Virus record (IMG/VR): IMGVR_UViG_3300047392_000164
Coordinates: 1-64,000 of that record
Reading direction: 5' to 3' (one strand)
Length of the DNA: 64,000 nucleotides
Origin: a virus
The translations under genes and the position numbers were made by a program. Below the pieces are notes generated by a model. The model had not been told where the DNA came from, did not search any database, and saw only the letters and a list, made by a program, of their open reading frames with translations. Of this stretch, positions 1 to 64,000 are shown piece by piece (the stretch's first letter is position 1; every line of letters begins with the position of its first letter).

Positions 1-78
1 ATTCAGCGTACTCCATCAAAAAGATTGAGTGAAGCCTCTATCGCGGCTTTTCAGAATTTTCTGCAGAATCTGAAATAA
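1..78 (+). CDS. C-terminal end of an upstream gene (probably prohead protease gp21)
   Basis: Frame 1 is open from the window edge to a TAA at 76-78, giving 25 residues ending ...NFLQNLK. The stop is followed by 49 bases and then the scaffold gene. In T4-like phages the gene directly before gp22 is the prohead protease gene 21, so this is probably its tail. That call rests on position only; too little protein is visible to recognise a domain. Confidence 0.6.
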   Translation: MQRTPSKRLSEASIAAFQNFLQNLK

Positions 79-127
79 ATAAATAGATAAATAATTATAG
101 AACTCATCCAGTTAATAGGAGAACACG

Positions 128-1069
128 ATGTCTATCGAACAAAAAATTGCTGCACTTCTTGAAGAATCAAAGAAGTTGCAAGCAGAAGAAGCAAAAGCGG
201 TTACGCTTACACAAGAAGAGTATGATGCATTGACTGAAGAAGACAAAGCACAATACGAACTCGTTGAAGGTGTTGCTACTAAGAAAGAAGAAATTGCTAT
301 TGAAGAAGTAGCAATCGAAGAAGCTGTTGAAGAAGTTAAAGAAGAGTTGAAAGTTGACGTCTCTGAAGATGTTGCTGCTCTTATTAACGGTGAAGAACTA
401 ACAGAAGAATTTAAAACTAAAGCTGCTACAATTTTTGAAGCTGCTGTAGTTACTCGTGTCAAGGCAGAAGTTGCTAAGATCGAAGAAGAGTTTGATACTA
501 AACTTGCTGAGCAAGTCGAGTCAATCAAAGAGGGTCTCGTTGAAAAAGTTGATGGATATCTCAATTATGTAGTTGAGCAGTGGATGACAGATAATGAACT
601 TGCCCTTGAACATGGTATGAAGACTGAAATCATGGAAAGCTTTGTTGCTGGCATGAAGGGTCTATTCGAACAACACTATATCGATATTCCTGAAGAAAAG
701 TTTGACGTTCTTGGCGATTTGCAAGAAGAAGCAGAGTCTACAAAGGCTAAGCTTGACGAGCAATTGGCTGCTAATGTTGAATTGACTAAACAGATCAATG
801 AGATGAAACGTGTTGCTGCAATCGCAGAGCAATCTGCTGGTATGGCTGACACTGATGCAGAAAAGTTTTCCGGCCTAGCCGAAGAACTTGCATATGAAGA
901 TGCAGAGTCTTTTAAGACAAAGCTTCAGACCATTAAAGAAAATTATTTTGGTAAGAAGACAACTGTTAGCGTTAGCTCTGTTGTCACCGATGAACCTGTG
1001 CAATTAGAAGAAGATGTCAAGTCTGTTGATCCAGTCATGGCAGGTTACCTAAAAGCACTAAACAAATAA
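128..1069 (+). CDS. gp22: Prohead core scaffold protein
   Basis: This 313-residue protein is very acidic and rich in Glu, Lys and Ala, with long predicted coiled coils, as expected for the T4 gp22 scaffold. It builds the internal core around which gp23 assembles and is then degraded by the gp21 protease. The C-terminal stretch around residues 245-275 (FSGLAEELAYEDAESF, IKENYFG) closely resembles T4 gp22. It starts at an ATG eight bases after AGGAG and lies directly upstream of the capsid gene, the canonical order 21-22-23. No obvious oddity. Confidence 0.95.
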   Translation: MSIEQKIAALLEESKKLQAEEAKAVTLTQEEYDALTEEDKAQYELVEGVATKKEEIAIEEVAIEEAVEEVKEELKVDVSEDVAALINGEELTEEFKTKAATIFEAAVVTRVKAEVAKIEEEFDTKLAEQVESIKEGLVEKVDGYLNYVVEQWMTDNELALEHGMKTEIMESFVAGMKGLFEQHYIDIPEEKFDVLGDLQEEAESTKAKLDEQLAANVELTKQINEMKRVAAIAEQSAGMADTDAEKFSGLAEELAYEDAESFKTKLQTIKENYFGKKTTVSVSSVVTDEPVQLEEDVKSVDPVMAGYLKALNK

Positions 1070-1090
1070 ACATCCACAAAGGAAAATAAA

Positions 1091-2362
1091 ATGACTACAC
1101 GTCCAGAACTAGTTAAAAAGTGGGCTCCGATTCTCGAGTCCGCACAAGCTCCAGCATTCAAAGATGACTATCGTCGTCAAGTGACTGCTCAACTTCTTGA
1201 GAACCAAGAAGCAGCAATGAAACAAAGCGCTCAAGCTTTGAACGAAATTGCTAACGTCGGTGGTGACGGTGTTGCTCTAGGCGGCGCTGGTACTAACGCA
1301 AACATGGCTGGTTACGATCCAGTATTGATCGCAATGGTCCGTCGTGCAGCTCCACAGATGATCGCTTATGACATCGCTGGTGTTCAGCCAATGACACAAC
1401 CTACAGGTTTGATCTTCGCAATGAAGAGCAAGTATGCTACCCAAGACGGTACAGAAGCTCTTTTCAACGAAGCAGACACTGACTTCTCCGGTCGTGGTAC
1501 CCACGCTGGTTCTAACCCAGTTGATGGTTCTTACACAACTGGTCAAGGCCTAACGACAGCTACTGCTGAAGACTTGGGTGCAGGTACTGCATTCGGTCAA
1601 ATGGCATTCAGCATCGAAAAGACAACTGTTACTGCTCAAACACGTGCTCTACGTGCTGAGTACACAGTTGAATTGGCACAAGACTTGAAAGCAGTTCATG
1701 GTCTTGACGCTGAAGGCGAATTGTCCAACATCCTTTCCAGCGAAATCTTGAACGAAATCAACCGTGAAGTTGTTCGTAAGGTTTACACTGCTGCTAAGGT
1801 TGGTGCTCAAGCTGGTACAGCAACTGCTGGTACCTTTGACTTGGACGTTGATTCTAACGGCCGTTGGTCTGTTGAAAAATTCAAGGGCCTAATGTTCCAA
1901 ATCGAACGTGAAGCTAACGCTATTGCTCAGACAACACGTCGTGGCCGTGGTAACTTCTTGATCTGTTCTTCTGATGTGGCTTCCGCATTGGCAATGGCAG
2001 GTGTTCTTGATTATGCTCCTGCATTGTCTACAGGTCTAAACGTTGACGAATCCAGCACAACTTTTGCTGGTATCCTAAACGGTAAGTACAAAGTGTATGT
2101 TGATCCATACAGTGCTAACGCTAACGCTTCTAACGCTACTCAGTTCTTCTGCGTAGGTTACAAGGGTTCTTCCGCATATGATGCTGGTTTGTTCTACTGC
2201 CCATACGTTCCACTAGAGAAAGTACGTGCTATCGACCCAGCTACATTCCAACCAAAGATTGGTTTCAAGACTCGCTACGGTATGGTTGCAAACCCATTCA
2301 CTAGCTTGAACTCTGGCACCAACATCTATTACCGCAAGGTAGCAGTTACCAACTTGATGTAA
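1091..2362 (+). CDS. gp23: Major capsid protein
   Basis: The 423-residue product is the T4 gp23 major head protein. It has an N-terminal prosequence of about 52 residues; L50-N-E52 followed by IANVGGDG matches the gp21 cleavage rule (L/I-x-E) and the IGGD-like mature N terminus of T4 gp23. Later HK97-fold segments (RAAPQMIAYDIAGVQPM, FKTRYGMVANPF) are typical. T4 gp23 has 521 residues; the shorter length suggests the extra insertion domain of T4 is absent, as in marine relatives. AAGGA precedes the ATG by seven bases. Tandem terminators follow, fitting a very highly expressed late gene. Confidence 0.97.
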   Translation: MTTRPELVKKWAPILESAQAPAFKDDYRRQVTAQLLENQEAAMKQSAQALNEIANVGGDGVALGGAGTNANMAGYDPVLIAMVRRAAPQMIAYDIAGVQPMTQPTGLIFAMKSKYATQDGTEALFNEADTDFSGRGTHAGSNPVDGSYTTGQGLTTATAEDLGAGTAFGQMAFSIEKTTVTAQTRALRAEYTVELAQDLKAVHGLDAEGELSNILSSEILNEINREVVRKVYTAAKVGAQAGTATAGTFDLDVDSNGRWSVEKFKGLMFQIEREANAIAQTTRRGRGNFLICSSDVASALAMAGVLDYAPALSTGLNVDESSTTFAGILNGKYKVYVDPYSANANASNATQFFCVGYKGSSAYDAGLFYCPYVPLEKVRAIDPATFQPKIGFKTRYGMVANPFTSLNSGTNIYYRKVAVTNLM

Positions 2363-2374
2363 TCAAGTGGCAAT

Positions 2375-2421
2375 CTCCCTTCGGGGAGGTTTTAACAGGG
2401 ACTCTTCGGAGTCCCTTTTTT
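2375..2421 (+). terminator. Tandem TTCG-loop terminators after gp23
   Basis: Two hairpins lie back to back. 2375-2388 is CTCCC-TTCG-GGGAG followed by TTTT. 2398-2415 is GGGACTC-TTCG-GAGTCCC followed by six T residues (2416-2421). The second is a strong rho-independent terminator. Both use the stable C(UUCG)G tetraloop seen in other terminators of this window. Confidence 0.93.
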
Positions 2422-2425
2422 GTTT

Positions 2426-2433
2426 TATAAATA
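2426..2433 (+). promoter_or_regulatory. T4-type late promoter TATAAATA
   Basis: Exact TATAAATA box, the T4 late promoter consensus recognised by gp55, lies five bases after the gp23 terminator. It is only five bases ahead of the ATG of the next gene, so a start about 6-7 bases downstream would give a leaderless or nearly leaderless message. Confidence 0.7.
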
Positions 2434-2438
2434 GTAAT

Positions 2439-2975
2439 ATGACCAATAGAACACTCACCTGTCCAGTGCCAGAAAACATCAATCCGTTATCACCTAATGG
2501 ATATATGTTCTCGCTCGCACGTCTTCCAGACTTAAGCTTCTTTTGCCAAGAGGTATCGTTACCTGCGATCACTCTTCCTGAAGCAACTCAGTTAACGCCT
2601 TTCACTAAGGTTCCACTATCCGGCGATCAGATTGATTTTGATACTCTACGAGTTCAATTCTTGGTTGATGAAAAGATGGCGAACTATCGTGCAATTCATG
2701 ATTGGATTGTAGGTCTTGGTTTCCCTGAGAACAATGCTCAATATACATATGAAATTGGAAACAACGCTGTCCCAGGATTAAGCGAAGTTGCTCAATCTTC
2801 TTCAGATGCTTCACTTGTAATTCTAGGCAATAACAATACACCTATTCAAGTAATTCAATTTGCTGATTGTGTTCCTGAAAGCTTAGAGAGTATTACCTTT
2901 GCTTCAACTAATCAAGACGTTCAGTACTTGATTGGAAGTTGCTCATTTAGATACAGCTACTACAAATTCATTTAA
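2439..2975 (+). CDS. Probable gp3-like tail completion protein (tail-tube fold)
   Basis: The 178-residue product has the sequence pattern of the T4 gp19/gp3 family. An N-terminal strand region (GYMFSLARLPDLSFFCQEV) is followed by SLPAITLPE, a proline-rich PFTKVPL segment, then LRVQFLVDEKMANYRAIHDWI. Its length matches T4 gp3 (176 aa), and in related phages gene 3 lies between gp23 and uvsY, exactly as here. T4 gp3 caps the tail tube. An in-frame reading upstream to 2367 would run through the terminators, so the ATG at 2439 was chosen; it has no Shine-Dalgarno sequence. A gp19-like tube paralogue is the alternative. Confidence 0.65.
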   Translation: MTNRTLTCPVPENINPLSPNGYMFSLARLPDLSFFCQEVSLPAITLPEATQLTPFTKVPLSGDQIDFDTLRVQFLVDEKMANYRAIHDWIVGLGFPENNAQYTYEIGNNAVPGLSEVAQSSSDASLVILGNNNTPIQVIQFADCVPESLESITFASTNQDVQYLIGSCSFRYSYYKFI

Positions 2976-2976
2976 T

Positions 2977-3005
2977 TGTACAATCTTTTTGATCTATGAT
3001 AGAAT
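2977..3005 (+). promoter_or_regulatory. Early-type promoter for uvsY
   Basis: TGTACA (2977-2982), a 17-base spacer, then TAGAAT (3000-3005). The -10 region is flanked by the inverted repeat GATCTA / TAGATC (2991-2996 and 3004-3009). The -35 sits just after the preceding stop codon. Confidence 0.65.
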
Positions 3006-3026
3006 AGATCAATTTGGAGATATATT

Positions 3027-3464
3027 ATGACCCTTGACGAACTACACGATTTGTGGGATGTAGACTGTGTTATTAGCGAAGATCACCTTGACCGTGAATC
3101 CGTTAAGACACCTAACCTACACTCAAAATATCTACGTTACTTAATCAACCACAAGATTAAACTTGCTGCGTTGCAATCAGAGTACAACACCCTACGCCAA
3201 AAGAAATTTCGCTACTATCGTGGTGAAATGAATAAGGTCGAACTTGAAGAACTCAAGTGGACTCAATGGCAAGGCGTTAAACCTCTCAAGAATGAGATGG
3301 AAGAATTCCTTGAAGGTGATACAGACTTAAATCGTATCAACATTAAGTGTGAATATATAAAAGGTATGATCGAGGCTTTGGAGTCAATCCTTAACCAGAT
3401 CAAATCACGTGATTGGCAAATTCGTAATGCCATTAATTGGAAGCAGTTTGTAGCAGGTTCGTAA
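3027..3464 (+). CDS. uvsY: UvsY recombination mediator
   Basis: The 145-residue product matches T4 UvsY (137 aa) in length and pattern: an N-terminal L-x-x-L-x-x-x-W-x-x-D segment, a helical core with LHSKYLRYLINHKIKLAAL, the YYRG motif near residue 64, and a C terminus IKSRDWQIRNAINWKQF. UvsY loads UvsX recombinase onto gp32-coated single-stranded DNA. It is followed by uvsW with a TAATG stop/start overlap, the normal T4-like order. GGAG lies eight bases before the ATG. Confidence 0.92.
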   Translation: MTLDELHDLWDVDCVISEDHLDRESVKTPNLHSKYLRYLINHKIKLAALQSEYNTLRQKKFRYYRGEMNKVELEELKWTQWQGVKPLKNEMEEFLEGDTDLNRINIKCEYIKGMIEALESILNQIKSRDWQIRNAINWKQFVAGS

Positions 3465-4945
3465 TGATTACTATTGAAAAAATAAATGAAGTGCATCTGA
3501 GAGTTTACACAGATCCTGGAATCGCCCAAGAGATCTCTGAATTCTTTACGTTTGAAATGCCAGGTGCACGTTTCACACCACAGTACAGAGCTAAACTGTG
3601 GGACGGTAAGATCCGTATGTTCGACCTGCATCGTAAGACTTTGTATGTAGGTCTCCTTAAGTATCTTCTAGAATTTGCTGAACGCAATGAATACGAAGTA
3701 AAGCTTACATCAGACTTTCTACCAAAGCAACAGATCACTCCAGAAGAAGTCATGTCGTTTGCCAAGTGGTTAAACCCATGTTCTCGCGGTGAGCCTATCG
3801 AAATCTATGATTACCAAGTCGAAGCAGTAGCCCACGCTATTAATGAGAAGCGCTGTTTGTTATTGTCTCCTACAGCTTCAGGTAAGTCATTCATCATTTA
3901 CACTACCATGAGATATCATCTTGAACATGGTCGCAAGTGTATTATCATCGTTCCAACAACATCTCTTGTAGAGCAACTCTACGCTGACTTTGAAGATTAT
4001 TCAAGCGTCAATGGTTGGAAGACTTCAAAGCATTGCCAAAAGTTATACAGTGGATTCACTAAGGATGTTTCGCATAACGTTCTTATTACCACATGGCAAT
4101 CTATCTACAAGCAACCAGGAAATTGGTTCAAGCAGTTTGATGTTATCTTTGGCGATGAAGCTCATAACTTTAAAGCTAAATCTCTTACTTCTGTTATGGA
4201 GAAACTATCCTCAACTGAGTATAGAACAGGAACTACAGGAACGATTGACAATAAGAAAGTTCACAAGCTTGTTCTTGAAGGAGTGTTTGGCGCTGTCCAT
4301 AAGGTAATTACTACTAAGCAACTAATGGATTCTAATAGAGTCGCTAAGCTTAAGATCACTGCTCTCCTCTTGAAATACGACGATGTAACACGTAAGATCG
4401 TGAATAAGTCTACATACCAAGAAGAGATGGACTTCATTGTTAAGCACGAGAAGAGAAATAAATTTATTCGTAACCTCGCTTTGAATAGTGAAGGTAATAC
4501 GTTGGTGCTATTCCAGTACGTAGCCAAGCATGGACGTACGCTCTATGAAATGATTAAAGAGAAAGCCCATGATAAGCGTAAGGTGTTCTTCATCTATGGA
4601 GGAACCGATGTTGAAGCTCGTGAAGCTGCACGTAAGATCATGGAAAACGAAACAGATGCTATTGCTATCGCATCCTTCGGCGTATTCTCTACAGGTATTA
4701 ACATACCTTCTATCGAAAACGTTATCTTTGCTTCTCCTAGTAAGTCAAAGATTCGTAATCTTCAATCTATCGGACGTGGACTACGTCTAAAGAACGGAAA
4801 GACTCATTGTAATCTGTATGATATTGCTGACGACTTCAAGTATAAGTCTTGGAAGAATCATACGATTGGTCACTTCGCTGAAAGATTGAAGATCTATTCC
4901 GAAGAACAATTTGACTATAAGATCGTAGAGGTGCCAATTGAATGA
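3464..4945 (+). CDS. uvsW: UvsW RNA-DNA / branched-DNA helicase
   Basis: The 493-residue protein is an SF2 helicase matching T4 UvsW (503 aa). The N-terminal double-stranded-DNA-binding part (FFTFEMPGARFTPQYRAKLWDGKIRM) is followed by a Walker A-type SPTASGKSF near residue 140, a DEAH-type GDEAH box, the TGTTGT motif III and a C-terminal helicase domain with FSTGINIPS and SIGRGLRLK (motif VI). UvsW unwinds R-loops and recombination intermediates and helps switch origin to recombination-dependent replication. Its ATG overlaps the uvsY stop (TAATG), so the two are translationally coupled. Confidence 0.95.
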   Translation: MITIEKINEVHLRVYTDPGIAQEISEFFTFEMPGARFTPQYRAKLWDGKIRMFDLHRKTLYVGLLKYLLEFAERNEYEVKLTSDFLPKQQITPEEVMSFAKWLNPCSRGEPIEIYDYQVEAVAHAINEKRCLLLSPTASGKSFIIYTTMRYHLEHGRKCIIIVPTTSLVEQLYADFEDYSSVNGWKTSKHCQKLYSGFTKDVSHNVLITTWQSIYKQPGNWFKQFDVIFGDEAHNFKAKSLTSVMEKLSSTEYRTGTTGTIDNKKVHKLVLEGVFGAVHKVITTKQLMDSNRVAKLKITALLLKYDDVTRKIVNKSTYQEEMDFIVKHEKRNKFIRNLALNSEGNTLVLFQYVAKHGRTLYEMIKEKAHDKRKVFFIYGGTDVEAREAARKIMENETDAIAIASFGVFSTGINIPSIENVIFASPSKSKIRNLQSIGRGLRLKNGKTHCNLYDIADDFKYKSWKNHTIGHFAERLKIYSEEQFDYKIVEVPIE

Positions 4946-5303
4946 GTACGTAGTATTAAAATTAACGTGTGGTGACATGATGCTTGCCACACTATTGAAC
5001 GAAACTGTAGATGGTGTAGTTTTATTAGACCCAATTAAGGTTACATCAGTGCCAATGGTCGTTGACGGAGAACCATCCGAACAGATTATTACAAATCCAT
5101 ATTGTGTATTCACACGAGAACGAAGCTTTACATTTAATCATAAAGACATTTTATATTGTAAGCCTCTAAATCCAATTATCGTAAAGTACTATCATAAACT
5201 TGTTCTCGCCTTTGGCGAGGAGAGAGTACAGATGGAAAATTTCTATAATGAAGAGAAGGATGTAGTAGAGAAGCAAGTCCTAAAGTCTACCAAGTTCCAT
5301 TAA
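4938..5303 (+). CDS. Small conserved phage protein, possibly Sm-like beta barrel
   Basis: A 121-residue protein of unknown function beginning inside the uvsW stop region. The N-terminal pattern (VVLKLTCGDMMLATLLNE...VVLLDPIKV) looks like a small five-stranded barrel of the Sm/Hfq type. It resembles the 102-residue product at 18057-18365 (VYRLISGEDIIASVEV...FSNPAQVV), so the two may be paralogues. The C terminus is charged and probably helical. Similar short proteins occur beside uvsW and the polymerase in marine T4-like phages. RNA binding is a guess only. Confidence 0.6.
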   Translation: MNEYVVLKLTCGDMMLATLLNETVDGVVLLDPIKVTSVPMVVDGEPSEQIITNPYCVFTRERSFTFNHKDILYCKPLNPIIVKYYHKLVLAFGEERVQMENFYNEEKDVVEKQVLKSTKFH

Positions 5304-5378
5304 TAGTTTGTAATACAGAGATACATTATAAAACACAAAGTACAATACGTGAAATCTAATTTCGTCTAACGATAAAAT

Positions 5379-5407
5379 TGTACAAACCGTATTCTTTGGT
5401 TTATAAT
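5379..5407 (+). promoter_or_regulatory. Early-type promoter for gp55 operon
   Basis: TGTACA (5379-5384), 17-base spacer, TATAAT (5402-5407), 27 bases before the gp55 start. A short dyad GTTT / AAAC surrounds the -10 box. Confidence 0.75.
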
Positions 5408-5433
5408 CGAAACATAATAACAACGGAGCTCCA

Positions 5434-5991
5434 ATGGCAACCCATTACGTGAACAATGCCGAGATGCTTGAATCAATCAAGCTATATAAGGCTAAATTAA
5501 AAGAAGCACGTGAAAATGGAACAGAGGAACCGCGTATTCCAGAATACCTTGGCGAGTGTGTTCTAAAGATCGCGACCAGACTATCCCATAAACACAACTT
5601 CATCAATTACTCATACCGAGATGATATGATTCTTGACGGTATTGAAAACTGTATTCAATGCATGAACAGTTTTGATCCTGAAAAATCATCTAATCCATTC
5701 TCGTATTTTACTCAAGTTATCTACTTTGCTTTCCTCCGTAGGATCGCTAAAGAAAAGAAGCAATCATATATCAAAGGTAAGCTAATTCAAGACTTAGCAT
5801 TTGAAACGTTTGAACTTCAAGATCATGATGATGACGGAGATTTTAGAAATGCTTATGCAGCTTTCATGCAACAGAATTCTACATTCGATGATTCATTCAT
5901 AAAGAGTAAAGAAAAGAAAGTCAAGAAGAAAGACGAACAATCACTTGAGAATTTCTTTGAGGAGCCTACGGAGGAGCCTAAAGATGAATGA
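5434..5991 (+). CDS. gp55: Late-promoter sigma factor
   Basis: The 185-residue product has the same length as T4 gp55 and the same sigma region-2 core: HYVNNAEMLESI, HKHNFINYSYRDDMILDGIENCI, FDPEKSSNPFSYFTQVIYFAFLRRIAKEKK. gp55 replaces sigma-70 on host RNA polymerase and recognises TATAAATA. Its C terminus carries SLENFF (residues 170-175), the equivalent of T4 SLDFLY that binds the gp45 sliding clamp and couples late transcription to replication. GGAG precedes the start. The stop overlaps the next start by eight bases. Confidence 0.95.
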   Translation: MATHYVNNAEMLESIKLYKAKLKEARENGTEEPRIPEYLGECVLKIATRLSHKHNFINYSYRDDMILDGIENCIQCMNSFDPEKSSNPFSYFTQVIYFAFLRRIAKEKKQSYIKGKLIQDLAFETFELQDHDDDGDFRNAYAAFMQQNSTFDDSFIKSKEKKVKKKDEQSLENFFEEPTEEPKDE

Positions 5992-6139
5992 AAAAGATTG
6001 GCTTGACAAAGTAGCAGTGGCAGCATCAGTGCATTGTGAAAATCCCAAAGTGGATGAAGTTCAAATTGATATGTTCATAGAGTTCTTATATAGAGTGTAT
6101 GGATATGAATACCTCTCAAATATAAGGAAACAAAAATGA
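5984..6139 (+). CDS. Small protein of unknown function
   Basis: A 51-residue product (MNEKDWLDKVAVAASVH...) mostly helical by composition. It starts within the end of gp55 (eight-base overlap, after GGAGGAGCC) and stops four bases into the next start, so it looks translated as part of the gp55-gp46 operon. No domain recognised. Confidence 0.7.
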   Translation: MNEKDWLDKVAVAASVHCENPKVDEVQIDMFIEFLYRVYGYEYLSNIRKQK

Positions 6140-6531
6140 AGGTAGGATTTACTTGTTCGTGTTTTGATTTGTTTCATGCTGGACACATTATGATGTTACG
6201 AGAAGCAAAGACACAATGCGATTATCTTATCGTAGGTCTACAAACAGATCCTACACTTGATCGTCCTGAAAAGAATAAACCTGTTCAATCAATCACAGAA
6301 CGTTTTGTACAACGATCAGCATGTAAGTATGTAGATGAGATCGTTGTATACGCAACTGAAAAAGATTTGGTAGATGTTCTCAATGCATTCCCAATTGATG
6401 TTCGTATTCTAGGTGAAGAATATCGTGAACGTTCATTCACTGGAAATGATATCGAAATGGAATTCTACTTTAATAAACGTCAACACAGTTTCAGTACAAC
6501 TGAACTACGTAATAGAATTAAATCAGCATGA
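6136..6531 (+). CDS. Cytidylyltransferase-like (HxGH) nucleotidyltransferase
   Basis: The 131-residue protein has the hallmarks of the TagD/glycerol-3-phosphate cytidylyltransferase family: GFTCSCFDLFHAGHIMML with H14-A-G-H17 (HxGH), and a C-terminal STTELRNRI matching the ISTTxLR signature. Length is typical of the family (about 130 aa). These enzymes join CTP to a phosphorylated alcohol; the substrate here is unknown. Such genes sit beside gp47/gp46 in other T4-like phages. Start and stop overlap neighbours by four bases. Confidence 0.85.
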   Translation: MKVGFTCSCFDLFHAGHIMMLREAKTQCDYLIVGLQTDPTLDRPEKNKPVQSITERFVQRSACKYVDEIVVYATEKDLVDVLNAFPIDVRILGEEYRERSFTGNDIEMEFYFNKRQHSFSTTELRNRIKSA

Positions 6532-7583
6532 AAGTAGCAATCATTACGGATCAACACTTTGGCGCTCGTAACGATAGCGTTCAATGTCTTGACTACTACG
6601 AAAAATTCTACAGCACTGTCTTCTTTCCAAAACTAGAAGAAGCTGAAATCAAACATATTCTAATCCTTGGTGATACCTTCGATCGTCGTAAGTTTATTAA
6701 CTTCAACACTCTTGCTCGTGCTAAGAAGATGTTCTTTGATAAAGCATATGATGCTGGTATTCTAATCACCATGATTGCAGGTAACCACGACACCTACTAT
6801 AAGAACACTAACGAAGTCAACAGTCCTGAATTAACATTGAATAGTTATGATAACATTGTCATTGTTACAAGACCAGAAACCGTTAACGTTCATGGTGTTC
6901 CAGTATGTTTTCTCCCTTGGATTTGTGCAGACAACTACACAGACTCAATGAATGAGATTAAAAATACTAAAGCTGAAATTTGTATGGGCCACCTTGAAAT
7001 CTCAGGGTTCTCAATGTATCGAGGAGTTGAATCACATGATGGATTATCTAAAGAATCGTTTAGTAAATTTGATATGGTATTCTCAGGACACTATCATCAT
7101 AAGTCTGACAACGGTCATGTATATTATCTCGGCAATCCTTACGAACTAACATGGCAAGATTACAACGATCCACGAGGCTTTCACCTCTTTGATCTTGAAA
7201 CTCGTACACTTGAATTTGTACAGAATCCTTATAGCCTATTTGAAAGATTTGAATATGATGATGCATCCTTTGATCCTGACGGTATTGATACTAGTTTTGT
7301 CAGCGACAAGTACGTCAAAATTATTGTTATCAACAAGTCAGACCTCTACAAATTTGATAAGTTCATCACACGAGTATATACAAAAAATCCACTAGAGGTT
7401 AAAATCGTAGAGAACTTCTCTGAATTCAGTGAGGGTCAGGTTGACGAGTCTATCAACCTTGAGGACACACTAAGTGTTCTATCGAATTACATCGACTCTG
7501 TTGAAACAGAAGTTGATAAAGATAAAGTAAAGAGCTTCATGAAATTGTTGTACACTGAAGCTCTCAATAAGGAAGTTGTTTAA
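6528..7583 (+). CDS. gp47: Recombination endonuclease subunit, Mre11-like
   Basis: The 351-residue protein is a calcineurin-type nuclease matching T4 gp47 (339 aa). Metal-binding motifs appear in order: TDQHFG (D8, H10), GDTFDRR, GNHD, and GHYHH. With gp46 it forms the SbcCD/Mre11-Rad50-type complex that resects DNA ends for recombination and degrades host DNA. The stop shares a base with the gp46 start (TAATG). Confidence 0.95.
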   Translation: MKVAIITDQHFGARNDSVQCLDYYEKFYSTVFFPKLEEAEIKHILILGDTFDRRKFINFNTLARAKKMFFDKAYDAGILITMIAGNHDTYYKNTNEVNSPELTLNSYDNIVIVTRPETVNVHGVPVCFLPWICADNYTDSMNEIKNTKAEICMGHLEISGFSMYRGVESHDGLSKESFSKFDMVFSGHYHHKSDNGHVYYLGNPYELTWQDYNDPRGFHLFDLETRTLEFVQNPYSLFERFEYDDASFDPDGIDTSFVSDKYVKIIVINKSDLYKFDKFITRVYTKNPLEVKIVENFSEFSEGQVDESINLEDTLSVLSNYIDSVETEVDKDKVKSFMKLLYTEALNKEVV

Positions 7584-9295
7584 TGATCATCTTTAAGACG
7601 CTGGAATGGAAAAACTTTTTATCAACAGGAAACTCTGCTAATAAGATCATTCTCAATAAGTCTCAAAGCACTCTTGTTATTGGTCGCAATGGTGAAGGTA
7701 AGTCTACTATGTTGGACGCCTTGACCTTTGCGCTGTTTGGTAAACCATTCCGCAATATTAATAAGCCTCAACTTATTAATTCTATCAACGGTAAGAACAC
7801 TGTTGTAGAGATTACCTTCGACATTGGTTCTAGTGAATACAAAATTGTTCGAGGCATGAAGCCTAACATCTTTGAGATATGGCTGAATGGTTCTATGATG
7901 AATCAAGACGCTGCAGCCAAGGATTATCAAAAGCTTCTTGAACAACAGATCCTACGTCTTAACTATAAGACATTCACACAGGTTGTTATTCTAGGATCAG
8001 CTTCATTCGTTCCATTCATGCAACTACCAGCATGGCAACGTCGTGAAGTTATTGAAGACATTCTTGATATTGGTGTATTCTCCACCATGAATCAGATTCT
8101 TAAGGAACGTATCAATGAGACAAATGATAACATCAAATCGATTGACGCTAAGATTACGATTGCGAAAAACAACGTTGAGGTACAGAAGAAACTTATTGGG
8201 ACATTGGTTTCTTCTAAAAAAGAACAGGTGGACCAGATCCGTAAGCAAATTGCGGATAATGAAGCAGAGATTAAAGTCAATGATGAAAAGTGGGAAGTCC
8301 TCTCAGACAAGATGAATGAGATGATGGCTGCTAGTGATAACGCTAAAGAACTTGAAGAAGATCTTGAACGTGCCACTAAGATGAGAAACAAACTTCTCTC
8401 TAAGAAAGAACAGATTGAAGAGACTCTACAGTTCTTTGCAGACAATACTATATGTCCTTCATGTGCTCAAGACATTCCTCATGAACATAAGACAAAGATT
8501 GGTTCTAAGTTCAATCAAGAATATAGTGACAGTGTAGACAACCTTAACGTTCTACAAGAAGCATATGATAACCTAATTGCACGTCAAAAGAAGTTAGCAG
8601 TTCTAAACAAAGAACTACTTGCTTTGAACGTTCAGTGTAATGCGATCAATAGTACTAACAGTACGTTGGCTAAGCAGAACAAGAAACTCACTGCTGACAT
8701 GGAGTCTACTAAAGAAGACACTGTAAACATTGATGTTGAAAAAGCAAGACTTAAAGAAATCGCTGATGAAGCTCTTATCTTAATCGACAAGAAGACTGAG
8801 CTCTATAATGAAAAGCAGATTCATGAAGTGTCTGCTTTATTGCTAAAAGATACCGGCATCAAGACTGCTATCATTAAAGAGTACTTGCCTGTCATGAATA
8901 AGTTCATCAATGGTTACTTAACTGCTATGGACTTCTACGTACACTTTGAACTAGATGAAGCTTTCAATGAAGTGATCAAGTCTCGATTCCGTGATGAGTT
9001 CACTTATGCAAGTTTCTCGGAAGGTGAGAAAATGCGTATTGACTTGGCTATCCTTTTCACATGGCGACAGATTGCTAAGATGAAGAACTCGGTGAATACT
9101 AACCTTCTCATCCTTGATGAAATCTTTGACTCATCGCTTGATAATGCTGGCACTGATTACTTCCTATCGGTAATGAATGCTCTTGGAGACAACTCAAACA
9201 TCTTCGTCATCTCACATAAAGGTGATCAACTGTTCGACAAGTTCCACTCCACGATTAGATTTGAAAAGAAGAACGACTTCTCTACTATAGTTTAA
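7583..9295 (+). CDS. gp46: Recombination endonuclease subunit, Rad50/SbcC-like
   Basis: The 570-residue SMC-type ATPase matches T4 gp46 (560 aa). It has Walker A GRNGEGKST (34-42), long coiled coils, a zinc-hook CPSC near residue 290, the ABC signature SFSEGEKMR and Walker B LLILDEIFDSSLD. It partners gp47 in DNA end processing. TAATG overlap with gp47 indicates coupled translation. Confidence 0.96.
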   Translation: MIIFKTLEWKNFLSTGNSANKIILNKSQSTLVIGRNGEGKSTMLDALTFALFGKPFRNINKPQLINSINGKNTVVEITFDIGSSEYKIVRGMKPNIFEIWLNGSMMNQDAAAKDYQKLLEQQILRLNYKTFTQVVILGSASFVPFMQLPAWQRREVIEDILDIGVFSTMNQILKERINETNDNIKSIDAKITIAKNNVEVQKKLIGTLVSSKKEQVDQIRKQIADNEAEIKVNDEKWEVLSDKMNEMMAASDNAKELEEDLERATKMRNKLLSKKEQIEETLQFFADNTICPSCAQDIPHEHKTKIGSKFNQEYSDSVDNLNVLQEAYDNLIARQKKLAVLNKELLALNVQCNAINSTNSTLAKQNKKLTADMESTKEDTVNIDVEKARLKEIADEALILIDKKTELYNEKQIHEVSALLLKDTGIKTAIIKEYLPVMNKFINGYLTAMDFYVHFELDEAFNEVIKSRFRDEFTYASFSEGEKMRIDLAILFTWRQIAKMKNSVNTNLLILDEIFDSSLDNAGTDYFLSVMNALGDNSNIFVISHKGDQLFDKFHSTIRFEKKNDFSTIV

Positions 9296-9310
9296 AACAA
9301 AAGTATACAG

Positions 9311-9339
9311 TTTACTTTAATTCGTGGTTAGTGTATAAT
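9311..9339 (+). promoter_or_regulatory. Early-type promoter giving a leaderless start at 9347
   Basis: TTTACT (9311-9316), AATTCG element at 9319-9324, TATAAT (9334-9339), 17-base spacer. GGTTAG / CTAATC forms a dyad around the -10. The ATG of the next gene is eight bases after the -10 and no Shine-Dalgarno is present. Confidence 0.8.
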
Positions 9340-9346
9340 TCTAATC

Positions 9347-11344
9347 ATGAACAAATCTAAAAGCCACGACATCCTAGCCAAGCTATTGGCTACGGAAAAC
9401 ATTATCGTCTCACGAGAAAATGTACAAACAGCTTCGTTTGACATTAAGAATCGCGTACTCCGACTTCCTCGATGGAAGGATCTAACTCAAGAAATTGAGG
9501 AGATGCTTCTACTCCATGAAGTCGGTCATGCGTTGTACACTACTGTAGATGGCTATGGCGTAGTGTATGATACAAAGAAACATCTCAAAGGTTACGCCAA
9601 CATTATTGAAGATGTACGTATTGAAAAGAAGATGAAGGATCGTTATCCTGGCTCTCGCAAATCTTTCAACATGGGTTACACTCAGCTGAATGAACGAGAC
9701 TTCTTCAAGGTCAGAGGTAAAGACCTAAGCAAACTCCTACTAATCGATCGCATCAACATCTTCTATAAGGTAGGCTATGCTTCGGGTGTTCAGTTTACAC
9801 CAGAAGAATATGTCTATGTGCAGCGAGCAGATCAATGTAAGACTGAAGACGATGTCATTAAGTTAGCCGAGGATATCTTCAACTTTAGTAAAGCTGAAAA
9901 AGAAGAAGAGCAGGAAGAACAAAAGGCATACAAAATTTCAGGTGGTGGAGACGAATCTGATGTTGACCCTGATGAAATCGCTGATGATGCCGAAGACTTG
10001 ACACCTGAAACTATTGATGCATTCGATGAAAGTCTGTCTAACATTCAAGACCATGATTCACGTACTGTGTACTATGAACCTGATTTTGAAAGTCATGGTG
10101 AGAAAGTTCTTATTGGCTATAAGCATATTCTTGAAGAATTGTCTACGTACTATGACGATCAATCACGCGCTGCACTCAGAATTAATGCTACAGAATTTAA
10201 GACATCATCCACAAGCATTGTCAACTATCTAGTCAAAGAATTTGAAATGCGTAAGTCGGCAGATGCTTACAAGCGTATTAAGATCTCTCGTCTTGGTCAG
10301 ATTGATATGCGTAAACTATATGCCTACCAATTGAAGGACGACATCTTCCGCCAGATGGCTACAGTGCAAGAAGGTAAGAAACATGGTATGATCTTCTTGC
10401 TTGATTGGTCGGGTTCTATGAACAGCTATATGCATGAAACTGTTGAGCAAGTTATCAACTTGGCTATGTTTTGTCGCAAGATTAACATTCCATTCCAAGT
10501 GCTTGGTTTCTCGGATGGTTATATGTATGATGATGACTACTATCGTCAGCCTCCTGTAACTCCAGGAAATGAAAATGGTCTTGGATCTTCTGGTGGATTG
10601 TCATTGCTAGAATTCTTCTCGGATAAGATGAACACTCGTGATTTTAATGCTATGATTGAGTATCTTTTGAATCGTCCATGGAGACACAAAAAATACACAT
10701 TGAATGGAACTCCATTGAACACTGCTCTTATTTACTGTGCAAAGTACATTGGTGAATTCATTCAAAAGAATAATGTTGAGAAAATGACTCTCATCACTCT
10801 AAGCGATGGTGAAAGCAATGAGCTCTATCCAACACGTTCTATCAGAAAAGGTTATGCATACATCTATGAGGATAACCAATCACGTCGTTTCAATGTGACA
10901 AGCATTCTACGTGATCCAAAGACAAAGAAAGAATACGAACTTTCAGATAATGCTGCAGAACAAACTGCTACATTGATGAATCTTATTCGTGATCGTTATG
11001 GAATTCACAGTGTAGGTTTCTACGTTACCAATGTGAATCAAAAATCTATTGATCGATTTGTGAAGAACAATATGAAATTTGAAGCTACAGCATCAAAGCG
11101 TTACAATGTTTCATACAAGATCTACAGTGATCTTCGTAAGAACAAGTGTGCCATCACTAAAGAAATTCCTGGACGTGATGAAATGTATGTTATTGCAACA
11201 TCTAACAAGATTCAAGATGAAGAACTTGAAGATGTAAATCAAGAAATGTCAGCTTCACAGATCGCACGCCAGCTTAGTAAGGTATTCAACTCACGTAAGA
11301 CTTCTCGAGTGGTCCTGAATTCCTTTGTCGGGATGGTCGCATAA
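9347..11344 (+). CDS. Metallopeptidase-like / von Willebrand A protein (CobT-like)
   Basis: A 665-residue protein with two visible parts. The N-terminal part has HEVGH (H57, H61), a zincin HEXXH motif, and NIIEDVRIE with E88 as possible third ligand. An acidic linker (residues about 185-225) leads to a VWA domain with the MIDAS motif D353-W-S-G-S and a later LSDGESN loop. Marine T4-like phages carry similar genes annotated cobT-like. The next gene encodes its likely AAA+ partner, a MoxR/VWA pairing known to remodel or insert metals into target proteins. The target here is unknown; cobalamin synthesis is not supported by other genes in the window. The promoter leaves no 5' leader. Confidence 0.8.
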   Translation: MNKSKSHDILAKLLATENIIVSRENVQTASFDIKNRVLRLPRWKDLTQEIEEMLLLHEVGHALYTTVDGYGVVYDTKKHLKGYANIIEDVRIEKKMKDRYPGSRKSFNMGYTQLNERDFFKVRGKDLSKLLLIDRINIFYKVGYASGVQFTPEEYVYVQRADQCKTEDDVIKLAEDIFNFSKAEKEEEQEEQKAYKISGGGDESDVDPDEIADDAEDLTPETIDAFDESLSNIQDHDSRTVYYEPDFESHGEKVLIGYKHILEELSTYYDDQSRAALRINATEFKTSSTSIVNYLVKEFEMRKSADAYKRIKISRLGQIDMRKLYAYQLKDDIFRQMATVQEGKKHGMIFLLDWSGSMNSYMHETVEQVINLAMFCRKINIPFQVLGFSDGYMYDDDYYRQPPVTPGNENGLGSSGGLSLLEFFSDKMNTRDFNAMIEYLLNRPWRHKKYTLNGTPLNTALIYCAKYIGEFIQKNNVEKMTLITLSDGESNELYPTRSIRKGYAYIYEDNQSRRFNVTSILRDPKTKKEYELSDNAAEQTATLMNLIRDRYGIHSVGFYVTNVNQKSIDRFVKNNMKFEATASKRYNVSYKIYSDLRKNKCAITKEIPGRDEMYVIATSNKIQDEELEDVNQEMSASQIARQLSKVFNSRKTSRVVLNSFVGMVA

Positions 11345-11358
11345 AGTTGAAGAAACGG

Positions 11359-11387
11359 TGTACATTAATTCGTCTATTAGATATAAT
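11359..11387 (+). promoter_or_regulatory. Early-type promoter giving a leaderless start at 11394
   Basis: TGTACA (11359-11364), AATTCG (11367-11372), 17-base spacer, TATAAT (11382-11387). TTAG / CTAA flank the -10. The following ATG is exactly seven bases downstream, at the expected transcription start. Confidence 0.82.
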
Positions 11388-11393
11388 ACTAAC

Positions 11394-12497
11394 ATGAATA
11401 CAGAAAAACTCTTCCTCGATACGCTGCTCCAAGAATTCCCTGACTGCAAAGCCTCTGGTCAAGTTAGCCGTGCCCAGATCGTTGCAACAATGGAAAAGCT
11501 TGGAACTACCAAGTACCCACAATGGCTCATGCAAATGAAAGCCGCACGTGGTCTATATGTCATTCCCGGTCGTGAGACTGAGGAAACAACTGAAACAAAA
11601 CCCGTGAACACACCACAAGACACATCTCTCGTCCCAAAGGTAGATCCCAACTACGTCGCCTTTGGTAATCATAAAGACATTGACACTATCGTCAAGTCTA
11701 GACAATTTTATCCAGCGTACATCAGTGGCCCAACTGGTAACGGTAAGTCTACTACAGTAGAACAGGTTTGTGCCAAGAACAAGCGTCCTCTCATCCGTGT
11801 TAACTTGAACATGATGACTGACGAAGATCAACTCATCGGATCTAAAACTCTAGTCGATGGCAACGTAGCAATTGTAGAAGGTCCAGTTCTAATTGCAATG
11901 CGTAGTGGTATTCCTCTATTGCTTGACGAAATCGACGCAGGTTCAGCAAACACTCTGCTTTGCTTGCAACCAATCCTTGAAGGTAAGCCATACTACTTCA
12001 AGTTGAAAAATGAACTCATTTATCCAGCACCAGGATTCACAGTCTTTGCTACAGCTAACACTAAAGGCAAAGGTAGTGATGATGGTCGATACATCGGTAC
12101 CAACGTTCTGAACGAAGCTTTCCTAGAACGTTTTGCAATCACCTTCAATCAGGATTATCCAACTGCTTCGATTGAACGTAAGATTGTATTGAATCTAATG
12201 AAGTCCTTGTCTTGTGAAGACGAAGAGTTTGCTGAAACACTTGTTAAGTGGGCTGATGCAATTCGTAGGACTTTTGCAGATGGTGGGGTTGACGAAACGA
12301 TTACAACCCGCCGTTTGGTACACATTGTCAGGGCCTTCGCAATCTTCAAAGATCGTGCTAAAGCTGTGGAATTGTGTATCAACCGATTTGACGATATCAC
12401 TCGTAGTGCATTCGCAAATCTATTCGAGAAAGTGTCTACTCCTGAGCCAGCTCCTGTAGCAGCACCAACTCCCGAAGAAGTTGAAATCCCATTTTAA
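11394..12497 (+). CDS. MoxR/CobS-type AAA+ ATPase
   Basis: The 367-residue protein has a short N-terminal winged-helix-like region (residues about 5-60, ending YPQWLMQMKAARGLYVIP) and an AAA+ domain: Walker A GPTGNGKST (112-120), Walker B LLLDEID, sensor-like ATANTKG and an arginine-finger region NEAFLERF. It resembles CobS of cobaltochelatase and phage 'cobS' genes. It directly follows the VWA/metallopeptidase gene, so the two probably work as a chaperone pair. An in-frame extension upstream to 11325 exists but would include the promoter; ATG 11394 was chosen. Confidence 0.85.
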   Translation: MNTEKLFLDTLLQEFPDCKASGQVSRAQIVATMEKLGTTKYPQWLMQMKAARGLYVIPGRETEETTETKPVNTPQDTSLVPKVDPNYVAFGNHKDIDTIVKSRQFYPAYISGPTGNGKSTTVEQVCAKNKRPLIRVNLNMMTDEDQLIGSKTLVDGNVAIVEGPVLIAMRSGIPLLLDEIDAGSANTLLCLQPILEGKPYYFKLKNELIYPAPGFTVFATANTKGKGSDDGRYIGTNVLNEAFLERFAITFNQDYPTASIERKIVLNLMKSLSCEDEEFAETLVKWADAIRRTFADGGVDETITTRRLVHIVRAFAIFKDRAKAVELCINRFDDITRSAFANLFEKVSTPEPAPVAAPTPEEVEIPF

Positions 12498-12511
12498 TTA
12501 GGAACTATATT

Positions 12512-12880
12512 ATGAACTATTCTGACCTCACCAAAACTCAAAAGCGTTGTATTGATGCCTTCATCAAGCTTCGTCCAGAACTCAATTCCCAAGCAACTAT
12601 TACTCGTCCAGAAGTTGAAAGCTTGTTTCAAACTTTGTTTGAAGCTCGTGCAACTGGTGGCGAAAAGATTGGCTACCCAATGTGGTTGGTCAAAGGTGAC
12701 AAGCTCGGTCGTGGAATTTATGAATTCCCAGCACCTGAACTTGATGACACCCCTGCTATTCCAACTCTAGAAAAAACTTCTAAATCTAAGGCTAAAGCTG
12801 AAAAGCAAGTCGAAGTTGAAAAAGAAGATAAAGAATTTTTTACAGAGTTAGCAGAAAATGGTATAATGGAATCTGCTTAA
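12512..12880 (+). CDS. Small protein with a winged-helix-like domain shared with the AAA+ neighbour
   Basis: The 122-residue product has residues about 5-75 resembling the N terminus of the preceding AAA+ protein: ITRPEVESLF ... IGYPMWLVKGDKLGRGIYEFP against VSRAQIVATM ... TKYPQWLMQMKAARGLYVIP. The rest is a charged, Lys/Glu-rich tail. It may bind DNA or act as an adaptor for the AAA+/VWA pair. No enzymatic motif is visible. Confidence 0.65.
   Translation: MNYSDLTKTQKRCIDAFIKLRPELNSQATITRPEVESLFQTLFEARATGGEKIGYPMWLVKGDKLGRGIYEFPAPELDDTPAIPTLEKTSKSKAKAEKQVEVEKEDKEFFTELAENGIMESA
12839..12867 (+). promoter_or_regulatory. Possible promoter inside the end of the preceding gene
   Basis: TTTACA (12839-12844), 17-base spacer, TATAAT (12862-12867). 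The AATTCG element is absent. It would read into the terminator at 12903 before the next gene, so activity is uncertain. Confidence 0.4.
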
Positions 12881-12902
12881 TCGCAATTCCCTTTGATGGG
12901 TG

Positions 12903-12931
12903 CCGATAAGAAATTATCGGTGCTCTTTTTT
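12903..12931 (+). terminator. Rho-independent terminator
   Basis: CCGATAA-GAAA-TTATCGG stem-loop (12903-12920) followed by TGCTC and six T residues (12926-12931). Confidence 0.88.
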
Positions 12932-12952
12932 CGTTAACATTATGGAGTTATT

Positions 12953-13198
12953 ATGACTAAATTATCCCGCCTTGAAGCTTACTTGAAATCCGGCGCAACT
13001 GCAACCCCACGTCAAATCACTGGCATGTTTGGTTTGCAAAATCCAACTGCAGCAGTTCATGCACTACGTAGCCAAGGCGTTTGCGTTTACGCGAATGAAG
13101 CTACACTTGCAACTGGTGAGCGTACTGTAAAGTACAAAGTTGGTAAGCCAACTAAGAACATGATTAAAGTTGCTCACGCAATGGGCATGTTCAACTAA
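12953..13198 (+). CDS. Small helix-turn-helix protein
   Basis: The 81-residue protein (LSRLEAYLKSGATATPRQITGMFGLQNPTAAVHALRSQG) has a predicted winged helix-turn-helix: a recognition-helix region around residues 20-45 followed by a beta wing. Similar short proteins occur in marine T4-like phages. GGAG lies eight bases before the ATG. It is bounded by terminators on both sides (12903 and 13218), making it a single-gene unit. DNA binding is likely; the target is unknown. Confidence 0.75.
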   Translation: MTKLSRLEAYLKSGATATPRQITGMFGLQNPTAAVHALRSQGVCVYANEATLATGERTVKYKVGKPTKNMIKVAHAMGMFN

Positions 13199-13204
13199 TT
13201 GAAG

Positions 13205-13233
13205 TGTACTTAAAAGTAGGACTTGGGTATAAT
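13205..13233 (+). promoter_or_regulatory. Promoter whose -10 lies in a terminator hairpin
   Basis: TGTACT (13205-13210), 17-base spacer, TATAAT (13228-13233). The -10 spans the top of the 13-bp stem and loop of the terminator at 13218-13252 belonging to the upstream gene. Confidence 0.75.
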
Positions 13234-13252
13234 ATACTCAGGTCCTCTTTTT
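13218..13252 (+). terminator. Terminator overlapping a promoter
   Basis: Thirteen base pairs (13218-13230 with 13234-13246, two G-U pairs) around a three-base AAT loop, followed by C and five T residues (13248-13252). The hairpin ends transcripts of the small HTH gene while its apex is the -10 box of the next gene. Confidence 0.75.
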
Positions 13253-13261
13253 ATTTCTATT

Positions 13262-13645
13262 ATGACAGTACCAAATCCAGCAACAGGTAAACTTACCCCT
13301 AAACAAAAACAACAAATTGATGATGCAATCAAAGCTTCTCAGACTGCGACAACTGGCGGTCGAAAGTTTGATGGTGGCAAACTTCGATATGGATTGATTC
13401 CTCCATTAGCACAAGCCGAAATGGTTAAGGTGCTTACATTTGGCGCAGAAAAGTATGAGCCAGACAATTGGAAGAAAGTTCCAGAATCAAAGACCCGATA
13501 CTTTGATGCTTTAGAGCGTCACATCTGGGCATGGAAAATGGGTGAGCAGATCGATCCAGAATCTGGCATTCACCACTTGGCACACGCAATGTGTTGCTTA
13601 GCTTTCCTTTATGAACACGACGTAAAATACTCTAAGGACGTATAA
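13262..13645 (+). CDS. dATP/dGTP diphosphohydrolase-like protein (DUF5664)
   Basis: The 127-residue protein carries the DUF5664 signature: GGRKFDGGKLRYGLIPPLAQAEMVKVLTFGAEKY, DNWKKVP, RYFDALERHIWAW, DPESGIHHLAHAMCCLAFL. Members are phage nucleotide pyrophosphohydrolases that trim deoxynucleotide pools. A metal-dependent all-alpha NTPase fold is expected from the D/E/H pattern. The reading frame is open upstream to 13223, but that would run through the promoter; ATG 13262 has no good ribosome site. Confidence 0.85.
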   Translation: MTVPNPATGKLTPKQKQQIDDAIKASQTATTGGRKFDGGKLRYGLIPPLAQAEMVKVLTFGAEKYEPDNWKKVPESKTRYFDALERHIWAWKMGEQIDPESGIHHLAHAMCCLAFLYEHDVKYSKDV

Positions 13646-13968
13646 TGTTTTTCACAAACAAACTTGAAGTTTCAAATCTTAAAGTTAAACTTGAAGATGC
13701 CAACGCAAATGTTGAACGTCTTAAAGCGCAATTGATTAAGTTGCAGAATGATGAAGATACTTCAAAGGCTACAGTATCGGTTGACTTTAGCAAGATCAAA
13801 TGTTTTTCTATAGAACGTAATCAAAGCAACTACAGACCATGCACAATCTTAGGTTACAACTTACTCACTGATGCAGAAAATATTGGTCCACGCGAATGGA
13901 CTCTATATTGCTCAGTTGAACAACATGAAAAACTTGTTGAACTCTTTAACAAGCAGAAAGGCAAATAA
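13645..13968 (+). CDS. Protein of unknown function with N-terminal coiled coil
   Basis: A 107-residue product with a heptad-like N-terminal helix (LEVSNLKVKLEDANANVERLKAQLIKL, about residues 7-33) and a small mixed domain. It begins at the last base of the preceding stop (TAATG) and its own stop overlaps the clamp gene start in the same way, so it is translated with the clamp operon. Not recognised. Confidence 0.7.
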   Translation: MFFTNKLEVSNLKVKLEDANANVERLKAQLIKLQNDEDTSKATVSVDFSKIKCFSIERNQSNYRPCTILGYNLLTDAENIGPREWTLYCSVEQHEKLVELFNKQKGK

Positions 13969-14633
13969 TGCAATTATCAAAAGAAACTCTCGCCCTGATC
14001 AAGAACTTTGCAGGTATCAACGGAAGCCTTATGCTTAAGCAAGGCAACAAGTTGGCTACTATCTCCGAAGGCAAGAACGTCATGGCTGAGGCAACTATCA
14101 CCGAAGAATTCCCAAGTGACTTCGGCATCTATGACTTGAACGAATTCCTAAGTTCATGCTCTCTATTCGACAATGCATCTATCGAATTCAAAGAAAAGTA
14201 TGCAGTGATTGCTGACTCAACTAATACGAACTCACGTATCAAGTTCTTCGCAGCAGGTGAAGGTGTTGTTAAAGCTGCACCAAGCACAATCAAGTTTCCA
14301 TCAGCCGATGTAACCTTTACACTTAACGCAACTCAACTTGCAATGATTCAACGTACCGCTGGTGCATTGAAGGCAGGTGATGTTACTATCGAAGGTGATG
14401 GTACAACGCTCAGCGTTACAGTTGCTGACAAGAAGAATGATACTTCCAACGCATACAACCATGTGCTTGGTGAAACAACTGAAACATTTAAGGCTCACCT
14501 CAAGATTGAAAACTTGAAGATGTTGCCAAATGACTATGTTGTTGAAATCTCCAAGAAGAAGATCTCTCGTTTCAAGCATACTGCTTCTGACTTGACATAC
14601 TACATCGCTGTTGAAGCTGACTCGGAGTTCTAA
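13968..14633 (+). CDS. gp45: Sliding clamp
   Basis: The 221-residue protein matches T4 gp45 (228 aa): MQLSKETLALIKNFAGINGSLML at the N terminus, GIYDLNEFL near residue 50, and a C terminus ASDLTYYIAVEADSEF like T4 YVVALEAD. The trimeric clamp tethers DNA polymerase and, with gp55, activates late promoters. Three proteins in this window end with clamp-binding-type SLExF peptides (gp55, gp43, C5-methyltransferase). Starts via TAATG overlap. Confidence 0.95.
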   Translation: MQLSKETLALIKNFAGINGSLMLKQGNKLATISEGKNVMAEATITEEFPSDFGIYDLNEFLSSCSLFDNASIEFKEKYAVIADSTNTNSRIKFFAAGEGVVKAAPSTIKFPSADVTFTLNATQLAMIQRTAGALKAGDVTIEGDGTTLSVTVADKKNDTSNAYNHVLGETTETFKAHLKIENLKMLPNDYVVEISKKKISRFKHTASDLTYYIAVEADSEF

Positions 14634-14776
14634 TGGTTGAAGGCGCATTCAGAGGAGTTGGCGAGACAATAGCTCTCCTCTTTATCCTTTGCTGCATCTT
14701 CGTTCCACTAGGTCTTTGGAAGTTAGTGGAAATCATTATTTGGTTATATAAACACGTGAGCATTTCTATATTATGA
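14633..14776 (+). CDS. Tiny membrane protein between clamp and clamp loader
   Basis: A 47-residue open frame: about 11 polar residues, one long hydrophobic segment (residues about 13-42, IALLFILCCIFVPLGLW...) and a short tail. It begins on the last base of the gp45 stop (TAATG) and its own TGA overlaps the gp44 ATG (ATGA), so it is wedged in the operon with coupling at both ends. This arrangement argues that it is translated. Not recognised. Confidence 0.6.
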   Translation: MVEGAFRGVGETIALLFILCCIFVPLGLWKLVEIIIWLYKHVSISIL

Positions 14777-15711
14777 GCAATCAATATTTGTGGGTAGAAA
14801 AATATCGTCCATCAACAATCGATGAATGTATTCTACCTGAATCGATGAAGAAGACTTTCCGTGAGTTCATCAACTCCGGCGAGTTGCCAAACTTCTTATT
14901 CTGTGGTGGAGCAGGTGTAGGTAAGACTACAGTTGCAAAAGCATTGTGCAATGAAGTAGGTGCAGAGTATCTCTTCATTAACGGTTCTGAAGAATCTGGT
15001 ATCGATGTTCTTCGTACAAAGATTAAGAACTTTGCATCCTCTGTGTCACTTACAGATTCTAAGAAAGTGGTTATCCTTGATGAAGCTGATTATCTTAACG
15101 CTAATAGCACTCAGCCTGCTCTCCGTGGCTTTATCGAAGAGTTCAGTAATAACTGTCGATTTATCTTCACATGCAACTTCAAAAACCGAATCATCGAACC
15201 TTTGCATTCTCGATGTGCGGTGGTCGAATTCAAAATAGATAATTCTGAAAAGCCAAAGATTGCTGCAGGATTCTATCGTCGTGTTCTTGACATTCTTTCA
15301 ATTGAAAAGGTTGAGGCTGATGGTAAAGTAGTTGCTGAACTAATTACTAAATACTTCCCTGACTATCGTCGTATTCTAAACGAATTGCAACGTTACTCTG
15401 TGTCAGGTAAGATTGATGCTGGTCTACTTGTCAACATTGGAGATGAATCATACGCTGAACTTGTTAAGTATGTCAAGGCAAAGAACTTTACTGAAGTACG
15501 TAAGTGGGTTGGTAAGAACAGCGACATTGAATGTACAGAACTATTCCGCAAGTTCTATGACAAGTCTGTTGACATTCTAGAACAAGGATCTATTCCTCAA
15601 TTGGTTTTGATTCTTGCAGAGTATCAATATAAAGCAGCGTTTGTTGCAGATCGTGAAATCAATACGATGGCAGCACTTACAGAAATTATGGCTCAACTGA
15701 AATTTAAATAA
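14773..15711 (+). CDS. gp44: Clamp loader large subunit
   Basis: The 312-residue AAA+ protein matches T4 gp44 (319 aa). Walker A is GGAGVGKTT (45-53), Walker B VVILDEADYL, and the RFC-type SRC motif appears in HSRCAVVEF. With gp62 it loads the gp45 clamp at primer ends using ATP. Starts within the stop of the small membrane gene (ATGA). Confidence 0.95.
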   Translation: MSNQYLWVEKYRPSTIDECILPESMKKTFREFINSGELPNFLFCGGAGVGKTTVAKALCNEVGAEYLFINGSEESGIDVLRTKIKNFASSVSLTDSKKVVILDEADYLNANSTQPALRGFIEEFSNNCRFIFTCNFKNRIIEPLHSRCAVVEFKIDNSEKPKIAAGFYRRVLDILSIEKVEADGKVVAELITKYFPDYRRILNELQRYSVSGKIDAGLLVNIGDESYAELVKYVKAKNFTEVRKWVGKNSDIECTELFRKFYDKSVDILEQGSIPQLVLILAEYQYKAAFVADREINTMAALTEIMAQLKFK

Positions 15712-15712
15712 T

Positions 15713-16036
15713 ATGGAATTCCTTGTAGTACTCACCGTTATGTTTGCTCTTGGCTTCTTCGTTGGTTGGAGAGCACGTGAACAAACTGCTGTCAATCGAA
15801 TCAAAGAATTTGAAGATCAACTTAATGAGACAATGATTGAAGAATTCAAGAGTAAAGTGATTGACATCAATGTTGAAGACCATGATGGTGTGTTCTATGT
15901 CTACAAGAAAGAAGATGGTACGTACCTAGCTCATGGTCCTACTATGGAAAGTCTTGAAGATATCCTCACGGAAAAGTTTCCAGGAAAAATGTTTAACGCA
16001 ACTCCAGATGATTTGGAAAGATTGAAAACCCGATGA
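15713..16036 (+). CDS. Membrane-anchored small protein
   Basis: A 107-residue protein with an N-terminal transmembrane segment (residues 4-20, LVVLTVMFALGFFVGWR) and a cytoplasmic part with a helix and a small beta region (GVFYVYKKEDGTYLAHG). It lies between the two clamp-loader genes. Homologues of this type are common in marine T4-like phages at the same place. Function unknown. Confidence 0.7.
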   Translation: MEFLVVLTVMFALGFFVGWRAREQTAVNRIKEFEDQLNETMIEEFKSKVIDINVEDHDGVFYVYKKEDGTYLAHGPTMESLEDILTEKFPGKMFNATPDDLERLKTR

Positions 16037-16413
16037 GCTTTTTTGATTTTCTAAACGCAATTAATGATACAAAGAAGGACCTCATTCGTGAGGATCCTCA
16101 TACAGAAAAAGATTACGTTCCATTCATGATCAATCGAGGATTGTCTTACTTTCCCGATACAGTTATGTTTGCTAACGAAATGAATACCCATGCTGACATT
16201 CCAAAGCAATGGCAATTTGATTTTTATCGAAATGGTATTGTCAAGAAGAAGCGATTCTCAAAGTGGCACAAACGTGATCAAGATACTGACGAAGTTAAAC
16301 TCGTCATGAAGGAATACAACTATAGTTCTGAAAAAGCTATGAACGCTTTGAGTTTACTAACGGCTGAACAGATCAAACAACTCAAAGAAAAGTATCAAAC
16401 TGGAGGTCGTTAA
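16033..16413 (+). CDS. gp62: Clamp loader small subunit
   Basis: The 126-residue protein has the gp62 signature YVPFMINRGLSYFPDTVMFANEMN and a basic stretch GIVKKKRFSKWHK. T4 gp62 has 187 residues; the short form is usual in exo-T-even phages. It binds gp44 to make the 4:1 clamp loader. The start overlaps the preceding stop by four bases. Confidence 0.9.
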   Translation: MSFFDFLNAINDTKKDLIREDPHTEKDYVPFMINRGLSYFPDTVMFANEMNTHADIPKQWQFDFYRNGIVKKKRFSKWHKRDQDTDEVKLVMKEYNYSSEKAMNALSLLTAEQIKQLKEKYQTGGR

Positions 16414-16416
16414 TCG

Positions 16417-16424
16417 TATAAATA
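16417..16424 (+). promoter_or_regulatory. T4-type late promoter TATAAATA
   Basis: Exact TATAAATA four bases after the gp62 stop, about 50 bases before the RegA start. A late box here would let regA and the following small gene be made late in infection. Confidence 0.55.
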
Positions 16425-16473
16425 ATTACAGTCTAATAGCTTTATTATGACAACTATAACTAAGGATTGTGAA

Positions 16474-16896
16474 ATGACTGTAGAATTAATTTATTACGAT
16501 TGGTCACCCGACTCAATGCTTGAAGTGACGTTACCAGAACCAGATAATTTCTTAAAGGTTCGTGAAACTCTCACTCGCATCGGAGTGGCTTCCCGTAAAG
16601 ACAAAACCCTGTATCAATCTTGCCATATATTGCATAAGCAAGGTCGATACTTTATCGTCCACTTTAAAGAATTGTTTGCCCTTGATGGCAAGGAAGCAAA
16701 CATCACTAGTGGAGATATTGAACGTAGAAATACTATCGCTGGTCTGTTATCAGACTGGGGATTGTTGAAGATCGTTACTCCGGCGAAAGCGGAACAACGA
16801 GTTTCATTGTCTCAGATCAAGGTCGTATCTTTTAAAGAGAAAGCCGACTGGACTCTAACCGCCAAGTACAACATTGGCAAAAAACCAACTAAATAA
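16474..16896 (+). CDS. regA: RegA translational repressor
   Basis: The 140-residue product contains the near-identical RegA core FLKVRETLTRIGVASRKDKTLYQSCHILHKQGRYFIVHFKEL split over residues about 27-67, then RRNTIAGLLSDWGL. T4 RegA (122 aa) binds start regions of early mRNAs, including clamp and clamp-loader genes, and shuts translation. The ATG at 16474 has AAGGA seven bases upstream; an ATG at 16447 would add nine residues but lacks a ribosome site. Position after gp62 is canonical. Confidence 0.95.
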   Translation: MTVELIYYDWSPDSMLEVTLPEPDNFLKVRETLTRIGVASRKDKTLYQSCHILHKQGRYFIVHFKELFALDGKEANITSGDIERRNTIAGLLSDWGLLKIVTPAKAEQRVSLSQIKVVSFKEKADWTLTAKYNIGKKPTK

Positions 16897-16907
16897 ATGG
16901 AGAAACC

Positions 16908-17093
16908 ATGCTAAAATTTGAATTGACTCTTGATGAAGCTAACCTAGTTCTTGCCGCTTTGGGTAAGGCACCTTTCGAACAAGTCGCAGGCTTGATTGGC
17001 AAGATGCGTGAACAAGCACAACCGCAACTACCAGCTTTGGAAGCAGCACAACGTGCAGCACAAGAAGCAGCACAAACCCCAGCTGCTGAGTAA
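16908..17093 (+). CDS. Small conserved phage protein
   Basis: A 61-residue protein: a short beta-alpha start (FELTLDEANLVLAALGKAPFEQVAGLIGKM) and an Ala/Gln-rich tail. The N-terminal pattern is familiar from small proteins of marine T4-like phages in which a 'LDEANxVLxALGK' motif recurs. GGAG precedes the ATG. Function unknown. Confidence 0.75.
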   Translation: MLKFELTLDEANLVLAALGKAPFEQVAGLIGKMREQAQPQLPALEAAQRAAQEAAQTPAAE

Positions 17094-17097
17094 TTAG

Positions 17098-17292
17098 TCC
17101 CACTCGGGATGGGAACGAGGTTGGAGGTAACCTCGTTAAAAACCTTCATTGAACAGAACCCACCTTAGGGCCGTTTGACGTAAACGGTTAAGATAGATTG
17201 TCTTACTTTCTATCTGGGCGTCCGAGCAATTGAACTGCCATTCGTTAATTGGCGCTGGATAAAGTAACCAGCAGATACGCCTTCGGGGTATC
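17098..17292 (+). ncRNA. Candidate structured RNA / leader ahead of the heat-shock gene
   Basis: This 229-base gap has no open frame but is packed with stem-loops: TCCCA/TGGGA (17098-17102, 17110-17114), AACGAGGTT/AACCTCGTT (17114-17122, 17129-17137), CCGTTT/AAACGG (17171-17176, 17182-17187), AGATAGA/TCTATCT (17191-17197, 17209-17215), and either GGCG(CTGG..CCAG)CGCC (17251-17281) or the competing GATAC..TTCG..GTATC (17274-17292). The last two share bases, so they are mutually exclusive and could switch. AGGAG of the next gene follows. I recognise no known RNA family. It could be a separate small RNA or a 5' regulatory leader. Confidence 0.5.
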
Positions 17293-17322
17293 ACATTACT
17301 AACTCGCTTAATAGGAGAAACT

Positions 17323-17835
17323 ATGAACAAGCAATTTACGCCTCAATCTTGGCAAGCTCTCGGTCAATTCAAAGATATTGAAAAATTCTTTGTTGGCATC
17401 GACGAACAATTTATGCGTCTGCAGAAAATGCATGATGATGTAACCAAGAACATCCCCAACTATCCTCCATACAATATCCGCAAGACCGGAGATAACACTT
17501 ACACTGTCGAACTAGCAGTCGCTGGCTTTGGACAGAGTGAGATTGATATCGAAATCGACGGCGGTAAACTTATTATTCGTGGTAACGTCTCAGCTGAGAA
17601 TGATGCTAACGATTATTTGTTTAAAGGTATTGCCAATCGCGCATTCACTCGTTCCTTTGCACTTGACGATCAAGTCGAAGTTAAAGACGCTGAACTTTTC
17701 AATGGTATGCTAAAGATTGCTTTAGAGCGTCTAGTACCAGAAGAAAAGAAGTCTAAGAAAGTACCTGTGAAGACTAAAGGTGAAAAGCAATTTCTAACAG
17801 AGGAAGAAAAAGATGAAATTCGTTCAAAGTTTTAA
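17323..17835 (+). CDS. Small heat-shock protein (Hsp20/IbpA type)
   Basis: The 170-residue protein carries an alpha-crystallin domain at about residues 45-140: PPYNIRKTGDNTYTVELAVAGF, EIDIEIDGGKLIIRG, YLFKGIANRAFTRSFAL, and the NGMLKIALERLVPE strand typical of IbpA. Such chaperones are common in marine T4-like phages and are thought to help virion or replication protein folding. The N-terminal region and a Lys-rich C-terminal extension are family-typical. AGGAG lies seven bases upstream; the structured leader before it may be regulatory. Confidence 0.93.
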   Translation: MNKQFTPQSWQALGQFKDIEKFFVGIDEQFMRLQKMHDDVTKNIPNYPPYNIRKTGDNTYTVELAVAGFGQSEIDIEIDGGKLIIRGNVSAENDANDYLFKGIANRAFTRSFALDDQVEVKDAELFNGMLKIALERLVPEEKKSKKVPVKTKGEKQFLTEEEKDEIRSKF

Positions 17836-17905
17836 TCGCCTATTGAGTAAGCTTTTAGCTTCCCTTGCTGAATTCAAAGAATATAAAGTGGGGAAAGTGA
17901 AATGA
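17813..17905 (+). CDS. Possible 30-residue peptide overlapping the Hsp20 end
   Basis: An ATG at 17813, preceded by GAGGA, opens a 30-residue basic amphipathic peptide (MKFVQSFNRLLSKLLASLAEF...) that ends in an ATGA overlap with the next small gene. The coupling suggests translation, but length is short and it overlaps Hsp20 by 23 bases in another frame, so it stays tentative. Confidence 0.35.
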   Translation: MKFVQSFNRLLSKLLASLAEFKEYKVGKVK

Positions 17906-18042
17906 AAGAATTTTGGGATTGGGTCTTTAAGACCTTTACGGTTGACTATCAAAAAGAAATCGAAGATTATCTTGCTGATTGCACAAACCACGCTGACCTC
18001 GAACATCGCATGAAACGTCTTATGCGCAGAGGTATGATTTAA
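17902..18042 (+). CDS. Small DUF3563-like protein
   Basis: A 46-residue protein, MKEFWDWVFKTF followed by YLADCTNHADLEHRMKRLMRRGMI. The second half resembles the short DUF3563 family (YLA.A.D.ADLERRMR) found mainly in Beta- and Gammaproteobacteria, which would fit a betaproteobacterial host. Family membership is judged by eye. Function unknown. Confidence 0.55.
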   Translation: MKEFWDWVFKTFTVDYQKEIEDYLADCTNHADLEHRMKRLMRRGMI

Positions 18043-18056
18043 TACGGAGATTTATT

Positions 18057-18365
18057 ATGACAGTAAAAGTGTATAGACTTATCAGTGGTGAAGATATTAT
18101 TGCAAGTGTTGAGGTAACTCATCACGGCTATGAGTTCAGTAACCCTGCACAAGTAGTGATGCAACAAACACAAGATGGAAGAGTCGGTGCAGCTTTTGCT
18201 CCATTTGCTCCATACGCAAAAGATGGCAAGGTTCTAATCTACAAAGATTTTGTAGCAGGTGAAATGGAACTTGACATTAAGATGATCAACGAATATAATC
18301 GAATCTTTGGATCTGGAATCGTAATCGCAGCAGCAGACGAGATTCCACAATCTATTATTCAATAA
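18057..18365 (+). CDS. Small conserved protein, possibly Sm-like
   Basis: The 102-residue protein starts VKVYRLISGEDIIASVEV, with strand spacing like an Sm/Hfq-type barrel, and resembles the 121-residue product at 4938-5303. Hydrophobic small residues dominate the middle (AAFAPFAPYAKDGKVLIYKD). GGAG precedes the ATG. Placed directly before the DNA polymerase promoter. Function unknown. Confidence 0.6.
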   Translation: MTVKVYRLISGEDIIASVEVTHHGYEFSNPAQVVMQQTQDGRVGAAFAPFAPYAKDGKVLIYKDFVAGEMELDIKMINEYNRIFGSGIVIAAADEIPQSIIQ

Positions 18366-18368
18366 CGG

Positions 18369-18397
18369 TGTACATCTAATCATAAACAGGATATAAT
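18369..18397 (+). promoter_or_regulatory. DNA polymerase promoter embedded in a terminator
   Basis: TGTACA (18369-18374), TAATCA element, 17-base spacer, TATAAT (18392-18397). The -10 overlaps the left arm and loop of the terminator hairpin at 18385-18411. Confidence 0.82.
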
Positions 18398-18414
18398 TAC
18401 TATATCCTGTTTTT
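18385..18414 (+). terminator. Terminator overlapping the gp43 promoter
   Basis: AACAGGATAT (18385-18394) pairs perfectly with ATATCCTGTT (18402-18411) around a seven-base loop, followed by more T residues (to 18414). It should end transcription from the preceding small genes while its DNA supplies the -10 of the polymerase promoter. Confidence 0.82.
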
Positions 18415-18423
18415 GTTTGCGCT

Positions 18424-20937
18424 ATGAAATTCTATACTAACATTTCCCGTTATGGTAACAACCTCTTATACCGAGGCTACCAAGATGGACGACGAATCAA
18501 AAAGAAGGTTCCATTCAAACCTACCTTCTACGTGAAAGGCAAAGGCCAATCCAAGTTCACAGCACTTGATGGCACTAATGTCGATCCTATTAAAATGGAC
18601 TCAATGCGTGATGCAAAAGAGTTTATTGAAAAATACAAAGATGTCGAAAACTTCAACATCTATGGCAACACTAACTACATCGCACAATACATCGCCGAAG
18701 AATTTCCTGGCGAAATCAAGTTCGATCGTAACAAAATCCGCATTCACAACATCGATATTGAAGTTGCTTCGAATGAAGGATTCCCAGAACCAGACGAAGC
18801 TAAGCATCCAGTAATCTCCATTGCAATTTTGGATAGTGTGCTTGATACGTATTTCGTATGGGCACTCGGTGACTATGATGTAAGCAAATCAATCATGAAA
18901 ACAAAGCAAGTTCGCTACATGAAATGTGTAGATGAAGCTGCATTGTTGCGCGAGCTTGTTAAGTTCTGGCATGAAGAACACACTTGTCCCGATGCACTCA
19001 CAGGTTGGAACATTCGTACATTTGATATTCCATATCTCGTAAACCGAATTGGTCGTATCCTTGGTGAAGATGAAGTTAAGAAGCTATCTCCTTGGGGACT
19101 CGTTGAAGAACGTATGGTCACCATGAAGAAAGGAATGGTTCAAATCTATGACCTCATCGGTATCGCTCAAGTCGATTACATGGACATCTTCCAAAAGTTT
19201 GGTTACTCCTTTGGCCCACAAGAATCGTATCGTTTGGATCACATTGCTTGGGTTGTTCTAGGTGAACGTAAGCTTGACTATGATGGTACACTCCATACGC
19301 TTTACCAAACAGATCACCAAAAGTTTATTGATTACAACATTAAGGACGTTGACTTAGTTGATCAGATGGAAGACAAGATCGCTATGATTACGTTGACCAT
19401 GACTATGGCTTATAAAGCTGGTGTCAACTATGCTGATACGATGGGAACTGTGGGCATCTGGGATTCTCTCATCCACAAAACTCTGCTTGAACAGAACATC
19501 ATTGTACCTCCTAACAAAGATAGTTGGAAGAATGACTATGAAGGTGGCTACGTAAAAGAACCTCAGTGCGGTGTCCATGATTGGGTTGCATCCTTTGACG
19601 TTAACTCACTCTATCCTAACATCATTGTGCAATGGAACATGAGTCCAGAAACAATTATGAAAGGCGTGGTTGAACCAGGAATTACTGTAGACAAAATGCT
19701 TGCGGGTTATAAGAACACTCGTGATATGTCTATGGCTGCAACTGGCCAATACTTCTCTAATGAAAAACAAGGCTTCATGCCAAAGATCATTGAAGAAATG
19801 TACAACGAACGTGTTATCATTAAGAAGAAAATGCTCGATTCAAAGAAAGAACTCGAAGCATGTGATAAGAGTAACAAAGCTGAAGTGTATCGTATTGAAC
19901 GTGACATTGCTCACTTTGAAAACCAACAGACTGCGATTAAGATTCTTTTGAACTCACTTTATGGTGCTCTTGGCAATAAGTACTTCCGTTACTTCACGAT
20001 GGAAATCGCTGAAGGTATCACCATCACAGGTCAGTTCATTATTAAGTGGGCAGAAAAGCATGTGAATGGTTTCCTAAACAAAACTCTAAACACTAATAAA
20101 GACTATGTTATTGCTATTGATACTGACTCTGTGTACGCTGGCTTGGGTGATCTTGTCAACACTGTCATTCCTGATGGAACCACAGAAAAGAAAGTCGACT
20201 TCCTCGACAAAGTTTGCGCCAAGATCGAGAAGGATGTTCTTGATGTTGCGTTCAAAGAACTAAAAGAAAGCTGTAACGCCTATAAGCAGCGTATCAGTAT
20301 GAAGCGTGAAGGTATTGCTGATCGTGGTATTTGGACTGCAAAGAAACGATATATTCTAAACGTATGGGATAATGAAGGAGTTCGCTATGCTAAACCAAAG
20401 CTCAAGATCATGGGCATTGAGGCCATCAAGTCGTCTACTCCGGCGCCGTGTAGAGAGGCTTTTGAAGAACTTTTCCAGATTCTCATCAAGGGCACAGAGG
20501 AACAAACTCAACAATACATACAAAGCTTTAGGAATACCTTTGATGCTTTACCGGTCGAAAAGAAAGCCTTTCCGCGGGGCGTAAGCAACCTAAAGAAGTA
20601 CATGGACAACAAGCTGATTTACAAGAAGGGTACACCTATCAATTCTCGTGCAGCAATCTTGTTTAACCATCTTCTCAAGCAACACGGGCTAGAGAATAAA
20701 TATGAAGCTATCAAGGAAGGCGAAAAGATCAAGTACATTTACCTTGATCCGAAGAATCCTTTGCGAGAAGACGTCATTGCCTTCAGCGAAATTCTTCCAC
20801 CTGAATTTGGATTGCATCGTTATATTGACAACACTACTCAGTTCGAGAAGTCATTCCTAGATCCTGCTAAAATCATCTTAAATTCTATTGGATGGAAAGC
20901 AGAAGAGGAAGCTTCATTGGAGGACTTCTTTGGATAA
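18424..20937 (+). CDS. gp43: Family B DNA polymerase
   Basis: The 837-residue enzyme has 3'-5' exonuclease motifs HNIDIEVAS, NIRTFDIPYLVNR and YNIKDVDLV, then polymerase motifs DVNSLYPNII (A), KILLNSLYGALGN (B) and IDTDSVY (C). T4 gp43 has about 900 residues. The C terminus SLEDFFG (831-837) is a gp45-binding peptide. It is one continuous frame, not split as in some marine relatives. The ATG follows a 26-base leader made of the right arm of the terminator and lacks a clear Shine-Dalgarno. Confidence 0.97.
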   Translation: MKFYTNISRYGNNLLYRGYQDGRRIKKKVPFKPTFYVKGKGQSKFTALDGTNVDPIKMDSMRDAKEFIEKYKDVENFNIYGNTNYIAQYIAEEFPGEIKFDRNKIRIHNIDIEVASNEGFPEPDEAKHPVISIAILDSVLDTYFVWALGDYDVSKSIMKTKQVRYMKCVDEAALLRELVKFWHEEHTCPDALTGWNIRTFDIPYLVNRIGRILGEDEVKKLSPWGLVEERMVTMKKGMVQIYDLIGIAQVDYMDIFQKFGYSFGPQESYRLDHIAWVVLGERKLDYDGTLHTLYQTDHQKFIDYNIKDVDLVDQMEDKIAMITLTMTMAYKAGVNYADTMGTVGIWDSLIHKTLLEQNIIVPPNKDSWKNDYEGGYVKEPQCGVHDWVASFDVNSLYPNIIVQWNMSPETIMKGVVEPGITVDKMLAGYKNTRDMSMAATGQYFSNEKQGFMPKIIEEMYNERVIIKKKMLDSKKELEACDKSNKAEVYRIERDIAHFENQQTAIKILLNSLYGALGNKYFRYFTMEIAEGITITGQFIIKWAEKHVNGFLNKTLNTNKDYVIAIDTDSVYAGLGDLVNTVIPDGTTEKKVDFLDKVCAKIEKDVLDVAFKELKESCNAYKQRISMKREGIADRGIWTAKKRYILNVWDNEGVRYAKPKLKIMGIEAIKSSTPAPCREAFEELFQILIKGTEEQTQQYIQSFRNTFDALPVEKKAFPRGVSNLKKYMDNKLIYKKGTPINSRAAILFNHLLKQHGLENKYEAIKEGEKIKYIYLDPKNPLREDVIAFSEILPPEFGLHRYIDNTTQFEKSFLDPAKIILNSIGWKAEEEASLEDFFG

Positions 20938-21481
20938 TATTCGAATCATCAAAACCGGCATCAAAGTCGATAAGATATTGAATCAACTAAAGCAGTTCGC
21001 TGAAGACTGGGGCGCAGCTCGTAATATTGAAGGCGCTAAGAGTTGTATCGATGAACACGGATTCCCTGAGGTTGAAGCTGGTGTGCTTCAACTTATTATG
21101 GGTGCAGTCACTAGCTTGGATCAGTATGTAGGCGACAGCGAGTTATGTAAGCCTACTCCTGCATACTATCATCACACCGAAATTATTCGATTTTTGAAAA
21201 GACATTTTCATGATCACAGCCGATGTGGATTCTTATCCCTGCCGGTTGGAGGAGTCGTTGGCAAACACATTGACGTAGGTAACTACTATCTAACACGTGA
21301 TCGCTATCATCTTTCAATTCAAGGCACATATGAATACTCAGTCGGTGATGAATCTGTCATAGTTGAACCGGGCACTCTCTTGTGGTTTAATAACAAGCTT
21401 GAGCATGGTACTCGAAACATTGGAGATGACATCCGCATCACCTTTGTATTTGACGTTCCTCATGACAAGTCAAATCCTTGA
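20930..21481 (+). CDS. 2OG-Fe(II) dioxygenase, aspartyl/asparaginyl-hydroxylase-like
   Basis: A 183-residue protein with a double-stranded beta-helix oxygenase core: H113-I-D115 (HxD), distal H159 in LEHGTRN and R169 for 2-oxoglutarate, in the arrangement of aspartyl/asparaginyl beta-hydroxylases. The best start is a TTG at 20930, five bases after GGAGGA (20919-20924); an in-frame ATG at 20888 would lie deep in the polymerase gene. It overlaps gp43 by eight bases, so translation is coupled. Substrate unknown: a protein side chain is the family expectation; a nucleic-acid role is possible but unsupported. Confidence 0.8.
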   Translation: MDNIRIIKTGIKVDKILNQLKQFAEDWGAARNIEGAKSCIDEHGFPEVEAGVLQLIMGAVTSLDQYVGDSELCKPTPAYYHHTEIIRFLKRHFHDHSRCGFLSLPVGGVVGKHIDVGNYYLTRDRYHLSIQGTYEYSVGDESVIVEPGTLLWFNNKLEHGTRNIGDDIRITFVFDVPHDKSNP

Positions 21482-21482
21482 T

Positions 21483-21511
21483 TGTCCTTTTATCATGCAC
21501 CGTGATATAAT
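21483..21511 (+). promoter_or_regulatory. Promoter for uvsX operon
   Basis: TGTCCT (21483-21488), TATCA element, 17-base spacer, TATAAT (21506-21511), then a 29-base leader with AAGGAG. Confidence 0.65.
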
Positions 21512-21540
21512 ACTAATACTACGCATACAAGGAGCATACA

Positions 21541-22620
21541 ATGAGCTTACTAGATAAGATTAAGAAAAATACTACGATCAAAGACTCGGCAATTCTGTCC
21601 CAGTCAAAGTACTTCACCAAGAAGGACATGATTCAAACTGCAATCCCTGCCATGAACGTTGCACTAAGCGGCGAACTTGATGGTGGATTCGTCCCAGGCC
21701 TTACACTTTGGTGTGGTCCATCCAAACACTTCAAATCAATGTTTTCACTCATCATGGCAAAGTCCTACATGGACAAATATCCAGATGCAGTGATGGTATT
21801 CTATGATTGTGAATTCGGTACTCCAACAGCGTACTTCTCATCCCTACAAATCGATACCAATCGTATTCTTCACGTTCCAGTTATGAACATGGAAGAATTC
21901 AAGTTTGACGTAATCAAACAACTTGAAAACTTGGATCGTGGCGATCGTGTTATCTTCGTCGTAGACTCATTGGGCAACATGTCTTCTAAGAAAGAAATGG
22001 AAGATGCTATCGAAGGTAAGTCTGTACAAGATATGTCTCGTGCAAAGCAGATGAAGTCTATCTTCCGCATGATTACTCCTTACTTAAACCGCCTTGACAT
22101 TCCAATGGTAGCTGTTAACCACATCTACATGGAACAAGGTTTGTATCCAAAAGCAATTGTTTCCGGCGGCACTGGTGTTTACTTGTCTGCTGATAACATT
22201 TTCATCTTGGGACGTCAACAAGAAAAAGAAGGTACTGACATCATTGGTTATAACTTCATTATCAACGTTGAAAAATCACGTTATGTTCGTGAAAAATCTA
22301 AGATTCCAGTTTGTGTTAAGTACGAAGGCGGCCTAAGCAAATGGTCTGGTCTACTTGACATGGGACTTGAATCTGGTCACATCATTAAGCCAAGCAATGG
22401 TTGGTACTCTAAAGTCGATAAGACAACTGGCGAAGTCGATGAAAAGAAGTATCGTTTGAAAGACACAGAAACCAAAGAGTTCTGGGGTCCTATCTTGATG
22501 GATGCTACATTCCGCGACTGGGTCAAGGAACGCTATCAAGTTGCTCATGGTGATATGATCAGTGATCATGAAATCCTTGAAGAAATGGAAGCATATGAAG
22601 ACGAAGCTGCGTCCGCATAA
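21541..22620 (+). CDS. uvsX: UvsX RecA-like recombinase
   Basis: The 359-residue protein matches T4 UvsX. Walker A is GPSKHFKS (59-66; T4 GPSKSFKS), Walker B-type VIFVVDSLGNM, and a long match including FYDCEFGTPTAYF and VSGGTGVYLSADNIFILGR. It catalyses strand exchange with UvsY and gp32 in recombination-dependent replication and repair. Strong AAGGAG ribosome site. Confidence 0.97.
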   Translation: MSLLDKIKKNTTIKDSAILSQSKYFTKKDMIQTAIPAMNVALSGELDGGFVPGLTLWCGPSKHFKSMFSLIMAKSYMDKYPDAVMVFYDCEFGTPTAYFSSLQIDTNRILHVPVMNMEEFKFDVIKQLENLDRGDRVIFVVDSLGNMSSKKEMEDAIEGKSVQDMSRAKQMKSIFRMITPYLNRLDIPMVAVNHIYMEQGLYPKAIVSGGTGVYLSADNIFILGRQQEKEGTDIIGYNFIINVEKSRYVREKSKIPVCVKYEGGLSKWSGLLDMGLESGHIIKPSNGWYSKVDKTTGEVDEKKYRLKDTETKEFWGPILMDATFRDWVKERYQVAHGDMISDHEILEEMEAYEDEAASA

Positions 22621-22954
22621 GGTACTAGGCAAAACGACTATCGAGGGTGATCTACATGCCCTCGCTTTCTCTGAAGGTCCATTTGCTGATATCGTTTTCT
22701 CTTATACTAACATCAGCTTTGATGAAGATACGGAGAATGATCAGTTGAAACTTGGTTATGAATACTACATTCATCAAACTCCACCACACAGATTGGGTTT
22801 TGATAAAGAAGCTTTTGAAAAGGAACTCGGAGATTTTGCAGTAGAGTTACTCTACTACGGATTGGAACGGGACCATCTAGGATACGTTAATGACAGCACG
22901 ACTCGAGAAGACGATACTCTCAAACTTAATTCACCAGGAGGAGTACTGCCGTAA
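22595..22954 (+). CDS. Protein of unknown function between uvsX and gp41
   Basis: A 119-residue protein (LHALAFSEGPFADIVFSYTNISFDED...) with mixed alpha/beta composition. It overlaps the end of uvsX by 26 bases and the start of gp41 by 65 bases, an unusually long overlap. ATG 22595 was chosen as the first plausible start. No domain recognised. Confidence 0.6.
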   Translation: MKTKLRPHKVLGKTTIEGDLHALAFSEGPFADIVFSYTNISFDEDTENDQLKLGYEYYIHQTPPHRLGFDKEAFEKELGDFAVELLYYGLERDHLGYVNDSTTREDDTLKLNSPGGVLP

Positions 22955-24278
22955 GGTTGTACCCTTCATCAAACCAGAATACTTCAGCGATCAGTTCGAA
23001 AGACTTGTTGCTGAAGAACTTCTGTCTTTCTTTACGCAGTATAACAAGCCTGCGTCACTAGACATCCTTGCAATTCAGATCGGTAAGCGTAAGCTTCATC
23101 CTGATCAAATTGATGGAATCGAAAAATACATCAACACTCTTGACTTTAAGACTGAGAATGAAGACTGGTTGCTAAGTAATACTGAAAGCTTTTGTAAGAA
23201 GCAAGCAGTTTACAACGCAATCATTGATTCATTTGAAATCATTGAAGGTAAGAATGGAACACTAACAGAAGATGCTATTCCATCTCTTCTGTCGGATGCT
23301 CTTGCTGTGTCATTTGATTCTTCAATCGGTCACGATTATCTTGAACAGTTTGCAGATCGTTACGAATTCTATAATCGCAAAGAAGAAAAGCTTGAGTTTG
23401 ATCTTGAGCTATTCAACAAGATTACAAAGGGTGGTCTACCACGTAAGACATTGAACATGATTCTTGCCGGCACTGGTGTTGGTAAGTCTCTATTCATGTG
23501 TCACTATGCAGCATCTATTCTTATGCAAGGTAAGAACGTGTTGTATATCACATTGGAAATGGCTGAGGAGCGTATCGCTGAACGTATCGATGCAAACCTT
23601 TTGAACATGACAATGGAAGAATTGAGTAAGGTTACTCAAGACATTTACGAAACACGAATCGGTAAGCTTATTAAGAAGACTGCCGGTAAGTTGATTGTGA
23701 AGGAATACCCAACAGCATCTGCCCATGCCGGTCACTTTAAGTCTTTGCTTGAAGAACTGAAGATGAAACGAAACTTTAAGCCAGATGCAATCGTCATTGA
23801 CTATTTGAATATCTGCTCATCATCGAGAATGAAACATGGTGCTGGTGTTAACTCCTACACTTATATTAAGTCTATCGCAGAAGAACTTCGAGGTCTTGCT
23901 GTTGAGTATAACGTACCTGTTCTAAGCGCAACGCAAACAACCCGAGGTGGATATGACAACACTGACGTGGACCTTACTGATACTTCTGAGTCTTTCGGCT
24001 TACCTGCTACTGTGGACTTCATGTTCGCACTCATATCTACCGAGGAGTTGGAAAACCTCAACCAGATCATGGTCAAACAACTTAAGAATCGTTACAACGA
24101 TCCTTCTTATTATAAACGTTTTGTCATTGGCGTGGATCGTGCTAGGATGAAACTGTATGATGTTGAAGATAATGCTCAATCAAACATTGCAGATTCCGGA
24201 CAAGATAGCGGACCAGTATTTGATAAAGGTGACTTCGGCAAAAGGATGAAACAGGCTGGCGATGGGTTTACATTTTAA
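22890..24278 (+). CDS. gp41: Replicative helicase (DnaB-like)
   Basis: The 462-residue protein matches T4 gp41 (475 aa): helical N-terminal domain, then a RecA-like core with Walker A AGTGVGKSLF, the TLEMAEERIAERIDANLL motif, IVIDYLNICSS (Walker B) and SATQTTRGG. It unwinds the fork 5'-3' as a hexamer and works with the primase. The ATG at 22890 follows AGGA and overlaps the previous gene by 65 bases. Confidence 0.96.
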   Translation: MTARLEKTILSNLIHQEEYCRKVVPFIKPEYFSDQFERLVAEELLSFFTQYNKPASLDILAIQIGKRKLHPDQIDGIEKYINTLDFKTENEDWLLSNTESFCKKQAVYNAIIDSFEIIEGKNGTLTEDAIPSLLSDALAVSFDSSIGHDYLEQFADRYEFYNRKEEKLEFDLELFNKITKGGLPRKTLNMILAGTGVGKSLFMCHYAASILMQGKNVLYITLEMAEERIAERIDANLLNMTMEELSKVTQDIYETRIGKLIKKTAGKLIVKEYPTASAHAGHFKSLLEELKMKRNFKPDAIVIDYLNICSSSRMKHGAGVNSYTYIKSIAEELRGLAVEYNVPVLSATQTTRGGYDNTDVDLTDTSESFGLPATVDFMFALISTEELENLNQIMVKQLKNRYNDPSYYKRFVIGVDRARMKLYDVEDNAQSNIADSGQDSGPVFDKGDFGKRMKQAGDGFTF

Positions 24279-24296
24279 ACGTGAATGTGTTATAAT
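24267..24296 (+). promoter_or_regulatory. Probable promoter at the gp41 end
   Basis: TTTACA (24267-24272), 18-base spacer, TATAAT (24291-24296), overlapping the gp41 stop; the AATTCG element is missing. A 19-base leader with GGAG follows. Confidence 0.5.
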
Positions 24297-24315
24297 TTAA
24301 TTTTGGAGAATAATA

Positions 24316-24765
24316 ATGAGTGATTTTGTAAACAGCAAATGGTGTCGCGATATCTCGGATATGCACACCAAGTTTGGCGTCAATAAAGTATTGCGTCAAT
24401 TGGATGGCGATAAACTTGAGGCATTCCTTAAGTTTCGTATTGACTTCCTGCAAGAAGAACTAGATGAAATGCGCGATGCTTTGGTTGACTATCAAGCCGG
24501 TAAAGTTGAAGGCGTGAAAGCAGCTGACGATACAGTTGATGCATTGATTGATTTGTGTGTTGTTGCTATTGGCACACTAGATGCTTTTGATGTTAATTCA
24601 GATGAAGCATGGAATCGTGTACATCGTGCAAATATGACCAAGGAAGTTGGCATTAAAGCTTCACGTCCAAATCCATTGGGTCTTCCAGATCTTATCAAGC
24701 CAGAAGGTTGGACTGCTCCAACTCATGCTGATAACATTGGCGCCTTGGCAAAGGTGTTTAAGTAA
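24316..24765 (+). CDS. MazG-like nucleotide pyrophosphohydrolase
   Basis: The 149-residue protein has the all-alpha NTP pyrophosphohydrolase pattern: FLQEELDEMRDAL (ExxE), then ADDTVDALIDLCVVAIGTL (D-x-x-D) and AWNRVHRANMTK. It resembles phage phosphoribosyl-ATP-pyrophosphohydrolase-like proteins. It probably hydrolyses (d)NTPs, shaping the pool along with the other two such proteins at 13262 and 26908. The stop overlaps the next start by one base. Confidence 0.85.
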   Translation: MSDFVNSKWCRDISDMHTKFGVNKVLRQLDGDKLEAFLKFRIDFLQEELDEMRDALVDYQAGKVEGVKAADDTVDALIDLCVVAIGTLDAFDVNSDEAWNRVHRANMTKEVGIKASRPNPLGLPDLIKPEGWTAPTHADNIGALAKVFK

Positions 24766-25730
24766 TGCCATCCCTCACCGTCTTTAAGTCTATCTTTGAC
24801 AATAAGACAGATACACGAGTTGACTTCGATACATTCGAACAATTTGAGAAGTCTCTCTATCATCTGTCTACGCTGAAGGGTTATAAGGCTAAGCGCGGTG
24901 AGTTTACTAATAAAGCTTCACCGCTTATTTCACCGGCAGTTTACAAGCCCGATACTACTCGGGCTAATGCCAATGTAATTGAATGGGCAGGCTGGGCCGC
25001 TCTTGATGTTGATAACGCCACCTATGATGGAGATCTTGAAAGTGAATTGGCTCGTTTATATCCTACCACTTATTTCATTTGCTATTCTACTGCTAGCAGT
25101 ACAAGGGATGCGCCAAAGTTCCGTCTCGTATTTCCACTTACGCGATCTGTTGGGGAAGGGGAAATCCGACACTTTTGGTTTGCACTCAACAATGAATTTG
25201 GCATGGTGGGAGATGGACAGACTAAAGACTTATCTCGAATGTATTACGTTCCTGCGATATATCCTAATGCTCATAATTTTATCTTCACTCATCGCGGTGA
25301 TTATCTCGACGTTGATGCTCTTCTAAGAAAGCACGAATTCGCAGCTCCTTCTACTTCATCAAACTTTATTGATAGACTGCCTCCTGAAATTCAGAAAGAA
25401 GTTATCAAGCATCGTCAACAGAAGTTAGAAGAAACTAAGAAGGACATTCGTTGGACATCCTATAGTGATTGTCCATTCGTCAATCGTAAGCTGATTAGTG
25501 ACTATAAACAAATCTCTGGCACTGATGGTTCAGGTCGTTACTCAATGATCTATAAAATCATGACATCAATTGCATGTAATGCCGTGAAGTCTAAGTATCC
25601 TATCACAGAATACGAGATCGTTGACATTGTTCGTAGCCTTGATCGAGAGACATCAAACCGATACGCAAAGAGGCCTCTAAACGTTGAGGCATCTCGTGCC
25701 ATCGAGTTTGCTTACAAGAATGCTTTGTAA
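24765..25730 (+). CDS. Putative archaeo-eukaryotic-type primase (AEP) protein
   Basis: The 321-residue protein lacks the zinc finger and TOPRIM of T4 primase gp61 but has AEP-like features: WAALDVDNATYDG with D81-x-D83, CYSTASSTRDAPKFRLVFPLTR, and a TKDLSRMYYVP segment, matching the order of catalytic DxD, sxH-like and later acidic motifs in plasmid and phage PrimPol domains. A helical C-terminal part follows (from about residue 230). Next to gp41, it is a good candidate for the primase. Assignment is by motif inspection only; a related T4-like conserved protein of other function is possible. Confidence 0.55.
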   Translation: MPSLTVFKSIFDNKTDTRVDFDTFEQFEKSLYHLSTLKGYKAKRGEFTNKASPLISPAVYKPDTTRANANVIEWAGWAALDVDNATYDGDLESELARLYPTTYFICYSTASSTRDAPKFRLVFPLTRSVGEGEIRHFWFALNNEFGMVGDGQTKDLSRMYYVPAIYPNAHNFIFTHRGDYLDVDALLRKHEFAAPSTSSNFIDRLPPEIQKEVIKHRQQKLEETKKDIRWTSYSDCPFVNRKLISDYKQISGTDGSGRYSMIYKIMTSIACNAVKSKYPITEYEIVDIVRSLDRETSNRYAKRPLNVEASRAIEFAYKNAL

Positions 25731-25745
25731 TACAAAAGTATACAG

Positions 25746-25774
25746 TTTACAATAAATCATTTTTGTGGTATAAT
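25746..25774 (+). promoter_or_regulatory. Early promoter for the hypermodification operon
   Basis: TTTACA (25746-25751), AAATCA element, 17-base spacer, TATAAT (25769-25774). Upstream bases CAAAAGTATACAG repeat those before the promoter at 9311. A leader with AAGGAA leads to ATG 25803. Confidence 0.8.
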
Positions 25775-25802
25775 AGATCTATCTTCGGTACAAGGAATAG
25801 CT

Positions 25803-26021
25803 ATGAATGACCACGATCGTAACAATTTTAAATACATCATGTCACTTGACGAAAAGCAATTCGATAAGTGGTATGCTTCTATCTCTGAAGATGATGTCGA
25901 CTATGCGTTGGAACTCATGAAGCAAGCTCGTCTTGAGTTGGATGTGAAAACGCATGAAGTGTTTGACGAAGTTATGAACACTTCACTTGCTCAAAAAGCT
26001 TTGAAGAAATTCATGCTATGA
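25803..26021 (+). CDS. Small helical protein of unknown function
   Basis: A 72-residue acidic protein (NNFKYIMSLDEKQFDKWYASISEDDVDYALELMKQARLEL) predicted all-helical. First gene after the promoter at 25746, and it ends in an ATGA overlap with the next. The composition recalls small phage proteins with a 'WYxSISEDDxxYALELM' pattern, function unknown. Confidence 0.7.
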   Translation: MNDHDRNNFKYIMSLDEKQFDKWYASISEDDVDYALELMKQARLELDVKTHEVFDEVMNTSLAQKALKKFML

Positions 26022-26512
26022 AAGAAGACTACTTCAAACAAGTTCTACGTAAAGCTGAACACATTGGTGCTTTTACTTTAGATAAAGTGAATAGAAAGCT
26101 TGAATTCAAAAGCATTCATAAAACAAAAGCATTCACTGAGATTGGCGATCTAGTGTACTTTTTCATTCATAAAAAAGACATTCATAAAATTGGCGAAACA
26201 TCTTCTCAAAGTGGATTCTATTCTCGTAAAGCTGAATACACTAAAACAGCTGAGTATCAAGACAGCACCACATCTAAAATCATAAACTATATGATTACTA
26301 ATGACATTAAAGAATATGATGTCGTTGCTATTCGTATTCCACGAAAGACCGAAACTCTAGTTTCAGCTATTACCGGAAGTGTTCACACTAAAGATATAAG
26401 ATTGACAAAAGACTACGAATCAATTTATATAAGTGAAGCATACATGTGTGGTTACACTTTACCTCTAAATCGAGAAGCAAATAAACATGACAAATCAAGA
26501 AATCCTCGGTGA
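26018..26512 (+). CDS. Possible GIY-YIG-fold nuclease-like protein
   Basis: The 164-residue protein contains VYFFIHKKDIHKIGETSSQSGFYSRKAEY around residues 47-75, reminiscent of the GIY-YIG core (x-I/V-Y-x-I ... K-I-G-x-T) in T5orf172/MUG113-type proteins. A later NDIKEYDVVAIRIPRK strand and a conserved Glu in YISEAYM fit the fold. The match is partial and the exact motif residues differ, so nuclease activity is uncertain. Overlaps neighbours at both ends. Confidence 0.45.
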   Translation: MKEDYFKQVLRKAEHIGAFTLDKVNRKLEFKSIHKTKAFTEIGDLVYFFIHKKDIHKIGETSSQSGFYSRKAEYTKTAEYQDSTTSKIINYMITNDIKEYDVVAIRIPRKTETLVSAITGSVHTKDIRLTKDYESIYISEAYMCGYTLPLNREANKHDKSRNPR

Positions 26513-26915
26513 CATTGGCGAAATCTGGTATCACGCTCACTTTGGTGGCGTACCATCGACTGACAAGTATGATAGCGACAAAGATCACACTGATGAAGAT
26601 GGTCGTGAAGTTGAGATCAAAACTCAAAGCCGTCATCCTTATGGATGCTTCACAGTCAACACTGCGCATACAAATCAACTTAGAAAATGTCTAGAAGTAG
26701 ATAGATTAATTTTTATTGAGTACAGTAAAAGTGATACAATTATAGTACATGAATGTACTGATCGTACGTACTATACAACCACTACTGCAGATGGTCGCCG
26801 CATGGCTTGCTGGCCAATTGAAGATATGACAATCATTGCTAAGTGCAAGAACAAAAAGCTAGCAAACCTAATGCGCAATTTCTCTAACTCTAAAACCCTG
26901 AAATACTATGACTAA
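26487..26915 (+). CDS. PD-(D/E)xK-type nuclease-like protein
   Basis: The 142-residue protein begins with GDIGEIWYHAHFGG and has a run of acidic residues ending D-G-R-E-V-E43-I-K45, matching the D...ExK active-site layout of restriction-endonuclease-like folds, followed by strands (YGCFTVN, LIFIEY, TIIVHEC). It starts 26 bases inside the previous gene. A role in host DNA degradation would suit the hydroxymethylcytosine operon, but this is inference. Confidence 0.55.
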   Translation: MTNQEILGDIGEIWYHAHFGGVPSTDKYDSDKDHTDEDGREVEIKTQSRHPYGCFTVNTAHTNQLRKCLEVDRLIFIEYSKSDTIIVHECTDRTYYTTTTADGRRMACWPIEDMTIIAKCKNKKLANLMRNFSNSKTLKYYD

Positions 26916-27372
26916 TTACACACGCAAATCAGCAAACATCCTCCTTGAAGCAGCTGAACTTCAAGAACGCAAAGGCCGTGATTATCAGAATCCTTTGAGT
27001 CGTGTACGTCAAGCAGATCACTATCCGCGTGGTGTCTATACCATCCTTGATACAATCAATGGTAAGATGCTACGCATGTACTCCGTTCTTGAAACGATGG
27101 AACAAGGTGGTGCTATCAACTTTGAATCAGTTGAAGATTCCGCAATTGATATGATCAACTATGCTTCATTCCTTGTTGCATATATGCGTGGCGATATCGA
27201 TGGCCAAGAACCTGGCAAAGATATCTTCAATCGTCGTGGCACTATGAATGAAGCATTGATCCCTTCCAACTTCAGACTTGAAGCTCCAATTAAACCTGAA
27301 ACAAATCGTGGTCCATTCCCTGATGTTGTTGCACAAGAAACGTATGTACCTAAAGGAAGATTTGAGGAATGA
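26908..27372 (+). CDS. Nucleotide-modification-associated protein (DUF1599-like)
   Basis: The 154-residue protein has an all-alpha core: ILLEAAELQERKGRDYQNP, TILDTINGKMLRMYSVLE, FESVEDSAIDMINYASFLVAYMRG. This matches the DUF1599 / nucleotide modification associated domain 1 pattern, a MazG-like fold found beside phage base-modification genes. It directly precedes dCMP hydroxymethylase, so a role in trimming or handling modified nucleotides is likely. C-terminal 40 residues are low-complexity. Confidence 0.7.
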   Translation: MTNYTRKSANILLEAAELQERKGRDYQNPLSRVRQADHYPRGVYTILDTINGKMLRMYSVLETMEQGGAINFESVEDSAIDMINYASFLVAYMRGDIDGQEPGKDIFNRRGTMNEALIPSNFRLEAPIKPETNRGPFPDVVAQETYVPKGRFEE

Positions 27373-27377
27373 TGACA

Positions 27378-28115
27378 ATGTTAAATCATAGCACTATACA
27401 TGAAGTACGTCAAGAATTTGCACGTTTATACCAAGACCAAAAGTTTGTTACCGATAAGTCGGGTGTAAAGACTATTGAAATTATTGGCGCTAGCTTCTGG
27501 GCTAACTCAGCAACTATCTTTGGTGAACCCAATGCTGATTACATTCAACGTGAACTTGATTGGTATAAGTCTCAATCATTAAATGTGAATGATATTCCTG
27601 GCGGCACGCCTGCAATCTGGAAACAAGTCGCAGATTCTGAAGGCTTCATCAATTCCAATTATGGTTGGTGTGTATACTCACCTGAAAACAATGATCAGTT
27701 TGCTCATGTTGTAACTGAACTTGAAGATCGTCCTGACTCACGTCGTGCAACCATGATCTACACACGTCCTACAATGTGGGGTGATCATAATAAGAATGGT
27801 CGTTCTGACTTCATGTGTACTAACACAGTTCAGTATCTCATTCGTAATGGTCGTATCTATGCAGTAGTTAATATGCGTAGTAATGATGCATGGGCAGGTT
27901 ATCGTAATGATTATGCATGGCAGCTGCATGTATTGAATCATGTTCGTGATGAGTTACAATTCCGTGGCAAATATTATGAACGTGGTGAAATCATCTGGAA
28001 TGCAGGTTCATTGCACATTTATGAACGTCAATTCTACTTGGTTGATAACTACCTAAAGACACGTGAAATTTCTATCACTAAAGAAAAGTATGATGCTAAG
28101 TACGGGATTGTCTGA
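27378..28115 (+). CDS. gp42: dCMP hydroxymethylase
   Basis: The 245-residue protein is a clear T4 gp42 homologue (246 aa). Matches include TDKSGVKTIEIIGASFWA, INSNYGWCVYS, RPDSRRATMIYTRPTMW, SDFMCTNTVQYLIR with catalytic C147, and VNMRSNDAWAGYRNDYAWQ. It uses methylene-tetrahydrofolate to turn dCMP into 5-hydroxymethyl-dCMP, so the phage DNA should carry hydroxymethylcytosine. In-frame ATGs exist at 27369, 27372 and 27378; the last is nine bases after GAGGA and aligns with T4 gp42. Confidence 0.96.
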   Translation: MLNHSTIHEVRQEFARLYQDQKFVTDKSGVKTIEIIGASFWANSATIFGEPNADYIQRELDWYKSQSLNVNDIPGGTPAIWKQVADSEGFINSNYGWCVYSPENNDQFAHVVTELEDRPDSRRATMIYTRPTMWGDHNKNGRSDFMCTNTVQYLIRNGRIYAVVNMRSNDAWAGYRNDYAWQLHVLNHVRDELQFRGKYYERGEIIWNAGSLHIYERQFYLVDNYLKTREISITKEKYDAKYGIV

Positions 28116-28551
28116 GTGGGGTAACCGTTATCTTTCTCTTGCTAAAGAAGTCTCTACTTGGAGTAAAGATCCTAGCAAAAAGATTGGTGCTGTTGCGGTA
28201 GGCGAAAAAGGTCAGATCCTTGCACAGGGTTACAATGGCTTTCCTCGTGGAATCCTCGACAGCGCTGATCGTTATAATGATCGTCCTACAAAGTATAAAT
28301 ACGTCGTTCACGCTGAAATGAATGTAATCTATAATGCTACATTCAATGGAGTTTCTCTCAATGGTGCACGTTTGTTTGTCTACGGATTGCCTGTTTGTTC
28401 TGAATGTGCAAAAGGAATTATCCAAGTAGGAATTCAAGCAGTGACTGTTTTCAGTGAAGACGAAGTCCCAGAAATCTGGACAGACTCTTGGGATACGACT
28501 CAAAATATGTTTAAAGAAGCTGGTGTAAGTGCACTTTGGATTAGGAAATAA
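28090..28551 (+). CDS. cd: dCMP deaminase
   Basis: A 153-residue zinc deaminase with the paired motifs HAEMN and PVCSECAK (Zn ligands His and two Cys, Glu as proton shuttle) and an N-terminal KKIGAVAV...GYNGFPRG segment. It converts dCMP to dUMP for thymidylate synthesis by ThyX. Shorter than T4 Cd (193 aa), lacking the T4 zinc insertion. The start overlaps gp42; ATG 28093 is an equally good start. Confidence 0.88.
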   Translation: MMLSTGLSEWGNRYLSLAKEVSTWSKDPSKKIGAVAVGEKGQILAQGYNGFPRGILDSADRYNDRPTKYKYVVHAEMNVIYNATFNGVSLNGARLFVYGLPVCSECAKGIIQVGIQAVTVFSEDEVPEIWTDSWDTTQNMFKEAGVSALWIRK

Positions 28552-28552
28552 A

Positions 28553-29758
28553 ATGAAAGTAGCTATTATCATGGGACGCGGCATTGAAGGTTGCGGCGTC
28601 ACAAAGTTTACAGTAGAACAAACTAAATGGTTGGCAAAGAATGGCCACGAGTTTATTGTGTTCTCCTCTAAGGATAAATCATGGACACGTAAGAATGCCC
28701 ACGATGTATCAAATGTCGTTCAATTGAAATTCGCTAAGGCTGAAGAAACTAATAAGATGATTGTTGGCTGCAATGAAGCCGATGTAGTTATCATTAATAG
28801 TCTTCCTTCGATTGGACATCCTGATGAATGTATTAACCAATTTAAGCGAGCGCTAAATGAAATCACAAAACCAGTCGTCCTCATCCAACACGATCACTCG
28901 TCCCACTCGATTCGTCGCAATGCTGCAATCGATGAGTCCATTAGAAAGGCTAGCATTCTTTTTGGCCATTCTTCTCGCAACGATTTCGCTAAGCACGTAT
29001 CTACGGTAACTGATGGTGGTGGACTTGCAGGATTCTTTGGCGAAGATAACTCAAAGACTATTCTGAATTTCCAACCAGGACTTGACTTTGATTCAGTACG
29101 TGCTAAGTATTGGAAACCTATTGAAGAACAGAATCCTATTATGAACAAATGGATTGGCCGCACCACTTCGTGGAAAGGCTATGTTCAGATGTTCAAGTTC
29201 CATAACGAATTCCTTCGTCCTAATGACTACATCACTACTTTTGAAGGTATTGAAAAGTCACCTGCATATCTTGGCTTCCGTGAACTATCAGAGTTTAATG
29301 GAATGATTGACCAAGACATTAATACTGTCACCCTTGAAAAGGACCAACCAGCATATGTCTTCGGACCTTTTATCAACGATCAAATGCTTGGCCGCATGGC
29401 TACTGTTGGATTTGGTTATCAACTTTCCGTTCTTGATGAGCGTTTTATTGAACGATCCATCGAGTATACTCATTGCGAAGTCGTTTGTTCCGGCGTAGTT
29501 CCAGTATTCCGCAAGTCTTATGGTGAACGTTGTACTCATCGTCACTTTGGTAAAAAGCTAATTGACTGTGAGAACACAGGTACTATTTGGCTTGATGATA
29601 ATGACATGCAGCCTGCTTTCGATCTGCTAAATAAGTTAGCCGCTGACCCAGTATTGCGCAATCAATACCGTGAACAGGCATATGAATTTTATAAACTACA
29701 CCAAGACTCTCAGTATACTTTTGCTGAGATGTTTGAACAGATTGAAAATAACTTATGA
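28553..29758 (+). CDS. agt: DNA alpha-glucosyltransferase
   Basis: The 401-residue GT-B enzyme closely matches T4 alpha-glucosyltransferase (400 aa): MGRGIEGCGVTKFTVEQ, QHDHSSHSIRRN, NKWIGRTTSWKGYVQMFKFH, a VGFGYQLS segment and an IEYTHCEV...VPVFRKSYGE nucleotide-binding region. It adds glucose from UDP-glucose to 5-hydroxymethylcytosine in DNA, protecting against restriction. It sits directly after gp42 and dCMP deaminase. AGGAAAT precedes ATG 28553. Whether glucose is the sugar is inferred from homology. Confidence 0.94.
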   Translation: MKVAIIMGRGIEGCGVTKFTVEQTKWLAKNGHEFIVFSSKDKSWTRKNAHDVSNVVQLKFAKAEETNKMIVGCNEADVVIINSLPSIGHPDECINQFKRALNEITKPVVLIQHDHSSHSIRRNAAIDESIRKASILFGHSSRNDFAKHVSTVTDGGGLAGFFGEDNSKTILNFQPGLDFDSVRAKYWKPIEEQNPIMNKWIGRTTSWKGYVQMFKFHNEFLRPNDYITTFEGIEKSPAYLGFRELSEFNGMIDQDINTVTLEKDQPAYVFGPFINDQMLGRMATVGFGYQLSVLDERFIERSIEYTHCEVVCSGVVPVFRKSYGERCTHRHFGKKLIDCENTGTIWLDDNDMQPAFDLLNKLAADPVLRNQYREQAYEFYKLHQDSQYTFAEMFEQIENNL

Positions 29759-30945
29759 GCTTAACACATGCTTTTATCGTACCTCTCATCGGTGGTCAAG
29801 TCCTGGGGCAGGAAGCTGCCTTTGGTTCAAAACCTGATTACATCTTATCATACACCCCTTTCTCAGGCAACGACGCACATATCATCAACCGCTTCCCGAA
29901 TAAGCCGTACATTCTTTTGGATCAAGGCGGCGTTCATCCTCATTACGTTGACGTCGTTGGTACTACTTGTCCTTGCGCTGGGCTCAGCTCTTTATCCCCT
30001 TCTGCAAATTCCGATGCATCCGTAAATGATTGGATGTACACTACGGCAACGTATGTACTAGAGAAGATGCAACCCAAAGTCTTTTGGGGAGAGAATGCAC
30101 CACGATTTGCTGGTGAAATGGGTCGACCAATCGTAGCAAACCTAATGAAGATTGCTAAGAAGAATGGTTACACTATGTCGATCTATCGTACTAAGTCTCT
30201 CCTTCATGGATTGAGCCAAGTACGTGAGCGATCATTCTACTTCTTTTGGAAAGGCGATAAAGTTCCTGTGTTCAACTACTTTGATCGTCAATATGAAACC
30301 ATTGAAGAGTTGCTAAGGAAAGTTCCAAAGGATGCAAGTCAGAACACTGTGACTAACGAGAAAATCCCATCCAAAGATGATCCATTTTATCGTTACATTC
30401 TAGAAGAAATGCATGGTGGAATTACTCACCAAGAGTTCTTCAGCAAGATTGAGAAGACAGTTGATACGATGTCTTACATTGAGAACAATGGTATCTCCTA
30501 TAAGACTGTCAAGCTTTGGATGGAGAAGAATGGCTACGAAAAGATTGCGTCTAAACTGGATGCTATCCAAGACAAGCTAGATGCAGGTGGAAACATTATG
30601 CGCCGTTACTCGGTAATTGGTAAGGGTTACACCGGTGCTTTTGTAGGTCATATGCCAATGATGTTGACTCATCCTGATGAAGATCGTTACATCACATACC
30701 GTGAAGCAATGAGTATCATGAAGTTGCCATACGACTTCGAGTTATTGAGTCCTAAGAAGAACTTGAACCATGTATGTCAGAACGTTCCTGTAACCACAGC
30801 AACAGACATGGCAATGGAAATTAAGGCGACTCTTGAAGGTCGTAGAGATATGATTAGTGCACCTCGTATCTATCAATTTAATGCTTCAAAGACTCAACGG
30901 ATTGAAGATGATGAACCTGCACAAAGTTTAGAATCATTCCTGTAA
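29755..30945 (+). CDS. DNA (cytosine-5) methyltransferase-like protein
   Basis: The 396-residue protein has the C5-methyltransferase motifs in order: an AdoMet loop IGGQVLGQEAAFG (I), CPCAGLS with catalytic C74 (IV), FWGENAPRF (ENV-type, VI), LSQVRERSFYFF (QxRxR, VIII), and a C-terminal region VIGKGYTGAFVGHMP (IX-X). All catalytic residues look intact. Motifs I-III are divergent. The C terminus QSLESFL is a clamp-binding-type peptide. It overlaps the glucosyltransferase stop (ATGA). In DNA already carrying hydroxymethylcytosine its target is puzzling; see findings. Confidence 0.85.
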   Translation: MSLTHAFIVPLIGGQVLGQEAAFGSKPDYILSYTPFSGNDAHIINRFPNKPYILLDQGGVHPHYVDVVGTTCPCAGLSSLSPSANSDASVNDWMYTTATYVLEKMQPKVFWGENAPRFAGEMGRPIVANLMKIAKKNGYTMSIYRTKSLLHGLSQVRERSFYFFWKGDKVPVFNYFDRQYETIEELLRKVPKDASQNTVTNEKIPSKDDPFYRYILEEMHGGITHQEFFSKIEKTVDTMSYIENNGISYKTVKLWMEKNGYEKIASKLDAIQDKLDAGGNIMRRYSVIGKGYTGAFVGHMPMMLTHPDEDRYITYREAMSIMKLPYDFELLSPKKNLNHVCQNVPVTTATDMAMEIKATLEGRRDMISAPRIYQFNASKTQRIEDDEPAQSLESFL

Positions 30946-30947
30946 TA

Positions 30948-30967
30948 AATGCCCTTCGGGGCATTTT
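30948..30967 (+). terminator. TTCG-loop terminator
   Basis: AATGCCC-TTCG-GGGCATT (30948-30965) running into T residues (30964-30967), directly after the methyltransferase stop. Confidence 0.85.
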
Positions 30968-30973
30968 CCATTT

Positions 30974-30981
30974 TATAAATA
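30974..30981 (+). promoter_or_regulatory. T4-type late promoter TATAAATA
   Basis: Exact TATAAATA right after the terminator, 29 bases before the first virion-cassette gene; the same terminator-then-late-box layout as after gp23. A TATAAT also occurs at 30985-30990 but without a -35. Confidence 0.75.
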
Positions 30982-31009
30982 TAGTATAATCTTTGTAAAT
31001 GGAGCAGAA

Positions 31010-31732
31010 ATGAGTGCAGCATCAGATAAGTACGAAAAGGACGTAGCCGACAACGTCGACAAAATCCCAGGTGTCAAGGCCGTTAGACCGCCAGGAGATA
31101 CTGCATACGCTGACGTAAAAATTACATACAAGAATGTTACTTCTTGGATGGAAGTAAAGATGAACCACACCGACAACTTGTCGAATCCACGTGTGTTCTA
31201 TAAGAATGGTAAGTGGGATACTACCTACGAAACTCCAGCTGCAAAAGCTGCGATCGACATTCTTAATAATTCTCCAATGGCAAAGAAATTTATTCAGGAT
31301 CTTGCTAAGTTTTCAGGCATTCCTGTTAAGATGATTAAGATTCCTACCACAAAAGGTGGACTTAAAGAAGAAGGTGCTGTTCCTCTTCATGTAATGAAAG
31401 CTTATTTTGATAAGCCTGGTGTAAATCGCTACATTGCAAACAGCGAAAACATGGATCTTGGTAAAGTAGTAACAGATCACTACACCAAAGGTAAAGCCGA
31501 ACCAGCATACTATATGCAAGCAGGTGACGACTTCTATCGCATCTCTAATAAAGATCCATTCAAACTTGGTGCAACAATCCCATTGCTATCTGGTCGTGGT
31601 GACTTTAAAGTTCGTGTATCAACACGTTCAGAATTCTATGAAGTACAGGCCGAAGTAAAGATTGCACATATGCCAGACAGTAAATATTCTGTTAAGCCTG
31701 GCACTAAGAAACAAAATCCATTCCTAAAATAA
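31010..31732 (+). CDS. PD-(D/E)xK-like late protein of unknown function
   Basis: The 240-residue protein has an N-terminal segment DTAYADVKITYKNVTSWMEVKMN, where D35 and E48-x-K50 fit a restriction-endonuclease-like active site. The rest (GAVPLHVMKAYF, YYMQAGDDFYRIS, RVSTRSEFYEVQAEVKIA) looks like a second mixed domain. Similar proteins are conserved near head genes of marine T4-like phages. The late promoter upstream suggests virion assembly or packaging. GGAG precedes the ATG. Confidence 0.55.
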   Translation: MSAASDKYEKDVADNVDKIPGVKAVRPPGDTAYADVKITYKNVTSWMEVKMNHTDNLSNPRVFYKNGKWDTTYETPAAKAAIDILNNSPMAKKFIQDLAKFSGIPVKMIKIPTTKGGLKEEGAVPLHVMKAYFDKPGVNRYIANSENMDLGKVVTDHYTKGKAEPAYYMQAGDDFYRISNKDPFKLGATIPLLSGRGDFKVRVSTRSEFYEVQAEVKIAHMPDSKYSVKPGTKKQNPFLK

Positions 31733-31733
31733 T

Positions 31734-32963
31734 ATGCTAAAACTAAAAGACTTCTTAACCGAAGAGAAGAATACTCACATGGAGCACGTTGAGGACTTGA
31801 TCTTCAACGAAGGTGTTGATGGAGCACGTAAAGCAATCAACTTCTTACGTAATCTTCGTGACATGCTTGCTGGTCATGCTAAGTCTCCTATTACTTCTAC
31901 AGTAAAGTGGGATGGAGCACCTGCTGTTTTCGCAGGTATCGATCCACGCGATGGCAAGTTCTTTGTTGCAAAGAAAGGCGTCTTTAATAAAGAGCCAAAG
32001 GTGTATAAGACTAATGCTGACATCGAAGCAGATACATCAGGTGATCTAGCAGCAAAGCTAAAGGTTGCTCTTAGAGAATTCTCTAAGCTTGGCATTAAGT
32101 CAGGTGTATATCAAGGTGACTTAATGTTCACTGATGATAAAAGAACTGAAACGATTGATGATGAGAAGTACATAACCTTTCATCCAAACACGATTGTTTA
32201 TGCTGTGCCATATATGTCTGAACTTGGCAAGAAGATTCGTGCTGCTAAGATTGGTGTTGTTTGGCATACCACATATGAGGGCGATTCATTTGAAAGTATG
32301 AGAGCATCCTTCGGTAAGTCTATCGTTGATAAGTTCAAACAAGTGCCAAGCATTTGGATGGACGATGCTAACTATAAAGATTATTCCGGGACTGCAACCT
32401 TTACTGCTGAAGAAACTAAAAAGGTTACAGCTGTGCTATCACGTGCCGGTGCAGTATTTAATACCATCAGCGCGGAAACTCTTAATGGGATTTGCAAAGA
32501 TGAAGACCTATTACTCGCAGTTAAAACTTTTAACAACTCAAAGATCCGAAAGATGGAACACATCAAGGACACTAAAGCCCATGTGCGTGAGTTGTTCCAC
32601 TACATCCACGAAAAATACGAAAAAGAAATCGAGAAGAAAAAGACTCCTGCCGGTAAGCAGAAGCAAGAAGATATGCGAAAGAAGATCCTCAGTTTCTTTG
32701 CTCATCATGATCAGAATCAAATTGTAGCAATCTTTGATCTGATGAATGTTCTAGTGGAAGCTAAGATTATGATCATCGAGAAGATGAATCAAGCTGGTCA
32801 TATTAATACATTCCTTAAGACTGCAAGTGGTTTTAAGACAACAGGTGTTGAAGGCTTTGTTGCCATTGATCACCTATCAGGCGGAGCAGTTAAGATTGTA
32901 GACAGAATGGAATTCAGTCACTCTAACTTCTCAAAAGATATTTTAAAAGGATGGCAACGATGA
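31734..32963 (+). CDS. Ligase-like (KxDG) late protein with capsid-targeting N terminus
   Basis: The 409-residue protein has a covalent nucleotidyltransferase signature: TVKWDGAPAVFAG with K58-W-D-G61, a following KGVFNKEPKVYK segment, and a late EGFVAIDH...AVKIVDR resembling ligase motifs IV-V. The N terminus MLKLKDFLTE|E has the length and pattern of the T4 capsid-targeting peptide. A homologue (DUF6267-like) is known from marine T4-like phages as a virion-region protein. Whether it seals nicks is unknown. Confidence 0.7.
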   Translation: MLKLKDFLTEEKNTHMEHVEDLIFNEGVDGARKAINFLRNLRDMLAGHAKSPITSTVKWDGAPAVFAGIDPRDGKFFVAKKGVFNKEPKVYKTNADIEADTSGDLAAKLKVALREFSKLGIKSGVYQGDLMFTDDKRTETIDDEKYITFHPNTIVYAVPYMSELGKKIRAAKIGVVWHTTYEGDSFESMRASFGKSIVDKFKQVPSIWMDDANYKDYSGTATFTAEETKKVTAVLSRAGAVFNTISAETLNGICKDEDLLLAVKTFNNSKIRKMEHIKDTKAHVRELFHYIHEKYEKEIEKKKTPAGKQKQEDMRKKILSFFAHHDQNQIVAIFDLMNVLVEAKIMIIEKMNQAGHINTFLKTASGFKTTGVEGFVAIDHLSGGAVKIVDRMEFSHSNFSKDILKGWQR

Positions 32964-33697
32964 TTAATTTCAAACAATACTTAGAAGAAAAGCGTGGATT
33001 ATGGGATAACATCCATGCTAAAAGAAAACGTATTAAGAATGGTTCTGGCGAGAAGATGCGTAAGCCGGGAAGCAAAGGTGCTCCAACTGCAGCAGACTTT
33101 AAAGCAGCAAATGAAGAAGTTGAGATAGACGAGGCCGTTAAACTAGGTTCTAAAGTTAAGATTCATGCTCCAGGTAAAGACTATCACGCTCAGATTGGTC
33201 ATATCGGTGAAATTCGTCATGGTGCTCATAAAGATGCACCAAAGACCTACACTGTAGATTATGGTAATAGCAAGTCAGTTCAGCTTGACAAGAAGAATTT
33301 TAAACTTCATAATGAAGAAGTTGAATCTCAGTTTGACTTGATTGAAGAAGTCATTGAAGAACTTGCATTAGCTGAAGGTATTGATTCAGAATCTATCTGG
33401 GAAACCTTAGAGTCGGTTGACGACACTGAGTTGTTGGAATACGCTATTGATAAAAAAGGACATAAGTCTTCAACAGGTGGATTGACACAAAAAGGTGTTG
33501 ATGCATACAATGCTAAGACAGGTGGACACTTGCAAACTGCAGTTACTACTAAACCTTCAAAGCTAAAACCAGGAAGCAAAGCTGCTAATCGTCGTAAGTC
33601 TTTCTGTGCTCGTATGGGTGGAGTTAAAGGACCTATGAAAGATGACAAAGGTCGTCCTACACGTAAAGCACTAGCGCTTAGAAAGTGGAACTGCTAA
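32960..33697 (+). CDS. Late protein with capsid-targeting N terminus and DUF6321-like C terminus
   Basis: The 245-residue product starts MINFKQYLEE|K, a capsid-targeting-type peptide. A basic patch KRKRIKNGSGEKMRKPGSKGA follows, then VEIDEA (residues 54-59), a possible gp21 cleavage site, then an acidic middle. The last 75 residues (GLTQKGVDAYN, LKPGSKAANRRKSFCARM, KGPMKDDKGRPTRKALALR) match the DUF6321 domain of phage virion proteins. ATG 32960 (ATGA overlap) was preferred to 32951, which touches the AAAGG ribosome site. Confidence 0.75.
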   Translation: MINFKQYLEEKRGLWDNIHAKRKRIKNGSGEKMRKPGSKGAPTAADFKAANEEVEIDEAVKLGSKVKIHAPGKDYHAQIGHIGEIRHGAHKDAPKTYTVDYGNSKSVQLDKKNFKLHNEEVESQFDLIEEVIEELALAEGIDSESIWETLESVDDTELLEYAIDKKGHKSSTGGLTQKGVDAYNAKTGGHLQTAVTTKPSKLKPGSKAANRRKSFCARMGGVKGPMKDDKGRPTRKALALRKWNC

Positions 33698-33927
33698 TGT
33701 TAAAATTTCAAGATTACGTAAAAGAATCTTGTAATTGCTGGTTAGGCTACAAGCGTAAGCCTGGCACTAAGCCATGTGCAAAAGGTTCTTGTGTTAAAGA
33801 AGAAAACAACATTGGTTATGAAGGTACTGATAAGCTTACTAAGTATCGTAAGAAGATGACACCTGGAGAAAAGCCTGTAACTCCTTGTATGTTACCTGAA
33901 TTCGAAGATTTAGAAAAGAATAAATAA
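33697..33927 (+). CDS. Small Cys-containing late protein with capsid-targeting N terminus
   Basis: A 76-residue protein beginning MLKFQDYVKE|S, followed by CNCWLGYKRKPGTKPCAKGSC, in which five cysteines are spaced like a small metal site or disulphide cluster. The KRKPGTKPCxKGS patch recalls the preceding protein. TAATG overlap with the upstream gene. Probably packaged in the head; function unknown. Confidence 0.65.
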   Translation: MLKFQDYVKESCNCWLGYKRKPGTKPCAKGSCVKEENNIGYEGTDKLTKYRKKMTPGEKPVTPCMLPEFEDLEKNK

Positions 33928-33937
33928 GTAGTATAAT
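33909..33937 (+). promoter_or_regulatory. Possible promoter before the 515-residue late gene
   Basis: TTTAGA (33909-33914), 17-base spacer, TATAAT (33932-33937). No AATTCG element, and the -35 lies in the preceding coding region, so it is weak. Confidence 0.35.
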
Positions 33938-33953
33938 TAATTAATGGAAGCAT

Positions 33954-35501
33954 ATGAAACAGTATAGACAACTCATAAAAGAGTTGCCCTCTAAAAAAGT
34001 CGTTTTCGCGTTCGGTCGTTTTCAACCTCCTACAACAGGTCATGAACTGCTAGTGAACGCCGTCAAAAAGATCGCCTCTGCACAGAAGGCCGATCATATC
34101 ATCTTTGCTTCCCGCACTCACGATAAAAAATCCAATCCTCTTCCAGTAGATCGTAAGGTATATTACCTTAAGAGAATGTTTCCGAAGACTAACTTTGCTG
34201 CAGCCAGTGAAGAAGTAAGAACATTTATGGAAGCAGCAAAAATGCTTTCAAAGAAGTATAAGAACCTTGTCATGGTTGCAGGTTCTGATCGTGTTCCAGA
34301 ATATAAAAAGCTCCTTGAAAAATACAACGGTGACGTATTCACCTTTGATACTATTGAAGTAGTATCTGCTGGTGAACGTGATCCAGATGCTGACACTGCA
34401 TCGGGTATGTCCGGCACTAAGATGAGAGAAGCTGCTAAGAAGGGTGACTTCCCACACTTCAAAAAAGGTTTACCGCATACTCTAACTGACCTCGATGGCA
34501 AGCGTTTGATGAATGAGATTCGTCAAGGCATGGGTATGGATATTGTTAAAGAACAAGTAAAGTTCGAAACAAACGATTTACGTGAAAAGTATTTCGCTGG
34601 TGAGATCTTCCATGTTGGTGAAATTGTAGAATCACAAGGTGTTGTTTATCAGATCGTTAAACGTGGATCTAATCACTTACTCGTTCAGAATGAAGAAGGC
34701 CAAATGATTAGTAAGTTCCCACAAGATCTTGAGATGAGCGATAAAGAATTCAATCTACAGGAATTAGACGAGATGATTATTAAATCCGCAGACAAATTAA
34801 AAGTAGCACGCATCATTGCATCTTCATTAGGAATGGTTGATGTTGATGATAAGACAGGTGCTGAGAACATGGTTAACGTTTCTCTTCGCAAAATTAAGAG
34901 TAAGAACCTCACACCAGAAGCTTGGAAGATTCTAGGCAATATGCTTAAACTTGCAACTGATGCAGGTATCAACTATGATAAATCTATCATTCCCGAAACT
35001 AAGTTTAAAGTAATGGGTATTGAAGAAGATACTGAAGGACAATTCTCTGATGAAGAGATTGATGCTATCGTTGAAGCATTAACTGAAGACGATGTTCTAG
35101 AAGCATATGATGATGAAGAACTCCACATCATTGATGAAGAAACAGGTGAAGTAATCTGTGAACTACAAGAAGACACACTGCTTGAAGTACTATCAAGAGC
35201 AGAAAGAATTCGCGCTAAAATTCGTTTCTCAAGATCAGAAGCAAAGCGTGAACGTAAGACTAAAATTGCATTGAAGACTCATTCATCATCAAGCACTTTA
35301 AATAAACGTGCTCGTCGTTTGGCTATTAATACAATGAAACTACGTCTTGCTAAGAAACCCTTAGAGAAACTATCTGTTGCAGAAAAAGAAAGAATTGAAA
35401 AGACTCTTTCACAAAGAAAAGCTGTGATTGATCGTATGGCCATGAAGATGGTGCCAAGGGTTAAGAAAATTGAGACTGACCGTCTTTCCCATAAGAAATA
35501 A
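33954..35501 (+). CDS. HxGH nucleotidyltransferase-like late protein with capsid-targeting N terminus
   Basis: The 515-residue protein starts MKQYRQLIKE|L (capsid-targeting type), then a nucleotidyltransferase domain (residues about 13-190): VVFAFGRFQPPTTGHELL (TxGH), VAGSDRVPEYKKLLEKY, and SGTKMREAAKKGDF (SxTxMR signature). The acidic middle (about 335-410) and a basic C-terminal region (about 420-515, with repeated RAERIRAKIRFSRSEAKRERK) suggest a multi-domain, possibly cleaved, internal head protein. NMN- or cytidylyl-type transfer is possible; substrate unknown. Confidence 0.75.
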   Translation: MKQYRQLIKELPSKKVVFAFGRFQPPTTGHELLVNAVKKIASAQKADHIIFASRTHDKKSNPLPVDRKVYYLKRMFPKTNFAAASEEVRTFMEAAKMLSKKYKNLVMVAGSDRVPEYKKLLEKYNGDVFTFDTIEVVSAGERDPDADTASGMSGTKMREAAKKGDFPHFKKGLPHTLTDLDGKRLMNEIRQGMGMDIVKEQVKFETNDLREKYFAGEIFHVGEIVESQGVVYQIVKRGSNHLLVQNEEGQMISKFPQDLEMSDKEFNLQELDEMIIKSADKLKVARIIASSLGMVDVDDKTGAENMVNVSLRKIKSKNLTPEAWKILGNMLKLATDAGINYDKSIIPETKFKVMGIEEDTEGQFSDEEIDAIVEALTEDDVLEAYDDEELHIIDEETGEVICELQEDTLLEVLSRAERIRAKIRFSRSEAKRERKTKIALKTHSSSSTLNKRARRLAINTMKLRLAKKPLEKLSVAEKERIEKTLSQRKAVIDRMAMKMVPRVKKIETDRLSHKK

Positions 35502-35516
35502 AATAAGGAAAACATC

Positions 35517-35960
35517 ATGGATGAATTAGTACAATCAATGAAGAAGTGCCAAGCGAATACGTTTGTCATGTACTTTAAAACTCACGGCTTTCACTGGAAC
35601 GTAGAAGGAATCAACTTCCCTACATACCATGAATTCTTTGGAGATCTATACGAAGAATTGTATAGCGCAGTAGATCCTATGGCGGAAGAGATTCGTACTC
35701 TTGGCGCTTATGCTCCAAAGAGTCTTGGAGAACTATATAATAGTTGCACTCTATCCGAGAGTGATTTAGTTGGTGACTCTGTTCGTGAAATGCTAACATC
35801 TCTATTGATGGATAACAATCAGGTCTTAGCATGTCTTAACGAATCATTTACTCTTGCTACCACACAAGGTAATCAAGGTCTTGCAAACTTCTTAGCTGAT
35901 CGTATTGACAAGCATAAGAAACATGGATGGATGATTAGTTCATCACTTAAGGGAGCATAA
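35517..35960 (+). CDS. Dps/ferritin-like protein
   Basis: The 147-residue protein matches the Dps family: NTFVMYFKTHGFHWNVEGINFPTYHEFFGDLYEELYSAVDPMAEEIRTLGAYAP. By alignment the inter-subunit ferroxidase residues H26, H38, D53 and E57 are kept, but the position of E. coli Asp67 appears to be Gly42. Dps forms a 12-mer that stores iron and can bind DNA. In a late virion gene block it may be packaged or protect DNA; that is inference. GGAA precedes the ATG. Confidence 0.88.
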   Translation: MDELVQSMKKCQANTFVMYFKTHGFHWNVEGINFPTYHEFFGDLYEELYSAVDPMAEEIRTLGAYAPKSLGELYNSCTLSESDLVGDSVREMLTSLLMDNNQVLACLNESFTLATTQGNQGLANFLADRIDKHKKHGWMISSSLKGA

Positions 35961-35962
35961 AT

Positions 35963-36919
35963 ATGTCAGGAAAAGAAGAAGTTGTAGACACTTCTGACTA
36001 CAAGCTTGATAAAAATGGCAAAAAAATCAAAGCACATCGTATAGTCTTTAATAAAGGTGAAGACGATGGTAAAAAAGGAATATCAGAAATGAAAAAGAAA
36101 TACAAAGATTTTGTTGAGCAACACTCAGTTGAAGAAGAACTGAAGGGTGGGCAGAAAAAACTTGACAAGAATAAGAACGGTAAGCTTGATTCGCATGACT
36201 TCAAACTACTTCGTAAAGAAGAAGCTGAACTAGATGAAGCACTACATCCAGAAGCAGGTAAAGTGCTAAAGCACATTAAGCCTGAACATCATGCTAAGTA
36301 CAAAGCGGACTTAGCAAAGGGTATCTATAAAGGCGACTTTGCAGATAGAACAGCGGTATTGAAAGCTGCTGAACGCGCTGGTCACTTAAAGGAAGAATTA
36401 GAAGAAGGCTGGGATGACATGTTAGCTCATGTCAAGAAGAACGCTGAAAAATCTAAGACTGCTACTGCTACTAAGCATGACGTTAAGAAGACTTCTACAG
36501 GTACAGTATATACTAAGCAACGTGATGCTGACGGTATGAGCAAAGAATTTAAGCGTGATAATGATCAAACTAAGCGTGGTCGTGGTCGTCCAAAGAAGAA
36601 TTCGTTCAGTGAAGCAGCAGAGTTTCTAATGTCTCTTGATGAGGAAGCATTTGATTCATTGATGGAAGAAGGATTTGATGCTTTCGTAGAATACTATGCG
36701 CAACTTGACGAACTAAGTAAAACAACTCTTGGCTCATATGCTAAGAAGGCTTCAGTAGATGCTAAGTTCCATGGATTTGATGCTGGTCATGCACAAGGTC
36801 ATGCACAGGCGCATGCTAAACGTCCATCAGATGGTTTAGATGCAGGATCTGCTCAAGATGATAAAGCCCATAAGAGATTAAAGGGCGTTAAAAAAGCGAT
36901 TGATCGCTTAACCAAATAA
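35963..36919 (+). CDS. Late protein with EF-hand-like loop and AT-hook
   Basis: The 318-residue protein contains a textbook EF-hand loop, D68-K-N-K-N-G-K-L-D-S-H-D79, an AT-hook RGRGRPKK (205-212), and a C-terminal LDELSKTTLGSYAKKA motif (248-263) that recurs in T4-like phage structural proteins. ELDEA (89-93) and LDEL (248-251) fit the gp21 prohead-protease site L-x-E, so it may be processed in the head. The mix suggests a calcium- and DNA-binding internal head protein. Experimental role unknown. Confidence 0.65.
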   Translation: MSGKEEVVDTSDYKLDKNGKKIKAHRIVFNKGEDDGKKGISEMKKKYKDFVEQHSVEEELKGGQKKLDKNKNGKLDSHDFKLLRKEEAELDEALHPEAGKVLKHIKPEHHAKYKADLAKGIYKGDFADRTAVLKAAERAGHLKEELEEGWDDMLAHVKKNAEKSKTATATKHDVKKTSTGTVYTKQRDADGMSKEFKRDNDQTKRGRGRPKKNSFSEAAEFLMSLDEEAFDSLMEEGFDAFVEYYAQLDELSKTTLGSYAKKASVDAKFHGFDAGHAQGHAQAHAKRPSDGLDAGSAQDDKAHKRLKGVKKAIDRLTK

Positions 36920-36944
36920 ACAAAAATTTTTAAGGAGTCCAATC

Positions 36945-37511
36945 ATGGCACTATGGGGAAAAACAGACGCAACAGGGAGCAAGCCAAAGTACTTGAACTC
37001 TACTGATGCAGCAAATGCAGTATTCGTTTCAGCAGAAGAAGCAGTACTAAAGACAAACAAAGATAAAGGTATTCTTGGTGCAGGCTGGTGGCTTGTTAAA
37101 GAATACGCTGATGCTGATGGCAAACCACGCTATAAAACTGAATTGCTAGTGGCAATGTCAGTTGCTAACGCTGCATCTGGTGATGCAGCAGACGATGCTA
37201 AGATTGCTGACGTAGAAGTTACTCTTACTATCGGCACTCAACCTGCTAACCAAACAGCTAGTGCTGGTGGCGCAACATTCTCTGTTACAGCAACTGCATC
37301 TTCTGGTACAGTTACTTACCAATGGCAGAAGAAAGAATCTGCAGCAGGTTCACGTTGGGCAAACGTTTCTGGAGCAACATCAGCTTCCCTTGCTCTCACT
37401 GGTCTAACAGCTGGTGCAGATAATGGCGATCAATATCGTGTCGTACTTGGCTCTACCTCTGGCGCAGTCAAGACAACATCTAGCGCAGCAACTCTAACAG
37501 TAGCTGCTTAA
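36945..37511 (+). CDS. Ig-like domain structural protein
   Basis: The 188-residue protein has an N-terminal part (MALWGKTDATGSKPKYLN ... GWWLVKEYADADGKPRYKTELLVAM) known from T4-like virion proteins and a C-terminal Ig-like domain at about residues 95-187 (TIGTQPANQTASAGGATFSV...YQWQKK...GDQYRVVLGS..TLTV). Ig domains on phage capsids often give weak binding to carbohydrates. A head decoration or neck protein is likely. AAGGAG ribosome site; followed by a TTCG hairpin. Confidence 0.8.
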   Translation: MALWGKTDATGSKPKYLNSTDAANAVFVSAEEAVLKTNKDKGILGAGWWLVKEYADADGKPRYKTELLVAMSVANAASGDAADDAKIADVEVTLTIGTQPANQTASAGGATFSVTATASSGTVTYQWQKKESAAGSRWANVSGATSASLALTGLTAGADNGDQYRVVLGSTSGAVKTTSSAATLTVAA

Positions 37512-37516
37512 TATAA

Positions 37517-37530
37517 GGGGCTTCGGCCCC
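37517..37530 (+). terminator. TTCG-loop hairpin, probable terminator
   Basis: GGGGC-TTCG-GCCCC (37517-37530) followed by GTTTGTT. The T run is short, so termination may be partial. Confidence 0.65.
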
Positions 37531-37537
37531 GTTTGTT

Positions 37538-37891
37538 ATGACATTGAACGAAGATAATTTTCTCCTTTATGCTATGCATCACTATGATAACACACAGTGT
37601 CATACCATTGAGGAGTTTGAGGAAGACTTAAGAAGATTCCTCTATCTCAAGAAGTTGTTTATTAGGCACCACAATAATAAGGAACTAAGAGAACGACTTA
37701 TATTGAACCACATCATCGTTCTATATAACATATTTGGTGATGCCACGACTGACATGCTCTTTTTCAAAATGAATGAAGAACATAAGTCAGCCTTGGCAAC
37801 ATTTTTAGTATACTTAAATAGGTTACCTGAACATCTAATGTCAGAGATTCCTATAGATATAGATGTTGCAACAGCGTTAAGGAAAATTTAA
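37538..37891 (+). CDS. Conserved phage protein (DUF7207-like)
   Basis: A 117-residue helical protein: NEDNFLLYAMHHYDN, TIEEFEEDLRRFLYLKKLF, NKELRERLILNHIIVLYNIFG, TDMLFFKM. This pattern is a widely conserved small protein of exo-T-even phages. It starts eight bases after the hairpin and has no clear Shine-Dalgarno; its stop overlaps the next start (TAATG). Function unknown. Confidence 0.75.
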   Translation: MTLNEDNFLLYAMHHYDNTQCHTIEEFEEDLRRFLYLKKLFIRHHNNKELRERLILNHIIVLYNIFGDATTDMLFFKMNEEHKSALATFLVYLNRLPEHLMSEIPIDIDVATALRKI

Positions 37892-38445
37892 TGTCTACAA
37901 CTATAGACAACATGCTTGCTTTTAAGATTCTCTATATGCTTGTCACTCCATTCGAGAAGACAGACGCGTATAAGTTTGGAATCATTGACAAGGATGGTAC
38001 ACCACTCAAGAAATCTAAAGATCTAAAGTCAAGTGAAGAGAAAGACTCTTACACTAACCTAGATCGTTTGGTGTTTTCTCTAAAGCGCTTGTTGGGTAAA
38101 GTGCCGGGAGGCAAGAGTCAATTGGCTTCATTAGTAGCTGCATATTGGCTTATTAAAGAATCACATCAGAAGAGAACAGTAGTCAAAGAAGAAGAACTTC
38201 TTTCACTTATTGATCTCATCGAAGAAAAGAAACTTACTTTAGTCGAGGAAGAACTTGACATTGAGAAGTTTATTGCTATGATGGAAGATGGCGGAGCAGC
38301 TATCGCCAATACTGCAGGTGCTGCAACAGCAACCGATAAGCCAGTTGTGAAACTAAACAAAAAGAATAAGCCAATATCAGGTATCCTTGGTCTACCTGAT
38401 TATATTGCACGTAGAAAACAACCTGTTCAAATGGGGCAAAAATGA
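37891..38445 (+). CDS. Conserved late protein of unknown function
   Basis: The 184-residue protein (NMLAFKILYMLVTPFEKTDAYKFGIIDKDG, YTNLDRLVFSLKRLLGKVPGGKSQLASLVAAYWLIKE) is a recurrent companion of the preceding gene in marine T4-like phages. Alpha-helical N-terminal half; acidic and Ala-rich C-terminal half ending in a basic tail. Function unknown, probably structural. Confidence 0.75.
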   Translation: MSTTIDNMLAFKILYMLVTPFEKTDAYKFGIIDKDGTPLKKSKDLKSSEEKDSYTNLDRLVFSLKRLLGKVPGGKSQLASLVAAYWLIKESHQKRTVVKEEELLSLIDLIEEKKLTLVEEELDIEKFIAMMEDGGAAIANTAGAATATDKPVVKLNKKNKPISGILGLPDYIARRKQPVQMGQK

Positions 38446-39470
38446 AATCATTTAAAGAAGTACAAGAAGCATTTGGTCGTCGTCATGACGCTTACACTCG
38501 TGACTATCATAGCTCAGTTTCTGGAATGGGTAAACATCAATCGCATGCTTATCATGCAGATGGCGGCGCTAATGATGAAGGCTGGGATCGTGAACATCAT
38601 CATAAGCCTGCAGATCATCCGCACTCTGTGCATATTAATGGTAAGAAGTGGAAGACGTTTGGTTCACACTCTCATGCTAGCAACGTAGCAAAGAAGATTA
38701 AAGGTGCTACTGTTCATAAAGAAGAAACTGAATTGGATGAAGCTATTGATCCAAGCGAAATTGCAAGTAATCCGAAGATGTACAATTCTGATGCTGCTAA
38801 GAAAGCGTATTATCATAAGAATGCTACAGCTGAAGATAAGAAGTCTTTAGAGCGTCATCTTGATCGTCATCATGGTAATAAAGAATGGCGCAAATCTGTT
38901 AAAGAAGAAGCTACTTGTAAAGTATGCAAACAAGATCCATGTATCTGTGATGATGATTCTCATGGATTTGTAAAAGAAAGCGAAGAATCTGATAAGCACT
39001 ATAAAGAAGCAGAAGAACACTTATCTAAAGCAAATGATTCTGATGCCAAAGGAGATAAGAAATCTTTCCATGCACATATGGCAAACCATCATGATGCTAT
39101 GTCTGAGTGGCATGACTCTAAAGGTCGTTCTGCTTCAGCAGATAAGCATGCAGAAAAAGCTGATTATCACCATGAGAAATCTTTAAGTGAACAAGTTATT
39201 GAAGCACGTATGTCAGCAGCAGTAAAACTACAACGAGCTTTCCAACGTCAACAAGAAAAGTCTGCAGCATCACGTAAGCGTGGTGAGGAACTTCTAAATC
39301 CTAAGAAGGATGAACCAAAGAAAGTTTCTGAAGGCGTTAAGAGTCCGGGCGTAGGCTGGATGATTAGACAAGATCCAAAGCTTGCTGCTATCATTAAAGT
39401 TCGTAAAGAGAAGATGAAAACTTTTAGACAGCACGTTGGCAAGAAGATTGAAGATAAAGATAAAGACTAA
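38442..39470 (+). CDS. His-rich late protein with capsid-targeting-like N terminus
   Basis: The 342-residue protein starts MKSFKEVQE|AF, a variant of the capsid-targeting peptide. It is rich in His, Lys and Glu, contains ELDEA (97-101) as a possible gp21 cleavage site, a CKVCKQDPCICDDD cysteine cluster near residue 160, and repeated charged helices. The C terminus (SPGVGWMIRQDPKLAAIIKVRKEKM) looks folded. Probably an internal head protein cut into pieces. Start overlaps the previous stop (ATGA). Confidence 0.65.
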   Translation: MKSFKEVQEAFGRRHDAYTRDYHSSVSGMGKHQSHAYHADGGANDEGWDREHHHKPADHPHSVHINGKKWKTFGSHSHASNVAKKIKGATVHKEETELDEAIDPSEIASNPKMYNSDAAKKAYYHKNATAEDKKSLERHLDRHHGNKEWRKSVKEEATCKVCKQDPCICDDDSHGFVKESEESDKHYKEAEEHLSKANDSDAKGDKKSFHAHMANHHDAMSEWHDSKGRSASADKHAEKADYHHEKSLSEQVIEARMSAAVKLQRAFQRQQEKSAASRKRGEELLNPKKDEPKKVSEGVKSPGVGWMIRQDPKLAAIIKVRKEKMKTFRQHVGKKIEDKDKD

Positions 39471-39883
39471 TGTGGTTATTGAAATTTCTGCCTGATTGGA
39501 TATTTTATGCAATGCTGGTCGCCGGTGCGATTGGCATCGTCGCTTCTAAGTTTGCTCCAGCATATTATCGATCGGCAGTAATGGCAGCTTCAGCTGGCGT
39601 ATTCCTTATTGGAGTATTCATGGCTGGTGCAATTCATGATAATGATGCATGGCTTGCAAGAATAAAAGAACTTGAACTTAAGACTGCTAAAGTAGAAGTA
39701 GAATCCACTAAGGAAACTGCTAAAGTTCAAGTTAAAGTAATAGAGAAAACACAAGTTGTTAAAGTACGTGGTGATGATATCATCAAGTATGTTGACCGTG
39801 AAATTGTCAAGTACGACGAGACATGTAAGATTCCAAAAGAATTAACTGAAGCTCTTAATAAAGCTGCGGAGCCAATTAAATGA
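39470..39883 (+). CDS. Probable inner-membrane spanin (Rz-like)
   Basis: The 137-residue protein has two hydrophobic segments (about 8-25 and 34-54) and then a long charged coiled coil (KELELKTAKVEVESTKETAKVQVKV) facing the periplasm. It overlaps the next gene, a lipoprotein, by four bases. Inner-membrane coiled-coil protein followed by an overlapping lipoprotein is the i-spanin/o-spanin layout that fuses the membranes at the end of lysis. Confidence 0.75.
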   Translation: MWLLKFLPDWIFYAMLVAGAIGIVASKFAPAYYRSAVMAASAGVFLIGVFMAGAIHDNDAWLARIKELELKTAKVEVESTKETAKVQVKVIEKTQVVKVRGDDIIKYVDREIVKYDETCKIPKELTEALNKAAEPIK

Positions 39884-40137
39884 AATATTTTCTAATTGCT
39901 CTATTACTTTCAGGTTGTTCGACTACAGTTCCAGTCGCAATGAAATTTCCTGAAGCTCCACTGAATATACAAGAAAAGTGTCATCCCTTAGAAAAACTAA
40001 AAGATGACGCAAAGCTTAGTGACTTAGCTAAAACAGTCACAGTGAATTATACAGAGTACTACGCCTGTTCCATTAAGACAGACGCTTGGATTGAATGGTA
40101 TCAAACCCAAAAGAAACTATTTGAAAGCTTAAATTAA
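39880..40137 (+). CDS. Probable outer-membrane spanin lipoprotein (Rz1-like)
   Basis: An 85-residue lipoprotein: signal peptide MKYFLIALLL, lipobox L-S-G-C13, then a mature part with two further cysteines (KCHPLEK, YYACSIK). It lies between the i-spanin-like gene and the endolysin with overlaps on both sides. The mature part is less proline-rich than classic Rz1. Confidence 0.78.
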   Translation: MKYFLIALLLSGCSTTVPVAMKFPEAPLNIQEKCHPLEKLKDDAKLSDLAKTVTVNYTEYYACSIKTDAWIEWYQTQKKLFESLN

Positions 40138-40760
40138 TGGAACTGACTTTACAACAACTTAAACAGCTGTTGCCAAAGAATCCCTATGTGGAACATTGGC
40201 ATGAAGCATTGTCTCAACTCCTACCGGATTATGAGATCAACACTCCTCAGCGTATTGCTGCCTTCATTGCGCAATGTGCTCATGAATCAGGCGGCTTTAC
40301 AGCTTTGAAGGAGAACCTTAACTATAAACCTGCAACTCTTCGCAAAATCTTCCCTAAATATTTCCCAACCGACGAACTAGCCAATGCGTACTGTTCTATG
40401 CCAGATAAGCAAGCTGCTATTGCGAATCGTGTATATGCTAATCGTATGGGTAATGGTGATGAACATAGCGGTGACGGTTATCGCTATTGCGGCCGCGGCC
40501 TTATTCAGTTAACAGGTAAAGACAACTATACTTGGTTTGCTGCATCACTCAACATCTCTCCTGATGAAGCATCAGAGTATCTTGGAACTTTTGAAGGTGC
40601 TGCACAATCAGCATGCTGGTTCTGGGAAACAAACAACCTTAATCAGTGGGCCGACAAAGGTGACATCCTTACGCTAACAAAGCGTATTAATGGTGGTACT
40701 ATTGGTTTAGAAGATCGTATCAAGCATTATGAACATGCATTGCATGTGCTAGGAGTATAA
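40137..40760 (+). CDS. Endolysin, GH19 chitinase-like muramidase
   Basis: The 207-residue enzyme has the GH19 lysozyme/chitinase pattern: QRIAAFIAQCAHESGGFTALKENLNY with catalytic E50, ANRMGNGDEHSGDGYRYCGRGLIQLTGKDNY, and SACWFWETNNLNQWAD. It cleaves peptidoglycan at lysis after holin opens the membrane. No signal peptide. Overlaps the spanin stop by one base. Confidence 0.92.
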   Translation: MELTLQQLKQLLPKNPYVEHWHEALSQLLPDYEINTPQRIAAFIAQCAHESGGFTALKENLNYKPATLRKIFPKYFPTDELANAYCSMPDKQAAIANRVYANRMGNGDEHSGDGYRYCGRGLIQLTGKDNYTWFAASLNISPDEASEYLGTFEGAAQSACWFWETNNLNQWADKGDILTLTKRINGGTIGLEDRIKHYEHALHVLGV

Positions 40761-40761
40761 T

Positions 40762-41235
40762 ATGGCAGAAGAAGTACAAGTAGAAAAGAAACCCGATGAA
40801 GATTGGATGACCAAGAAGTGGCGTCCAATGATGGCAATGATGTATATGATTTGTTGTCTATGTGACTTTGCATTGTTCCCGATCATGTTCACTGTTGTTC
40901 AATTCTGGGAAGTTCAAGCTGCCAACGACGCGTTCCGTCAGTGGGTTCCAATTACACTTCAAGGCGGTGGTCTATTCCACGTTGCTATGGGTGGTGTTCT
41001 TGGTGTATCAGCTTATGGTCGTACTCAGGAAAAAGTTGCAGGTGCTACAACAGTAAGTACAGGTGTTCTAACACCAACGCTCACTCCTACACCATCACCT
41101 GCGCCTGTAGTAAATAATACACCGGCACCTGTGGTCAGTGCTCCTATTCAACGTGTTGAACAAGAAGCTGCACCAATCGTTGTAGGCTTTGGTGGAAAAG
41201 CTGCACCTCCTCCAGCACCACAACCTCTTATTTAA
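40762..41235 (+). CDS. Holin (3TM family)
   Basis: The 157-residue protein matches the 'holin of 3TMs' family: RPMMAMMYMICCLCDFALFPIMFTVV, RQWVPITLQGGGLFHVAMGGVLGVSAYGRTQEK. An acidic N terminus and a Pro/Thr/Ala-rich C-terminal tail (about 60 residues) flank the membrane part. It times lysis by opening the inner membrane. Directly after the endolysin. Confidence 0.88.
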   Translation: MAEEVQVEKKPDEDWMTKKWRPMMAMMYMICCLCDFALFPIMFTVVQFWEVQAANDAFRQWVPITLQGGGLFHVAMGGVLGVSAYGRTQEKVAGATTVSTGVLTPTLTPTPSPAPVVNNTPAPVVSAPIQRVEQEAAPIVVGFGGKAAPPPAPQPLI

Positions 41236-41244
41236 GGATTGAAA

Positions 41245-41427
41245 ATGAAATCAATTATTTTAGCAACTGCTTTGATTTTCGGCATGACCGCTTCATCATT
41301 TGCAGTAGAAACAAAGAAAGTCTGCGTTGACCAAAAGGACGCAAAGACTGGTAAGACTAAACAAGTCTGTAAAGAAGTTAAACAACATAAGAAACTAGAA
41401 GGAACTAAGGTTCCAGAGAAGAAGTAA
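41245..41427 (+). CDS. Small secreted protein
   Basis: A 60-residue protein with a signal peptide (MKSIILATALIFGMTASSFA, cleavage after A-x-A-like SFA) and a basic mature part with two Cys (KVCVDQKDAKTGKTKQVCK). Periplasmic, possibly disulphide-bonded. ATG 41245 lies six bases after AAGGA; an upstream in-frame TTG is less likely. Possibly a lysis regulator given its place. Confidence 0.7.
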   Translation: MKSIILATALIFGMTASSFAVETKKVCVDQKDAKTGKTKQVCKEVKQHKKLEGTKVPEKK

Positions 41428-41428
41428 T

Positions 41429-41785
41429 ATGGATATGCCGGAAAGAATAGCTAGAATGGAAGCACAAGTTGAAGCCATAAAGGAAGACATGACTGAAGTC
41501 AAGAATGACATCAAAGATCTGCATTCGCGTATCACAACCGGCAATCGCGAAATTGTTGATAGATTAGATTCTATGGAAATTAGAATCGAAGAGAAAATGA
41601 ATGCAAGTGCAGAAGCATCTAAGAAACAACACCTTGATATAGAATCAAATCTTAAAAAAGATATCAAAGATATCAATACAAGAGTTGATGTTCTTGAAAG
41701 ATGGCGTTGGATGATTGTTGGTGGAGCTATTGCAGTAGGTTATCTAATATCTCACCTAGATCTTTTTGGAAAAATTATGAAGTAA
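41429..41785 (+). CDS. Membrane-anchored coiled-coil protein (XhlA-like)
   Basis: A 118-residue protein with a coiled coil (about residues 5-90, RIARMEAQVEAIKEDMTEVKNDIKDLHSRI) and one C-terminal transmembrane segment (about 95-110, MIVGGAIAVGYLI). The architecture is that of haemolysin XhlA proteins and other lysis-cassette accessories. It closes the lysis block. Confidence 0.7.
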   Translation: MDMPERIARMEAQVEAIKEDMTEVKNDIKDLHSRITTGNREIVDRLDSMEIRIEEKMNASAEASKKQHLDIESNLKKDIKDINTRVDVLERWRWMIVGGAIAVGYLISHLDLFGKIMK

Positions 41786-41788
41786 GAT

Positions 41789-41817
41789 TGTACTTAATCT
41801 CGTATGTAATATATAAT
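41789..41817 (+). promoter_or_regulatory. Early promoter for thyX/nrd operon
   Basis: TGTACT (41789-41794), AATCTCG element, 17-base spacer, TATAAT (41812-41817), followed by a leader with GGAG before the GTG start at 41849. Confidence 0.75.
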
Positions 41818-41848
41818 GGTACTAGTGAATTTGTCAATGGAGATCTAA

Positions 41849-42538
41849 GTGCAAGTAAAATTAATTTCGTATTCAAAACCATCTCGAGAGCTCGTCAGTG
41901 ACGGGCTCTACGACGTTCAGGAACTCATCGCTTTTTGCGCACGAGTATCAAATCCTGCAAACCAATTCAATACTGAAACATCCGAGAAATTAATCAAATA
42001 TCTCGTGAAACATCAGCATTGGTCACCTCTTGAAATGGTGAGTGCATGTCTCGAAGTAGTTACTACTCGGGACATTGCTCGTCAGATCCTTCGTCATCGT
42101 TCTTTCTCATTCCAAGAATTCAGTCAACGCTATGCAGATCCAACTGCAGAACTCAGCGAAGCATTTGTGTTACGCGAAGCTCGCTTCCAAGACACTAAGA
42201 ATCGTCAAAATTCTATTGAAGCTGATATGACGGATCAAGCACAACGCATGACTGCTATTGAATGGGAACGCGCACAAAAGCGTGTACTATACGCAGTAGA
42301 GAAAGAATATAAATGGGCTATCGCTAATGGCATCGCCAAGGAGCAAGCTCGAGCAGTTCTACCAGAAGGTTTGACTGTATCACGCATGTATATGAATGGA
42401 ACCCTACGTTCTTGGATCCATTTTATTCAAGTCCGTTCTGGCAACGGAACTCAGAAAGAACATATGTTAATCGCAAGAGAAGTCGCTGCAGTAATTGCCG
42501 AGATCTTTCCACTTGCGAATGAATTCGTAACACAATAA
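41849..42538 (+). CDS. thyX: Flavin-dependent thymidylate synthase
   Basis: The 229-residue protein has the ThyX signature R82-H-R-S-F-S-F-Q-E-F-S-Q-R-Y95 (RHRxxSxxxxSxRY) and SPLEMVSACLEV, TRDIARQIL, SRMYMNGTLRSWIHFIQVR. It makes dTMP from dUMP with FAD and methylene-tetrahydrofolate, using the dUMP supplied by the dCMP deaminase. Start is GTG at 41849, seven bases after GGAG. Confidence 0.95.
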   Translation: MQVKLISYSKPSRELVSDGLYDVQELIAFCARVSNPANQFNTETSEKLIKYLVKHQHWSPLEMVSACLEVVTTRDIARQILRHRSFSFQEFSQRYADPTAELSEAFVLREARFQDTKNRQNSIEADMTDQAQRMTAIEWERAQKRVLYAVEKEYKWAIANGIAKEQARAVLPEGLTVSRMYMNGTLRSWIHFIQVRSGNGTQKEHMLIAREVAAVIAEIFPLANEFVTQ

Positions 42539-42552
42539 ACAAGGAAGCAAAT

Positions 42553-44367
42553 ATGGATGACGTTGTCCACGGCATCAGGGTAGACTATTCTCGCGATAAT
42601 CTATTCGATGAGTTAGGCCAGATTCGCCTGAAAGAATCATATATGAAAGATGATGAGGTATCACCTCAAGAAAGATTTGCATTTGTATCGTCTAAATTTG
42701 GATCGAATCCGGAGCATGCTCAAAGGTTGTATGAATACTCTAGTCAACATTGGCTTAGCTATGCTACCCCTATATTATCTTTTGGTCGTAGTAAACGTGG
42801 TCTCCCGATATCTTGCTTCCTAAACTATATTGAAGACACCGCAGAGGGTTTAGTTGATAACTTCAGCGAAACAAGTTGGCTATCTATGATGGGCGGCGGT
42901 GTTGGTATTGGCTTTGGTATTCGTTCTGCAAGTGACAAGTCTACAGGTGTTATGCCACACTTGAAAACATATGATGCATCTTCACTTGCCTATAAACAAG
43001 GTAGCACTCGTCGTGGTTCCTATGCAGCATACCTTGATATCTCTCATCCAGATATCATTAGCTTCCTAGAATTGCGTAAGCCAACTGGCGATCAGAACAT
43101 GCGCTGTTTGAACTTACATCATGGTATTAATATTCCTGACAAGTTCATGGATATCATTGAACGTTGTATGATTGACAATGAAGCTAATGATGATTGGGAA
43201 CTAATTGATCCAGCGAGTAACGAAGTACGTGAAGTCGTATCTGCGAAGCATCTATGGCAACAAATCCTTGAATTGCGTATGCAAACAGGTGAGCCATACA
43301 TCCACTTCATTGATGAATCAAACCGTAAGCTTCCACAGTGGCTTAAGGACAAAGGTCTGAAGGTACATCAATCTAATCTATGTTCTGAAATCATTCTTCC
43401 AACAAATGAAAAGCGTACTGCAGTATGTTGCTTGTCTTCATTGAACTTAGAATATTATGATGAGTGGAAAGATCATCCTACATTCTTGCGTGATGTAGCA
43501 GAAATGCTTGATAACGTATTGGAATACTTTATTGCTAATGCATCAAAGGAAATCAAGCGTGCTAAATACTCTGCAATGCGTGAACGTTCTATCGGCATTG
43601 GCGCACTAGGCTTCCATGCTCTTCTACAAAAGAAGAACATTGCGTGGGAATCTGCTCTTGCAAAATCATTAAATATTCGTATCTTTAAAGGTGTAAGGGA
43701 AAAGCTAGATGAAGCTAATCAAGTATTGGGATTGGAAAGAGGTGAGGCGCCTGACGCTACTGGTACTGGGAATCGCTTCAGTCATCTTATGGCTATTGCT
43801 CCCAATGCTTCTTCTTCCATTCTCATGGGCAACACTTCTCCTAGTGTTGAACCTTATCGTGCCAATGCTTATCGCCAGGACACTCTATCGGGTTCTCACC
43901 TAAACAAGAATAAGTTCCTTGATATTGTTATTCGTAATCATCTTGGAAAAGATAAAGAATTCGGCGCTGCAAATTCTGGTGACTACGACGAAGTGTGGAG
44001 TTCCATTATGGCTAATGACGGATCAGTACAGCATCTTGCTTGGATGGATGAATACACTAAAGAAGTCTTTAAGACATCAATGGAAATTGATCAACGTTGG
44101 GTTATTGAACATGCTGCTGATCGTCAAGAGTTTATTGATCAAGCGCAATCATTGAACTTGTTCTTCCGTCCAGATTCGCATATTAAATACATCCATAGTG
44201 TTCACTTCCTTGCATGGAAGAAGAAGCTTAAGACTTTGTACTATTGCCGCTCTGAAAAGATTGGTAAGGCTGACAAAGTTCATAAAAAGATTGAACGTGA
44301 AATCATTAAGGAAATTGACTTGAGTCAAATCGCACAAGGGAATGATTGCATTGCGTGTGAAGGATAA
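42553..44367 (+). CDS. nrdA: Ribonucleotide reductase large subunit (class I)
   Basis: The 604-residue protein has class Ia/b alpha-subunit motifs: PISCFLNYIED (active-site Cys), QSNLCSEI (NxCxE radical Cys and Glu), AVCCLSSLNL (second redox Cys), APNASSSILMGNTSPSVEP, and a C-terminal CIACEG tail that is reduced by thioredoxin. No N-terminal ATP-cone is visible, so it probably escapes dATP inhibition, as in many phage enzymes. AAGGA ribosome site. Operon with thioredoxin and nrdB. Confidence 0.95.
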   Translation: MDDVVHGIRVDYSRDNLFDELGQIRLKESYMKDDEVSPQERFAFVSSKFGSNPEHAQRLYEYSSQHWLSYATPILSFGRSKRGLPISCFLNYIEDTAEGLVDNFSETSWLSMMGGGVGIGFGIRSASDKSTGVMPHLKTYDASSLAYKQGSTRRGSYAAYLDISHPDIISFLELRKPTGDQNMRCLNLHHGINIPDKFMDIIERCMIDNEANDDWELIDPASNEVREVVSAKHLWQQILELRMQTGEPYIHFIDESNRKLPQWLKDKGLKVHQSNLCSEIILPTNEKRTAVCCLSSLNLEYYDEWKDHPTFLRDVAEMLDNVLEYFIANASKEIKRAKYSAMRERSIGIGALGFHALLQKKNIAWESALAKSLNIRIFKGVREKLDEANQVLGLERGEAPDATGTGNRFSHLMAIAPNASSSILMGNTSPSVEPYRANAYRQDTLSGSHLNKNKFLDIVIRNHLGKDKEFGAANSGDYDEVWSSIMANDGSVQHLAWMDEYTKEVFKTSMEIDQRWVIEHAADRQEFIDQAQSLNLFFRPDSHIKYIHSVHFLAWKKKLKTLYYCRSEKIGKADKVHKKIEREIIKEIDLSQIAQGNDCIACEG

Positions 44368-44370
44368 TAT

Positions 44371-45540
44371 ATGACAACAGTTGCTGTTGTGGGAGCCGGC
44401 ATCTCCGGCCTATCAGTTGCATATGAATGTGCAAAAGCTGGATATGAAGTAAGTGTCTTTGACGAAGAATCATATCCAGCAATGAAGACTAGCTATGCTA
44501 ATGGTGGTCAAATCAGTGTTAGCAATAGCGAAGTGTGGAATTCTTGGAGCAACGTACTTAAGGGTATGAAATGGCTCACAAAGAAAGATGCTCCACTTCT
44601 TATTCGCCCATCATTAGATTGGGACAAAGCAGTTTGGATTGCTAAGTTCTTATATGCTACTGCAAATGGTGAAGCTGCACGTAATACTGCGCAAACTATT
44701 CTACTTGGTATTGAATCTCGTAAACGATATGCTGAAATCATTCGTGATGAAAACATTGAGTTTGATAAAAGTGATTGTGGTATTCTTCACTTCTATAAAG
44801 ACGAACAATACCTACAACACGCTGTAGACATGAAGAAGATCTACAATGAGAATGGATGTGAATGGGACATTCTTAATCGTGATCAAATCTTAGAGATTGA
44901 ACCTACGTTAGATCGTGCAAGCGGAATCCTTGGAGGAGCTTGGACTCCTAGCGATTGGACTGGTGATATTCACAAGTATTGCTATGGAATGTATAACGTA
45001 CTAAAAGACAAGTATGGCGTGAAGTTCTTCTTTAACGCCAAGATCTATAATGTACGTGAAGATCTAGGTTACTTTGATAAGATCGTTATTGCAAATGGTG
45101 TAGGTGCTACAAAACTTACAAGCAAACTAAGCGATAAACGTTTAGTCTATCCTGTAAAAGGTTATAGCATTACAGTCACGGTAGATGATATAGATAGTCT
45201 ACCAACCGTAAGTTTGCTTGATGATCAAGCAAAGATTGTAACAGCAACTCTTGGTAATCGTTTCCGAGTTGCCGGCACTGCAGAACTTGCAGGCCACAAT
45301 TACGATATTCGTCGTGATCGTATTGAACCTCTTTTGAAATGGGTTCACAATAACTTCCCGATGATTGACGCTCGTAATTATAGTCAATGGGCATGTTTAA
45401 GACCGATGGCTCCAAACATGATGCCTATTGTTGAGGAATCCTATGTGAAAGATATATACTATCACTTCGGTCATGGTCACCTAGGTTGGACTTTAAGTCC
45501 AGCAACTGCTCAGCAATTAGTCAGAATAATGGAGAAGTAA
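44371..45540 (+). CDS. FAD oxidoreductase, D-amino-acid dehydrogenase-like
   Basis: The 389-residue protein begins VAVVGAGISGLSVAYECAKAGYEVSVFDEE, a dinucleotide-binding GxGxxG fold, and continues with SYANGGQISVSN, a DCGILHFY segment and HFGHGHLGWTLSPATAQQL, all typical of DadA (small subunit of D-amino-acid dehydrogenase; about 430 aa in bacteria). It lies between nrdA and the thioredoxin/nrdB genes with an overlapping stop/start. DadA oxidises D-Ala and similar D-amino acids to keto acids. A phage role is not obvious. Confidence 0.82.
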   Translation: MTTVAVVGAGISGLSVAYECAKAGYEVSVFDEESYPAMKTSYANGGQISVSNSEVWNSWSNVLKGMKWLTKKDAPLLIRPSLDWDKAVWIAKFLYATANGEAARNTAQTILLGIESRKRYAEIIRDENIEFDKSDCGILHFYKDEQYLQHAVDMKKIYNENGCEWDILNRDQILEIEPTLDRASGILGGAWTPSDWTGDIHKYCYGMYNVLKDKYGVKFFFNAKIYNVREDLGYFDKIVIANGVGATKLTSKLSDKRLVYPVKGYSITVTVDDIDSLPTVSLLDDQAKIVTATLGNRFRVAGTAELAGHNYDIRRDRIEPLLKWVHNNFPMIDARNYSQWACLRPMAPNMMPIVEESYVKDIYYHFGHGHLGWTLSPATAQQLVRIMEK

Positions 45541-45737
45541 TGGACGCATATCTTTTGTATCAGTCAATCAAACAGCTTTGGGCTGAACACACTAATAAGA
45601 ACAGTGGAGGCATTTCAAAGAATGATTACACTTATATGAAAGCATGCATCTGGACAGATGAAGGATATAGAGAGATTGTAGGTGCATCCTACAATCCTAA
45701 GTTAAAAATGATAGAATTAGAAATGGATAAAGAATGA
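45540..45737 (+). CDS. Small protein of unknown function
   Basis: A 65-residue protein (MDAYLLYQSIKQLWAEHTNKN...) starting at the last base of the preceding stop (TAATG) and overlapping the thioredoxin start by four bases. Not recognised. Its place implies expression with the reductase operon. Confidence 0.65.
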   Translation: MDAYLLYQSIKQLWAEHTNKNSGGISKNDYTYMKACIWTDEGYREIVGASYNPKLKMIELEMDKE

Positions 45738-45982
45738 AACAAGTACTAAAATTTAGCGCAGCATGGTGCGGTCCATGTCAAGCTCTTGGTATGACTATCA
45801 AGAGCGAAGATGACTGGGGTGTCGAAATTAAAGAAATTGACATCGATGAAGAACTTGACATGGCTTCTCAGTATGGCATTCGATCAGTGCCTACTTTAGT
45901 AATGTTAGAAAATGGTGCTGAAGTCAAGCGTAAGTCAGGTGCATTGAACAAAGTTCAATTGAAAGAATTCATCAATGGTTAA
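45734..45982 (+). CDS. Thioredoxin
   Basis: An 82-residue thioredoxin with W-C-G-P-C at residues 11-15 and the cis-proline loop VPTLVML near residue 55. Shorter than E. coli TrxA (109 aa) but with a complete active site. It is the likely reductant of the NrdA C-terminal cysteines. Overlaps nrdB by eight bases. Confidence 0.93.
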   Translation: MKQVLKFSAAWCGPCQALGMTIKSEDDWGVEIKEIDIDEELDMASQYGIRSVPTLVMLENGAEVKRKSGALNKVQLKEFING

Positions 45983-46964
45983 AGCAAAGCATAATCTGCT
46001 ATCAGACCGTAGCAACTTTAAGCCCTTCAATTATCCTTGGGCGTATGATGCTTGGCTGAAACACGAACAATCACATTGGCTTCATACAGAAGTACCAATG
46101 GCTGAAGACGTAAAAGATTGGAAGAAGAAACTTACTAAGGAAGAAAAGCAATTCCTTACGCACATCTTCCGATTCTTTACTCAAGGCGACATTGACGTTG
46201 CAGGTGGATATGTTAATAACTATCTACCTTACTTCCCTCAACCAGAAGTACGTATGATGCTATTGGGATTTGCTGCACGTGAAGCACTTCACATTGCTGC
46301 ATATTCTCATTTAATTGAAACGCTAGGTTTGCCTGAAACAACTTATAGTGAATTCTTGGAATACGCTGAAATGAAAGAGAAGCACGATTATGTGTTGAAT
46401 CTATCTGCTCAGAATACTACAAAAGAAAACACTGCAAAACATATTGCTGTCTTTAGTGCTTTCACTGAAGGTATGCAATTGTTCTCGTCTTTCATTATGT
46501 TGTTGAACTTCCCTCGTCATGGCAAAATGAAAGGTATGGGACAGATTGTTACTTGGTCTATTGTTGATGAAACACAGCATACTGAATCAATGACTAAGTT
46601 GTTTAAAGAGTACATCAAAGAAAATCCAGAGATCTGGAATGATGAACTCAAAGGTGAACTATACACCATTGCTGAAAAGATGGTTGCGCTTGAAGATAAG
46701 TTTATTGACCTAGCATTTGCTATTGGTCCTATGCTTGATCTAAGCTCAGAGGATGTTAAACAATACATTCGTTATATTACTGATCGTCGATTGATTGGCC
46801 TAGGCATGAAAGGTATCTTTAAAGTTAAGAAGAATCCTTTGCCTTGGGTTGAAGAGATGATCAATGCACCAACACATACAAACTTCTTTGAGAATCGTGC
46901 AACTGATTACGCTAAGGGCGCTCTCTCAGGCACATGGGAAGACGTTTGGGCTAAGGAGACTTAA
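45975..46964 (+). CDS. nrdB: Ribonucleotide reductase small subunit (class I)
   Basis: The 329-residue protein has the di-iron ligands of class I beta: an N-terminal Glu/Asp region (GDIDVAGG), REALHIAAYSHLIETL (E-x-x-H with Tyr four residues after His, the radical position), FTEGMQLF, and VDETQHTES. It generates the tyrosyl radical passed to NrdA. The stop shares a base with the next start. Confidence 0.95.
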   Translation: MVKAKHNLLSDRSNFKPFNYPWAYDAWLKHEQSHWLHTEVPMAEDVKDWKKKLTKEEKQFLTHIFRFFTQGDIDVAGGYVNNYLPYFPQPEVRMMLLGFAAREALHIAAYSHLIETLGLPETTYSEFLEYAEMKEKHDYVLNLSAQNTTKENTAKHIAVFSAFTEGMQLFSSFIMLLNFPRHGKMKGMGQIVTWSIVDETQHTESMTKLFKEYIKENPEIWNDELKGELYTIAEKMVALEDKFIDLAFAIGPMLDLSSEDVKQYIRYITDRRLIGLGMKGIFKVKKNPLPWVEEMINAPTHTNFFENRATDYAKGALSGTWEDVWAKET

Positions 46965-47122
46965 TGGCATTAAAACATTTTGATTGCGACAGCTGTGGAG
47001 CCCACGGCAAAATCACTTTTAAAGAAGATGATCAATTTCGTAAAGCAGACGTAGCATATTGCCCGTTCTGCGGCGGTGATATCTATGAGGAAGAAGAGTA
47101 TGTCGAAGAAGACGATCAGTAA
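46964..47122 (+). CDS. Small zinc-ribbon protein
   Basis: A 52-residue open frame beginning on the last base of the nrdB stop (TAATG): C8-x2-C11 and C33-PF-C36 form a zinc ribbon, followed by an acidic tail (EEEEYVEEDDQ). It is too short to be found by length alone, but coupling and the paired CxxC motifs support it. Similar tiny zinc-ribbon proteins follow nrd genes in related phages. Confidence 0.7.
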   Translation: MALKHFDCDSCGAHGKITFKEDDQFRKADVAYCPFCGGDIYEEEEYVEEDDQ

Positions 47123-47465
47123 GGTAATCATCTACTATGAAGATGGAACGTACGAAGAAGTTAAAGCTGGCTTTCCTCCTGTACAAGATAAACAGAATAA
47201 AAGCCCTATTACCCCTCATCACGTAGACTTTAGACCTGACTGGCAAAAGGTAAAGGAGTGGCAAGAACCTGCTATTCCTCGTCCAACATGGGTTGCACCA
47301 ACAACTGATCCATCTCTTCCTCCATGGACAATCACGTGTGGTACGGATAATCTTCCTTTTAGTGTAGCTGCAGGTAAGTGGAGTTTTACGTCCACGGATA
47401 ACTTTGTAAATGATAAATATACCATTGCACCAACTGGTAATGGTAATGTGGATATATCAAAATAA
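47100..47465 (+). CDS. Protein of unknown function
   Basis: A 121-residue product (SKKTISKVIIYYEDGTYEEVKAG, WQEPAIPRPTWVAPTTDP, WSFTSTDNFVND) with a strand-rich N terminus and a Pro/Trp-rich middle. It starts inside the zinc-ribbon gene (23-base overlap) after a GAGGAAGAAGAG stretch. No family recognised. Confidence 0.55.
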   Translation: MSKKTISKVIIYYEDGTYEEVKAGFPPVQDKQNKSPITPHHVDFRPDWQKVKEWQEPAIPRPTWVAPTTDPSLPPWTITCGTDNLPFSVAAGKWSFTSTDNFVNDKYTIAPTGNGNVDISK

Positions 47466-47844
47466 AGAGTTTACTGAAGATCAGATAGAGAAGTACATTG
47501 GTTACATTTATCTGATCACAAATAAAATAACAGGACGAAAGTACATAGGAAAGAAACTTTTCTGGTTCTCTAAAACTCGTACCATAAAAGGTAAGAAGAA
47601 AAAAGAGAAAGTACTTTCGGATTGGCCTACATATTGGTCCTCCTCAGAAGAACTGAAGAAGGATGTGATGGAACTCGGTGAAGAAAACTTCACACGAGAA
47701 ATTTTGTATTTGTGCTCTAACAAGGGCACGATGTCGTATCTTGAAGCACGTGAGCAATTTGCGTGTAAGGTTTTAGAAAACCCTGCTCAATGGTATAACG
47801 GCATTATACAATGTAAAATACACAGAACACACGTTAAGCTATGA
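47446..47844 (+). CDS. GIY-YIG endonuclease
   Basis: The 132-residue protein has the GIY-YIG core GYIYLITNKITGRKYIGKKLFW near residues 20-41, a Lys-rich loop, WPTYWSSSEELKKDV and a Glu in LEAREQF. Proteins of this type are free-standing homing-like or Seg-type nucleases in T4-like phages. Start is uncertain (47440 or 47446) and overlaps the preceding gene; the stop overlaps the next by four bases. Confidence 0.85.
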   Translation: MWIYQNKEFTEDQIEKYIGYIYLITNKITGRKYIGKKLFWFSKTRTIKGKKKKEKVLSDWPTYWSSSEELKKDVMELGEENFTREILYLCSNKGTMSYLEAREQFACKVLENPAQWYNGIIQCKIHRTHVKL

Positions 47845-48719
47845 ACTATCTACTGTTTACAACAGCACTGGCACTATCATCAGTCGCCGAATATTACTCC
47901 ATCATGGGCCTCATTGCGATCTTCTCAGGCGCAGCTGTATCCATTGCTATTATGGGTGTTATACTTGGTGTCGCTAAACTGGTTCTTATCTCATGGCTCT
48001 ATCGTAACTGGAAAGAAACGTCTCGATTACTAAAGATTTATTTTATCGGGGCGATCTTTATACTCATGTCACTGACAAGCATGGGTATCTTTGGCTATTT
48101 GTCAAAAGCACATTTAGACCAAGGAATCGTGTCAGGTGATGCAGTGGCTGTTGTCGCGCTTCTTGACGAAAAAATCAATATACAAAAGGAAAATATCAAT
48201 GCAGCTCGTAAAACAATTTCTCAGTTGGATCAACAAGTTGACGCAGCCCTCAGCAGGACAACTGACGCCACCGGAGCCGACAAGTCCAGTTCTATTAGAA
48301 GAAGTCAAACCAAAGAACGTACCAAACTCATCGAAGAAATCTCCACCAGCCAAAAAGAAATCGCCCGCCTCAACGAAGAACGCGCCCCAAAAGCAGTCGA
48401 ACTCCGTAAAGTCGAAGCCGAAGTCGGTCCCATCAAATACATCGCAGCGCTCATCTACGAAGACAGCGCCAACCAAGACACGCTCGAAAAAGCAGTCCGC
48501 GCAGTAATACTACTAATCGTAGTCGTATTCGACCCATTGGCTGTGCTGATGTTTGTCGCATACAACCAATCTGTATCTCAAAGTAAACAAACTGAACCAT
48601 TTGTACAACATGAGATACAGATTAAAGAGCCTCTAATTGAAGATGCTGTTCCAAACAACGACATTGAGTTAGAGGCTTTCGTCCGAGCTGACGATCAAAT
48701 CACAATTGAAAGATGGTAA
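47841..48719 (+). CDS. Multi-pass membrane protein with coiled coil
   Basis: The 292-residue protein has three or four N-terminal hydrophobic segments (about 2-17, 20-55, 67-86), a long coiled coil (about 105-185), and another membrane segment (about 213-235), then an acidic tail. Marine T4-like phages carry a similar membrane protein. The coiled-coil part (bases about 48240-48530) uses markedly C-ending codons unlike its neighbours, and a second frame is open across it. Function unknown. Confidence 0.75.
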   Translation: MNYLLFTTALALSSVAEYYSIMGLIAIFSGAAVSIAIMGVILGVAKLVLISWLYRNWKETSRLLKIYFIGAIFILMSLTSMGIFGYLSKAHLDQGIVSGDAVAVVALLDEKINIQKENINAARKTISQLDQQVDAALSRTTDATGADKSSSIRRSQTKERTKLIEEISTSQKEIARLNEERAPKAVELRKVEAEVGPIKYIAALIYEDSANQDTLEKAVRAVILLIVVVFDPLAVLMFVAYNQSVSQSKQTEPFVQHEIQIKEPLIEDAVPNNDIELEAFVRADDQITIERW

Positions 48720-48720
48720 T

Positions 48721-48749
48721 TGTACAACTGCTCAGAAGTACAGTATAAT
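48721..48749 (+). promoter_or_regulatory. Early-type promoter, upstream of a tandem pair
   Basis: TGTACA (48721-48726), 17-base spacer, TATAAT (48744-48749). TACA/TGTA and outer GAAG/CTTC form a dyad around the -10. Confidence 0.75.
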
Positions 48750-48792
48750 GTATCTTCAGGATACAAACAATAAGTAGAACTTTAGTAAACAG

Positions 48793-48821
48793 TTCCCAAT
48801 AATTCATATCTGTGTTATAAT
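48793..48821 (+). promoter_or_regulatory. Second tandem promoter giving a leaderless start at 48828
   Basis: TTCCCA (48793-48798), AATTCA element, 17-base spacer, TATAAT (48816-48821). The ATG of the TOPRIM gene is exactly seven bases after the -10, without a Shine-Dalgarno. Confidence 0.7.
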
Positions 48822-48827
48822 CTGGAT

Positions 48828-49343
48828 ATGAACTTAGTACAACACCTCAAATCTAGACATCTAGACTTAGACTTACATCGGCCAGTCGTTGACGACACCG
48901 AAGGTGTAGCTACATTTTATCTCTACAATCTCTCCGGTCAATTGGTAGGTTACCAGCAATATCGACCGCTTGGAGAAAAGAAACCCCAAAACAATCCCAA
49001 AGAAGGTAAGTACTTTACGTATCGTAAGCAGCCAACACTTGCTGTGTGGGGTGTTGAAAGTTTAAAGTATCCCGGAAGTGTCTTCGTCTGTGAAGGCGTA
49101 TTTGATGCATGTCGTCTTACAGAAAAAGGTTGTGCAGCAATAGCAGTTCTATCTAATAACACAGGATGGGACTTAAGGAACTGGCTTAGCATGTTGAATC
49201 GTCGAGTTGTTGCAGTATGTGATAACGATGATGCAGGTCGTAAGCTAGCAAAGTTTGGACATGAAGCAGTCTTTACATACGAGAAAGACCTTGGTGATTC
49301 AAGTGAAGATTATGTGAACTCATTGGTACTACATTATGCTTAA
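48828..49343 (+). CDS. Stand-alone TOPRIM-domain protein
   Basis: A 171-residue protein with a TOPRIM fold: VFVCEGVFDA (E89), then VVAVCDNDDAGRKLAKFGH (D132-x-D134). The N-terminal part (EGVATFYLYNLSGQLVGYQQYRP) resembles the region before TOPRIM in DnaG-like phage primases, but there is no zinc finger or RNA-polymerase core. It could be a primase fragment or accessory, or bind another nuclease/primase. No full gp61 is seen in the window. Confidence 0.75.
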   Translation: MNLVQHLKSRHLDLDLHRPVVDDTEGVATFYLYNLSGQLVGYQQYRPLGEKKPQNNPKEGKYFTYRKQPTLAVWGVESLKYPGSVFVCEGVFDACRLTEKGCAAIAVLSNNTGWDLRNWLSMLNRRVVAVCDNDDAGRKLAKFGHEAVFTYEKDLGDSSEDYVNSLVLHYA

Positions 49344-49536
49344 GGTAATAGGAAAAGAAGAAACATTCAAGGTTCTTACACTTGCGGAAGCAATGAACCT
49401 TGCAAAGAACATGAATGAATTCGTCACAATCAAAGGTGATGACTTTGAAATCGTAGGTATGTTTGGTGTAGACTCCATCAAGAATGGTGTATGTCCAGAC
49501 GGTATAGATTATGAATGGAAGAAGCGTCGACTATGA
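49336..49536 (+). CDS. Small protein of unknown function
   Basis: A 66-residue product (MLKVIGKEETFKVLTLAEAMNLAKNMNEFVTIKGDDFEIVGMFGVDSI) that looks like a small alpha/beta barrel domain. It overlaps both neighbours by a few bases. Not recognised. Confidence 0.65.
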   Translation: MLKVIGKEETFKVLTLAEAMNLAKNMNEFVTIKGDDFEIVGMFGVDSIKNGVCPDGIDYEWKKRRL

Positions 49537-50207
49537 GCGAATTTACTCTTGGTGAGAAAACAAAGATTCTCAAATTAAAATCTGACATAGCGTCTTACTA
49601 TGATTTAACAATGAAGAAGCTTGGAAATCAAATGTTGACGTCCATGTTCTTTAATGATTGTATTATCACTGGTGGTTGTATTAGTGCGCTTTGGCATGGT
49701 GAGAAAGTTAATGATATTGATCTATATGCTAAAGATCTTAAAAGCATGAAGAAGATCAAAGATATGCTAACTGATCCTAGCAATAACACTATTGTTAAGA
49801 AGGGAACTGCATATGAACTTGACACAGACGATGGTCCTACTCTTGCTGGTAAAGCTTTAATCACAAACAATGCAGTTACACTTGCAAATGATGTACAGTT
49901 TGTATATCTCGGTGTTGCTGAAGAGTGTCGTAAAAAGTTTGACTTCATTCACTGTATGCCTTGGTATGATCTACGAACTCAAAAGCTGTATATCTCACAA
50001 GCTCAAGTTGCATCTATTAGAACTAAAACTTTAATACCAAATAATACAGGCGAGAAGATTAAAGAACGCCGAATTAAAAAGTATACAGACAAAGGTTGGA
50101 ATGATACCTTTACTGTGAAACCTGTAGTGTTTAGCTGGAGTGAGCAGAATGCTGTAGGAATCATTGCACAAGAGCTTGGAGAATATACTCCAGTGGTGTA
50201 CAAATAA
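49533..50207 (+). CDS. Nucleotidyltransferase-fold protein (pol beta superfamily)
   Basis: The 224-residue protein contains ITGGCISALWHGEKVNDIDLY (G47-G48-x-x-S51 ... D61-x-D63), the active-site signature of the DNA polymerase beta/CCA-adding superfamily. A basic region (TGEKIKERRIKKYTDKGW) lies downstream. Possible roles include tRNA 3'-end addition or toxin-like nucleotidyl transfer; the sequence does not decide. ATG 49533 overlaps the preceding stop. Confidence 0.7.
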   Translation: MSEFTLGEKTKILKLKSDIASYYDLTMKKLGNQMLTSMFFNDCIITGGCISALWHGEKVNDIDLYAKDLKSMKKIKDMLTDPSNNTIVKKGTAYELDTDDGPTLAGKALITNNAVTLANDVQFVYLGVAEECRKKFDFIHCMPWYDLRTQKLYISQAQVASIRTKTLIPNNTGEKIKERRIKKYTDKGWNDTFTVKPVVFSWSEQNAVGIIAQELGEYTPVVYK

Positions 50208-50225
50208 TCGTAGATAGTGTATAAT
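50197..50225 (+). promoter_or_regulatory. Early promoter for the NAD salvage genes
   Basis: TGTACA (50197-50202), TAATCG element, 17-base spacer, TATAAT (50220-50225). The -35 lies inside the end of the preceding gene. A 60-base leader with AAGGAG follows. Confidence 0.85.
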
Positions 50226-50284
50226 TGAACCATAAATAAAGAAAAGGACTGGCAGTCAGTTCTTATGATTCTAAGGAGTTTAGA

Positions 50285-51262
50285 ATGAAATCAGGTATAT
50301 TCATCGGGCGTTTTCAACCCGCCCACCAAGGCCACATCCACGCAATTGGAATCGCAGCATCCCAAGTAGACAAGCTCTACATCATAATCGGCTCAGCAAA
50401 TGCATGCCGATCAATTAAAAATCCATGGACATATCAAGAACGTGTTGATCGTCTGCGTGCTAAGTTGCATTCAGCTCGTGTCACCAATGTTGAATTCGTT
50501 CCATTGAATGATTACCCCTACAACAATACGCAATGGATTGCCGATGTTCGTGCAACGGCAGAACACCATGACATGGGTGTACCTACTCTGTTTGGACACA
50601 TGAAAGAAGGCAACGACTATCTTGGCTGGTTCCCAGATTGGAAGTTTCGCGATATCGAAGCTCAATATCAAATCCACGCAACATCAATTCGTAAACGTAT
50701 GTTTGAATTGAATGATCCCGACATGCCAAAGACTGTGCATGACGACTACAAATACTATCAAAAAGAAACGGCTACCTTTGCAAACTATCCCTTCCCAGAA
50801 ACTCTCAACTTCAACTGCGCAGATGCAGTTATTGAATGCCAAGGACATGTGCTCCTCATCCGACGTAAGTATGCGCCTGGGGCAGGAGCTTGGGCACTTC
50901 CAGGTGGGTTCAAAAACAGGGACGAAACATTTCTCGATTGCGCAGTACGAGAACTGCAAGAGGAAACCAACGTGCGAGTGCCTGAAAAAGTTCTTCGTGG
51001 ATCTATCGTAAAGACTCAACTTTTCGATTCTCCAAAACGTTCTTTTGGAATTCCACGTAACACTCTTGCTGTATACTTCCGCGTTAACCCTAACCCAGAT
51101 GGAAGTCTTCCACGTGCCAATGGCGCCGACGATGCAGCAGAATGCCAATGGTTTCCCTTGACAAAGGTATTGAATACTTTAGAACTATATGATGACCACG
51201 CTGCCATCATCTCAACAGTAACAGGCGTAGTACCTATGCCAGCATTTATCGGTGTACGATAA
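50285..51262 (+). CDS. nadM: Bifunctional NMN adenylyltransferase / Nudix hydrolase
   Basis: The 325-residue protein has two domains. Residues 1-165: FIGRFQPAHQGHIHAI with H14-Q-G-H17, and ATSIRKRMF (ISxxxxR) form an NMN adenylyltransferase. Residues about 180-325: a Nudix domain with GGFKNRDETFLDCAVRELQEETN split over the Nudix box (G5-E7-REUxEE). It makes NAD+ from NMN and ATP, and the Nudix part probably hydrolyses ADP-ribose or NAD derivatives. With the next gene it forms a two-step nicotinamide-to-NAD+ route. Confidence 0.93.
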   Translation: MKSGIFIGRFQPAHQGHIHAIGIAASQVDKLYIIIGSANACRSIKNPWTYQERVDRLRAKLHSARVTNVEFVPLNDYPYNNTQWIADVRATAEHHDMGVPTLFGHMKEGNDYLGWFPDWKFRDIEAQYQIHATSIRKRMFELNDPDMPKTVHDDYKYYQKETATFANYPFPETLNFNCADAVIECQGHVLLIRRKYAPGAGAWALPGGFKNRDETFLDCAVRELQEETNVRVPEKVLRGSIVKTQLFDSPKRSFGIPRNTLAVYFRVNPNPDGSLPRANGADDAAECQWFPLTKVLNTLELYDDHAAIISTVTGVVPMPAFIGVR

Positions 51263-51281
51263 TTCGCAAATAAGGTATAAT
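51253..51281 (+). promoter_or_regulatory. Early promoter for the nicotinamide phosphoribosyltransferase
   Basis: TGTACG (51253-51258), AATTCG (51261-51266), 17-base spacer, TATAAT (51276-51281), then a leader with AAGGAG. It overlaps the stop of the preceding gene. Confidence 0.85.
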
Positions 51282-51310
51282 TAATCATCAACAACGATAA
51301 GGAGCTTATC

Positions 51311-52708
51311 ATGAAACTTTCTAAAAACATCCTCTTGAACACTGATAGTTACAAAACTTCTATGTTCAAACAATATCCTGCCGGCACGACCGGTGTCTAT
51401 TCATACATCGAATCTCGTGGTGGTCGCTATGATTCCACTGTGATGTTCGGTCTTCAAGCGTTCATTAAGGAATACCTCCTTGACCCAATCACTCAAGCCG
51501 ACATTGATATTGCAGATGAAATACTTACTGCTCATGGAGAGCCCTTCAACCGAGAAGGATGGGAGTACATTCTACGCGTGCACAACGGCTACCTTCCAGT
51601 CGTTATCCGCGCTGTACCTGAAGGCACTGTGGTTCCTGTCAAAAATGTACTTGCGACAATTGAAAATACGGATCCAGCATGCTTTTGGCTGACAACCTAT
51701 TTAGAAACCGCATTGCTTCGTGCAGTATGGTATCCTACAACTGTAGCAACACAATCTTACACAATCAAGAAAGTTATTCTTGACTACTTGGAGCGAACTG
51801 GTGACCCTGCAACTATTGATTTTAAGCTTCACGACTTTGGTGCTCGCGGTGTGTCTAGCATGGAGTCTGCTGGGATTGGTGGAGCCGCTCACCTCGTCAA
51901 CTTTATGGGTACAGATACTATCACGGGTGTTTTATATGCTCGTGAGTATTACAACGCTGGCATTGCTGGTTTTTCTATCCCAGCAGCCGAACACAGCACT
52001 ATCACTTCTTGGGGCCGCGATAGCGAAGTAAAAGCTTATGAAAATATGCTCACTCAGTTTGCAAAGCCTGGTGCCATTCTTGCTATTGTTTCTGATTCTT
52101 ACGATATCTTTAATGCTGTCAGTAATTTGTGGGGCACCGAGCTTCGTGATCGAGTCATTGAATCTGGCGCAACTGTGGTTATTCGTCCTGATAGTGGGGA
52201 TCCTGTCGAAATCAACCGTAAGCTGATTGAGATCCTTGGTCAAAAGTTTGGTTTCACTGTGAATGCTAAAGGCTTCAAGGTTCTCAACAATGTACGACTC
52301 ATCCAAGGTGATGGTGTCAACGAATTGAGTATCCGTAGCATCCTCGGTGCCTTCATGGCGATGGGTTGGTCTGCTGATAACATTGCCTTTGGCATGGGTG
52401 GTGCACTGCTCCAACAAGTTGATCGTGATACTCAGAAGTTTGCCATGAAGTGTTCTGCTGCTCAAATCAATGGTGAATGGATTGACGTACAGAAAGATCC
52501 TGTCACTGATAGCGGTAAGAAATCTAAAGCGGGCCGTGTAACATTGTGGCAGTCAGGTGGAGAGTTTGCTTCTGGTGTAACACCACCTGCTGGTTGGACC
52601 GATAAAGGTTTCGGCGGATGGGTTGAAGCAATGCAAACTGTCTTCCGTGATGGTCAAATCATCCGTGAATACGACTTCGCTGAAGTTCGTGCTAACGCAG
52701 CAAAGTAA
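51311..52708 (+). CDS. nadV: Nicotinamide phosphoribosyltransferase
   Basis: The 465-residue protein is a NAMPT/NadV: NTDSYKTSMFKQYPAGTTGVYSYIESRGG, FKLHDFGARGVSS, a loop GFSIPAAEHSTITSWG with the phosphoribosyl-binding/active-site His region, VIRPDSGDPVE, and DGVNELSIRSIL. It converts nicotinamide and PRPP to NMN, which the preceding enzyme turns into NAD+. It has its own promoter and strong terminators, so the two genes can be tuned separately. Confidence 0.95.
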   Translation: MKLSKNILLNTDSYKTSMFKQYPAGTTGVYSYIESRGGRYDSTVMFGLQAFIKEYLLDPITQADIDIADEILTAHGEPFNREGWEYILRVHNGYLPVVIRAVPEGTVVPVKNVLATIENTDPACFWLTTYLETALLRAVWYPTTVATQSYTIKKVILDYLERTGDPATIDFKLHDFGARGVSSMESAGIGGAAHLVNFMGTDTITGVLYAREYYNAGIAGFSIPAAEHSTITSWGRDSEVKAYENMLTQFAKPGAILAIVSDSYDIFNAVSNLWGTELRDRVIESGATVVIRPDSGDPVEINRKLIEILGQKFGFTVNAKGFKVLNNVRLIQGDGVNELSIRSILGAFMAMGWSADNIAFGMGGALLQQVDRDTQKFAMKCSAAQINGEWIDVQKDPVTDSGKKSKAGRVTLWQSGGEFASGVTPPAGWTDKGFGGWVEAMQTVFRDGQIIREYDFAEVRANAAK

Positions 52709-52749
52709 TACTTCGGTATTCAAAAAGAAAGCGCCTTCGGGCGCTTTTT
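52707..52749 (+). terminator. Tandem TTCG-loop terminators
   Basis: First AATAC-TTCG-GTATT (52707-52720), overlapping the stop codon; then AAAGCGCC-TTCG-GGCGCTTT (52728-52747) with a T run to 52749. The second is a strong rho-independent terminator. Confidence 0.92.
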
Positions 52750-52752
52750 CTG

Positions 52753-52781
52753 TTTACAACAATTCGTACTTTTGATATAAT
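52753..52781 (+). promoter_or_regulatory. Early promoter giving a leaderless start at 52788
   Basis: TTTACA (52753-52758), AATTCG (52761-52766), 17-base spacer, TATAAT (52776-52781). ATG is exactly seven bases after the -10; no Shine-Dalgarno is present. Confidence 0.85.
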
Positions 52782-52787
52782 AGCTCT

Positions 52788-53054
52788 ATGGGAACACAGA
52801 CAGACTACTTCAATCGCATTGGCTACAAGCATACATACGATCTTGGTGATCGTGTTGAAGGCAAGTGGAATAAGATTCCATTCGTTGGCAGTGTAGGTAA
52901 CGATAGACTTGTAAATGAAGATGATGGTCCTGAAATCACAATTCATTTAGATCTACCTATCATGTATAAAGGTACGATTCACCGCATCATCATTGTAAAA
53001 CACAAAGACATCAAACGCAGAAAAGAATACGTCTACCCTAAGGACAAGAAATGA
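52788..53054 (+). CDS. Small protein of unknown function, leaderless
   Basis: An 88-residue strand-rich protein (YDLGDRVEGKWNKIPFVGSVGNDRLV, DGPEITIHLDLPIMYKGTIHRIIIV) that could be a small beta barrel. It is the first gene of the RNA-ligase transcript and overlaps the ligase start by four bases. Its start codon coincides with the predicted transcription start. Not recognised. Confidence 0.65.
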   Translation: MGTQTDYFNRIGYKHTYDLGDRVEGKWNKIPFVGSVGNDRLVNEDDGPEITIHLDLPIMYKGTIHRIIIVKHKDIKRRKEYVYPKDKK

Positions 53055-53944
53055 ACAAAGAAGACTTGAAACAATTCGTAACAGATAACCCTCACTTGGT
53101 TTCAATGAAGCCATGCGGTGAAGGCATGTTCGTACTTAAGTATAAGAAGCGTGTTTTCTTTGACAACCTTTGGAACGACTTCTTAGAAGAATGTCGTGGT
53201 ACGATTGTTGATGCAGACTTTAACGTTGTATCTCGTCCATTCACTAAGATCTATAACTATGGTGTTGAAGAAAAAGCTCCAAAATTAGACAAGGACACTA
53301 AGGTAACTGCTTTCCGTAAGGTTAATGGTTTCATGTGTGCTATGACTTATTGTAATGGCAAGCTATTAGTGTCAACTACAGGTAGCACTGACAGTCCATA
53401 CGTTGCTATGGCTGAAGAACTTATGGGTGAAAATCGTTATAAGTTTGAAGACCATTGTGAGTTCTATCGTGACTTTACTTGGATGTTTGAGTGCGTTCAT
53501 CGTGACGACCCTCACATCATTCCTGAAAAAGAAGGACTGTATCTATTAGGGTGGCGCAAGAAGGAATGGGGTTCCCAAGTGGAATGCGAACCATTTGCGT
53601 TGGGCACACATACACAAGTTTTGGGCACACATCATATTGAAAGCACAACTACCAGTATGACACGTTTAGAACAAATGGCAAAAGAATGTAAGCATGAAGG
53701 TTATGTATTCTACACAGATGATGGTTTGTCCGCAAAGATTAAGAGTCCATATTACCTAACAAGTAAGTGGGTTGCTCGTAATCCTCGTACTGATAAAATC
53801 ATGAATTTGCAAGCTGACATTAAACAACATATCGATGAAGAATACTATCCATTGATTGATGCTATCCGTGAAAACATTGTGGAATACACAGCGTTGGATG
53901 AGCAAGGTCGATTGGCTTGGGTTCGTAACTTCTTGGACAAATGA
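53051..53944 (+). CDS. RNA ligase (Rnl1-like)
   Basis: The 297-residue protein has covalent nucleotidyltransferase motifs: FRKVNGFMCAM with K90-V-N-G93 as motif I (Asp of KxDG replaced by Asn, as in some RNA ligases), WMFECVHRDDPHII (IIIa), HEGYVFYTDDGLSAKIKSPYYLTSKW (IV-V). An upstream ECRGTIVDADFNVVSRPFTKIYNYGE-type segment is typical of RNA-ligase domains. It seals RNA nicks; next genes supply phosphatase-like and kinase activities. Confidence 0.88.
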   Translation: MNKEDLKQFVTDNPHLVSMKPCGEGMFVLKYKKRVFFDNLWNDFLEECRGTIVDADFNVVSRPFTKIYNYGVEEKAPKLDKDTKVTAFRKVNGFMCAMTYCNGKLLVSTTGSTDSPYVAMAEELMGENRYKFEDHCEFYRDFTWMFECVHRDDPHIIPEKEGLYLLGWRKKEWGSQVECEPFALGTHTQVLGTHHIESTTTSMTRLEQMAKECKHEGYVFYTDDGLSAKIKSPYYLTSKWVARNPRTDKIMNLQADIKQHIDEEYYPLIDAIRENIVEYTALDEQGRLAWVRNFLDK

Positions 53945-54168
53945 TGCACTTTAGCAATACCAATAACCCTATTGATTTTCCTAAGGATGATTTAGTGTAT
54001 CGTCTACGTAAGCGAGCAGAAATTCGTAGACAGATTCCTACTCGTAAGAGTGTCCAAGAAGGAACCCGCGATCGTATGGCAGATCTTCTTGATGAAGCTG
54101 CTGATGAAATTAACAGATTAGAACAAATGATTGCAGATTTAGTTGCTGCAAGATTGGAAAACATATGA
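53941..54168 (+). CDS. Small helical protein of unknown function
   Basis: A 75-residue charged helical protein (VYRLRKRAEIRRQIPTRKSVQEGTRDRMADLLDEAADEINRLEQMIADLVAARLENI). Arg/Asp-rich, with a C-terminal coiled coil. It sits between the RNA ligase and a metallophosphoesterase with four-base overlaps at both ends. Possibly an adaptor; not recognised. Confidence 0.65.
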   Translation: MMHFSNTNNPIDFPKDDLVYRLRKRAEIRRQIPTRKSVQEGTRDRMADLLDEAADEINRLEQMIADLVAARLENI

Positions 54169-54719
54169 CAGATTTTGTAACAAGTGACATTCACTTTGGT
54201 CATGCAAACATTATGAAATTTTGCCCTGAATCACGTGCGTTTAATAACGATGTGAGTAAGATGCATGAAGCTATTATCAAAAACTGGAATGCAGTCATTA
54301 CACCTCAAGATCACACTTACATCTTAGGTGATGTAGCATTCTGTAACTGGCAAGACGCAGTTAAGTTGTTGAATCGTTTAAATGGAACTAAGACTTTAGT
54401 CATTGGTAACCATGACAAGAAGTTGATGAATTCACAAGAATTCCGTGATTGTTTTGTTAGTTGTCAAGACTATATATCTATCACTGTAGATAAAACAAAA
54501 GTTGTGATGTTCCATTATCCTATTGCTGAATGGGATCAAATGCATCGTGGTGCTGTACATTTGTACGGTCACTTGCATGGTGGCGTCAGCGGCATGGAAA
54601 AGTATCGTTGTATGGATGTAGGTATGGACACTAACTACTGCCGTCCTTACAGATTGAGCGATGCAATTGCAAAGTGTTTAAAAGGTGACATCAAAGGTCA
54701 CCACCAAACTGGAGTTTAA
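54165..54719 (+). CDS. Calcineurin-like metallophosphoesterase
   Basis: The 184-residue protein has the complete motif series: TSDIHFGH (D8, H10), LGDVAFC, VIGNHDKK, VVMFHYP, YGHLHGG. Compact single-domain members act on nucleotide or phosphoprotein esters. It lies between the RNA ligase and a polynucleotide-kinase-like gene, so a 2',3'-phosphatase role in RNA repair is plausible but inferred. Confidence 0.88.
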   Translation: MTDFVTSDIHFGHANIMKFCPESRAFNNDVSKMHEAIIKNWNAVITPQDHTYILGDVAFCNWQDAVKLLNRLNGTKTLVIGNHDKKLMNSQEFRDCFVSCQDYISITVDKTKVVMFHYPIAEWDQMHRGAVHLYGHLHGGVSGMEKYRCMDVGMDTNYCRPYRLSDAIAKCLKGDIKGHHQTGV

Positions 54720-55184
54720 ATGAAAACAGCATACATTTTAGTTGGAGTGCCAGGATCTGGTAAGTCTACTTGGGTCACTAATCAAAAGTGGGCTCAAGAA
54801 TGTAGCTACATCTCTACCGATCAATGGGTAGACTTAGAAGCTGAACGCACTGGTAAGACATATAGTGAAGTGTTTGCTGATTATATGCCAAGAGCTATTA
54901 ACTTAATGATACGTAAATTAGATCTTGCTAAAGACGCTGATATGAATATCATCTGGGATCAAACTTCAACTACTATTGCTTCACGTAAGAAGAAGTTGAA
55001 GTTCCTACAAGGTTATCATACAGTTGTTGTAGTGTTCAAGATTCCTGAAGCTGAAGAGTTGAAGCGCCGTTTGAATTCTCGTCCAGGTAAGCACATTCCC
55101 GATGACGTTATGAAGTCAATGATTAAAGGTTTTGAAATGCCAACTGAAGAAGAAGGTTTTGATGAAATCTGGCATGCTGAATAA
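54720..55184 (+). CDS. Polynucleotide 5'-kinase domain protein
   Basis: The 154-residue P-loop protein has GVPGSGKST (9-17), STDQWVDLE, IIWDQTSTTIASRKKKLKFL and RRLNSRPGKHIPDDVMKSM, the order seen in the kinase half of T4 Pnkp (301 aa). The T4 C-terminal acylphosphatase-like 3'-phosphatase domain is absent, perhaps replaced by the metallophosphoesterase next door. It should phosphorylate 5'-OH ends before RNA ligase action. Confidence 0.85.
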   Translation: MKTAYILVGVPGSGKSTWVTNQKWAQECSYISTDQWVDLEAERTGKTYSEVFADYMPRAINLMIRKLDLAKDADMNIIWDQTSTTIASRKKKLKFLQGYHTVVVVFKIPEAEELKRRLNSRPGKHIPDDVMKSMIKGFEMPTEEEGFDEIWHAE

Positions 55185-55209
55185 AGTTAATTCGTGTTTG
55201 TGTTATAAT
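55181..55209 (+). promoter_or_regulatory. Promoter with AATTCG element but weak -35
   Basis: AATTCG (55189-55194) and TATAAT (55204-55209) in the usual spacing; the -35 position reads ATAAAG. Leader with AAGGA before ATG 55227. Supports the idea that the AATTCG element is itself recognised. Confidence 0.65.
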
Positions 55210-55226
55210 TTACTAAAGGATTAATT

Positions 55227-55454
55227 ATGAATGGAGGTAAACCTTTGGCCGCATTACTACGTGCAAAAGTGGACGCTGCTGACGAAATCAGCATTACTAA
55301 AGTGACCACTCTCAAGGAAGGCTTTATGACTATTACAGAATTCGAGAATTCACTCGGATATCATACAGTCAAAGTCTTTCCAACTGAATCATCTGCTAAA
55401 GCATATGCAGCAGGTGAACGAATCCTAAAAGTAAAATTGGAGCGTGAACTATGA
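55227..55454 (+). CDS. Small protein of unknown function
   Basis: A 75-residue mixed alpha/beta protein (LLRAKVDAADEISITKVTTLKEGFMTITEF...). AAGGA lies nine bases before the ATG. First of a run of four small overlapping genes before DsbA. Not recognised. Confidence 0.65.
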   Translation: MNGGKPLAALLRAKVDAADEISITKVTTLKEGFMTITEFENSLGYHTVKVFPTESSAKAYAAGERILKVKLEREL

Positions 55455-55657
55455 ACATAGACTTTAATGAATGTTATCAATTACAGACTGAACTTACAAA
55501 GATTGAACACCTCGATCTTTATCAGCTTACTCTTACTAAAGTTGATACTACTGATGGTGCATCTATTGTTACTAACAAAGATGAACATTACTTTACGTTT
55601 GACGAATTGAAGCAATTTGTTACTTACCTGAATAAGGCAACAAATGGCTACATCTAA
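55451..55657 (+). CDS. Small protein of unknown function
   Basis: A 68-residue acidic protein (MNIDFNECYQLQTELTKIEHLDLYQLTLTKVDTTDGASI...) overlapping the previous stop by four bases. The pattern 'LYQLTLTKVDTTDGAS' echoes 'EISITKVTTLKEGF' of its neighbour, so the two may be distant paralogues. Function unknown. Confidence 0.6.
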   Translation: MNIDFNECYQLQTELTKIEHLDLYQLTLTKVDTTDGASIVTNKDEHYFTFDELKQFVTYLNKATNGYI

Positions 55658-55964
55658 TTCCTCTATTGATTGGACAAAACTTATGAGTCAAGAAGACCAA
55701 GCATCTGTGCTCGGCACACCTGAATTTCGTGAATGGCTGGTGTCTCTGCTGGGAACGAGCACTGTAACAGTTACCTTCACTAAAAAAGATGGCAGTGAAC
55801 GAATTATGAAATGCACGCGTAATTCTGCATTCATTCCTACCGAACAACTTCCCAAAGAAGGCAGTGAGAAATCAACTACTTCTATCCCCGTCTTTGATCT
55901 TGAAGCACAAGGTTGGAGATCTTTTATTGCTACCAACATCACAAGGATTGAATACGATGTCTAA
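55644..55964 (+). CDS. DUF2693-like small barrel protein
   Basis: The 106-residue protein has VTFTKKDGSERIMKCTRN and, near the end, IPVFDLEAQGWRSFIATNITRIEYDV, a pattern seen in DUF2693-type phage proteins (T4-like hypothetical family with an SH3-like barrel). ATG 55644 lies 14 bases inside the previous gene. Role unknown. Confidence 0.7.
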   Translation: MATSNSSIDWTKLMSQEDQASVLGTPEFREWLVSLLGTSTVTVTFTKKDGSERIMKCTRNSAFIPTEQLPKEGSEKSTTSIPVFDLEAQGWRSFIATNITRIEYDV

Positions 55965-56139
55965 GCCTCTTTTGATAATTCTCATTGTCGCCCTTGCAAT
56001 CATTTTTGGACCATTCTGCACAATCTGGGGTATGAATACTCTCTTCCCAGTATTGAACATTCCTTATACATTTGACACATGGCTTGCAGTCATCCTCGTT
56101 CAACTCGCAATTCGTTCTAATATCTCTACATCAAAATGA
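55957..56139 (+). CDS. Small two-span membrane protein
   Basis: A 60-residue protein with two hydrophobic segments (residues about 5-25, LLIILIVALAIIFGPFCTIWG, and 43-53, WLAVILVQLAI). AAGGA lies 10 bases upstream; it overlaps both neighbours by four to eight bases. Probably an inner-membrane protein of unknown role. Confidence 0.65.
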   Translation: MSKPLLIILIVALAIIFGPFCTIWGMNTLFPVLNIPYTFDTWLAVILVQLAIRSNISTSK

Positions 56140-56396
56140 CACAAATCTCATCCCCTGCTGATCGCGCTAAGATCAAGAAAATGCTTGAAGAAGTTTCCAA
56201 CTCGATGACACGTATCGCTGCAGAACGTGATTTGATTAAGGAAACCATCACAGAAGTTTCAAAGGAGTTTGAACTTCCTAAGAAGTATCTCAACAAGATG
56301 GCTCGTACATACTACAAGCAAAACTTTCACGTTGAACAGGCAGATCATGAGGAATTTGAAAGCCTCTACACCACGATCTTGCAAAGTAATCCTTAA
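56136..56396 (+). CDS. dsbA: DsbA double-stranded DNA-binding protein
   Basis: The 86-residue protein matches the T4 DsbA pattern (89 aa): an N-terminal helix, ERDLIKETITEVSKEFELPKKYLNKMARTYYKQNFHVEQADHEEFESLY, comparable to T4 KDELGVDGKMFNRLLALYHKDN. DsbA binds near late promoters in T4. Position among recombination/replication genes before rnh agrees with T4 order. Confidence 0.8.
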   Translation: MTQISSPADRAKIKKMLEEVSNSMTRIAAERDLIKETITEVSKEFELPKKYLNKMARTYYKQNFHVEQADHEEFESLYTTILQSNP

Positions 56397-56404
56397 GTTT
56401 ACAG

Positions 56405-56433
56405 TGTACAATAATTCGTGTTTGGTATATAAT
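56405..56433 (+). promoter_or_regulatory. Early promoter, near-perfect consensus
   Basis: TGTACA (56405-56410), AATTCG (56413-56418), 17-base spacer, TATAAT (56428-56433), with GTAT/ATAC dyad around the -10. A leader with GGAG leads to ATG 56456. Confidence 0.9.
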
Positions 56434-56455
56434 ACAGATATGAATTGGAGAACAC

Positions 56456-57610
56456 ATGGCTACAACTAAAGAAAAAGAACCAAAACTCACGGCCTCTGAG
56501 AAACGTGCTCAGAAGCGCCGTGAAACCGCTGCACAAATGGAGCAAGTCTTCGGCACCGGTAAAGGTAGCGCTGAACCTACTATTAATCCTCTTGACTACA
56601 CCGCATCTTTGATGCGAGCATTGAACTACTACAACTCTGCCTTTGAAAACAAAGACAAACGTAAGTGGTTCATGTCGTACGTTGGCAAAAAGAATGAGGA
56701 ATTTGATTCACTGTCTGACTGGGACTTCCGTTCAGTTGGCACTATCATTCGTCTCAAGCAACGTGAACAACCTCTGCAAGAACATCACCTTAAGTTCATT
56801 GAAGATTCTATCGAAGAACTTCGTGAAAAAGCTAAAGGTGGTAAAACTTTCTCAGCCTTGAAAGGTGAACCTAAAGCTAAGGAAGAAAAACCAGTAGTCA
56901 CGATTCAAGATCGTATTGCTGAAGCAGCATCTACTCACATCGGTGAAATCAATGGACTCATTGATGATTACATTATGAACGATACTGAAATCGATGTGGG
57001 TGCCTATTTGAAAGCTAACAACGTTAGTCCACAAGTTTCTAAGTTGATTCCTCAAGCTTTCACTAGAACTATTGAAGAACTCAACGAAGTCATCGAAGGA
57101 AAAGATAAACAATTGGTTGAAGGTTATTCTTTCATTAAGAAGACCAAGCTTAAAAAGCTAATCAAATCAATTGAAGCTATCCAAGATGCTTGTGCTCAAC
57201 AAGTTGTTACAGCAAAAGCTACTCGTAAACCACGAGCTCGTAAGGAAAAACCAGCATCAGTGTTGGCAGCTAAAGTTAAGTTCATGAAAGAATTTGCTGA
57301 ACTTACTTTGAAGTCTGAACAACCTGTTAAAATTGTTGGTGCATCTGAATGCTGGATTTACAACACGAAGTATAAGAAACTTCAAGTGTATCGTTCACTC
57401 GGTGCTCTATCAATCAAAGGTACAACCATTCTTAACTATGATGTAGCAACATCTGGTTCTAAGACTATGCGTAAACCTGAACTCGTCACTGGTTATGCCG
57501 GTATGACTAAACGTACTTTGGCTCAGGAGTTTAAAACTCTTAAGACTAAGGAAGCTGCAGTCAATGGTCGTATTAACGAAGACTGTATTATTTTGAAAGT
57601 GTTTTCATGA
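56456..57610 (+). CDS. Conserved T4-like protein of unknown function
   Basis: The 384-residue protein has a basic N terminus, a helical region (YTASLMRALNYYNSAFENKDKRKWFMSYV ... DWDFRSVGTIIRLKQR), a Lys/Arg-rich middle (KATRKPRARKEKP) and a C-terminal domain (VKIVGASECWIYNTKYKKLQVYRS). Similar large proteins of unknown function occur near dsbA/rnh in marine T4-like phages. DNA binding is suggested by charge only. Confidence 0.7.
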   Translation: MATTKEKEPKLTASEKRAQKRRETAAQMEQVFGTGKGSAEPTINPLDYTASLMRALNYYNSAFENKDKRKWFMSYVGKKNEEFDSLSDWDFRSVGTIIRLKQREQPLQEHHLKFIEDSIEELREKAKGGKTFSALKGEPKAKEEKPVVTIQDRIAEAASTHIGEINGLIDDYIMNDTEIDVGAYLKANNVSPQVSKLIPQAFTRTIEELNEVIEGKDKQLVEGYSFIKKTKLKKLIKSIEAIQDACAQQVVTAKATRKPRARKEKPASVLAAKVKFMKEFAELTLKSEQPVKIVGASECWIYNTKYKKLQVYRSLGALSIKGTTILNYDVATSGSKTMRKPELVTGYAGMTKRTLAQEFKTLKTKEAAVNGRINEDCIILKVFS

Positions 57611-58191
57611 AATTAGCTGAATACGAATTTCCTCTTCTAATTGTAGAAAATCTATTCAACGAAGAAGAACTAGTACACGTATGGAATGAGATTGATAGTG
57701 TCAATCAATTCATGATGAAGCCTGATTCTTTTTCTGCAAAACAACTTGATGGAACTTTAAAGAAGAATAATAAAGCATGTTGGATTGACATGGTCTATGG
57801 TCCTAATAGAAATGCTTCATTCATCTTAAATTCTCACAAAAAGATCTTCAATAAAGATTTTGAAAAAGCTGCAAGTGATATGCATTGGTTTTATAGATAC
57901 ATGTCTCATCTTACTAAAGATGCTACACTATTAAACTTTTATGAAAATGATGATCACTATCATTCACACACTGATGATTCGACTATCACTACACTCATCT
58001 GGCTTTGGAGAGAACCAAAAGCATTCACAGGTGGTGACATGATCTTTGACGACAAACATCTTTTTCCTATTCAAAATAATACAATGGTGATGTTTCCTAG
58101 TTGTATTAACCATGAAGTTACTAAAGTAAACATGGAAGATAAGCCCGGCTATGGCCGATTTGCAATTACAATTTTTTCACATATTATATGA
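57607..58191 (+). CDS. 2OG-Fe(II) oxygenase, prolyl-4-hydroxylase type
   Basis: The 194-residue protein has the P4H-type core: LLNFYENDDHYHSHTDDST with H121-x-D123, FTGGDMIFDD, then MVMFPSCINHEVTKV with distal H169 and R184 for 2-oxoglutarate. Marine T4-like phages commonly encode such enzymes. Target unknown (protein or nucleic acid). Overlaps the previous stop by four bases and the RNase H start by four. Confidence 0.85.
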   Translation: MKLAEYEFPLLIVENLFNEEELVHVWNEIDSVNQFMMKPDSFSAKQLDGTLKKNNKACWIDMVYGPNRNASFILNSHKKIFNKDFEKAASDMHWFYRYMSHLTKDATLLNFYENDDHYHSHTDDSTITTLIWLWREPKAFTGGDMIFDDKHLFPIQNNTMVMFPSCINHEVTKVNMEDKPGYGRFAITIFSHII

Positions 58192-59057
58192 TTCTCATCG
58201 ATTACTCTCAGGTTTGTGTTGCAGCAATCCTTGCATTTGCTGGCGACCTAAAGAAGGGCGATACCAATGAGAAGAAAAATCTCATTAGACACGTGGCACT
58301 CACGTCTATCAAGGCGTACAAGAAAAAGTACGGCAAAGAATTTGGTGAAATCGTCATCTGTTGTGATGGCCGCAACTACTGGCGCAAAGACGTGTTTGCA
58401 AACTATAAAGGTCTGCGTAAGAAAGCACGTGAAGAATCTGACCTCGACTGGGGCATCATCTTTGACACACTGTCTGAAATCCGTGAAGACATTCGTACAT
58501 ACTTTCCTTACAAAGTTGTGCATGTTAATAAATGTGAAGCCGATGATGTGATTGCTGTCCTTACTGAATCTACTCAAGAGTTCGGTAAGCATGAACCAGT
58601 GATGATTGTATCTTCCGACAAAGACTTCAAACAACTCCATGCTTATGACAACGTCAAGCAATTCAGTCCTATGCTGAAGAAATTGATTACAGTAAATAAG
58701 AAGGAGCTCAAGGCATGGCTAACTGAACACATCGTTAAAGGTGATGCAGGTGACGGCATTCCAAACATCTTGTCTGACGACAATGTGTTCATGGATGGTG
58801 TACGTCAAAAGTCTATCCGAGCTGAACGTCTGCAGGAATTTATTGACAAAGGCATTGATGCTTGCCGTAATGATACAGAACGCCGTAACTGGCAACGTAA
58901 CATTCAGCTAGTCGACTTTAGCTACATTCCTGAAGACATCAAGGCAACTGTTATGGAAGCATTCGAAGTAGAACCTACTGGTGATAAGAATGCTGTGATG
59001 AACTATCTTATCAAAAACAAGTGTAGACTTCTGTTGAATGAAGTAGAGGAATTTTAA
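58188..59057 (+). CDS. rnh: RNase H / 5'-3' exonuclease
   Basis: The 289-residue FEN-1-type nuclease matches T4 RNase H (305 aa): ILIDYSQVCVAAI, VICCDGRNYWRKDVFANYKGLR, NKCEADDVIAVL, IVSSDKDFKQLH and VKGDAGDGIPNIL supply the acidic active site. It removes RNA primers and adjacent DNA on the lagging strand before ligation by gp30, encoded shortly downstream. Confidence 0.95.
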   Translation: MILIDYSQVCVAAILAFAGDLKKGDTNEKKNLIRHVALTSIKAYKKKYGKEFGEIVICCDGRNYWRKDVFANYKGLRKKAREESDLDWGIIFDTLSEIREDIRTYFPYKVVHVNKCEADDVIAVLTESTQEFGKHEPVMIVSSDKDFKQLHAYDNVKQFSPMLKKLITVNKKELKAWLTEHIVKGDAGDGIPNILSDDNVFMDGVRQKSIRAERLQEFIDKGIDACRNDTERRNWQRNIQLVDFSYIPEDIKATVMEAFEVEPTGDKNAVMNYLIKNKCRLLLNEVEEF

Positions 59058-59497
59058 TGGCTACGAAATATATTACTGAAATGCTTGAGGAGATCAATAG
59101 TGATCCCAAGCAGATTGAAAAATATAAGACGAATGCAGCGCTGAAGTTTATCTTTCAGCATGCATTCATTCCTGAAAAGAAATTTGAATTGCCGGAAGGT
59201 GACCCACCTTTCAATCCAGACCCAGCGCCGTTGGGAATGTCACGCGCAAATTTCGTTATGGAAACAAAGAAGCTGTACATCTTCACTAAAGAACGTCCAT
59301 TGAACAAAGTTCGCAAAGAACAACTGTTCATCCAACTTCTTGAAAACATTCACCCATCCGAGGCTAAGGTTCTCCTTGCGGTTAAGGATCAGAAGCTAAA
59401 TAAACTATATAAGAAGATTACTGCAAAGCTTGCAGCAGATCATGGCTTCATTCCAGAACAGGCAAAAGATGAGGAAAAAGCACCAAAAAAATCTTAA
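59057..59497 (+). CDS. Conserved phage protein (DUF6433-like)
   Basis: The 146-residue protein (YITEMLEEINSDPKQIEKYKTNAALKFIFQHAFIPEKKFELPEGDPPFNPDPAPLGMS, EQLFIQLLENIHPSEAKVLLAVKDQ) matches a family widespread in exo-T-even phages next to rnh. Helical with a proline-rich loop and a Lys-rich tail. Function unknown; a replication accessory role is suggested by position. TAATG overlap with rnh. Confidence 0.8.
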   Translation: MATKYITEMLEEINSDPKQIEKYKTNAALKFIFQHAFIPEKKFELPEGDPPFNPDPAPLGMSRANFVMETKKLYIFTKERPLNKVRKEQLFIQLLENIHPSEAKVLLAVKDQKLNKLYKKITAKLAADHGFIPEQAKDEEKAPKKS

Positions 59498-59510
59498 GGT
59501 TATTCTCTCG

Positions 59511-59684
59511 ATGGAGCAGGAAGAGCTCGCTCACTGGTTGGCAAACTTGCCGGACGACGAAATCGAATACGTTGAGTGGCTGGTTGAAGAAGTTGAGTCT
59601 TCGTTGGACAACATGATCCTTGAACAGGTCGGTCTAGATGAAGCACGAGAAGTAATCAAAAAGTATACACTTCCAAAAGGTTGA
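59511..59684 (+). CDS. Small acidic protein of unknown function
   Basis: A 57-residue acidic protein (EQEELAHWLANLPDDEIEYVEWLVEEVESSLDNMILEQVG...). In size and acidity it could be the late-transcription co-activator gp33, but the C-terminal clamp motif expected of gp33 is not seen, so this is not claimed. ATG 59511 is preferred; an upstream in-frame ATG at 59469 is possible. A hairpin GTTGACT/AGTCAAC (59680-59698) overlaps the stop. Confidence 0.6.
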   Translation: MEQEELAHWLANLPDDEIEYVEWLVEEVESSLDNMILEQVGLDEAREVIKKYTLPKG

Positions 59685-59700
59685 CTGCTTTAGTCAACTA

Positions 59701-59729
59701 TGTACAATAATTCGTTTCTGTGGTATAAT
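59701..59729 (+). promoter_or_regulatory. Early promoter, near-perfect consensus
   Basis: TGTACA (59701-59706), AATTCG (59709-59714), 17-base spacer, TATAAT (59724-59729). Leader with GGAG before ATG 59753. Confidence 0.9.
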
Positions 59730-59752
59730 TACTCTAACAACTGGAGAAAAAC

Positions 59753-59893
59753 ATGGGAATGATGAAGAACATTTATGCGCAAGTGGAAGATCTTTACTAT
59801 GATGGATACGCTCCAATCGAGATCGCCGAAATGACAGGTCTCCACTTTACTGAAGTGGTTTCCATTCTTGAAGAACTTGGAGAATTCGCTTGA
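59753..59893 (+). CDS. Tiny helix-turn-helix-like protein before DNA ligase
   Basis: A 46-residue open frame with GGAG eight bases upstream. Residues about 10-42 (VEDLYYDGYAPIEIAEMTGLHFTEVVSILEEL) have the pattern of a sigma-type helix-turn-helix. It is the first gene after the promoter and overlaps the ligase start by four bases. A regulatory role is plausible; not tested. Confidence 0.65.
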   Translation: MGMMKNIYAQVEDLYYDGYAPIEIAEMTGLHFTEVVSILEELGEFA

Positions 59894-61179
59894 TTATTGA
59901 CATCCTAAACGAAATCGCTGCAACGTCTTCTCGCAATGAGAAGGAAGCAATCATTCGTCGTGAAATCAACAATGAAGATCTGAAGCAAGTTTACTTCTTG
60001 GCTTACGATCCTTTCACTCAGTTTTACATTCGTAAGATTCCTGCTTATACGACTTCGCCTGGTCGAATGGATGGACAAAAGTCTCTTCAATCTGCTATGC
60101 GAGATCTGAAGGAATTGAGTACTCGTCAAGTCACTGGTAACGCTGCAATTGCATTCCTTGCAAATGTACTATCACTAGTGAAAGCTGAAGATGCTCAAGT
60201 GATTGAACGTATCATCGGCAAAGATTTGAAGTGTGGTGCTTCTGATTCAACTGCTAATAAAGTGTGGCCAGGTCTTGTGCATGATTATCCTTGTATGTTG
60301 GCTTCAGCATACGATGAAAAGCTTGTTGCAAAGATGAAGTGGCCAGCTATGGCACAATTGAAGATGGACGGTATGCGTTTTAATGCCATTGTTAAAAATG
60401 GCAAGTGCGAATTTCGTTCACGCAATGGTAAGGAAATCGATCTTAAGGGTAACCTTGAAGAAGAGTTTATCAAACTTGCAAACAAACAAGACTTTGTCTT
60501 TGATGGCGAGCTAGTTGTGTTTGAAGATGGTAAGATTCTTGATCGTCAAACTGGTAATGGCATCCTCAACAAAGCTGTTAAGGGTACTATCACCGAAGAA
60601 GACGCCAAGAAAGTTCATGCTACGTTGTGGGATTGTATTCCTTACAATGTGTTTAGCGGTGAGAAGTCTTGCAACATTCCTTATTCGATACGCTTTAGCA
60701 TATTGCAAACTGCTGTATCTTTTGATAAGATTCACGTTGTTGAAAGCAAACAAGTTGCTAACATTGATGAAGCGCAAGAAATCTTTAAAGGTTACTTGGC
60801 TGATGGACAAGAAGGCATCATTCTAAAAGATATGAATGCGATGTGGGAGAACAAACGAGCACGTCATTTGATTAAGTTCAAAGGTGAGTTGGAATGCGAT
60901 CTAAAGATCGTAGGTATTCAAGAAGGCACTGGCAAATACGTTGGTAAAGTTGGTGCTTACATTTGTGAGTCTGAAGATGGCATCGTTAAATGCGATGTAG
61001 GTTCGGGCTTCAAAGACAATCAACGTGAAATCGACAACAGTGTTATTGGTAAGATTGTTGCAGTGAAATATAACGCACGGATTAAGAATAAGCAAGGTGA
61101 AGAGTCTCTCTTCCTTCCTATCTTTTTGGAAATGCGTGAAGATAAAATAATTGCAGATTTTAGCAAAAATATTGCGTGA
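59890..61179 (+). CDS. gp30: ATP-dependent DNA ligase
   Basis: The 429-residue enzyme matches T4 gp30 (487 aa): adenylation motif I AQLKMDGMR (K158-x-D160-G161), FRSRNGKEIDL, FDGELVVF (IIIa), GQEGIILKD (IV), RHLIKFKGELECDLKIVG (V), and an OB-fold C terminus. It seals Okazaki fragments. The start is TTG at 59890, seven bases after GGAG and overlapping the TGA of the small HTH-like gene; no suitable ATG lies nearby. Confidence 0.95.
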   Translation: MIIDILNEIAATSSRNEKEAIIRREINNEDLKQVYFLAYDPFTQFYIRKIPAYTTSPGRMDGQKSLQSAMRDLKELSTRQVTGNAAIAFLANVLSLVKAEDAQVIERIIGKDLKCGASDSTANKVWPGLVHDYPCMLASAYDEKLVAKMKWPAMAQLKMDGMRFNAIVKNGKCEFRSRNGKEIDLKGNLEEEFIKLANKQDFVFDGELVVFEDGKILDRQTGNGILNKAVKGTITEEDAKKVHATLWDCIPYNVFSGEKSCNIPYSIRFSILQTAVSFDKIHVVESKQVANIDEAQEIFKGYLADGQEGIILKDMNAMWENKRARHLIKFKGELECDLKIVGIQEGTGKYVGKVGAYICESEDGIVKCDVGSGFKDNQREIDNSVIGKIVAVKYNARIKNKQGEESLFLPIFLEMREDKIIADFSKNIA

Positions 61180-61225
61180 GAGCGTAAGAAACGTATATAT
61201 AATATATCAACACAAAGAGGCAGCA

Positions 61226-61333
61226 ATGCATTTAACTTCTATACTCTCCGCGAAACTAGGTTATGGCTTTAATAGCCAGGCTGACGTACGCCCTACATCA
61301 ATTGAAGGATGGGGTCTAGGGTCTAAGAAGTAA
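61226..61333 (+). CDS. Possible 35-residue peptide
   Basis: A short frame (MHLTSILSAKLGYGFNSQADVRPTS...) preceded by AGAGG seven bases upstream and followed by a terminator. Gly- and Ser-rich; not recognised. Placement just before the terminator suggests a real last gene of the ligase operon. Confidence 0.5.
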   Translation: MHLTSILSAKLGYGFNSQADVRPTSIEGWGLGSKK

Positions 61334-61357
61334 GAAGCGCATACGCTCACTCCTCTT

Positions 61358-61384
61358 AGGCCCTACTGAAAAGTTAGGGCCTTT
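61358..61384 (+). terminator. Rho-independent terminator
   Basis: AGGCCCTA (61358-61365) pairs with TAGGGCCT (61375-61382) around a nine-base loop, followed by a short T run (TTTGTAGTTT). It separates the ligase operon from the tRNA region. Confidence 0.78.
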
Positions 61385-61395
61385 GTAGTTTCTAG

Positions 61396-61424
61396 TGTAC
61401 AATAATTCGTAGGTGTGTTACAAT
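61396..61424 (+). promoter_or_regulatory. First promoter of the tRNA region
   Basis: TGTACA (61396-61401), AATTCG (61404-61409), 17-base spacer, TACAAT (61419-61424). GTAGGTGT / ACATCTAC (61409-61416, 61425-61432) form a dyad around the -10. A GAAAAATATTTTTC palindrome lies downstream before the second promoter. Confidence 0.82.
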
Positions 61425-61482
61425 ACATCTACTGTCTGGTAAAACAGACAAACATCGGTAAGAAAAATATTTTTCCAAACGG

Positions 61483-61511
61483 TGTACAAATAATCGTAGT
61501 TGATGTATAAT
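61483..61511 (+). promoter_or_regulatory. Second promoter of the tRNA region
   Basis: TGTACA (61483-61488), TAATCG element, 17-base spacer, TATAAT (61506-61511). GATGTAT-A-ATACATC (61502-61516) is a perfect 15-base dyad centred on the -10. Confidence 0.87.
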
Positions 61512-61537
61512 ACATCTCTACTGCTGATAAAGCAAAT

Positions 61538-61549
61538 GTTCTTTTAAAA
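61538..61549 (+). promoter_or_regulatory. BoxA-like antitermination element
   Basis: GTTCTTTTAAAA follows a small TGCT/AGCA hairpin (61522-61534), 26 bases after the second promoter. The sequence resembles the boxA of bacterial rRNA leaders, especially in betaproteobacteria. The same layout recurs at 63638-63673. Confidence 0.55.
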
Positions 61550-61565
61550 TTCAACGGTATTTTGT

Positions 61566-61639
61566 TCCCTGATGGTGTAGCGGTAACACAACTGACTTTG
61601 ACTCAGTCGTCCCAAGTTCGAACCTTGGTCGGGGTGCCA
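61566..61639 (+). tRNA. tRNA-Gln (anticodon TTG)
   Basis: Cloverleaf with anticodon arm ACTGA-CTTTGAC-TCAGT (loop reads TTG at 34-36), T arm CCAAG-TTCGAAC-CTTGG and encoded CCA. Acceptor positions 1 and 72 are T-T, weak as in many Gln tRNAs. Confidence 0.9.
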
Positions 61640-61729
61640 TATTGAAATACATTCAAGCAATGACATGGCTGGTAGGCATGTATCTTGCTGGACTAAAGAC
61701 CTACTACGTCTGAGTGTGTTTCAATATGG
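61637..61729 (+). repeat. 18-bp spacer hairpin between tRNA-Gln and tRNA-Pro
   Basis: 61637-61654 pairs along 18 positions (some G-U) with 61712-61729. The left arm begins with the CCA of tRNA-Gln. The 57-base loop contains a further GTAGG/CCTAC pair. A similar hairpin sits between tRNA-Glu and tRNA-Asp. Confidence 0.7.
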
Positions 61730-61735
61730 TTTAAT

Positions 61736-61809
61736 CTGGGTGTAGGATAGTGGTAGTCGACGAGTCTTGGATACTCGAGGTGCAAGTTCGATTCTTGCCT
61801 CCCAGACCA
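61736..61809 (+). tRNA. tRNA-Pro (anticodon TGG)
   Basis: Anticodon arm CGAGT-CTTGGAT-ACTCG gives TGG. T arm GCAAG-TTCGATT-CTTGC; acceptor CTGGGTG/CTCCCAG with one mismatch; C1-G72 as usual for tRNA-Pro; ACCA end encoded. Confidence 0.88.
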
Positions 61810-61820
61810 CAAGTTTTTTT

Positions 61821-61909
61821 GGTGTGTGTTCCCTTCAGCGGTCTGTAAAATCGTTGTCTTAAATTTGAAGGGTGGCAGACAGATGGTTCGATTCCTTCAC
61901 ACACCACCA
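61821..61909 (+). tRNA. Abnormal tRNA-Tyr-like RNA (GTA)
   Basis: 89 bases with a perfect acceptor GGTGTGT/ACACACC, ACCA end and a T arm (GATGG-TTCGATT-CCTTC, one mismatch). The best anticodon arm, GCGGT-CTGTAAA-ATCGT, gives GTA, but it starts only 10 bases after the acceptor, leaving no D arm. Instead CCCTTCA (61831-61837) pairs perfectly with TGAAGGG (61866-61872) around the anticodon arm. Alternative pairings GTCTG/CAGAC exist. Function doubtful. Confidence 0.5.
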
Positions 61910-61914
61910 GTTTT

Positions 61915-61989
61915 GGGGACAGCTCAGGGGAGCGGCGGTGCCTTGCAAGTTCCGTGACTAGAAGGGTTCGATACCCTCGGTCTCCACCA
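61915..61989 (+). tRNA. tRNA-Ala (anticodon TGC)
   Basis: Anticodon loop CTTGCAA gives TGC. T arm AAGGG-TTCGATA-CCCTC-like, D stem GCTC/GAGC with a very short loop, acceptor GGGGACA/GGTCTCC with one mismatch, ACCA end encoded. Confidence 0.8.
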
Positions 61990-61995
61990 AGTTTT

Positions 61996-62089
61996 AGGAT
62001 GGTTGCAGCAAACAATACTTAAGGTTCGATTCCTTATTTTGCCACCAATACTCGGCAGAGTCGCTCAATGGAGAGCATCAACCCATCCT
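61996..62089 (+). tRNA. Candidate circularly permuted tRNA (3' half upstream of 5' half)
   Basis: 61996-62047 is a 3' half: T arm TAAGG-TTCGATT-CCTTA (62020-62036), acceptor strand TTTTGCC, ACCA. After six bases (62048-62053), 62054-62089 is a 5' half: acceptor GGCAGAG, TC, D arm GCTC-AATGGA-GAGC. GGCAGAG pairs with TTTTGCC at all seven positions (two G-U). The outer ends also pair: AGGATGGTTG (61996-62005) with CAACC-C-ATCCT (62079-62089, one bulge). No complete tRNA exists in the normal order. Alternatively these are leftovers of two deleted genes. The anticodon cannot be decided. Confidence 0.5.
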
Positions 62090-62101
62090 GTTGTATTTTA
62101 T

Positions 62102-62191
62102 GGTGTGGTCCTATAATGGTATTAGAGCGGATTGCTAATCCGTCGGCTCACGAAAGTGGGCTTCTGAGTTCGAGTCTCAGTCACACCGCCA
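62102..62191 (+). tRNA. tRNA-Ser (anticodon GCT)
   Basis: 90 bases with class II variable arm (GGCTCAC-GAAA-GTGGGCT). Anticodon arm GCGGA-TTGCTAA-TCCGT gives GCT. Acceptor GGTGTGG/TCACACC, T arm CTGAG-TTCGAGT-CTCAG, G73 and CCA encoded. Confidence 0.93.
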
Positions 62192-62196
62192 ATTTT

Positions 62197-62296
62197 GGGA
62201 AATGTGCGTAAGGTACGCAAAACAAAAGTATTCTGTAAAGAATATTTGCAGCATCAAATAAAACACTAGTTGGTTCGATTCCAGCATTTCCCGCCA
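62197..62296 (+). tRNA. Oversized tRNA-Tyr-like RNA (GTA)
   Basis: 100 bases. Perfect acceptor GGGAAAT/ATTTCCC, G73-CCA, T arm GTTGG-TTCGATT-CCAGC, D arm GCG-TAAGGTA-CGC. The anticodon hairpin AGTATTC-TGTAAA-GAATATT has seven pairs and a six-base loop reading GTA, and an outer GCAAA/TTTGC helix extends it, so about eight extra bases lie on each side. A long variable region follows. Probably Tyr, but the anticodon arm is abnormal. Confidence 0.55.
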
Positions 62297-62302
62297 AACA
62301 AT

Positions 62303-62378
62303 GCGTGCTTAGCTCAGTTGGTAGAGCAGAACGTTGCCAACGTTCAGGTCGCAGGTTCGAACCCTGTAGCCCGCACCA
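62303..62378 (+). tRNA. tRNA-Gly (anticodon GCC)
   Basis: Standard cloverleaf: anticodon arm GAACG-TTGCCAA-CGTTC, D arm GCTC/GAGC, T arm GCAGG-TTCGAAC-CCTGT, acceptor GCGTGCT/AGCCCGC with one mismatch, ACCA encoded. Confidence 0.92.
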
Positions 62379-62388
62379 CTTTCGGTTC

Positions 62389-62463
62389 GCGCTTATAGCT
62401 TAATGGTAAAGCAGCGAACTCATAATTCGTTGAGTCTAGGTTCAATTCCTAGTGAGCGCACCA
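62389..62463 (+). tRNA. tRNA-Met or tRNA-Ile2 (anticodon CAT)
   Basis: Anticodon arm GCGAA-CTCATAA-TTCGT gives CAT. Acceptor GCGCTTA/TGAGCGC, T arm CTAGG-TTCAATT-CCTAG, ACCA encoded. Whether C34 is modified to lysidine (Ile) cannot be told from the sequence. Confidence 0.9.
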
Positions 62464-62497
62464 ATTTATTTTTGAGGTAGAAAATGTAGGAGAAATC

Positions 62498-63058
62498 ATG
62501 TCACACGTCTTAGCTTTAGATGCATCAGGTTTGCCACGGAAGTGGATCAACTATGAAGATGCTATTACATACTTTGCAAAGGGAATGGTCGTCTGGTCAC
62601 TAGGTGAAACAGTCGCAACTTTCCATGGTGGAGTACAAAAGGACGGTGTGATGTCGATACTCGAAACACCTTCTATCATTGCTGTAAAAGGCAAAGGATT
62701 CAATCTTGAACGCGCTGGTAAGGTTATCTTGACAAACAAGACTTTGTTTGCTCGTGACCGACATGTATGTGCTTATTGCGGTGACAAATTTGCTAACTCT
62801 CATTTGTCTCGTGACCACGTACATCCAGTATCTCGTGGTGGTGAAAACACTTGGATGAACTGTGTAACAGCATGTATCAAGTGCAACACTCAAAAAGGTG
62901 CACGCACTCCAAAGGAATTTGGACATGACCTTTTGTATGTGCCATACGAACCTAACCATTTTGAAAACATGATTCTCCAGAATAGAAACATTCTGACAGA
63001 TCAAATGGAGTACTTGATGGGTGGAGTTCCAAAGCACTCACGTATTTTGATGAATTAG
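62498..63058 (+). CDS. HNH endonuclease
   Basis: The 186-residue protein has an HNH/McrA-type zinc domain at about residues 90-140: VCAYCGDKFANSHLSRDHVHPVSRGGENTWMNCVTACIKCNTQKG (two CxxC pairs, DH, N, and H-equivalent). N-terminal and C-terminal parts are extra. A free-standing nuclease within the tRNA array is typical of T4-like mobile insertions. AGGAG precedes the ATG. Confidence 0.92.
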   Translation: MSHVLALDASGLPRKWINYEDAITYFAKGMVVWSLGETVATFHGGVQKDGVMSILETPSIIAVKGKGFNLERAGKVILTNKTLFARDRHVCAYCGDKFANSHLSRDHVHPVSRGGENTWMNCVTACIKCNTQKGARTPKEFGHDLLYVPYEPNHFENMILQNRNILTDQMEYLMGGVPKHSRILMN

Positions 63059-63064
63059 TAACAT

Positions 63065-63141
63065 GTACGGGTGCCCGAGCGGCCTAAGGGGACTGATTGC
63101 AAACCAGTTATTCGTGGGTTCAAATCCCACCCCGTACTCCA
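63065..63141 (+). tRNA. tRNA-Cys (anticodon GCA)
   Basis: Anticodon loop TTGCAAA gives GCA. Acceptor GTACGGG/CCCGTAC is perfect, T73 fits the Cys identity rule, T arm GTGGG-TTCAAAT-CCCAC, CCA encoded. The top anticodon pair is mismatched (A-C). Confidence 0.88.
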
Positions 63142-63328
63142 GATCATAAAATGGCTCAAAAAGCCCTATATGAATCAACAACTTATGTGACTGAAATGCA
63201 CCAGAATGCATTCTAGATCACATAATGTATATCCTACCGCTTGAGTGACATACGTTCATTCTGGCAGCTGTAGTACTTTGGTACTACTTCTTAATAGTTG
63301 ACAAGAACAGTAAACTATTAAGAAGTGG
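63142..63328 (+). other. Non-coding spacer rich in hairpins
   Basis: No open frame is seen. Inverted repeats: GGCT/AGCC near 63153, TTATGTGA/TCACATAA with an inner AATGCA/TGCATT near 63182-63226, GTAGTAC-TTTG-GTACTAC (63270-63287), and a 14-bp perfect repeat ACTTCTTAATAGTT / AACTATTAAGAAGT (63286-63299, 63313-63326) ending just before the next promoter. Could hold a small RNA, tRNA-processing signals or a remnant element. Confidence 0.5.
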
Positions 63329-63357
63329 TGTACAATAAATCGAGATCGTGATATAAT
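63329..63357 (+). promoter_or_regulatory. Early promoter for the small basic gene
   Basis: TGTACA (63329-63334), AAATCG element, 17-base spacer, TATAAT (63352-63357). Leader with AAGGAG before ATG 63389. Confidence 0.87.
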
Positions 63358-63388
63358 TACTCTATCAAATCAAGAAGGAGTAGTTCAA

Positions 63389-63580
63389 ATGGCTCGTAAA
63401 TCAAAAGACATCGTCACTATCGTAGACGGCGTGAAAGTTACTCAATGTGCTTATCGCGGTCCACGTCGAGGTGAAGGTACTTATGACATCAACAAGTCGA
63501 AGTATACCGTTTGGGCACAGACTGTGTCTAAGTACACACGTGGTACAAATGGTGTTCTTGGAACTGTCGAAAGAATTTAA
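63389..63580 (+). CDS. Small basic protein of unknown function
   Basis: A 63-residue basic protein (ARKSKDIVTIVDGVKVTQCAYRGPRRGEGTYDINKSKYTVWAQTVSKYTRG) with a strand-rich pattern. AAGGAG lies 10 bases upstream and it has its own promoter. Perhaps nucleic-acid binding by charge. Not recognised. Confidence 0.75.
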   Translation: MARKSKDIVTIVDGVKVTQCAYRGPRRGEGTYDINKSKYTVWAQTVSKYTRGTNGVLGTVERI

Positions 63581-63598
63581 AAATAGTTCACTTAATTG

Positions 63599-63627
63599 TG
63601 TACAACAAATCGTAGATAGTGTATAAT
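63599..63627 (+). promoter_or_regulatory. Promoter for the tRNA-Glu/Asp transcript
   Basis: TGTACA (63599-63604), AAATCG element, 17-base spacer, TATAAT (63622-63627). GTAGATAG / CTATCTAC (63612-63619, 63630-63637) form a perfect dyad around the -10. Confidence 0.88.
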
Positions 63628-63657
63628 CTCTATCTACTTGCTTATAAAGCAAATACC

Positions 63658-63673
63658 GTTCTTTAAAAATTTA
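63658..63673 (+). promoter_or_regulatory. BoxA-like antitermination element
   Basis: GTTCTTTAAAAATTTA follows a TTGCT/AGCAA hairpin (63638-63652). It matches the boxA-type motif of betaproteobacterial rRNA operons and lies directly before a terminator-like hairpin, three bases upstream. Confidence 0.6.
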
Positions 63674-63675
63674 TA

Positions 63676-63727
63676 GGTGAACTTTCTAAGTCTTCGGTCG
63701 AATACGAAGCTTAAGTTCACCGTTTTT
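63676..63727 (+). terminator. Terminator-like hairpin in the tRNA leader
   Basis: GGTGAACTT (63676-63684) pairs with AAGTTCACC (63713-63721), followed by G and five T residues (63723-63727). It would stop transcription before tRNA-Glu unless antitermination through the boxA element operates; the loop is long (28 bases), so efficiency is uncertain. Confidence 0.6.
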
Positions 63728-63771
63728 AAACTTGTTAGAAGCATGACATGTCGTGAGACATCGCTTCTTAT

Positions 63772-63846
63772 GCTGGGTTCGTCTATCGGTTAGGACACAT
63801 GCCTTTCACGTATGTAAGACGGGTTCGATTCCCGTACCCAGTACCA
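63772..63846 (+). tRNA. tRNA-Glu (anticodon TTC)
   Basis: Anticodon arm CATGC-CTTTCAC-GTATG gives TTC. Acceptor GCTGGGT/ACCCAGT pairs fully with G1-T72 wobble, T arm ACGGG-TTCGATT-CCCGT, A73-CCA encoded. A TGTC-GTGA-GACA hairpin precedes it. Confidence 0.9.
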
Positions 63847-63909
63847 TTTTTAAACACACTGCCGAACAATCAAATTGCTTAGCAGATGAGTAGTGTGTTT
63901 AAAAATGGT
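63843..63909 (+). repeat. 18-bp perfect spacer hairpin between tRNA-Glu and tRNA-Asp
   Basis: 63843-63860 is the exact reverse complement of 63892-63909. The left arm starts with the ACCA end of tRNA-Glu and the loop is 31 bases. It mirrors the hairpin at 61637-61729. Confidence 0.85.
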
Positions 63910-63912
63910 AAT

Positions 63913-63988
63913 GCTCTGTTAGCTCAATTGGGAGAGCGCGACACTGTCACTGTCGAGGTAAGGGGATCGAAACCCCTACGGGGCGCCA
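63913..63988 (+). tRNA. tRNA-Asp (anticodon GTC)
   Basis: Anticodon arm CGACA-CTGTCAC-TGTCG gives GTC. Acceptor GCTCTGT/ACGGGGC with two G-T pairs, D stem GCTC/GAGC, T arm AGGGG-ATCGAAA-CCCCT, G73-CCA encoded. Confidence 0.9.
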
Positions 63989-64000
63989 AGTTTTTATGCA

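Follow-up and report, generated by a model that had tools for sequence, protein, structure and literature searches.

Genes at the Locus

The window, i.e., the whole stretch of 64,000 nucleotides analysed here, is part of a 71,198-base IMG/VR virus record, in which T4-like replication genes were found by Pfam profile matches. At 27378–30945, the plus strand carries a compact head-to-tail array of four genes. The first one (27378..28115, +) encodes a gp42-like dCMP hydroxymethylase, an Asp-type homologue of thymidylate synthase (TS) with the RSND..GYRND signature, with T4 deoxycytidylate hydroxymethylase (T4 dCH, 295 bits) as the top match in the PDB. In T4 dCH, C148 is the nucleophile and D179 is the Asp that selects cytosine (PMC6400193). 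The window protein contains C147, D144, and D178; that is, it has both the nucleophilic Cys and the cytosine-selecting Asp, and the closest solved structure is T4 gp42. The second gene (28108..28551, +), a conserved neighbour, encodes dCMP deaminase (PF00383, 9.5e-17); its start was assumed to be TTG, and an in-frame GTG is located at 28063. The third gene (28553..29758, +), with an ATG at 28553, encodes a T4-type DNA alpha-glucosyltransferase (AGT), which is matched over its full length by PF11440 (E = 5.7e-90) and T4 AGT (350 bits). The last gene (29755..30945, +), whose ATG overlaps the AGT stop by 4 nt, encodes a 396 aa C5-methyltransferase (C5-MTase) homologue recognised by PF00145, with an AdoMet pocket that appears remodelled according to the residue table against M.HhaI and the family conservation.

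Since T4 dCH and T4 AGT are the best matches of the hydroxymethylase and the glucosyltransferase, respectively, synthesis of hydroxymethylcytosine (hmC) and its alpha-glucosylation in the window phage are well supported by the sequence. A T4-type dCTPase was searched for in the window record with PF08761 and gave no match, T4 gp56 itself not having been run as a control. The window also contains a family B DNA polymerase gene (gp43-like; 18424..20937, +; PF00136, 1.5e-34), the product of which ends in EEASLEDFFG, and a gene of a gp45-like sliding clamp (13968..14633, +; PF09116, 2.4e-8), the presumed partner of the C-terminal tail discussed below. The earlier note on this DNA had combined a gp42-like gene with C147, a T4-type AGT, and a C5-MTase homologue in one operon and had mentioned two other 2OG oxygenases; all the parts of this operon are present, and the oxygenase-type genes lie at 20888–21481 (PF05118) and 57607–58191 (PF13640).

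Motifs and AdoMet Pocket of the C5-MTase Homologue

The PF00145 profile matches the window protein with 55.4 bits (8.6e-15, cut-off 22), starting only at residue 65; the TIGR00675 (dcm) score is 26.8 bits, below the cut-off of 100.65 set for that model. Motifs I–III lie before the starts of the Pfam and NCBIfam matches, and the AdoMet-binding front part is indeed divergent, as had been claimed; the change is conserved family-wide. Motif I (residues 8–14, 29776..29796, +) reads IVPLIGG instead of LFxGxGG, with P10, L11, G13, and G14 invariant. Motif IV with the catalytic Cys74 (CPCAGLS, residues 72–78, 29968..29988, +) is invariant in 65 sequences. Motif VI (ENAP with E113, residues 113–116, 30091..30102, +), motif VIII (QVRER with R157 and R159, residues 155–159, 30217..30231, +), and an altered motif X (CQNVP instead of GNxVP, residues 341–345, 30775..30789, +) were assigned from the residue table and the family alignment. 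The earlier statement that the PC, ENA, and QxRxR motifs are intact can be extended to the family, as the catalytic residues of motifs IV (PC), VI (Glu), and VIII (QxRxR) are invariant in 65/65 cluster representatives. The region between motifs VIII and IX is long and conserved (17 of 128 columns are at least 98% conserved). Decay of a pseudogene was rejected: these residues are invariant, and the mean column identity over the 65 sequences is 60%.

The pocket was analysed by aligning the 65 representatives to M.HhaI, with motif III aligning unreliably. The length and key residues of the M.HhaI sequence used were checked by script; the AdoMet-contact roles of the mapped positions are general knowledge of this enzyme. 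The equivalents of C81, E119, N120, R163, and R165 are invariant. In contrast to DxFxGxGG, the motif I pattern is xIVPLIGG: F18 is replaced by Val or Ile, A19 by Pro, and G20 by Leu (65/65), with the GG retained. Instead of E40 of motif II, Ser (98%) or Thr (1%) is found, together in 65/65, and the acid is lost. An alignment by eye placed motif II two residues further on, where there is no conserved acid either. G303-N304-S305 correspond to Cys-Gln-Asn, the motif X GN being CQ in 65/65, and V121 of ENV is replaced by Ala or Ser. In 60 bacterial C5-MTases, a sample biased towards canonical enzymes because it was drawn from the top-scoring matches of two genome groups, Gly at G20, the acid at E40, and ENV are found in 60/60, G303 in 59/60, and N304 in 58/60. 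Melnitz-type canonical enzymes also lack N304; therefore, that single change is tolerated.

The same Leu and Ser changes were noted in the homologues of S-TIM5, XG4, and one further locus (L174). The phage G protein gp301 has Phe at G20 and keeps F18 and an acid in motif II, which makes the pocket change a graded one. Because the replacement residues are themselves conserved, they suggest selection for a different function rather than decay, and the alignment points to an altered cofactor pocket throughout the family.

Distribution of the Family

One scan of IMG/VR confirmed 360 relatives of the C5-MTase homologue, and a profile-based scan confirmed at least 589. Several hundred IMG/VR loci form a phage family, carried by aquatic viruses that appear to incorporate hmC into their DNA. 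Among named phage records, clear relatives were found only in the S-TIM5 group, Pseudoalteromonas phage XG4, and Bacillus phage G. An alignment and a tree place the homologues of S-TIM5, XG4, and phage G (gp301) in the same family; in the records, they are annotated merely as DNA methylase or hypothetical. The XG4 and phage G homologues are on long branches of the tree, which makes their position unsure, and the link of phage G to the family is weak. Nine loci, one of them partial, were found in bacterial and archaeal assemblies, mostly metagenome-assembled genomes; we take them for binned phage contigs. In a literature search of open-licence papers, no description of this family was recognised from the titles and passages.

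Association with Hydroxymethylase and Glycosyltransferase Genes

Co-occurrence was assessed in 161 loci, grouped at 90% identity into 82 clusters. Upstream sequence of 6 kb or more was available for 37 of these, which, being related to one another, represent about four independent lineages, not 37. An Asp-type, dCMP-hydroxymethylase-like gp42 homologue is present in 36/37. The remaining cluster is S-TIM54, where a nearby gene is annotated ThyA (by annotation only); its orthologue in S-TIM5 carries the Asp signature RSNDMATGVPLD. The Asp signature fits 114 of the 116 gp42-type matches, several of which are repeat copies of one genome. The exceptions are an Asn match in an unrelated-looking stretch (L141) and phage G's ordinary TS, whose GLPFN is off the pattern. 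The Asp-type TS homologues of XG4 and phage G contain RSCDAIFGFPND and RSNDIIFGTPYD, respectively, and that of phage G is present beside the ordinary TS.

A first control with a canonical phage C5-MTase (P0005) comprised only two loci. In the second, 80 loci of the Melnitz-type enzyme, all of one lineage and 26 of them extending 6 kb or more to one side, a TS/gp42 homologue was found in 0/80. A chance neighbourhood was rejected, as the synteny repeats across clusters. Conversely, the C5-MTase homologue was found in 51 of 80 gp42 loci, 23 being too short to tell, while it is missing from six whose downstream sequence spans 9 kb or more. These six loci of the hmC type indicate that the gene is not essential to hmC DNA.

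For 55 representatives, 2.5 kb or more of upstream sequence could be examined; in 35 of them, the closest labelled gene on that side lies within 400 bases and encodes AGT, a BGT-like protein, or a TET-associated glycosyltransferase (TAGT). Epimerases or kinase-like genes are located upstream in the others, and in XG4, a nucleotidyltransferase-like and two glycosyltransferase-like genes, named by eye, precede the homologue. Since the sugar genes vary while the C5-MTase homologue stays, its action seems not to be tied to one sugar. The paradox raised earlier, a C5 enzyme encoded by a phage whose cytosines should already be substituted at C5, is genuine and holds throughout a large family; the pattern is a family-level one rather than an oddity of one operon.

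C-Terminal Clamp-Type Peptide

The window protein ends in SLESFL (residues 391–396, 30925..30942, +), which resembles the SLEDFFG tail of the window polymerase. In T4-like polymerases, the C-terminus is the clamp-binding part. In the first 81 loci, L392 is conserved in 95% and F395 in 100%. In the loci carrying the C5-MTase homologue, the pattern L[EDSQANG]xF[FLMIVY] within the last nine residues was counted for each protein family; it was picked after the tails had been seen, and the counts are a description rather than a blind test. Of 137 distinct, complete C5-MTase homologues, 116 end in such a clamp-type tail (in short, LExF[FLM]), in keeping with the earlier description of SLESFL as a clamp-binding-type peptide, the binding being putative. 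DNA polymerases (31/31), TAGT proteins (PF20691, 10/10), a 334 aa BGT-like family with a weak T4 BGT match (23/26), and a family containing PF18723, the helical domain of 5-hmdU DNA kinase (8/14), also have it. It is present in 11/74 AGT proteins and in 1/33 members of one further family, and is absent from gp42 (0/98), dCMP deaminase (0/89), UvsX-like (0/65), and helicase (0/63) proteins, with 0 in all remaining families. T4 alpha-glucosyltransferase co-purifies with gp45, whereas the beta-glucosyltransferase does not (PMC13216743). The tails suggest that the C5-MTase homologue works on DNA near the replication fork, tethered to the clamp.

Possible Function

In C5-methyltransferases, the catalytic Cys attacks C6, and C5 becomes activated. 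Engineered M.SssI couples thiols to 5hmC in vitro, and M.HhaI with formaldehyde produces hmC at M.HhaI sites (PMC7176277). With M.MpeI and 5hmC, the hydroxymethyl group was inferred to be lost; the covalent M.MpeI–5hmC complexes required AdoMet, at least with DTT (PMC11347137). Each of these reactions might be available to a clamp-tethered relative whose donor pocket has changed, acting in an hmC-rich genome.

Our leading, though tentative, reading of the sequences is that the gene encodes a C5-MTase-derived enzyme dedicated to the hmC pathway, borne by the clamp and performing an altered chemistry on hmC. Carried by the sliding clamp behind the fork, the enzyme would flip its target cytosine from the nascent phage DNA, with Cys74 adding to C6 of the flipped base. 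With CH2OH already present at C5 and an altered donor pocket, the reaction would not be ordinary methylation; the hydroxyl may be swapped for another nucleophile, or the hydroxymethyl group may be removed, probably at specific sequences. The more specific proposal of a natural family in which the C5-MTase fold was diverted from AdoMet methylation to reactions at the 5-hydroxymethyl group of phage hmC (its exchange for another nucleophile or its site-specific removal), clamp-tethered beside DNA glycosyltransferases, is a conjecture that we hold with rather less assurance. The observations in favour of this chemistry are the co-occurrence with the Asp-type hydroxymethylase, the retained catalytic machinery (Cys74, Glu113, Arg157/159), the exchange of AdoMet residues for other invariant ones, the polymerase-like tail, the adjacency to DNA glycosyltransferases, and the in vitro precedent on 5hmC with M.SssI and M.MpeI. 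Those against it are the graded case of phage G, the AdoMet need of the M.MpeI–5hmC complexes, the six hmC-type loci without the gene, the relatedness of the clusters (about four independent lineages), and a pocket argument drawn from an alignment that is unreliable at motif III.

The enzyme could still be an AdoMet-dependent C5-methyltransferase with an unusual pocket, which methylates leftover cytosine in nascent phage DNA and shields it from nucleases or restriction. The catalytic motifs and the motif IX/X region are recognisable, the motif I GG is retained, the clamp tail fits a fork-linked mopping up, the phage G relative keeps the acidic motif II residue, and the Melnitz-type canonical enzymes do without N304. 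However, G20 and the motif II acid are lost in 65/65 representatives versus 0/60 bacterial enzymes, and the marking of residual cytosine creates no obvious need for a rebuilt pocket; we regard this explanation as unlikely, if a serious one. Direct hydroxymethylation of residual cytosine in DNA, with formaldehyde or methylene-tetrahydrofolate as the donor, would convert missed positions to hmC, which is then glycosylated. It accounts for the altered donor pocket, the constancy across different sugars, and the tie to gp42, and the formation of hmC from formaldehyde by M.HhaI (PMC7176277) speaks for it; a folate-binding signature was not identified in the C5-MTase homologue, though, and the conserved VIII–IX region suggests a sequence specificity that is awkward for mopping up, which leaves this route improbable.

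An equally small chance is given to a non-catalytic role in DNA binding or base flipping, or to an action on host rather than phage DNA. The altered AdoMet motifs would agree with it, and in T4 biology, unmodified cytosine early in infection comes mainly from host DNA. Nevertheless, the catalytic Cys, Glu, and both Arg residues are invariant in the 65 representatives, which is unexpected in a dead enzyme, and the polymerase-like tail and the adjoining DNA glycosyltransferases indicate phage DNA. A TET-type route, in which 5mC is formed first and oxidised afterwards, was considered and set aside: the Asp-type hydroxymethylase already supplies hmC, and Tet_JBP had no match in seven records, the 71 kb window record included, in a search without a positive control.

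The earlier note had offered three guesses, and its interpretation as a whole is partly supported. Changed chemistry gains most, from the conserved remodelling of the pocket and the co-occurrence with Asp-type hydroxymethylases. As for residual cytosine at the fork, the polymerase-like tail favours the fork, and marking may still take place there. Methylation of host DNA loses ground because of the polymerase-like tail and the tie to hmC synthesis. If the pocket is truly repurposed, the family would be a natural counterpart of the in vitro chemistry of C5-methyltransferases and could give common aquatic phages a new DNA base. With methylation of residual cytosine only, the polymerase, glycosyltransferases, kinase-like proteins, and C5-MTase homologue would still be a DNA-modifying group with one common clamp-type tail.

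Comparison with Known Systems

M.HhaI and M.HaeIII (PF00145) share the domain order, the catalytic residues (PC, ENx, QxRxR), and the long VIII–IX region with the phage family. Unlike them, the family has different, themselves invariant residues in AdoMet motifs I, II, and X and ENA in place of ENV, is tied to hmC synthesis, and carries the clamp-type tail. The homologues of S-TIM5, XG4, and phage G (gp301) resemble the main family in having an Asp-type TS homologue in the same genome; however, their identity is 24–32%, they have no clear clamp-type tail, and XG4 has VC where the main family has PC.

The 5hmC carbamoyltransferase revealed by MetaGPA is also a phage enzyme that further modifies hmC; in environmental phages, it accompanies Asp-type TS homologues, and environmental contigs show an association of TS of the Asp177 type with modified cytosine (PMC8670742). 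The fold and chemistry of the carbamoyltransferase differ from those of the C5-MTase homologue, and terms for C5-methylases are absent from the main text of that paper (PMC8670742). T4 alpha-glucosyltransferase also modifies hmC at the DNA level and associates with the sliding clamp gp45 (PMC13216743); it is a glycosyltransferase with clamp contact established by co-purification, whereas the putative contact of the phage family is deduced from the tail. A parallel in fold and in Cys-dependent chemistry at C5 of hmC can be seen in the side reactions of M.SssI, M.HhaI, and M.MpeI (PMC7176277, PMC11347137). Those are ordinary methyltransferases acting in vitro, whereas the phage family is the proposed natural case, known from its sequences.

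Conserved C-terminal tail and kinase-like proteins

Among the loci compared, the C-terminus LExF[FLM], presumably a clamp-binding tail, is common to the polymerase (18424-20937 of the window), TET-associated glycosyltransferases (TAGT), proteins weakly matching T4 BGT, HMUDK-like proteins and the C5-methyltransferase homologue; it is absent from the C-termini of the nucleotide-level enzymes at these loci. Some hmC-type operons encode candidate hmC-DNA kinases, recognised by a helical domain characteristic of 5-hmdU DNA kinase (PF18723; L046:5230-6288, L061:5828-6886, L047:5119-6198 and L171:7834-8982). The clamp-type tail is present on several of these proteins.

Genes near the operon and the polymerase

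The operon adjoins genes of two small proteins (26487-26915 and 31010-31732) with strings resembling the PD-(D/E)XK nuclease motif (EDGREVEIKTQ and SWMEVKM, respectively); a Pfam search gave no support for this resemblance. The 5' end of an aspartyl/asparaginyl hydroxylase-like gene (PF05118, 20888-21481) overlaps the 3' end of the polymerase gene, and an HSP20-type small heat shock protein (PF00011) is encoded at 17323-17835.

Homologues in named phages

In the C5-methyltransferase homologue of Pseudoalteromonas phage XG4 (L083:5363-6580), the catalytic motif has VC in place of the PC dipeptide. The thymidylate synthase homologues of S-TIM5 (L082:4775-5611, annotated as ThyA) and Bacillus phage G (233481-234188) both have Asp at the cytosine-selecting position, which suggests that they may be dCMP hydroxymethylases.

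Follow-up and report, generated by a model that had tools for sequence, protein, structure and literature searches.

The window, a 64,000-nucleotide stretch of IMG/VR record IMGVR_UViG_3300047392_000164 from a T4-like virus of bacteria, contains four consecutive genes (31734-35501) whose products begin with N-termini matching the capsid-targeting sequence (CTS) of phage T4. This locus raises the question of whether the four proteins are packed into the phage head and delivered with the DNA.

Probable capsid-targeting peptides on four consecutive genes

In T4 IPIII, residues 4 and 7 were found experimentally to act in targeting and residues 8 and 10 in processing, and gp21 cleaves after L/I-x-E (PMC9026906). 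Foreign proteins such as GFP are packaged when given a CTS (PMC3012670). The motif M-x-x-[FYLIVMW]-x-x-[FYLIVMW]-[LIVMF]-x-E was defined from the mutational work on T4 IPIII that PMC9026906 reviews. Applied to T4 as a positive control, it recovered ipII, ipIII, alt and gp24, the last of which is annotated as gp21-cleaved, together with 61.1 and one likely false match. All four decapeptides were confirmed in the DNA of the window:

31734..31763, + strand, capsid-targeting peptide MLKLKDFLTE of the DUF6267 protein, predicted to be cut after Glu10 (motif; 77/79 orthologues)
32960..32989, + strand, capsid-targeting peptide MINFKQYLEE of the DUF6321 protein (motif; 23/32 orthologues)
33697..33726, + strand, capsid-targeting peptide MLKFQDYVKE of the Cys-rich protein (motif; 13/17 orthologues)
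33954..33983, + strand, capsid-targeting peptide MKQYRQLIKE of the nucleotidyltransferase (motif; 40/49 orthologues; 80/80 cyanophage homologues)

Residues 4 and 7 are hydrophobic in all four proteins, as in T4-type targeting peptides. At the cleavage positions, residue 8 is Leu, Leu, Val and Ile, respectively, and Glu10 is present in all four. The motif matched exactly these 4 among the 117 called genes of the 71-kb record, with 0.35 matches expected in the window from shuffled N-termini, and internal methionines gave 1/375. Under random scatter, the chance of the four matches being adjacent is 1.5e-5. The tag signal in the window is therefore real and beyond chance. An N-terminus profile made without the motif also showed a Glu peak at position 10 (0.173 versus a background of 0.066) and peaks of hydrophobic residues at positions 4, 7 and 8. 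A pattern search of the record itself with a guessed DNA motif gave no match.

The first-pass annotation had counted a fifth protein, beginning MKSFKEVQE, as a possible member of this set:

38442..39470, + strand, protein beginning MKSFKEVQEAFG, failing the motif

This protein exists, but its N-terminus (MKSFKEVQEA) has Val7, Gln8, Glu9 and Ala10, and thus lacks both the hydrophobic residue 8 and Glu10. Its true orthologues fail the motif as well, and it was rejected as a T4-type CTS.

The tag in related phages

Across 82 related loci, 194 motif matches were observed versus 4.9 expected, and a further count in related loci gave 154 versus 4.6. The tag was present in 72-97% of the orthologues of the DUF6267, DUF6321, Cys-rich and nucleotidyltransferase genes (77/79, 23/32, 13/17 and 40/49, respectively), while orthologues of neighbouring genes carried it in 0/27, 0/7, 0/38, 0/17, 0/21 and 0/17 cases. 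The constraint acts at the protein level and the codons vary. In the DUF6267 tag, residues 4, 5, 8 and 10 are constrained and residues 3, 6 and 9 are variable, with Glu10 invariant in 78 sequences.

The tag is joined to its cargo at exact boundaries. The gene directly upstream of the cassette provides one example:

31010..31732, + strand, upstream neighbour without the tag; its orthologue in locus L337 is tagged

In this orthologue, which is 46% identical, the tag replaces precisely the first residue. In phages of other kinds, podovirus S-B28 and phage Munch, homologues are without the tag and the junction is exact; the podovirus homologue of the DUF6321 protein begins straight at the module, MAKQGLYSNIHAKRKRI. 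The tag is a portable module: in aquatic T4-like phages it precedes some two dozen cargo proteins that are unrelated to each other. These further families are mostly unnamed; most received no firm name from Pfam or PADLOC, and the family scans showed no IP homologues. Tagged cargo includes the RNA-ligase-like DUF6267 protein, a cytidylyltransferase-like enzyme, P-loop kinase-like and HAD-like proteins, a SAM hydrolase and a protein kinase.

The four proposed cargo proteins

31734..32963, + strand, DUF6267 protein, 409 aa, RNA-ligase-like covalent nucleotidyltransferase (PF19782, E=4.5e-108), cargo 1
32960..33697, + strand, modular DUF6321 protein, 245 aa, mature pI 9.4 (PF19846, E=3.3e-23), cargo 2
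33116..33136, + strand, inter-module linker EVEIDE|A in the DUF6321 protein, possible second gp21 site (linker class)
33697..33927, + strand, small Cys-rich basic protein, 76 aa, mature pI 9.0, cargo 3
33954..35501, + strand, cytidylyltransferase-like nucleotidyltransferase, 515 aa (phrog_3041, E=6e-72), cargo 4

The DUF6267 protein had been called ligase-like on first reading, and structure prediction points the same way. With 31 close sequences AlphaFold gave a poor model (pLDDT 70); with 78 sequences the pLDDT was 85, and only the first 15 residues fell under 50, so that the leader is predicted to be disordered. The best 12 rows of the structural search were all RNA ligases (Z 8.3 to 7.2; Foldseek E>0.1), including T. 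brucei REL1 (Z 8.3), a Naegleria RNA ligase and T4 Rnl2 (Z 7.7). KWDG58-61, QGD127-129, EG373-374 and VK386-387 are conserved in the 78 sequences. By order, spacing and fold, K58 was assigned as the motif I KxDG lysine, and QGD129, E373-G and V386-K387 as motifs III, IV and V, respectively. The DUF6267 protein resembles the T4 RNA ligase 2 and RNA-editing ligase family in its predicted fold, at Z near 8, and in motifs I, III, IV and V, but differs in having a large helical insertion (225-352) and a packaging tag, and in giving no match to the PDB by sequence, with a single sequence or a profile. It looks like an RNA ligase.

The true start of the DUF6321 gene is 32960, where ATGA overlaps the upstream stop and AAAGGA lies upstream; the mechanical ORF begins 9 nt earlier. 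The linker class was observed 13 times versus 0.6 expected in 160 loci, and gp21 may also cut at the EVEIDE|A linker. The true start of the Cys-rich gene is 33697, with the mechanical ORF beginning 12 nt earlier at GTG. This protein had no PHROG or Pfam match, and its Val8 falls outside the strict L/I of the gp21 site.

Tagged proteins in published virions

Virion proteomics had been proposed as a check of packaging, and the published data on relatives are favourable for the cytidylyltransferase. A homologue of cargo 4 is present in virions of S-SM1 (PMC3037559) and, according to Table 3 of the S-CREM2 paper (PMC10665884), in those of Synechococcus phage S-CREM2. The S-SM1 enzyme is tagged (MKKFSAFLNEA), as are all the cyanophage homologues counted above. 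The S-PM2 enzyme, which was undetected in virions (PMC3037559), has no tag; this non-detection is weak evidence, as some known structural proteins of S-PM2 escaped detection too. A second new virion protein of S-SM1, T4-GC15, is annotated as a tail protein and is not a DUF6267 protein.

In S-CREM2, five non-structural virion proteins carry the tag, including the SAM hydrolase, kinase and cytidylyltransferase. The tag was found on 5/26 detected non-structural or unknown proteins versus 1/167 undetected proteins (Fisher p=1.7e-4). Several S-CREM2 virion proteins lack the strict tag, such as ORF155, ORF156 and the Cas9-like ORF12, the last of which has a similar peptide at residues 16-25. The S-CREM2 homologue of DUF6267 (58914-59762) and the DUF6321 and Cys-rich proteins do not appear in the virion list. 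The S-CREM2 authors considered such proteins possible contaminants of the preparation and left the matter undecided, and the accessible part of their paper does not mention a targeting peptide (PMC10665884). In the literature, no cleaved N-terminus is reported for any of the tagged proteins.

Head genes and a proposed route into the virion

128..1069, + strand, gp22 prohead scaffold, presumed partner of the peptides (phrog_237, PF25623)
1091..2362, + strand, gp23 major capsid protein (PF07068)
30974..30981, + strand, sequence resembling a T4-type late promoter, TATAAATA, ahead of 31010 and the cassette (pattern)

The contig is incomplete and begins at gp22; gp22 and gp23 are present and gp21 is absent. 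In 12/12 other, more complete records, 6 of them IMG/VR relatives, the gp21-type protease (S77) lies just upstream of gp22. A candidate gp21 site in gp23, ALNE52|I, was placed by eye at the position of the T4 site, FLTE65|A. Over the whole window, ATAAATA, the T4-type late promoter, shows no enrichment relative to chance, and the site at 30974 is accordingly no more than suggestive.

We consider it highly probable that the four proteins are internal head proteins, bound to the scaffold through the tag, cut by gp21 after Glu10 and delivered with the DNA. During late expression, the decapeptide would bind the gp22 scaffold core of the prohead through hydrophobic residues 4 and 7, and the protein would therefore be enclosed in the prohead. 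The gp21 prohead protease would then cleave after Glu10, using residues 8 and 10. The mature product, a basic protein, would remain with the DNA and enter the next cell together with it. We infer core binding, cleavage and injection. Packaging with removal of the tag by gp21 is likely because of the sequence signal, the gene specificity and the published virion mass spectrometry. The original reading of the four N-termini as T4-like CTS was strongly supported by position-specific conservation, gene specificity and exact modular junctions, and further by gp21 in all 12 other records and the mass spectrometry of tagged proteins.

An improbable alternative is that the tags bind the scaffold but that the proteins serve in head assembly as core components like gp67/gp68; gp21 would cut them up and they would leave the head, so that no working enzyme is delivered. 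Several cargo proteins are indeed rich in extra L/I-x-E sites and acidic stretches, and the DUF6321 protein has 8 internal sites in addition to its EVEIDE|A linker. However, the ligase catalytic motifs of the DUF6267 protein are all invariant and the nucleotidyltransferase retains its family domain, neither of which a scaffold would need, and homologues were detected in mature virions.

The shared N-terminus is short, amphipathic and located at tightly overlapping gene junctions, as might be expected of a signal for membrane or tail targeting, for N-terminal degradation or for translation initiation. We regard such another signal as very unlikely. The codons vary freely while residues 4, 5, 8 and 10 hold, and the peptide is therefore not an RNA signal; the motif fits known T4 gp21 substrates, including Glu10; the tag tracks virion presence in S-CREM2 and is missing from homologues in unrelated phages. 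It is hardly conceivable that chance, or one functionless ancestral N-terminus spread by gene duplication, produced the pattern. The loci are mutually homologous and related sequences inflate the counts, but the shuffle and internal-Met controls already disfavour this origin, the cargo domains are unrelated, the key positions alone hold while positions 2, 3, 6 and 9 vary, tagged and tag-less orthologues join at the same boundary, and the distant relative T4 shows the same pattern on other proteins.

Relation to known systems and implications

With T4 IPI, IPII, IPIII and Alt, the window shares the ten-residue N-terminal peptide with hydrophobic residues 4, 7 and 8 and Glu10, a gp22/gp23 head system presumed to include gp21, predicted basic mature proteins and unrelated cargo behind one tag. 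The T4 cargo consists mostly of small anti-restriction proteins and Alt, whereas the window and other aquatic T4-like phages have a syntenic cassette of conserved enzymes, namely RNA-ligase-like, nucleotidyltransferase and, in relatives, kinase-like proteins. The window also shares a homologous cytidylyltransferase with S-SM1 and S-CREM2, whose virions contain cytidylyltransferase, kinase and SAM hydrolase, and the proteins detected there start with the same tag. Many packaged proteins of phiKZ and SPN3US, their ejection proteins, carry protease-cut N-terminal propeptides (PMC9026906). Such a propeptide, predicted here, is common to both systems. Unlike the window system, phiKZ and SPN3US are giant phages with a diverged protease and motif and longer propeptides. 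The tag signal is of a known kind, but neither its enzymatic cargo here nor how widely it occurs among aquatic T4-like phages appears to have been described.

Since the tag occurs on the four genes and about two dozen families, these phages probably bring varied ready-made enzymes into the cell. The composition of the cargo suggests nucleic-acid repair or counter-defence at entry. A tentative reading, which we hold to be rather doubtful, is that aquatic T4-like phages carry a tagged nucleic-acid repair kit in the head, active from the first moment of infection, and that modular neighbours joined by LDE|A linkers may be packaged polyproteins cut by gp21. The kit would comprise the RNA-ligase-like DUF6267 protein and the nucleotidyltransferase, joined in relatives by tagged P-loop kinase-like and HAD-like proteins, and could for example reseal tRNAs or nicks left by the defence nucleases of the host. 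T4 makes its own kinase and ligases after entry, whereas these enzymes would arrive pre-made.

A tag with known residue roles allows the proteins that an uncultured T4-like phage brings along to be predicted from sequence. In the published cyanophage virion proteome, enzymes were indistinguishable from contamination, and the tag makes their packaging predictable. In aquatic phages it singles out some two dozen cargo families, mostly unnamed and one with a predicted RNA-ligase fold, and it suggests that T4-like phages in general deliver enzymes with their DNA, a habit not peculiar to the anti-restriction proteins of the T-even phages.

Probable Capsid-Targeting Sequences on Four Consecutive Late Genes

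The four ten-residue peptides that the first-pass annotation had named were all encoded in the window DNA. Read from the DNA, the DUF6321 gene starts at 32960, where its start codon overlaps the stop of the gene before it (ATGA) and AAAGGA lies upstream; the Cys-rich gene starts at 33697, with a TAATG overlap. With both settled, the tags are residues 1-10 of four consecutive genes. The full record has 71,198 bases, of which the window is bases 1-64000, and gene order runs from gp22/gp23 through replication genes to the late cassette.

128-1069, gp22 (prohead scaffold core), T4-type, first gene of the window
1091-2362, gp23 (major capsid protein), T4-type
31734, DUF6267 start, tagged
32960, DUF6321 start, tagged
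33697, Cys-rich start, tagged
33954, nucleotidyltransferase start, tagged
35517-35960, ferritin/Dps-like protein (PF00210) within the late cassette, without tag

Amber-suppressor replacements in T4 IPIII assigned residues 4 and 7 to targeting and residues 8 and 10 to processing, and the prohead protease gp21 cleaves after L/I-x-E (PMC9026906). From the IPIII rule we derived the search pattern M-x-x-[bulky hydrophobic]-x-x-[bulky hydrophobic]-[aliphatic]-x-E. Its residue sets were picked with knowledge of the four peptides of the window, so the blind test lies in the other genomes and not in the window itself. The six T4 matches were ipII, ipIII, alt, gene 24, 61.1 and one likely false match; according to the T4 record, gp21 cleaves the gene 24 product and Alt occurs in the capsid. 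In the window's record, exactly the four cassette genes matched, against 0.35 expected from shuffled N-termini. Internal methionines there matched at 1/375, and adjacency of four scattered matches among 117 genes has a probability of 1.5e-5.

T4 gp61.1 (NC_000866 18966-19130, locus L207; 54 aa) begins MKTFKEFIKEDM, a full pattern match, and is a candidate T4 internal protein not recognised so far.

Conservation and Modularity of the Tag

The tag is a sequence signal that is both constrained and modular. In 82 IMG/VR loci around DUF6267, 194 of 1117 genes matched (4.9 expected), as did 10 of 5295 internal methionines; these and the other locus counts come from related sequences, not from independent events. 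Orthologues carried the tag in 77/79 cases for DUF6267, 23/32 for DUF6321, 13/17 for the Cys-rich protein and 40/49 for the nucleotidyltransferase, while none did for the flanking genes 29755 (0/27), 31010 (0/7), 35517 (0/38), 36945 (0/17), 37538 (0/21) and 37891 (0/17). The DUF6267 leader kept Leu4 (30/31), Lys5, Phe/Tyr7 (30/31), Ile/Leu8 and Glu10 (31/31), with synonymous codon variation at kept positions and free variation at positions 3, 6 and 9; Glu10 was still invariant across 78 more diverse DUF6267 sequences. A motif-independent tally of 1476 distinct proteins gave a Glu peak at position 10 and hydrophobics at 4, 7 and 8. A second set of 80 loci (DUF6267 about 50% identical) gave 154 matches against 4.6 expected, with tagged cargo in about 25 clusters. 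Cargo of the two sets taken together included P-loop (Zeta_toxin/AAA_33), HAD-like (weak matches) and many unnamed proteins.

Gene 31010, directly upstream of DUF6267, is untagged in the window; proteins of this slot are tagged in some relatives, and in one orthologue (locus L337, 46% identical) MLTFKTYISE immediately precedes the first residue of the alignment. In podovirus S-B28 a protein begins directly with the IHAKRKRI module that the DUF6321 protein contains, and the nucleotidyltransferase of Salmonella phage Munch starts at its domain.

The slot proteins (window 31010-31732; loci L337, L347 and L336) have a D...ExK-like stretch (WMEVKMN) and look nuclease-like, judged only by eye; Pfam gave no match for them. 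The annotated start of the cytidyltransferase in C48C1 (OQ984149 63450-63514) is an internal Met, and in frame upstream of it lies GTG-IKNFSQYLLEE, a tag one residue longer, as seen in many relatives.

Mosaic late proteins had modules parted by EExE(L/I)DE|A linkers, which fit the gp21 consensus, in the window and in loci L123, L112, L144, L146 and L175.

33116-33136, linker of this type
36221-36241, linker of this type
38724-38744, linker of this type

Thirteen such linkers were observed against 0.6 expected, and [LI]DEA occurred 56 times against 12.8 expected (reversed control, 6 against 16.8). Some of these proteins held internal CTS-like peptides (TMSFKAFLEEG, EMKSYKQFMEEL). Judged from sequence, they are possibly packaged polyproteins.

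Prohead Protease

Peptidase S77 (gp21) was present in 12/12 other records searched and lay directly upstream of gp22 in the records examined; its absence from the window's contig presumably reflects a contig that begins at gp22. Window gp23 has ALNE|I, a candidate site placed by eye, in the position of T4 FLTE|A.

Virion Proteomes of Related Phages

In the published virion proteome of Synechococcus phage S-CREM2 (PMC10665884), the strict tag occurred in 5/26 detected non-structural or unknown proteins, 0/26 structural or lysis proteins and 1/167 undetected proteins (Fisher p=1.7e-4).

Tagged proteins detected in S-CREM2 virions
SAM hydrolase, MKDFDSFLEE
APH-like kinase, MKRFDAFLTE
Cytidylyltransferase, MKNFSSFLTE
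ORF13, MKDLHSFLTE
ORF136, MQTFSMFFSE

The authors of that paper suggest encapsidation, leave contamination open, do not mention a targeting sequence in the sections covered and cite the S-CRM01 kinase as a virion protein (PMC10665884); that kinase begins MISFDQFLSE. The S-SM1 cytidylyltransferase, found in virions (PMC3037559), begins MKKFSAFLNEA. Cyanophage homologues of this enzyme kept the tag in 80/80 cases, and no other gene among the 857 of their loci had it. The S-PM2 enzyme was not detected in virions (PMC3037559); it shares one reading frame with the C-terminal part of DUF6267, and both lack a tag. The S-PM2 case is weak evidence because known structural proteins were also missed there. 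Virion presence, which the first-pass annotation had put to proteomics, holds for the homologous cytidylyltransferase of S-SM1 and S-CREM2.

The virion-detected Cas9-like protein of S-CREM2 (OR473000 10313-7704, minus strand) has a CTS-like LRFASFMAEA at residues 17-26, away from the annotated start and with no usual start codon at a fitting place; it may have a longer leader or another start.

Cargo Proteins

The predicted DUF6267 model (pLDDT 85, pTM 0.82) was confident outside the leader (residues 1-15). Its best structural match was T. brucei RNA-editing ligase 1 (Z 8.3, rmsd 4.3, 188 aligned), followed by Naegleria RNA ligase and T4 RNA ligase 2 (Z 7.7), then by ligases of tRNA and of DNA, interspersed with helical proteins that are unrelated. 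Foldseek alone gave no significant match for the model, so the earlier description of DUF6267 as ligase-like draws its support from the fold ranking and the conserved motifs KWDG, QGD, EG and VK. In their predicted mature form the four proteins are all basic (pI 8.9-9.4), as T4 internal proteins are.

In S-PM2 (NC_006820 ~103000-104500), DUF6267 is divided between two frames, and the frame that encodes its C-terminal part continues into the cytidylyltransferase. phrog_455 spans both domains, which suggests a functional link between the two.

Proposed Role

CTS-bearing internal proteins are already known in T-even phages, and the CTS may let T4-like phages package various proteins (PMC9026906). 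A literature search of incomplete coverage found "capsid targeting" and "cyanophage" together only in that review and no paper naming DUF6267 or DUF6321. The tagged proteins would be expressed late, and their leader would bind the gp22 core, enclosing the cargo. gp21 would then cut after Glu10, and the cargo would enter the cell along with the DNA. As a hypothesis, the cargo could suit RNA or DNA end repair at entry, given the ligase-like protein adjoining the nucleotidyltransferase (joined in S-PM2) and, in relatives, kinase-like and HAD-like proteins that carry the tag.
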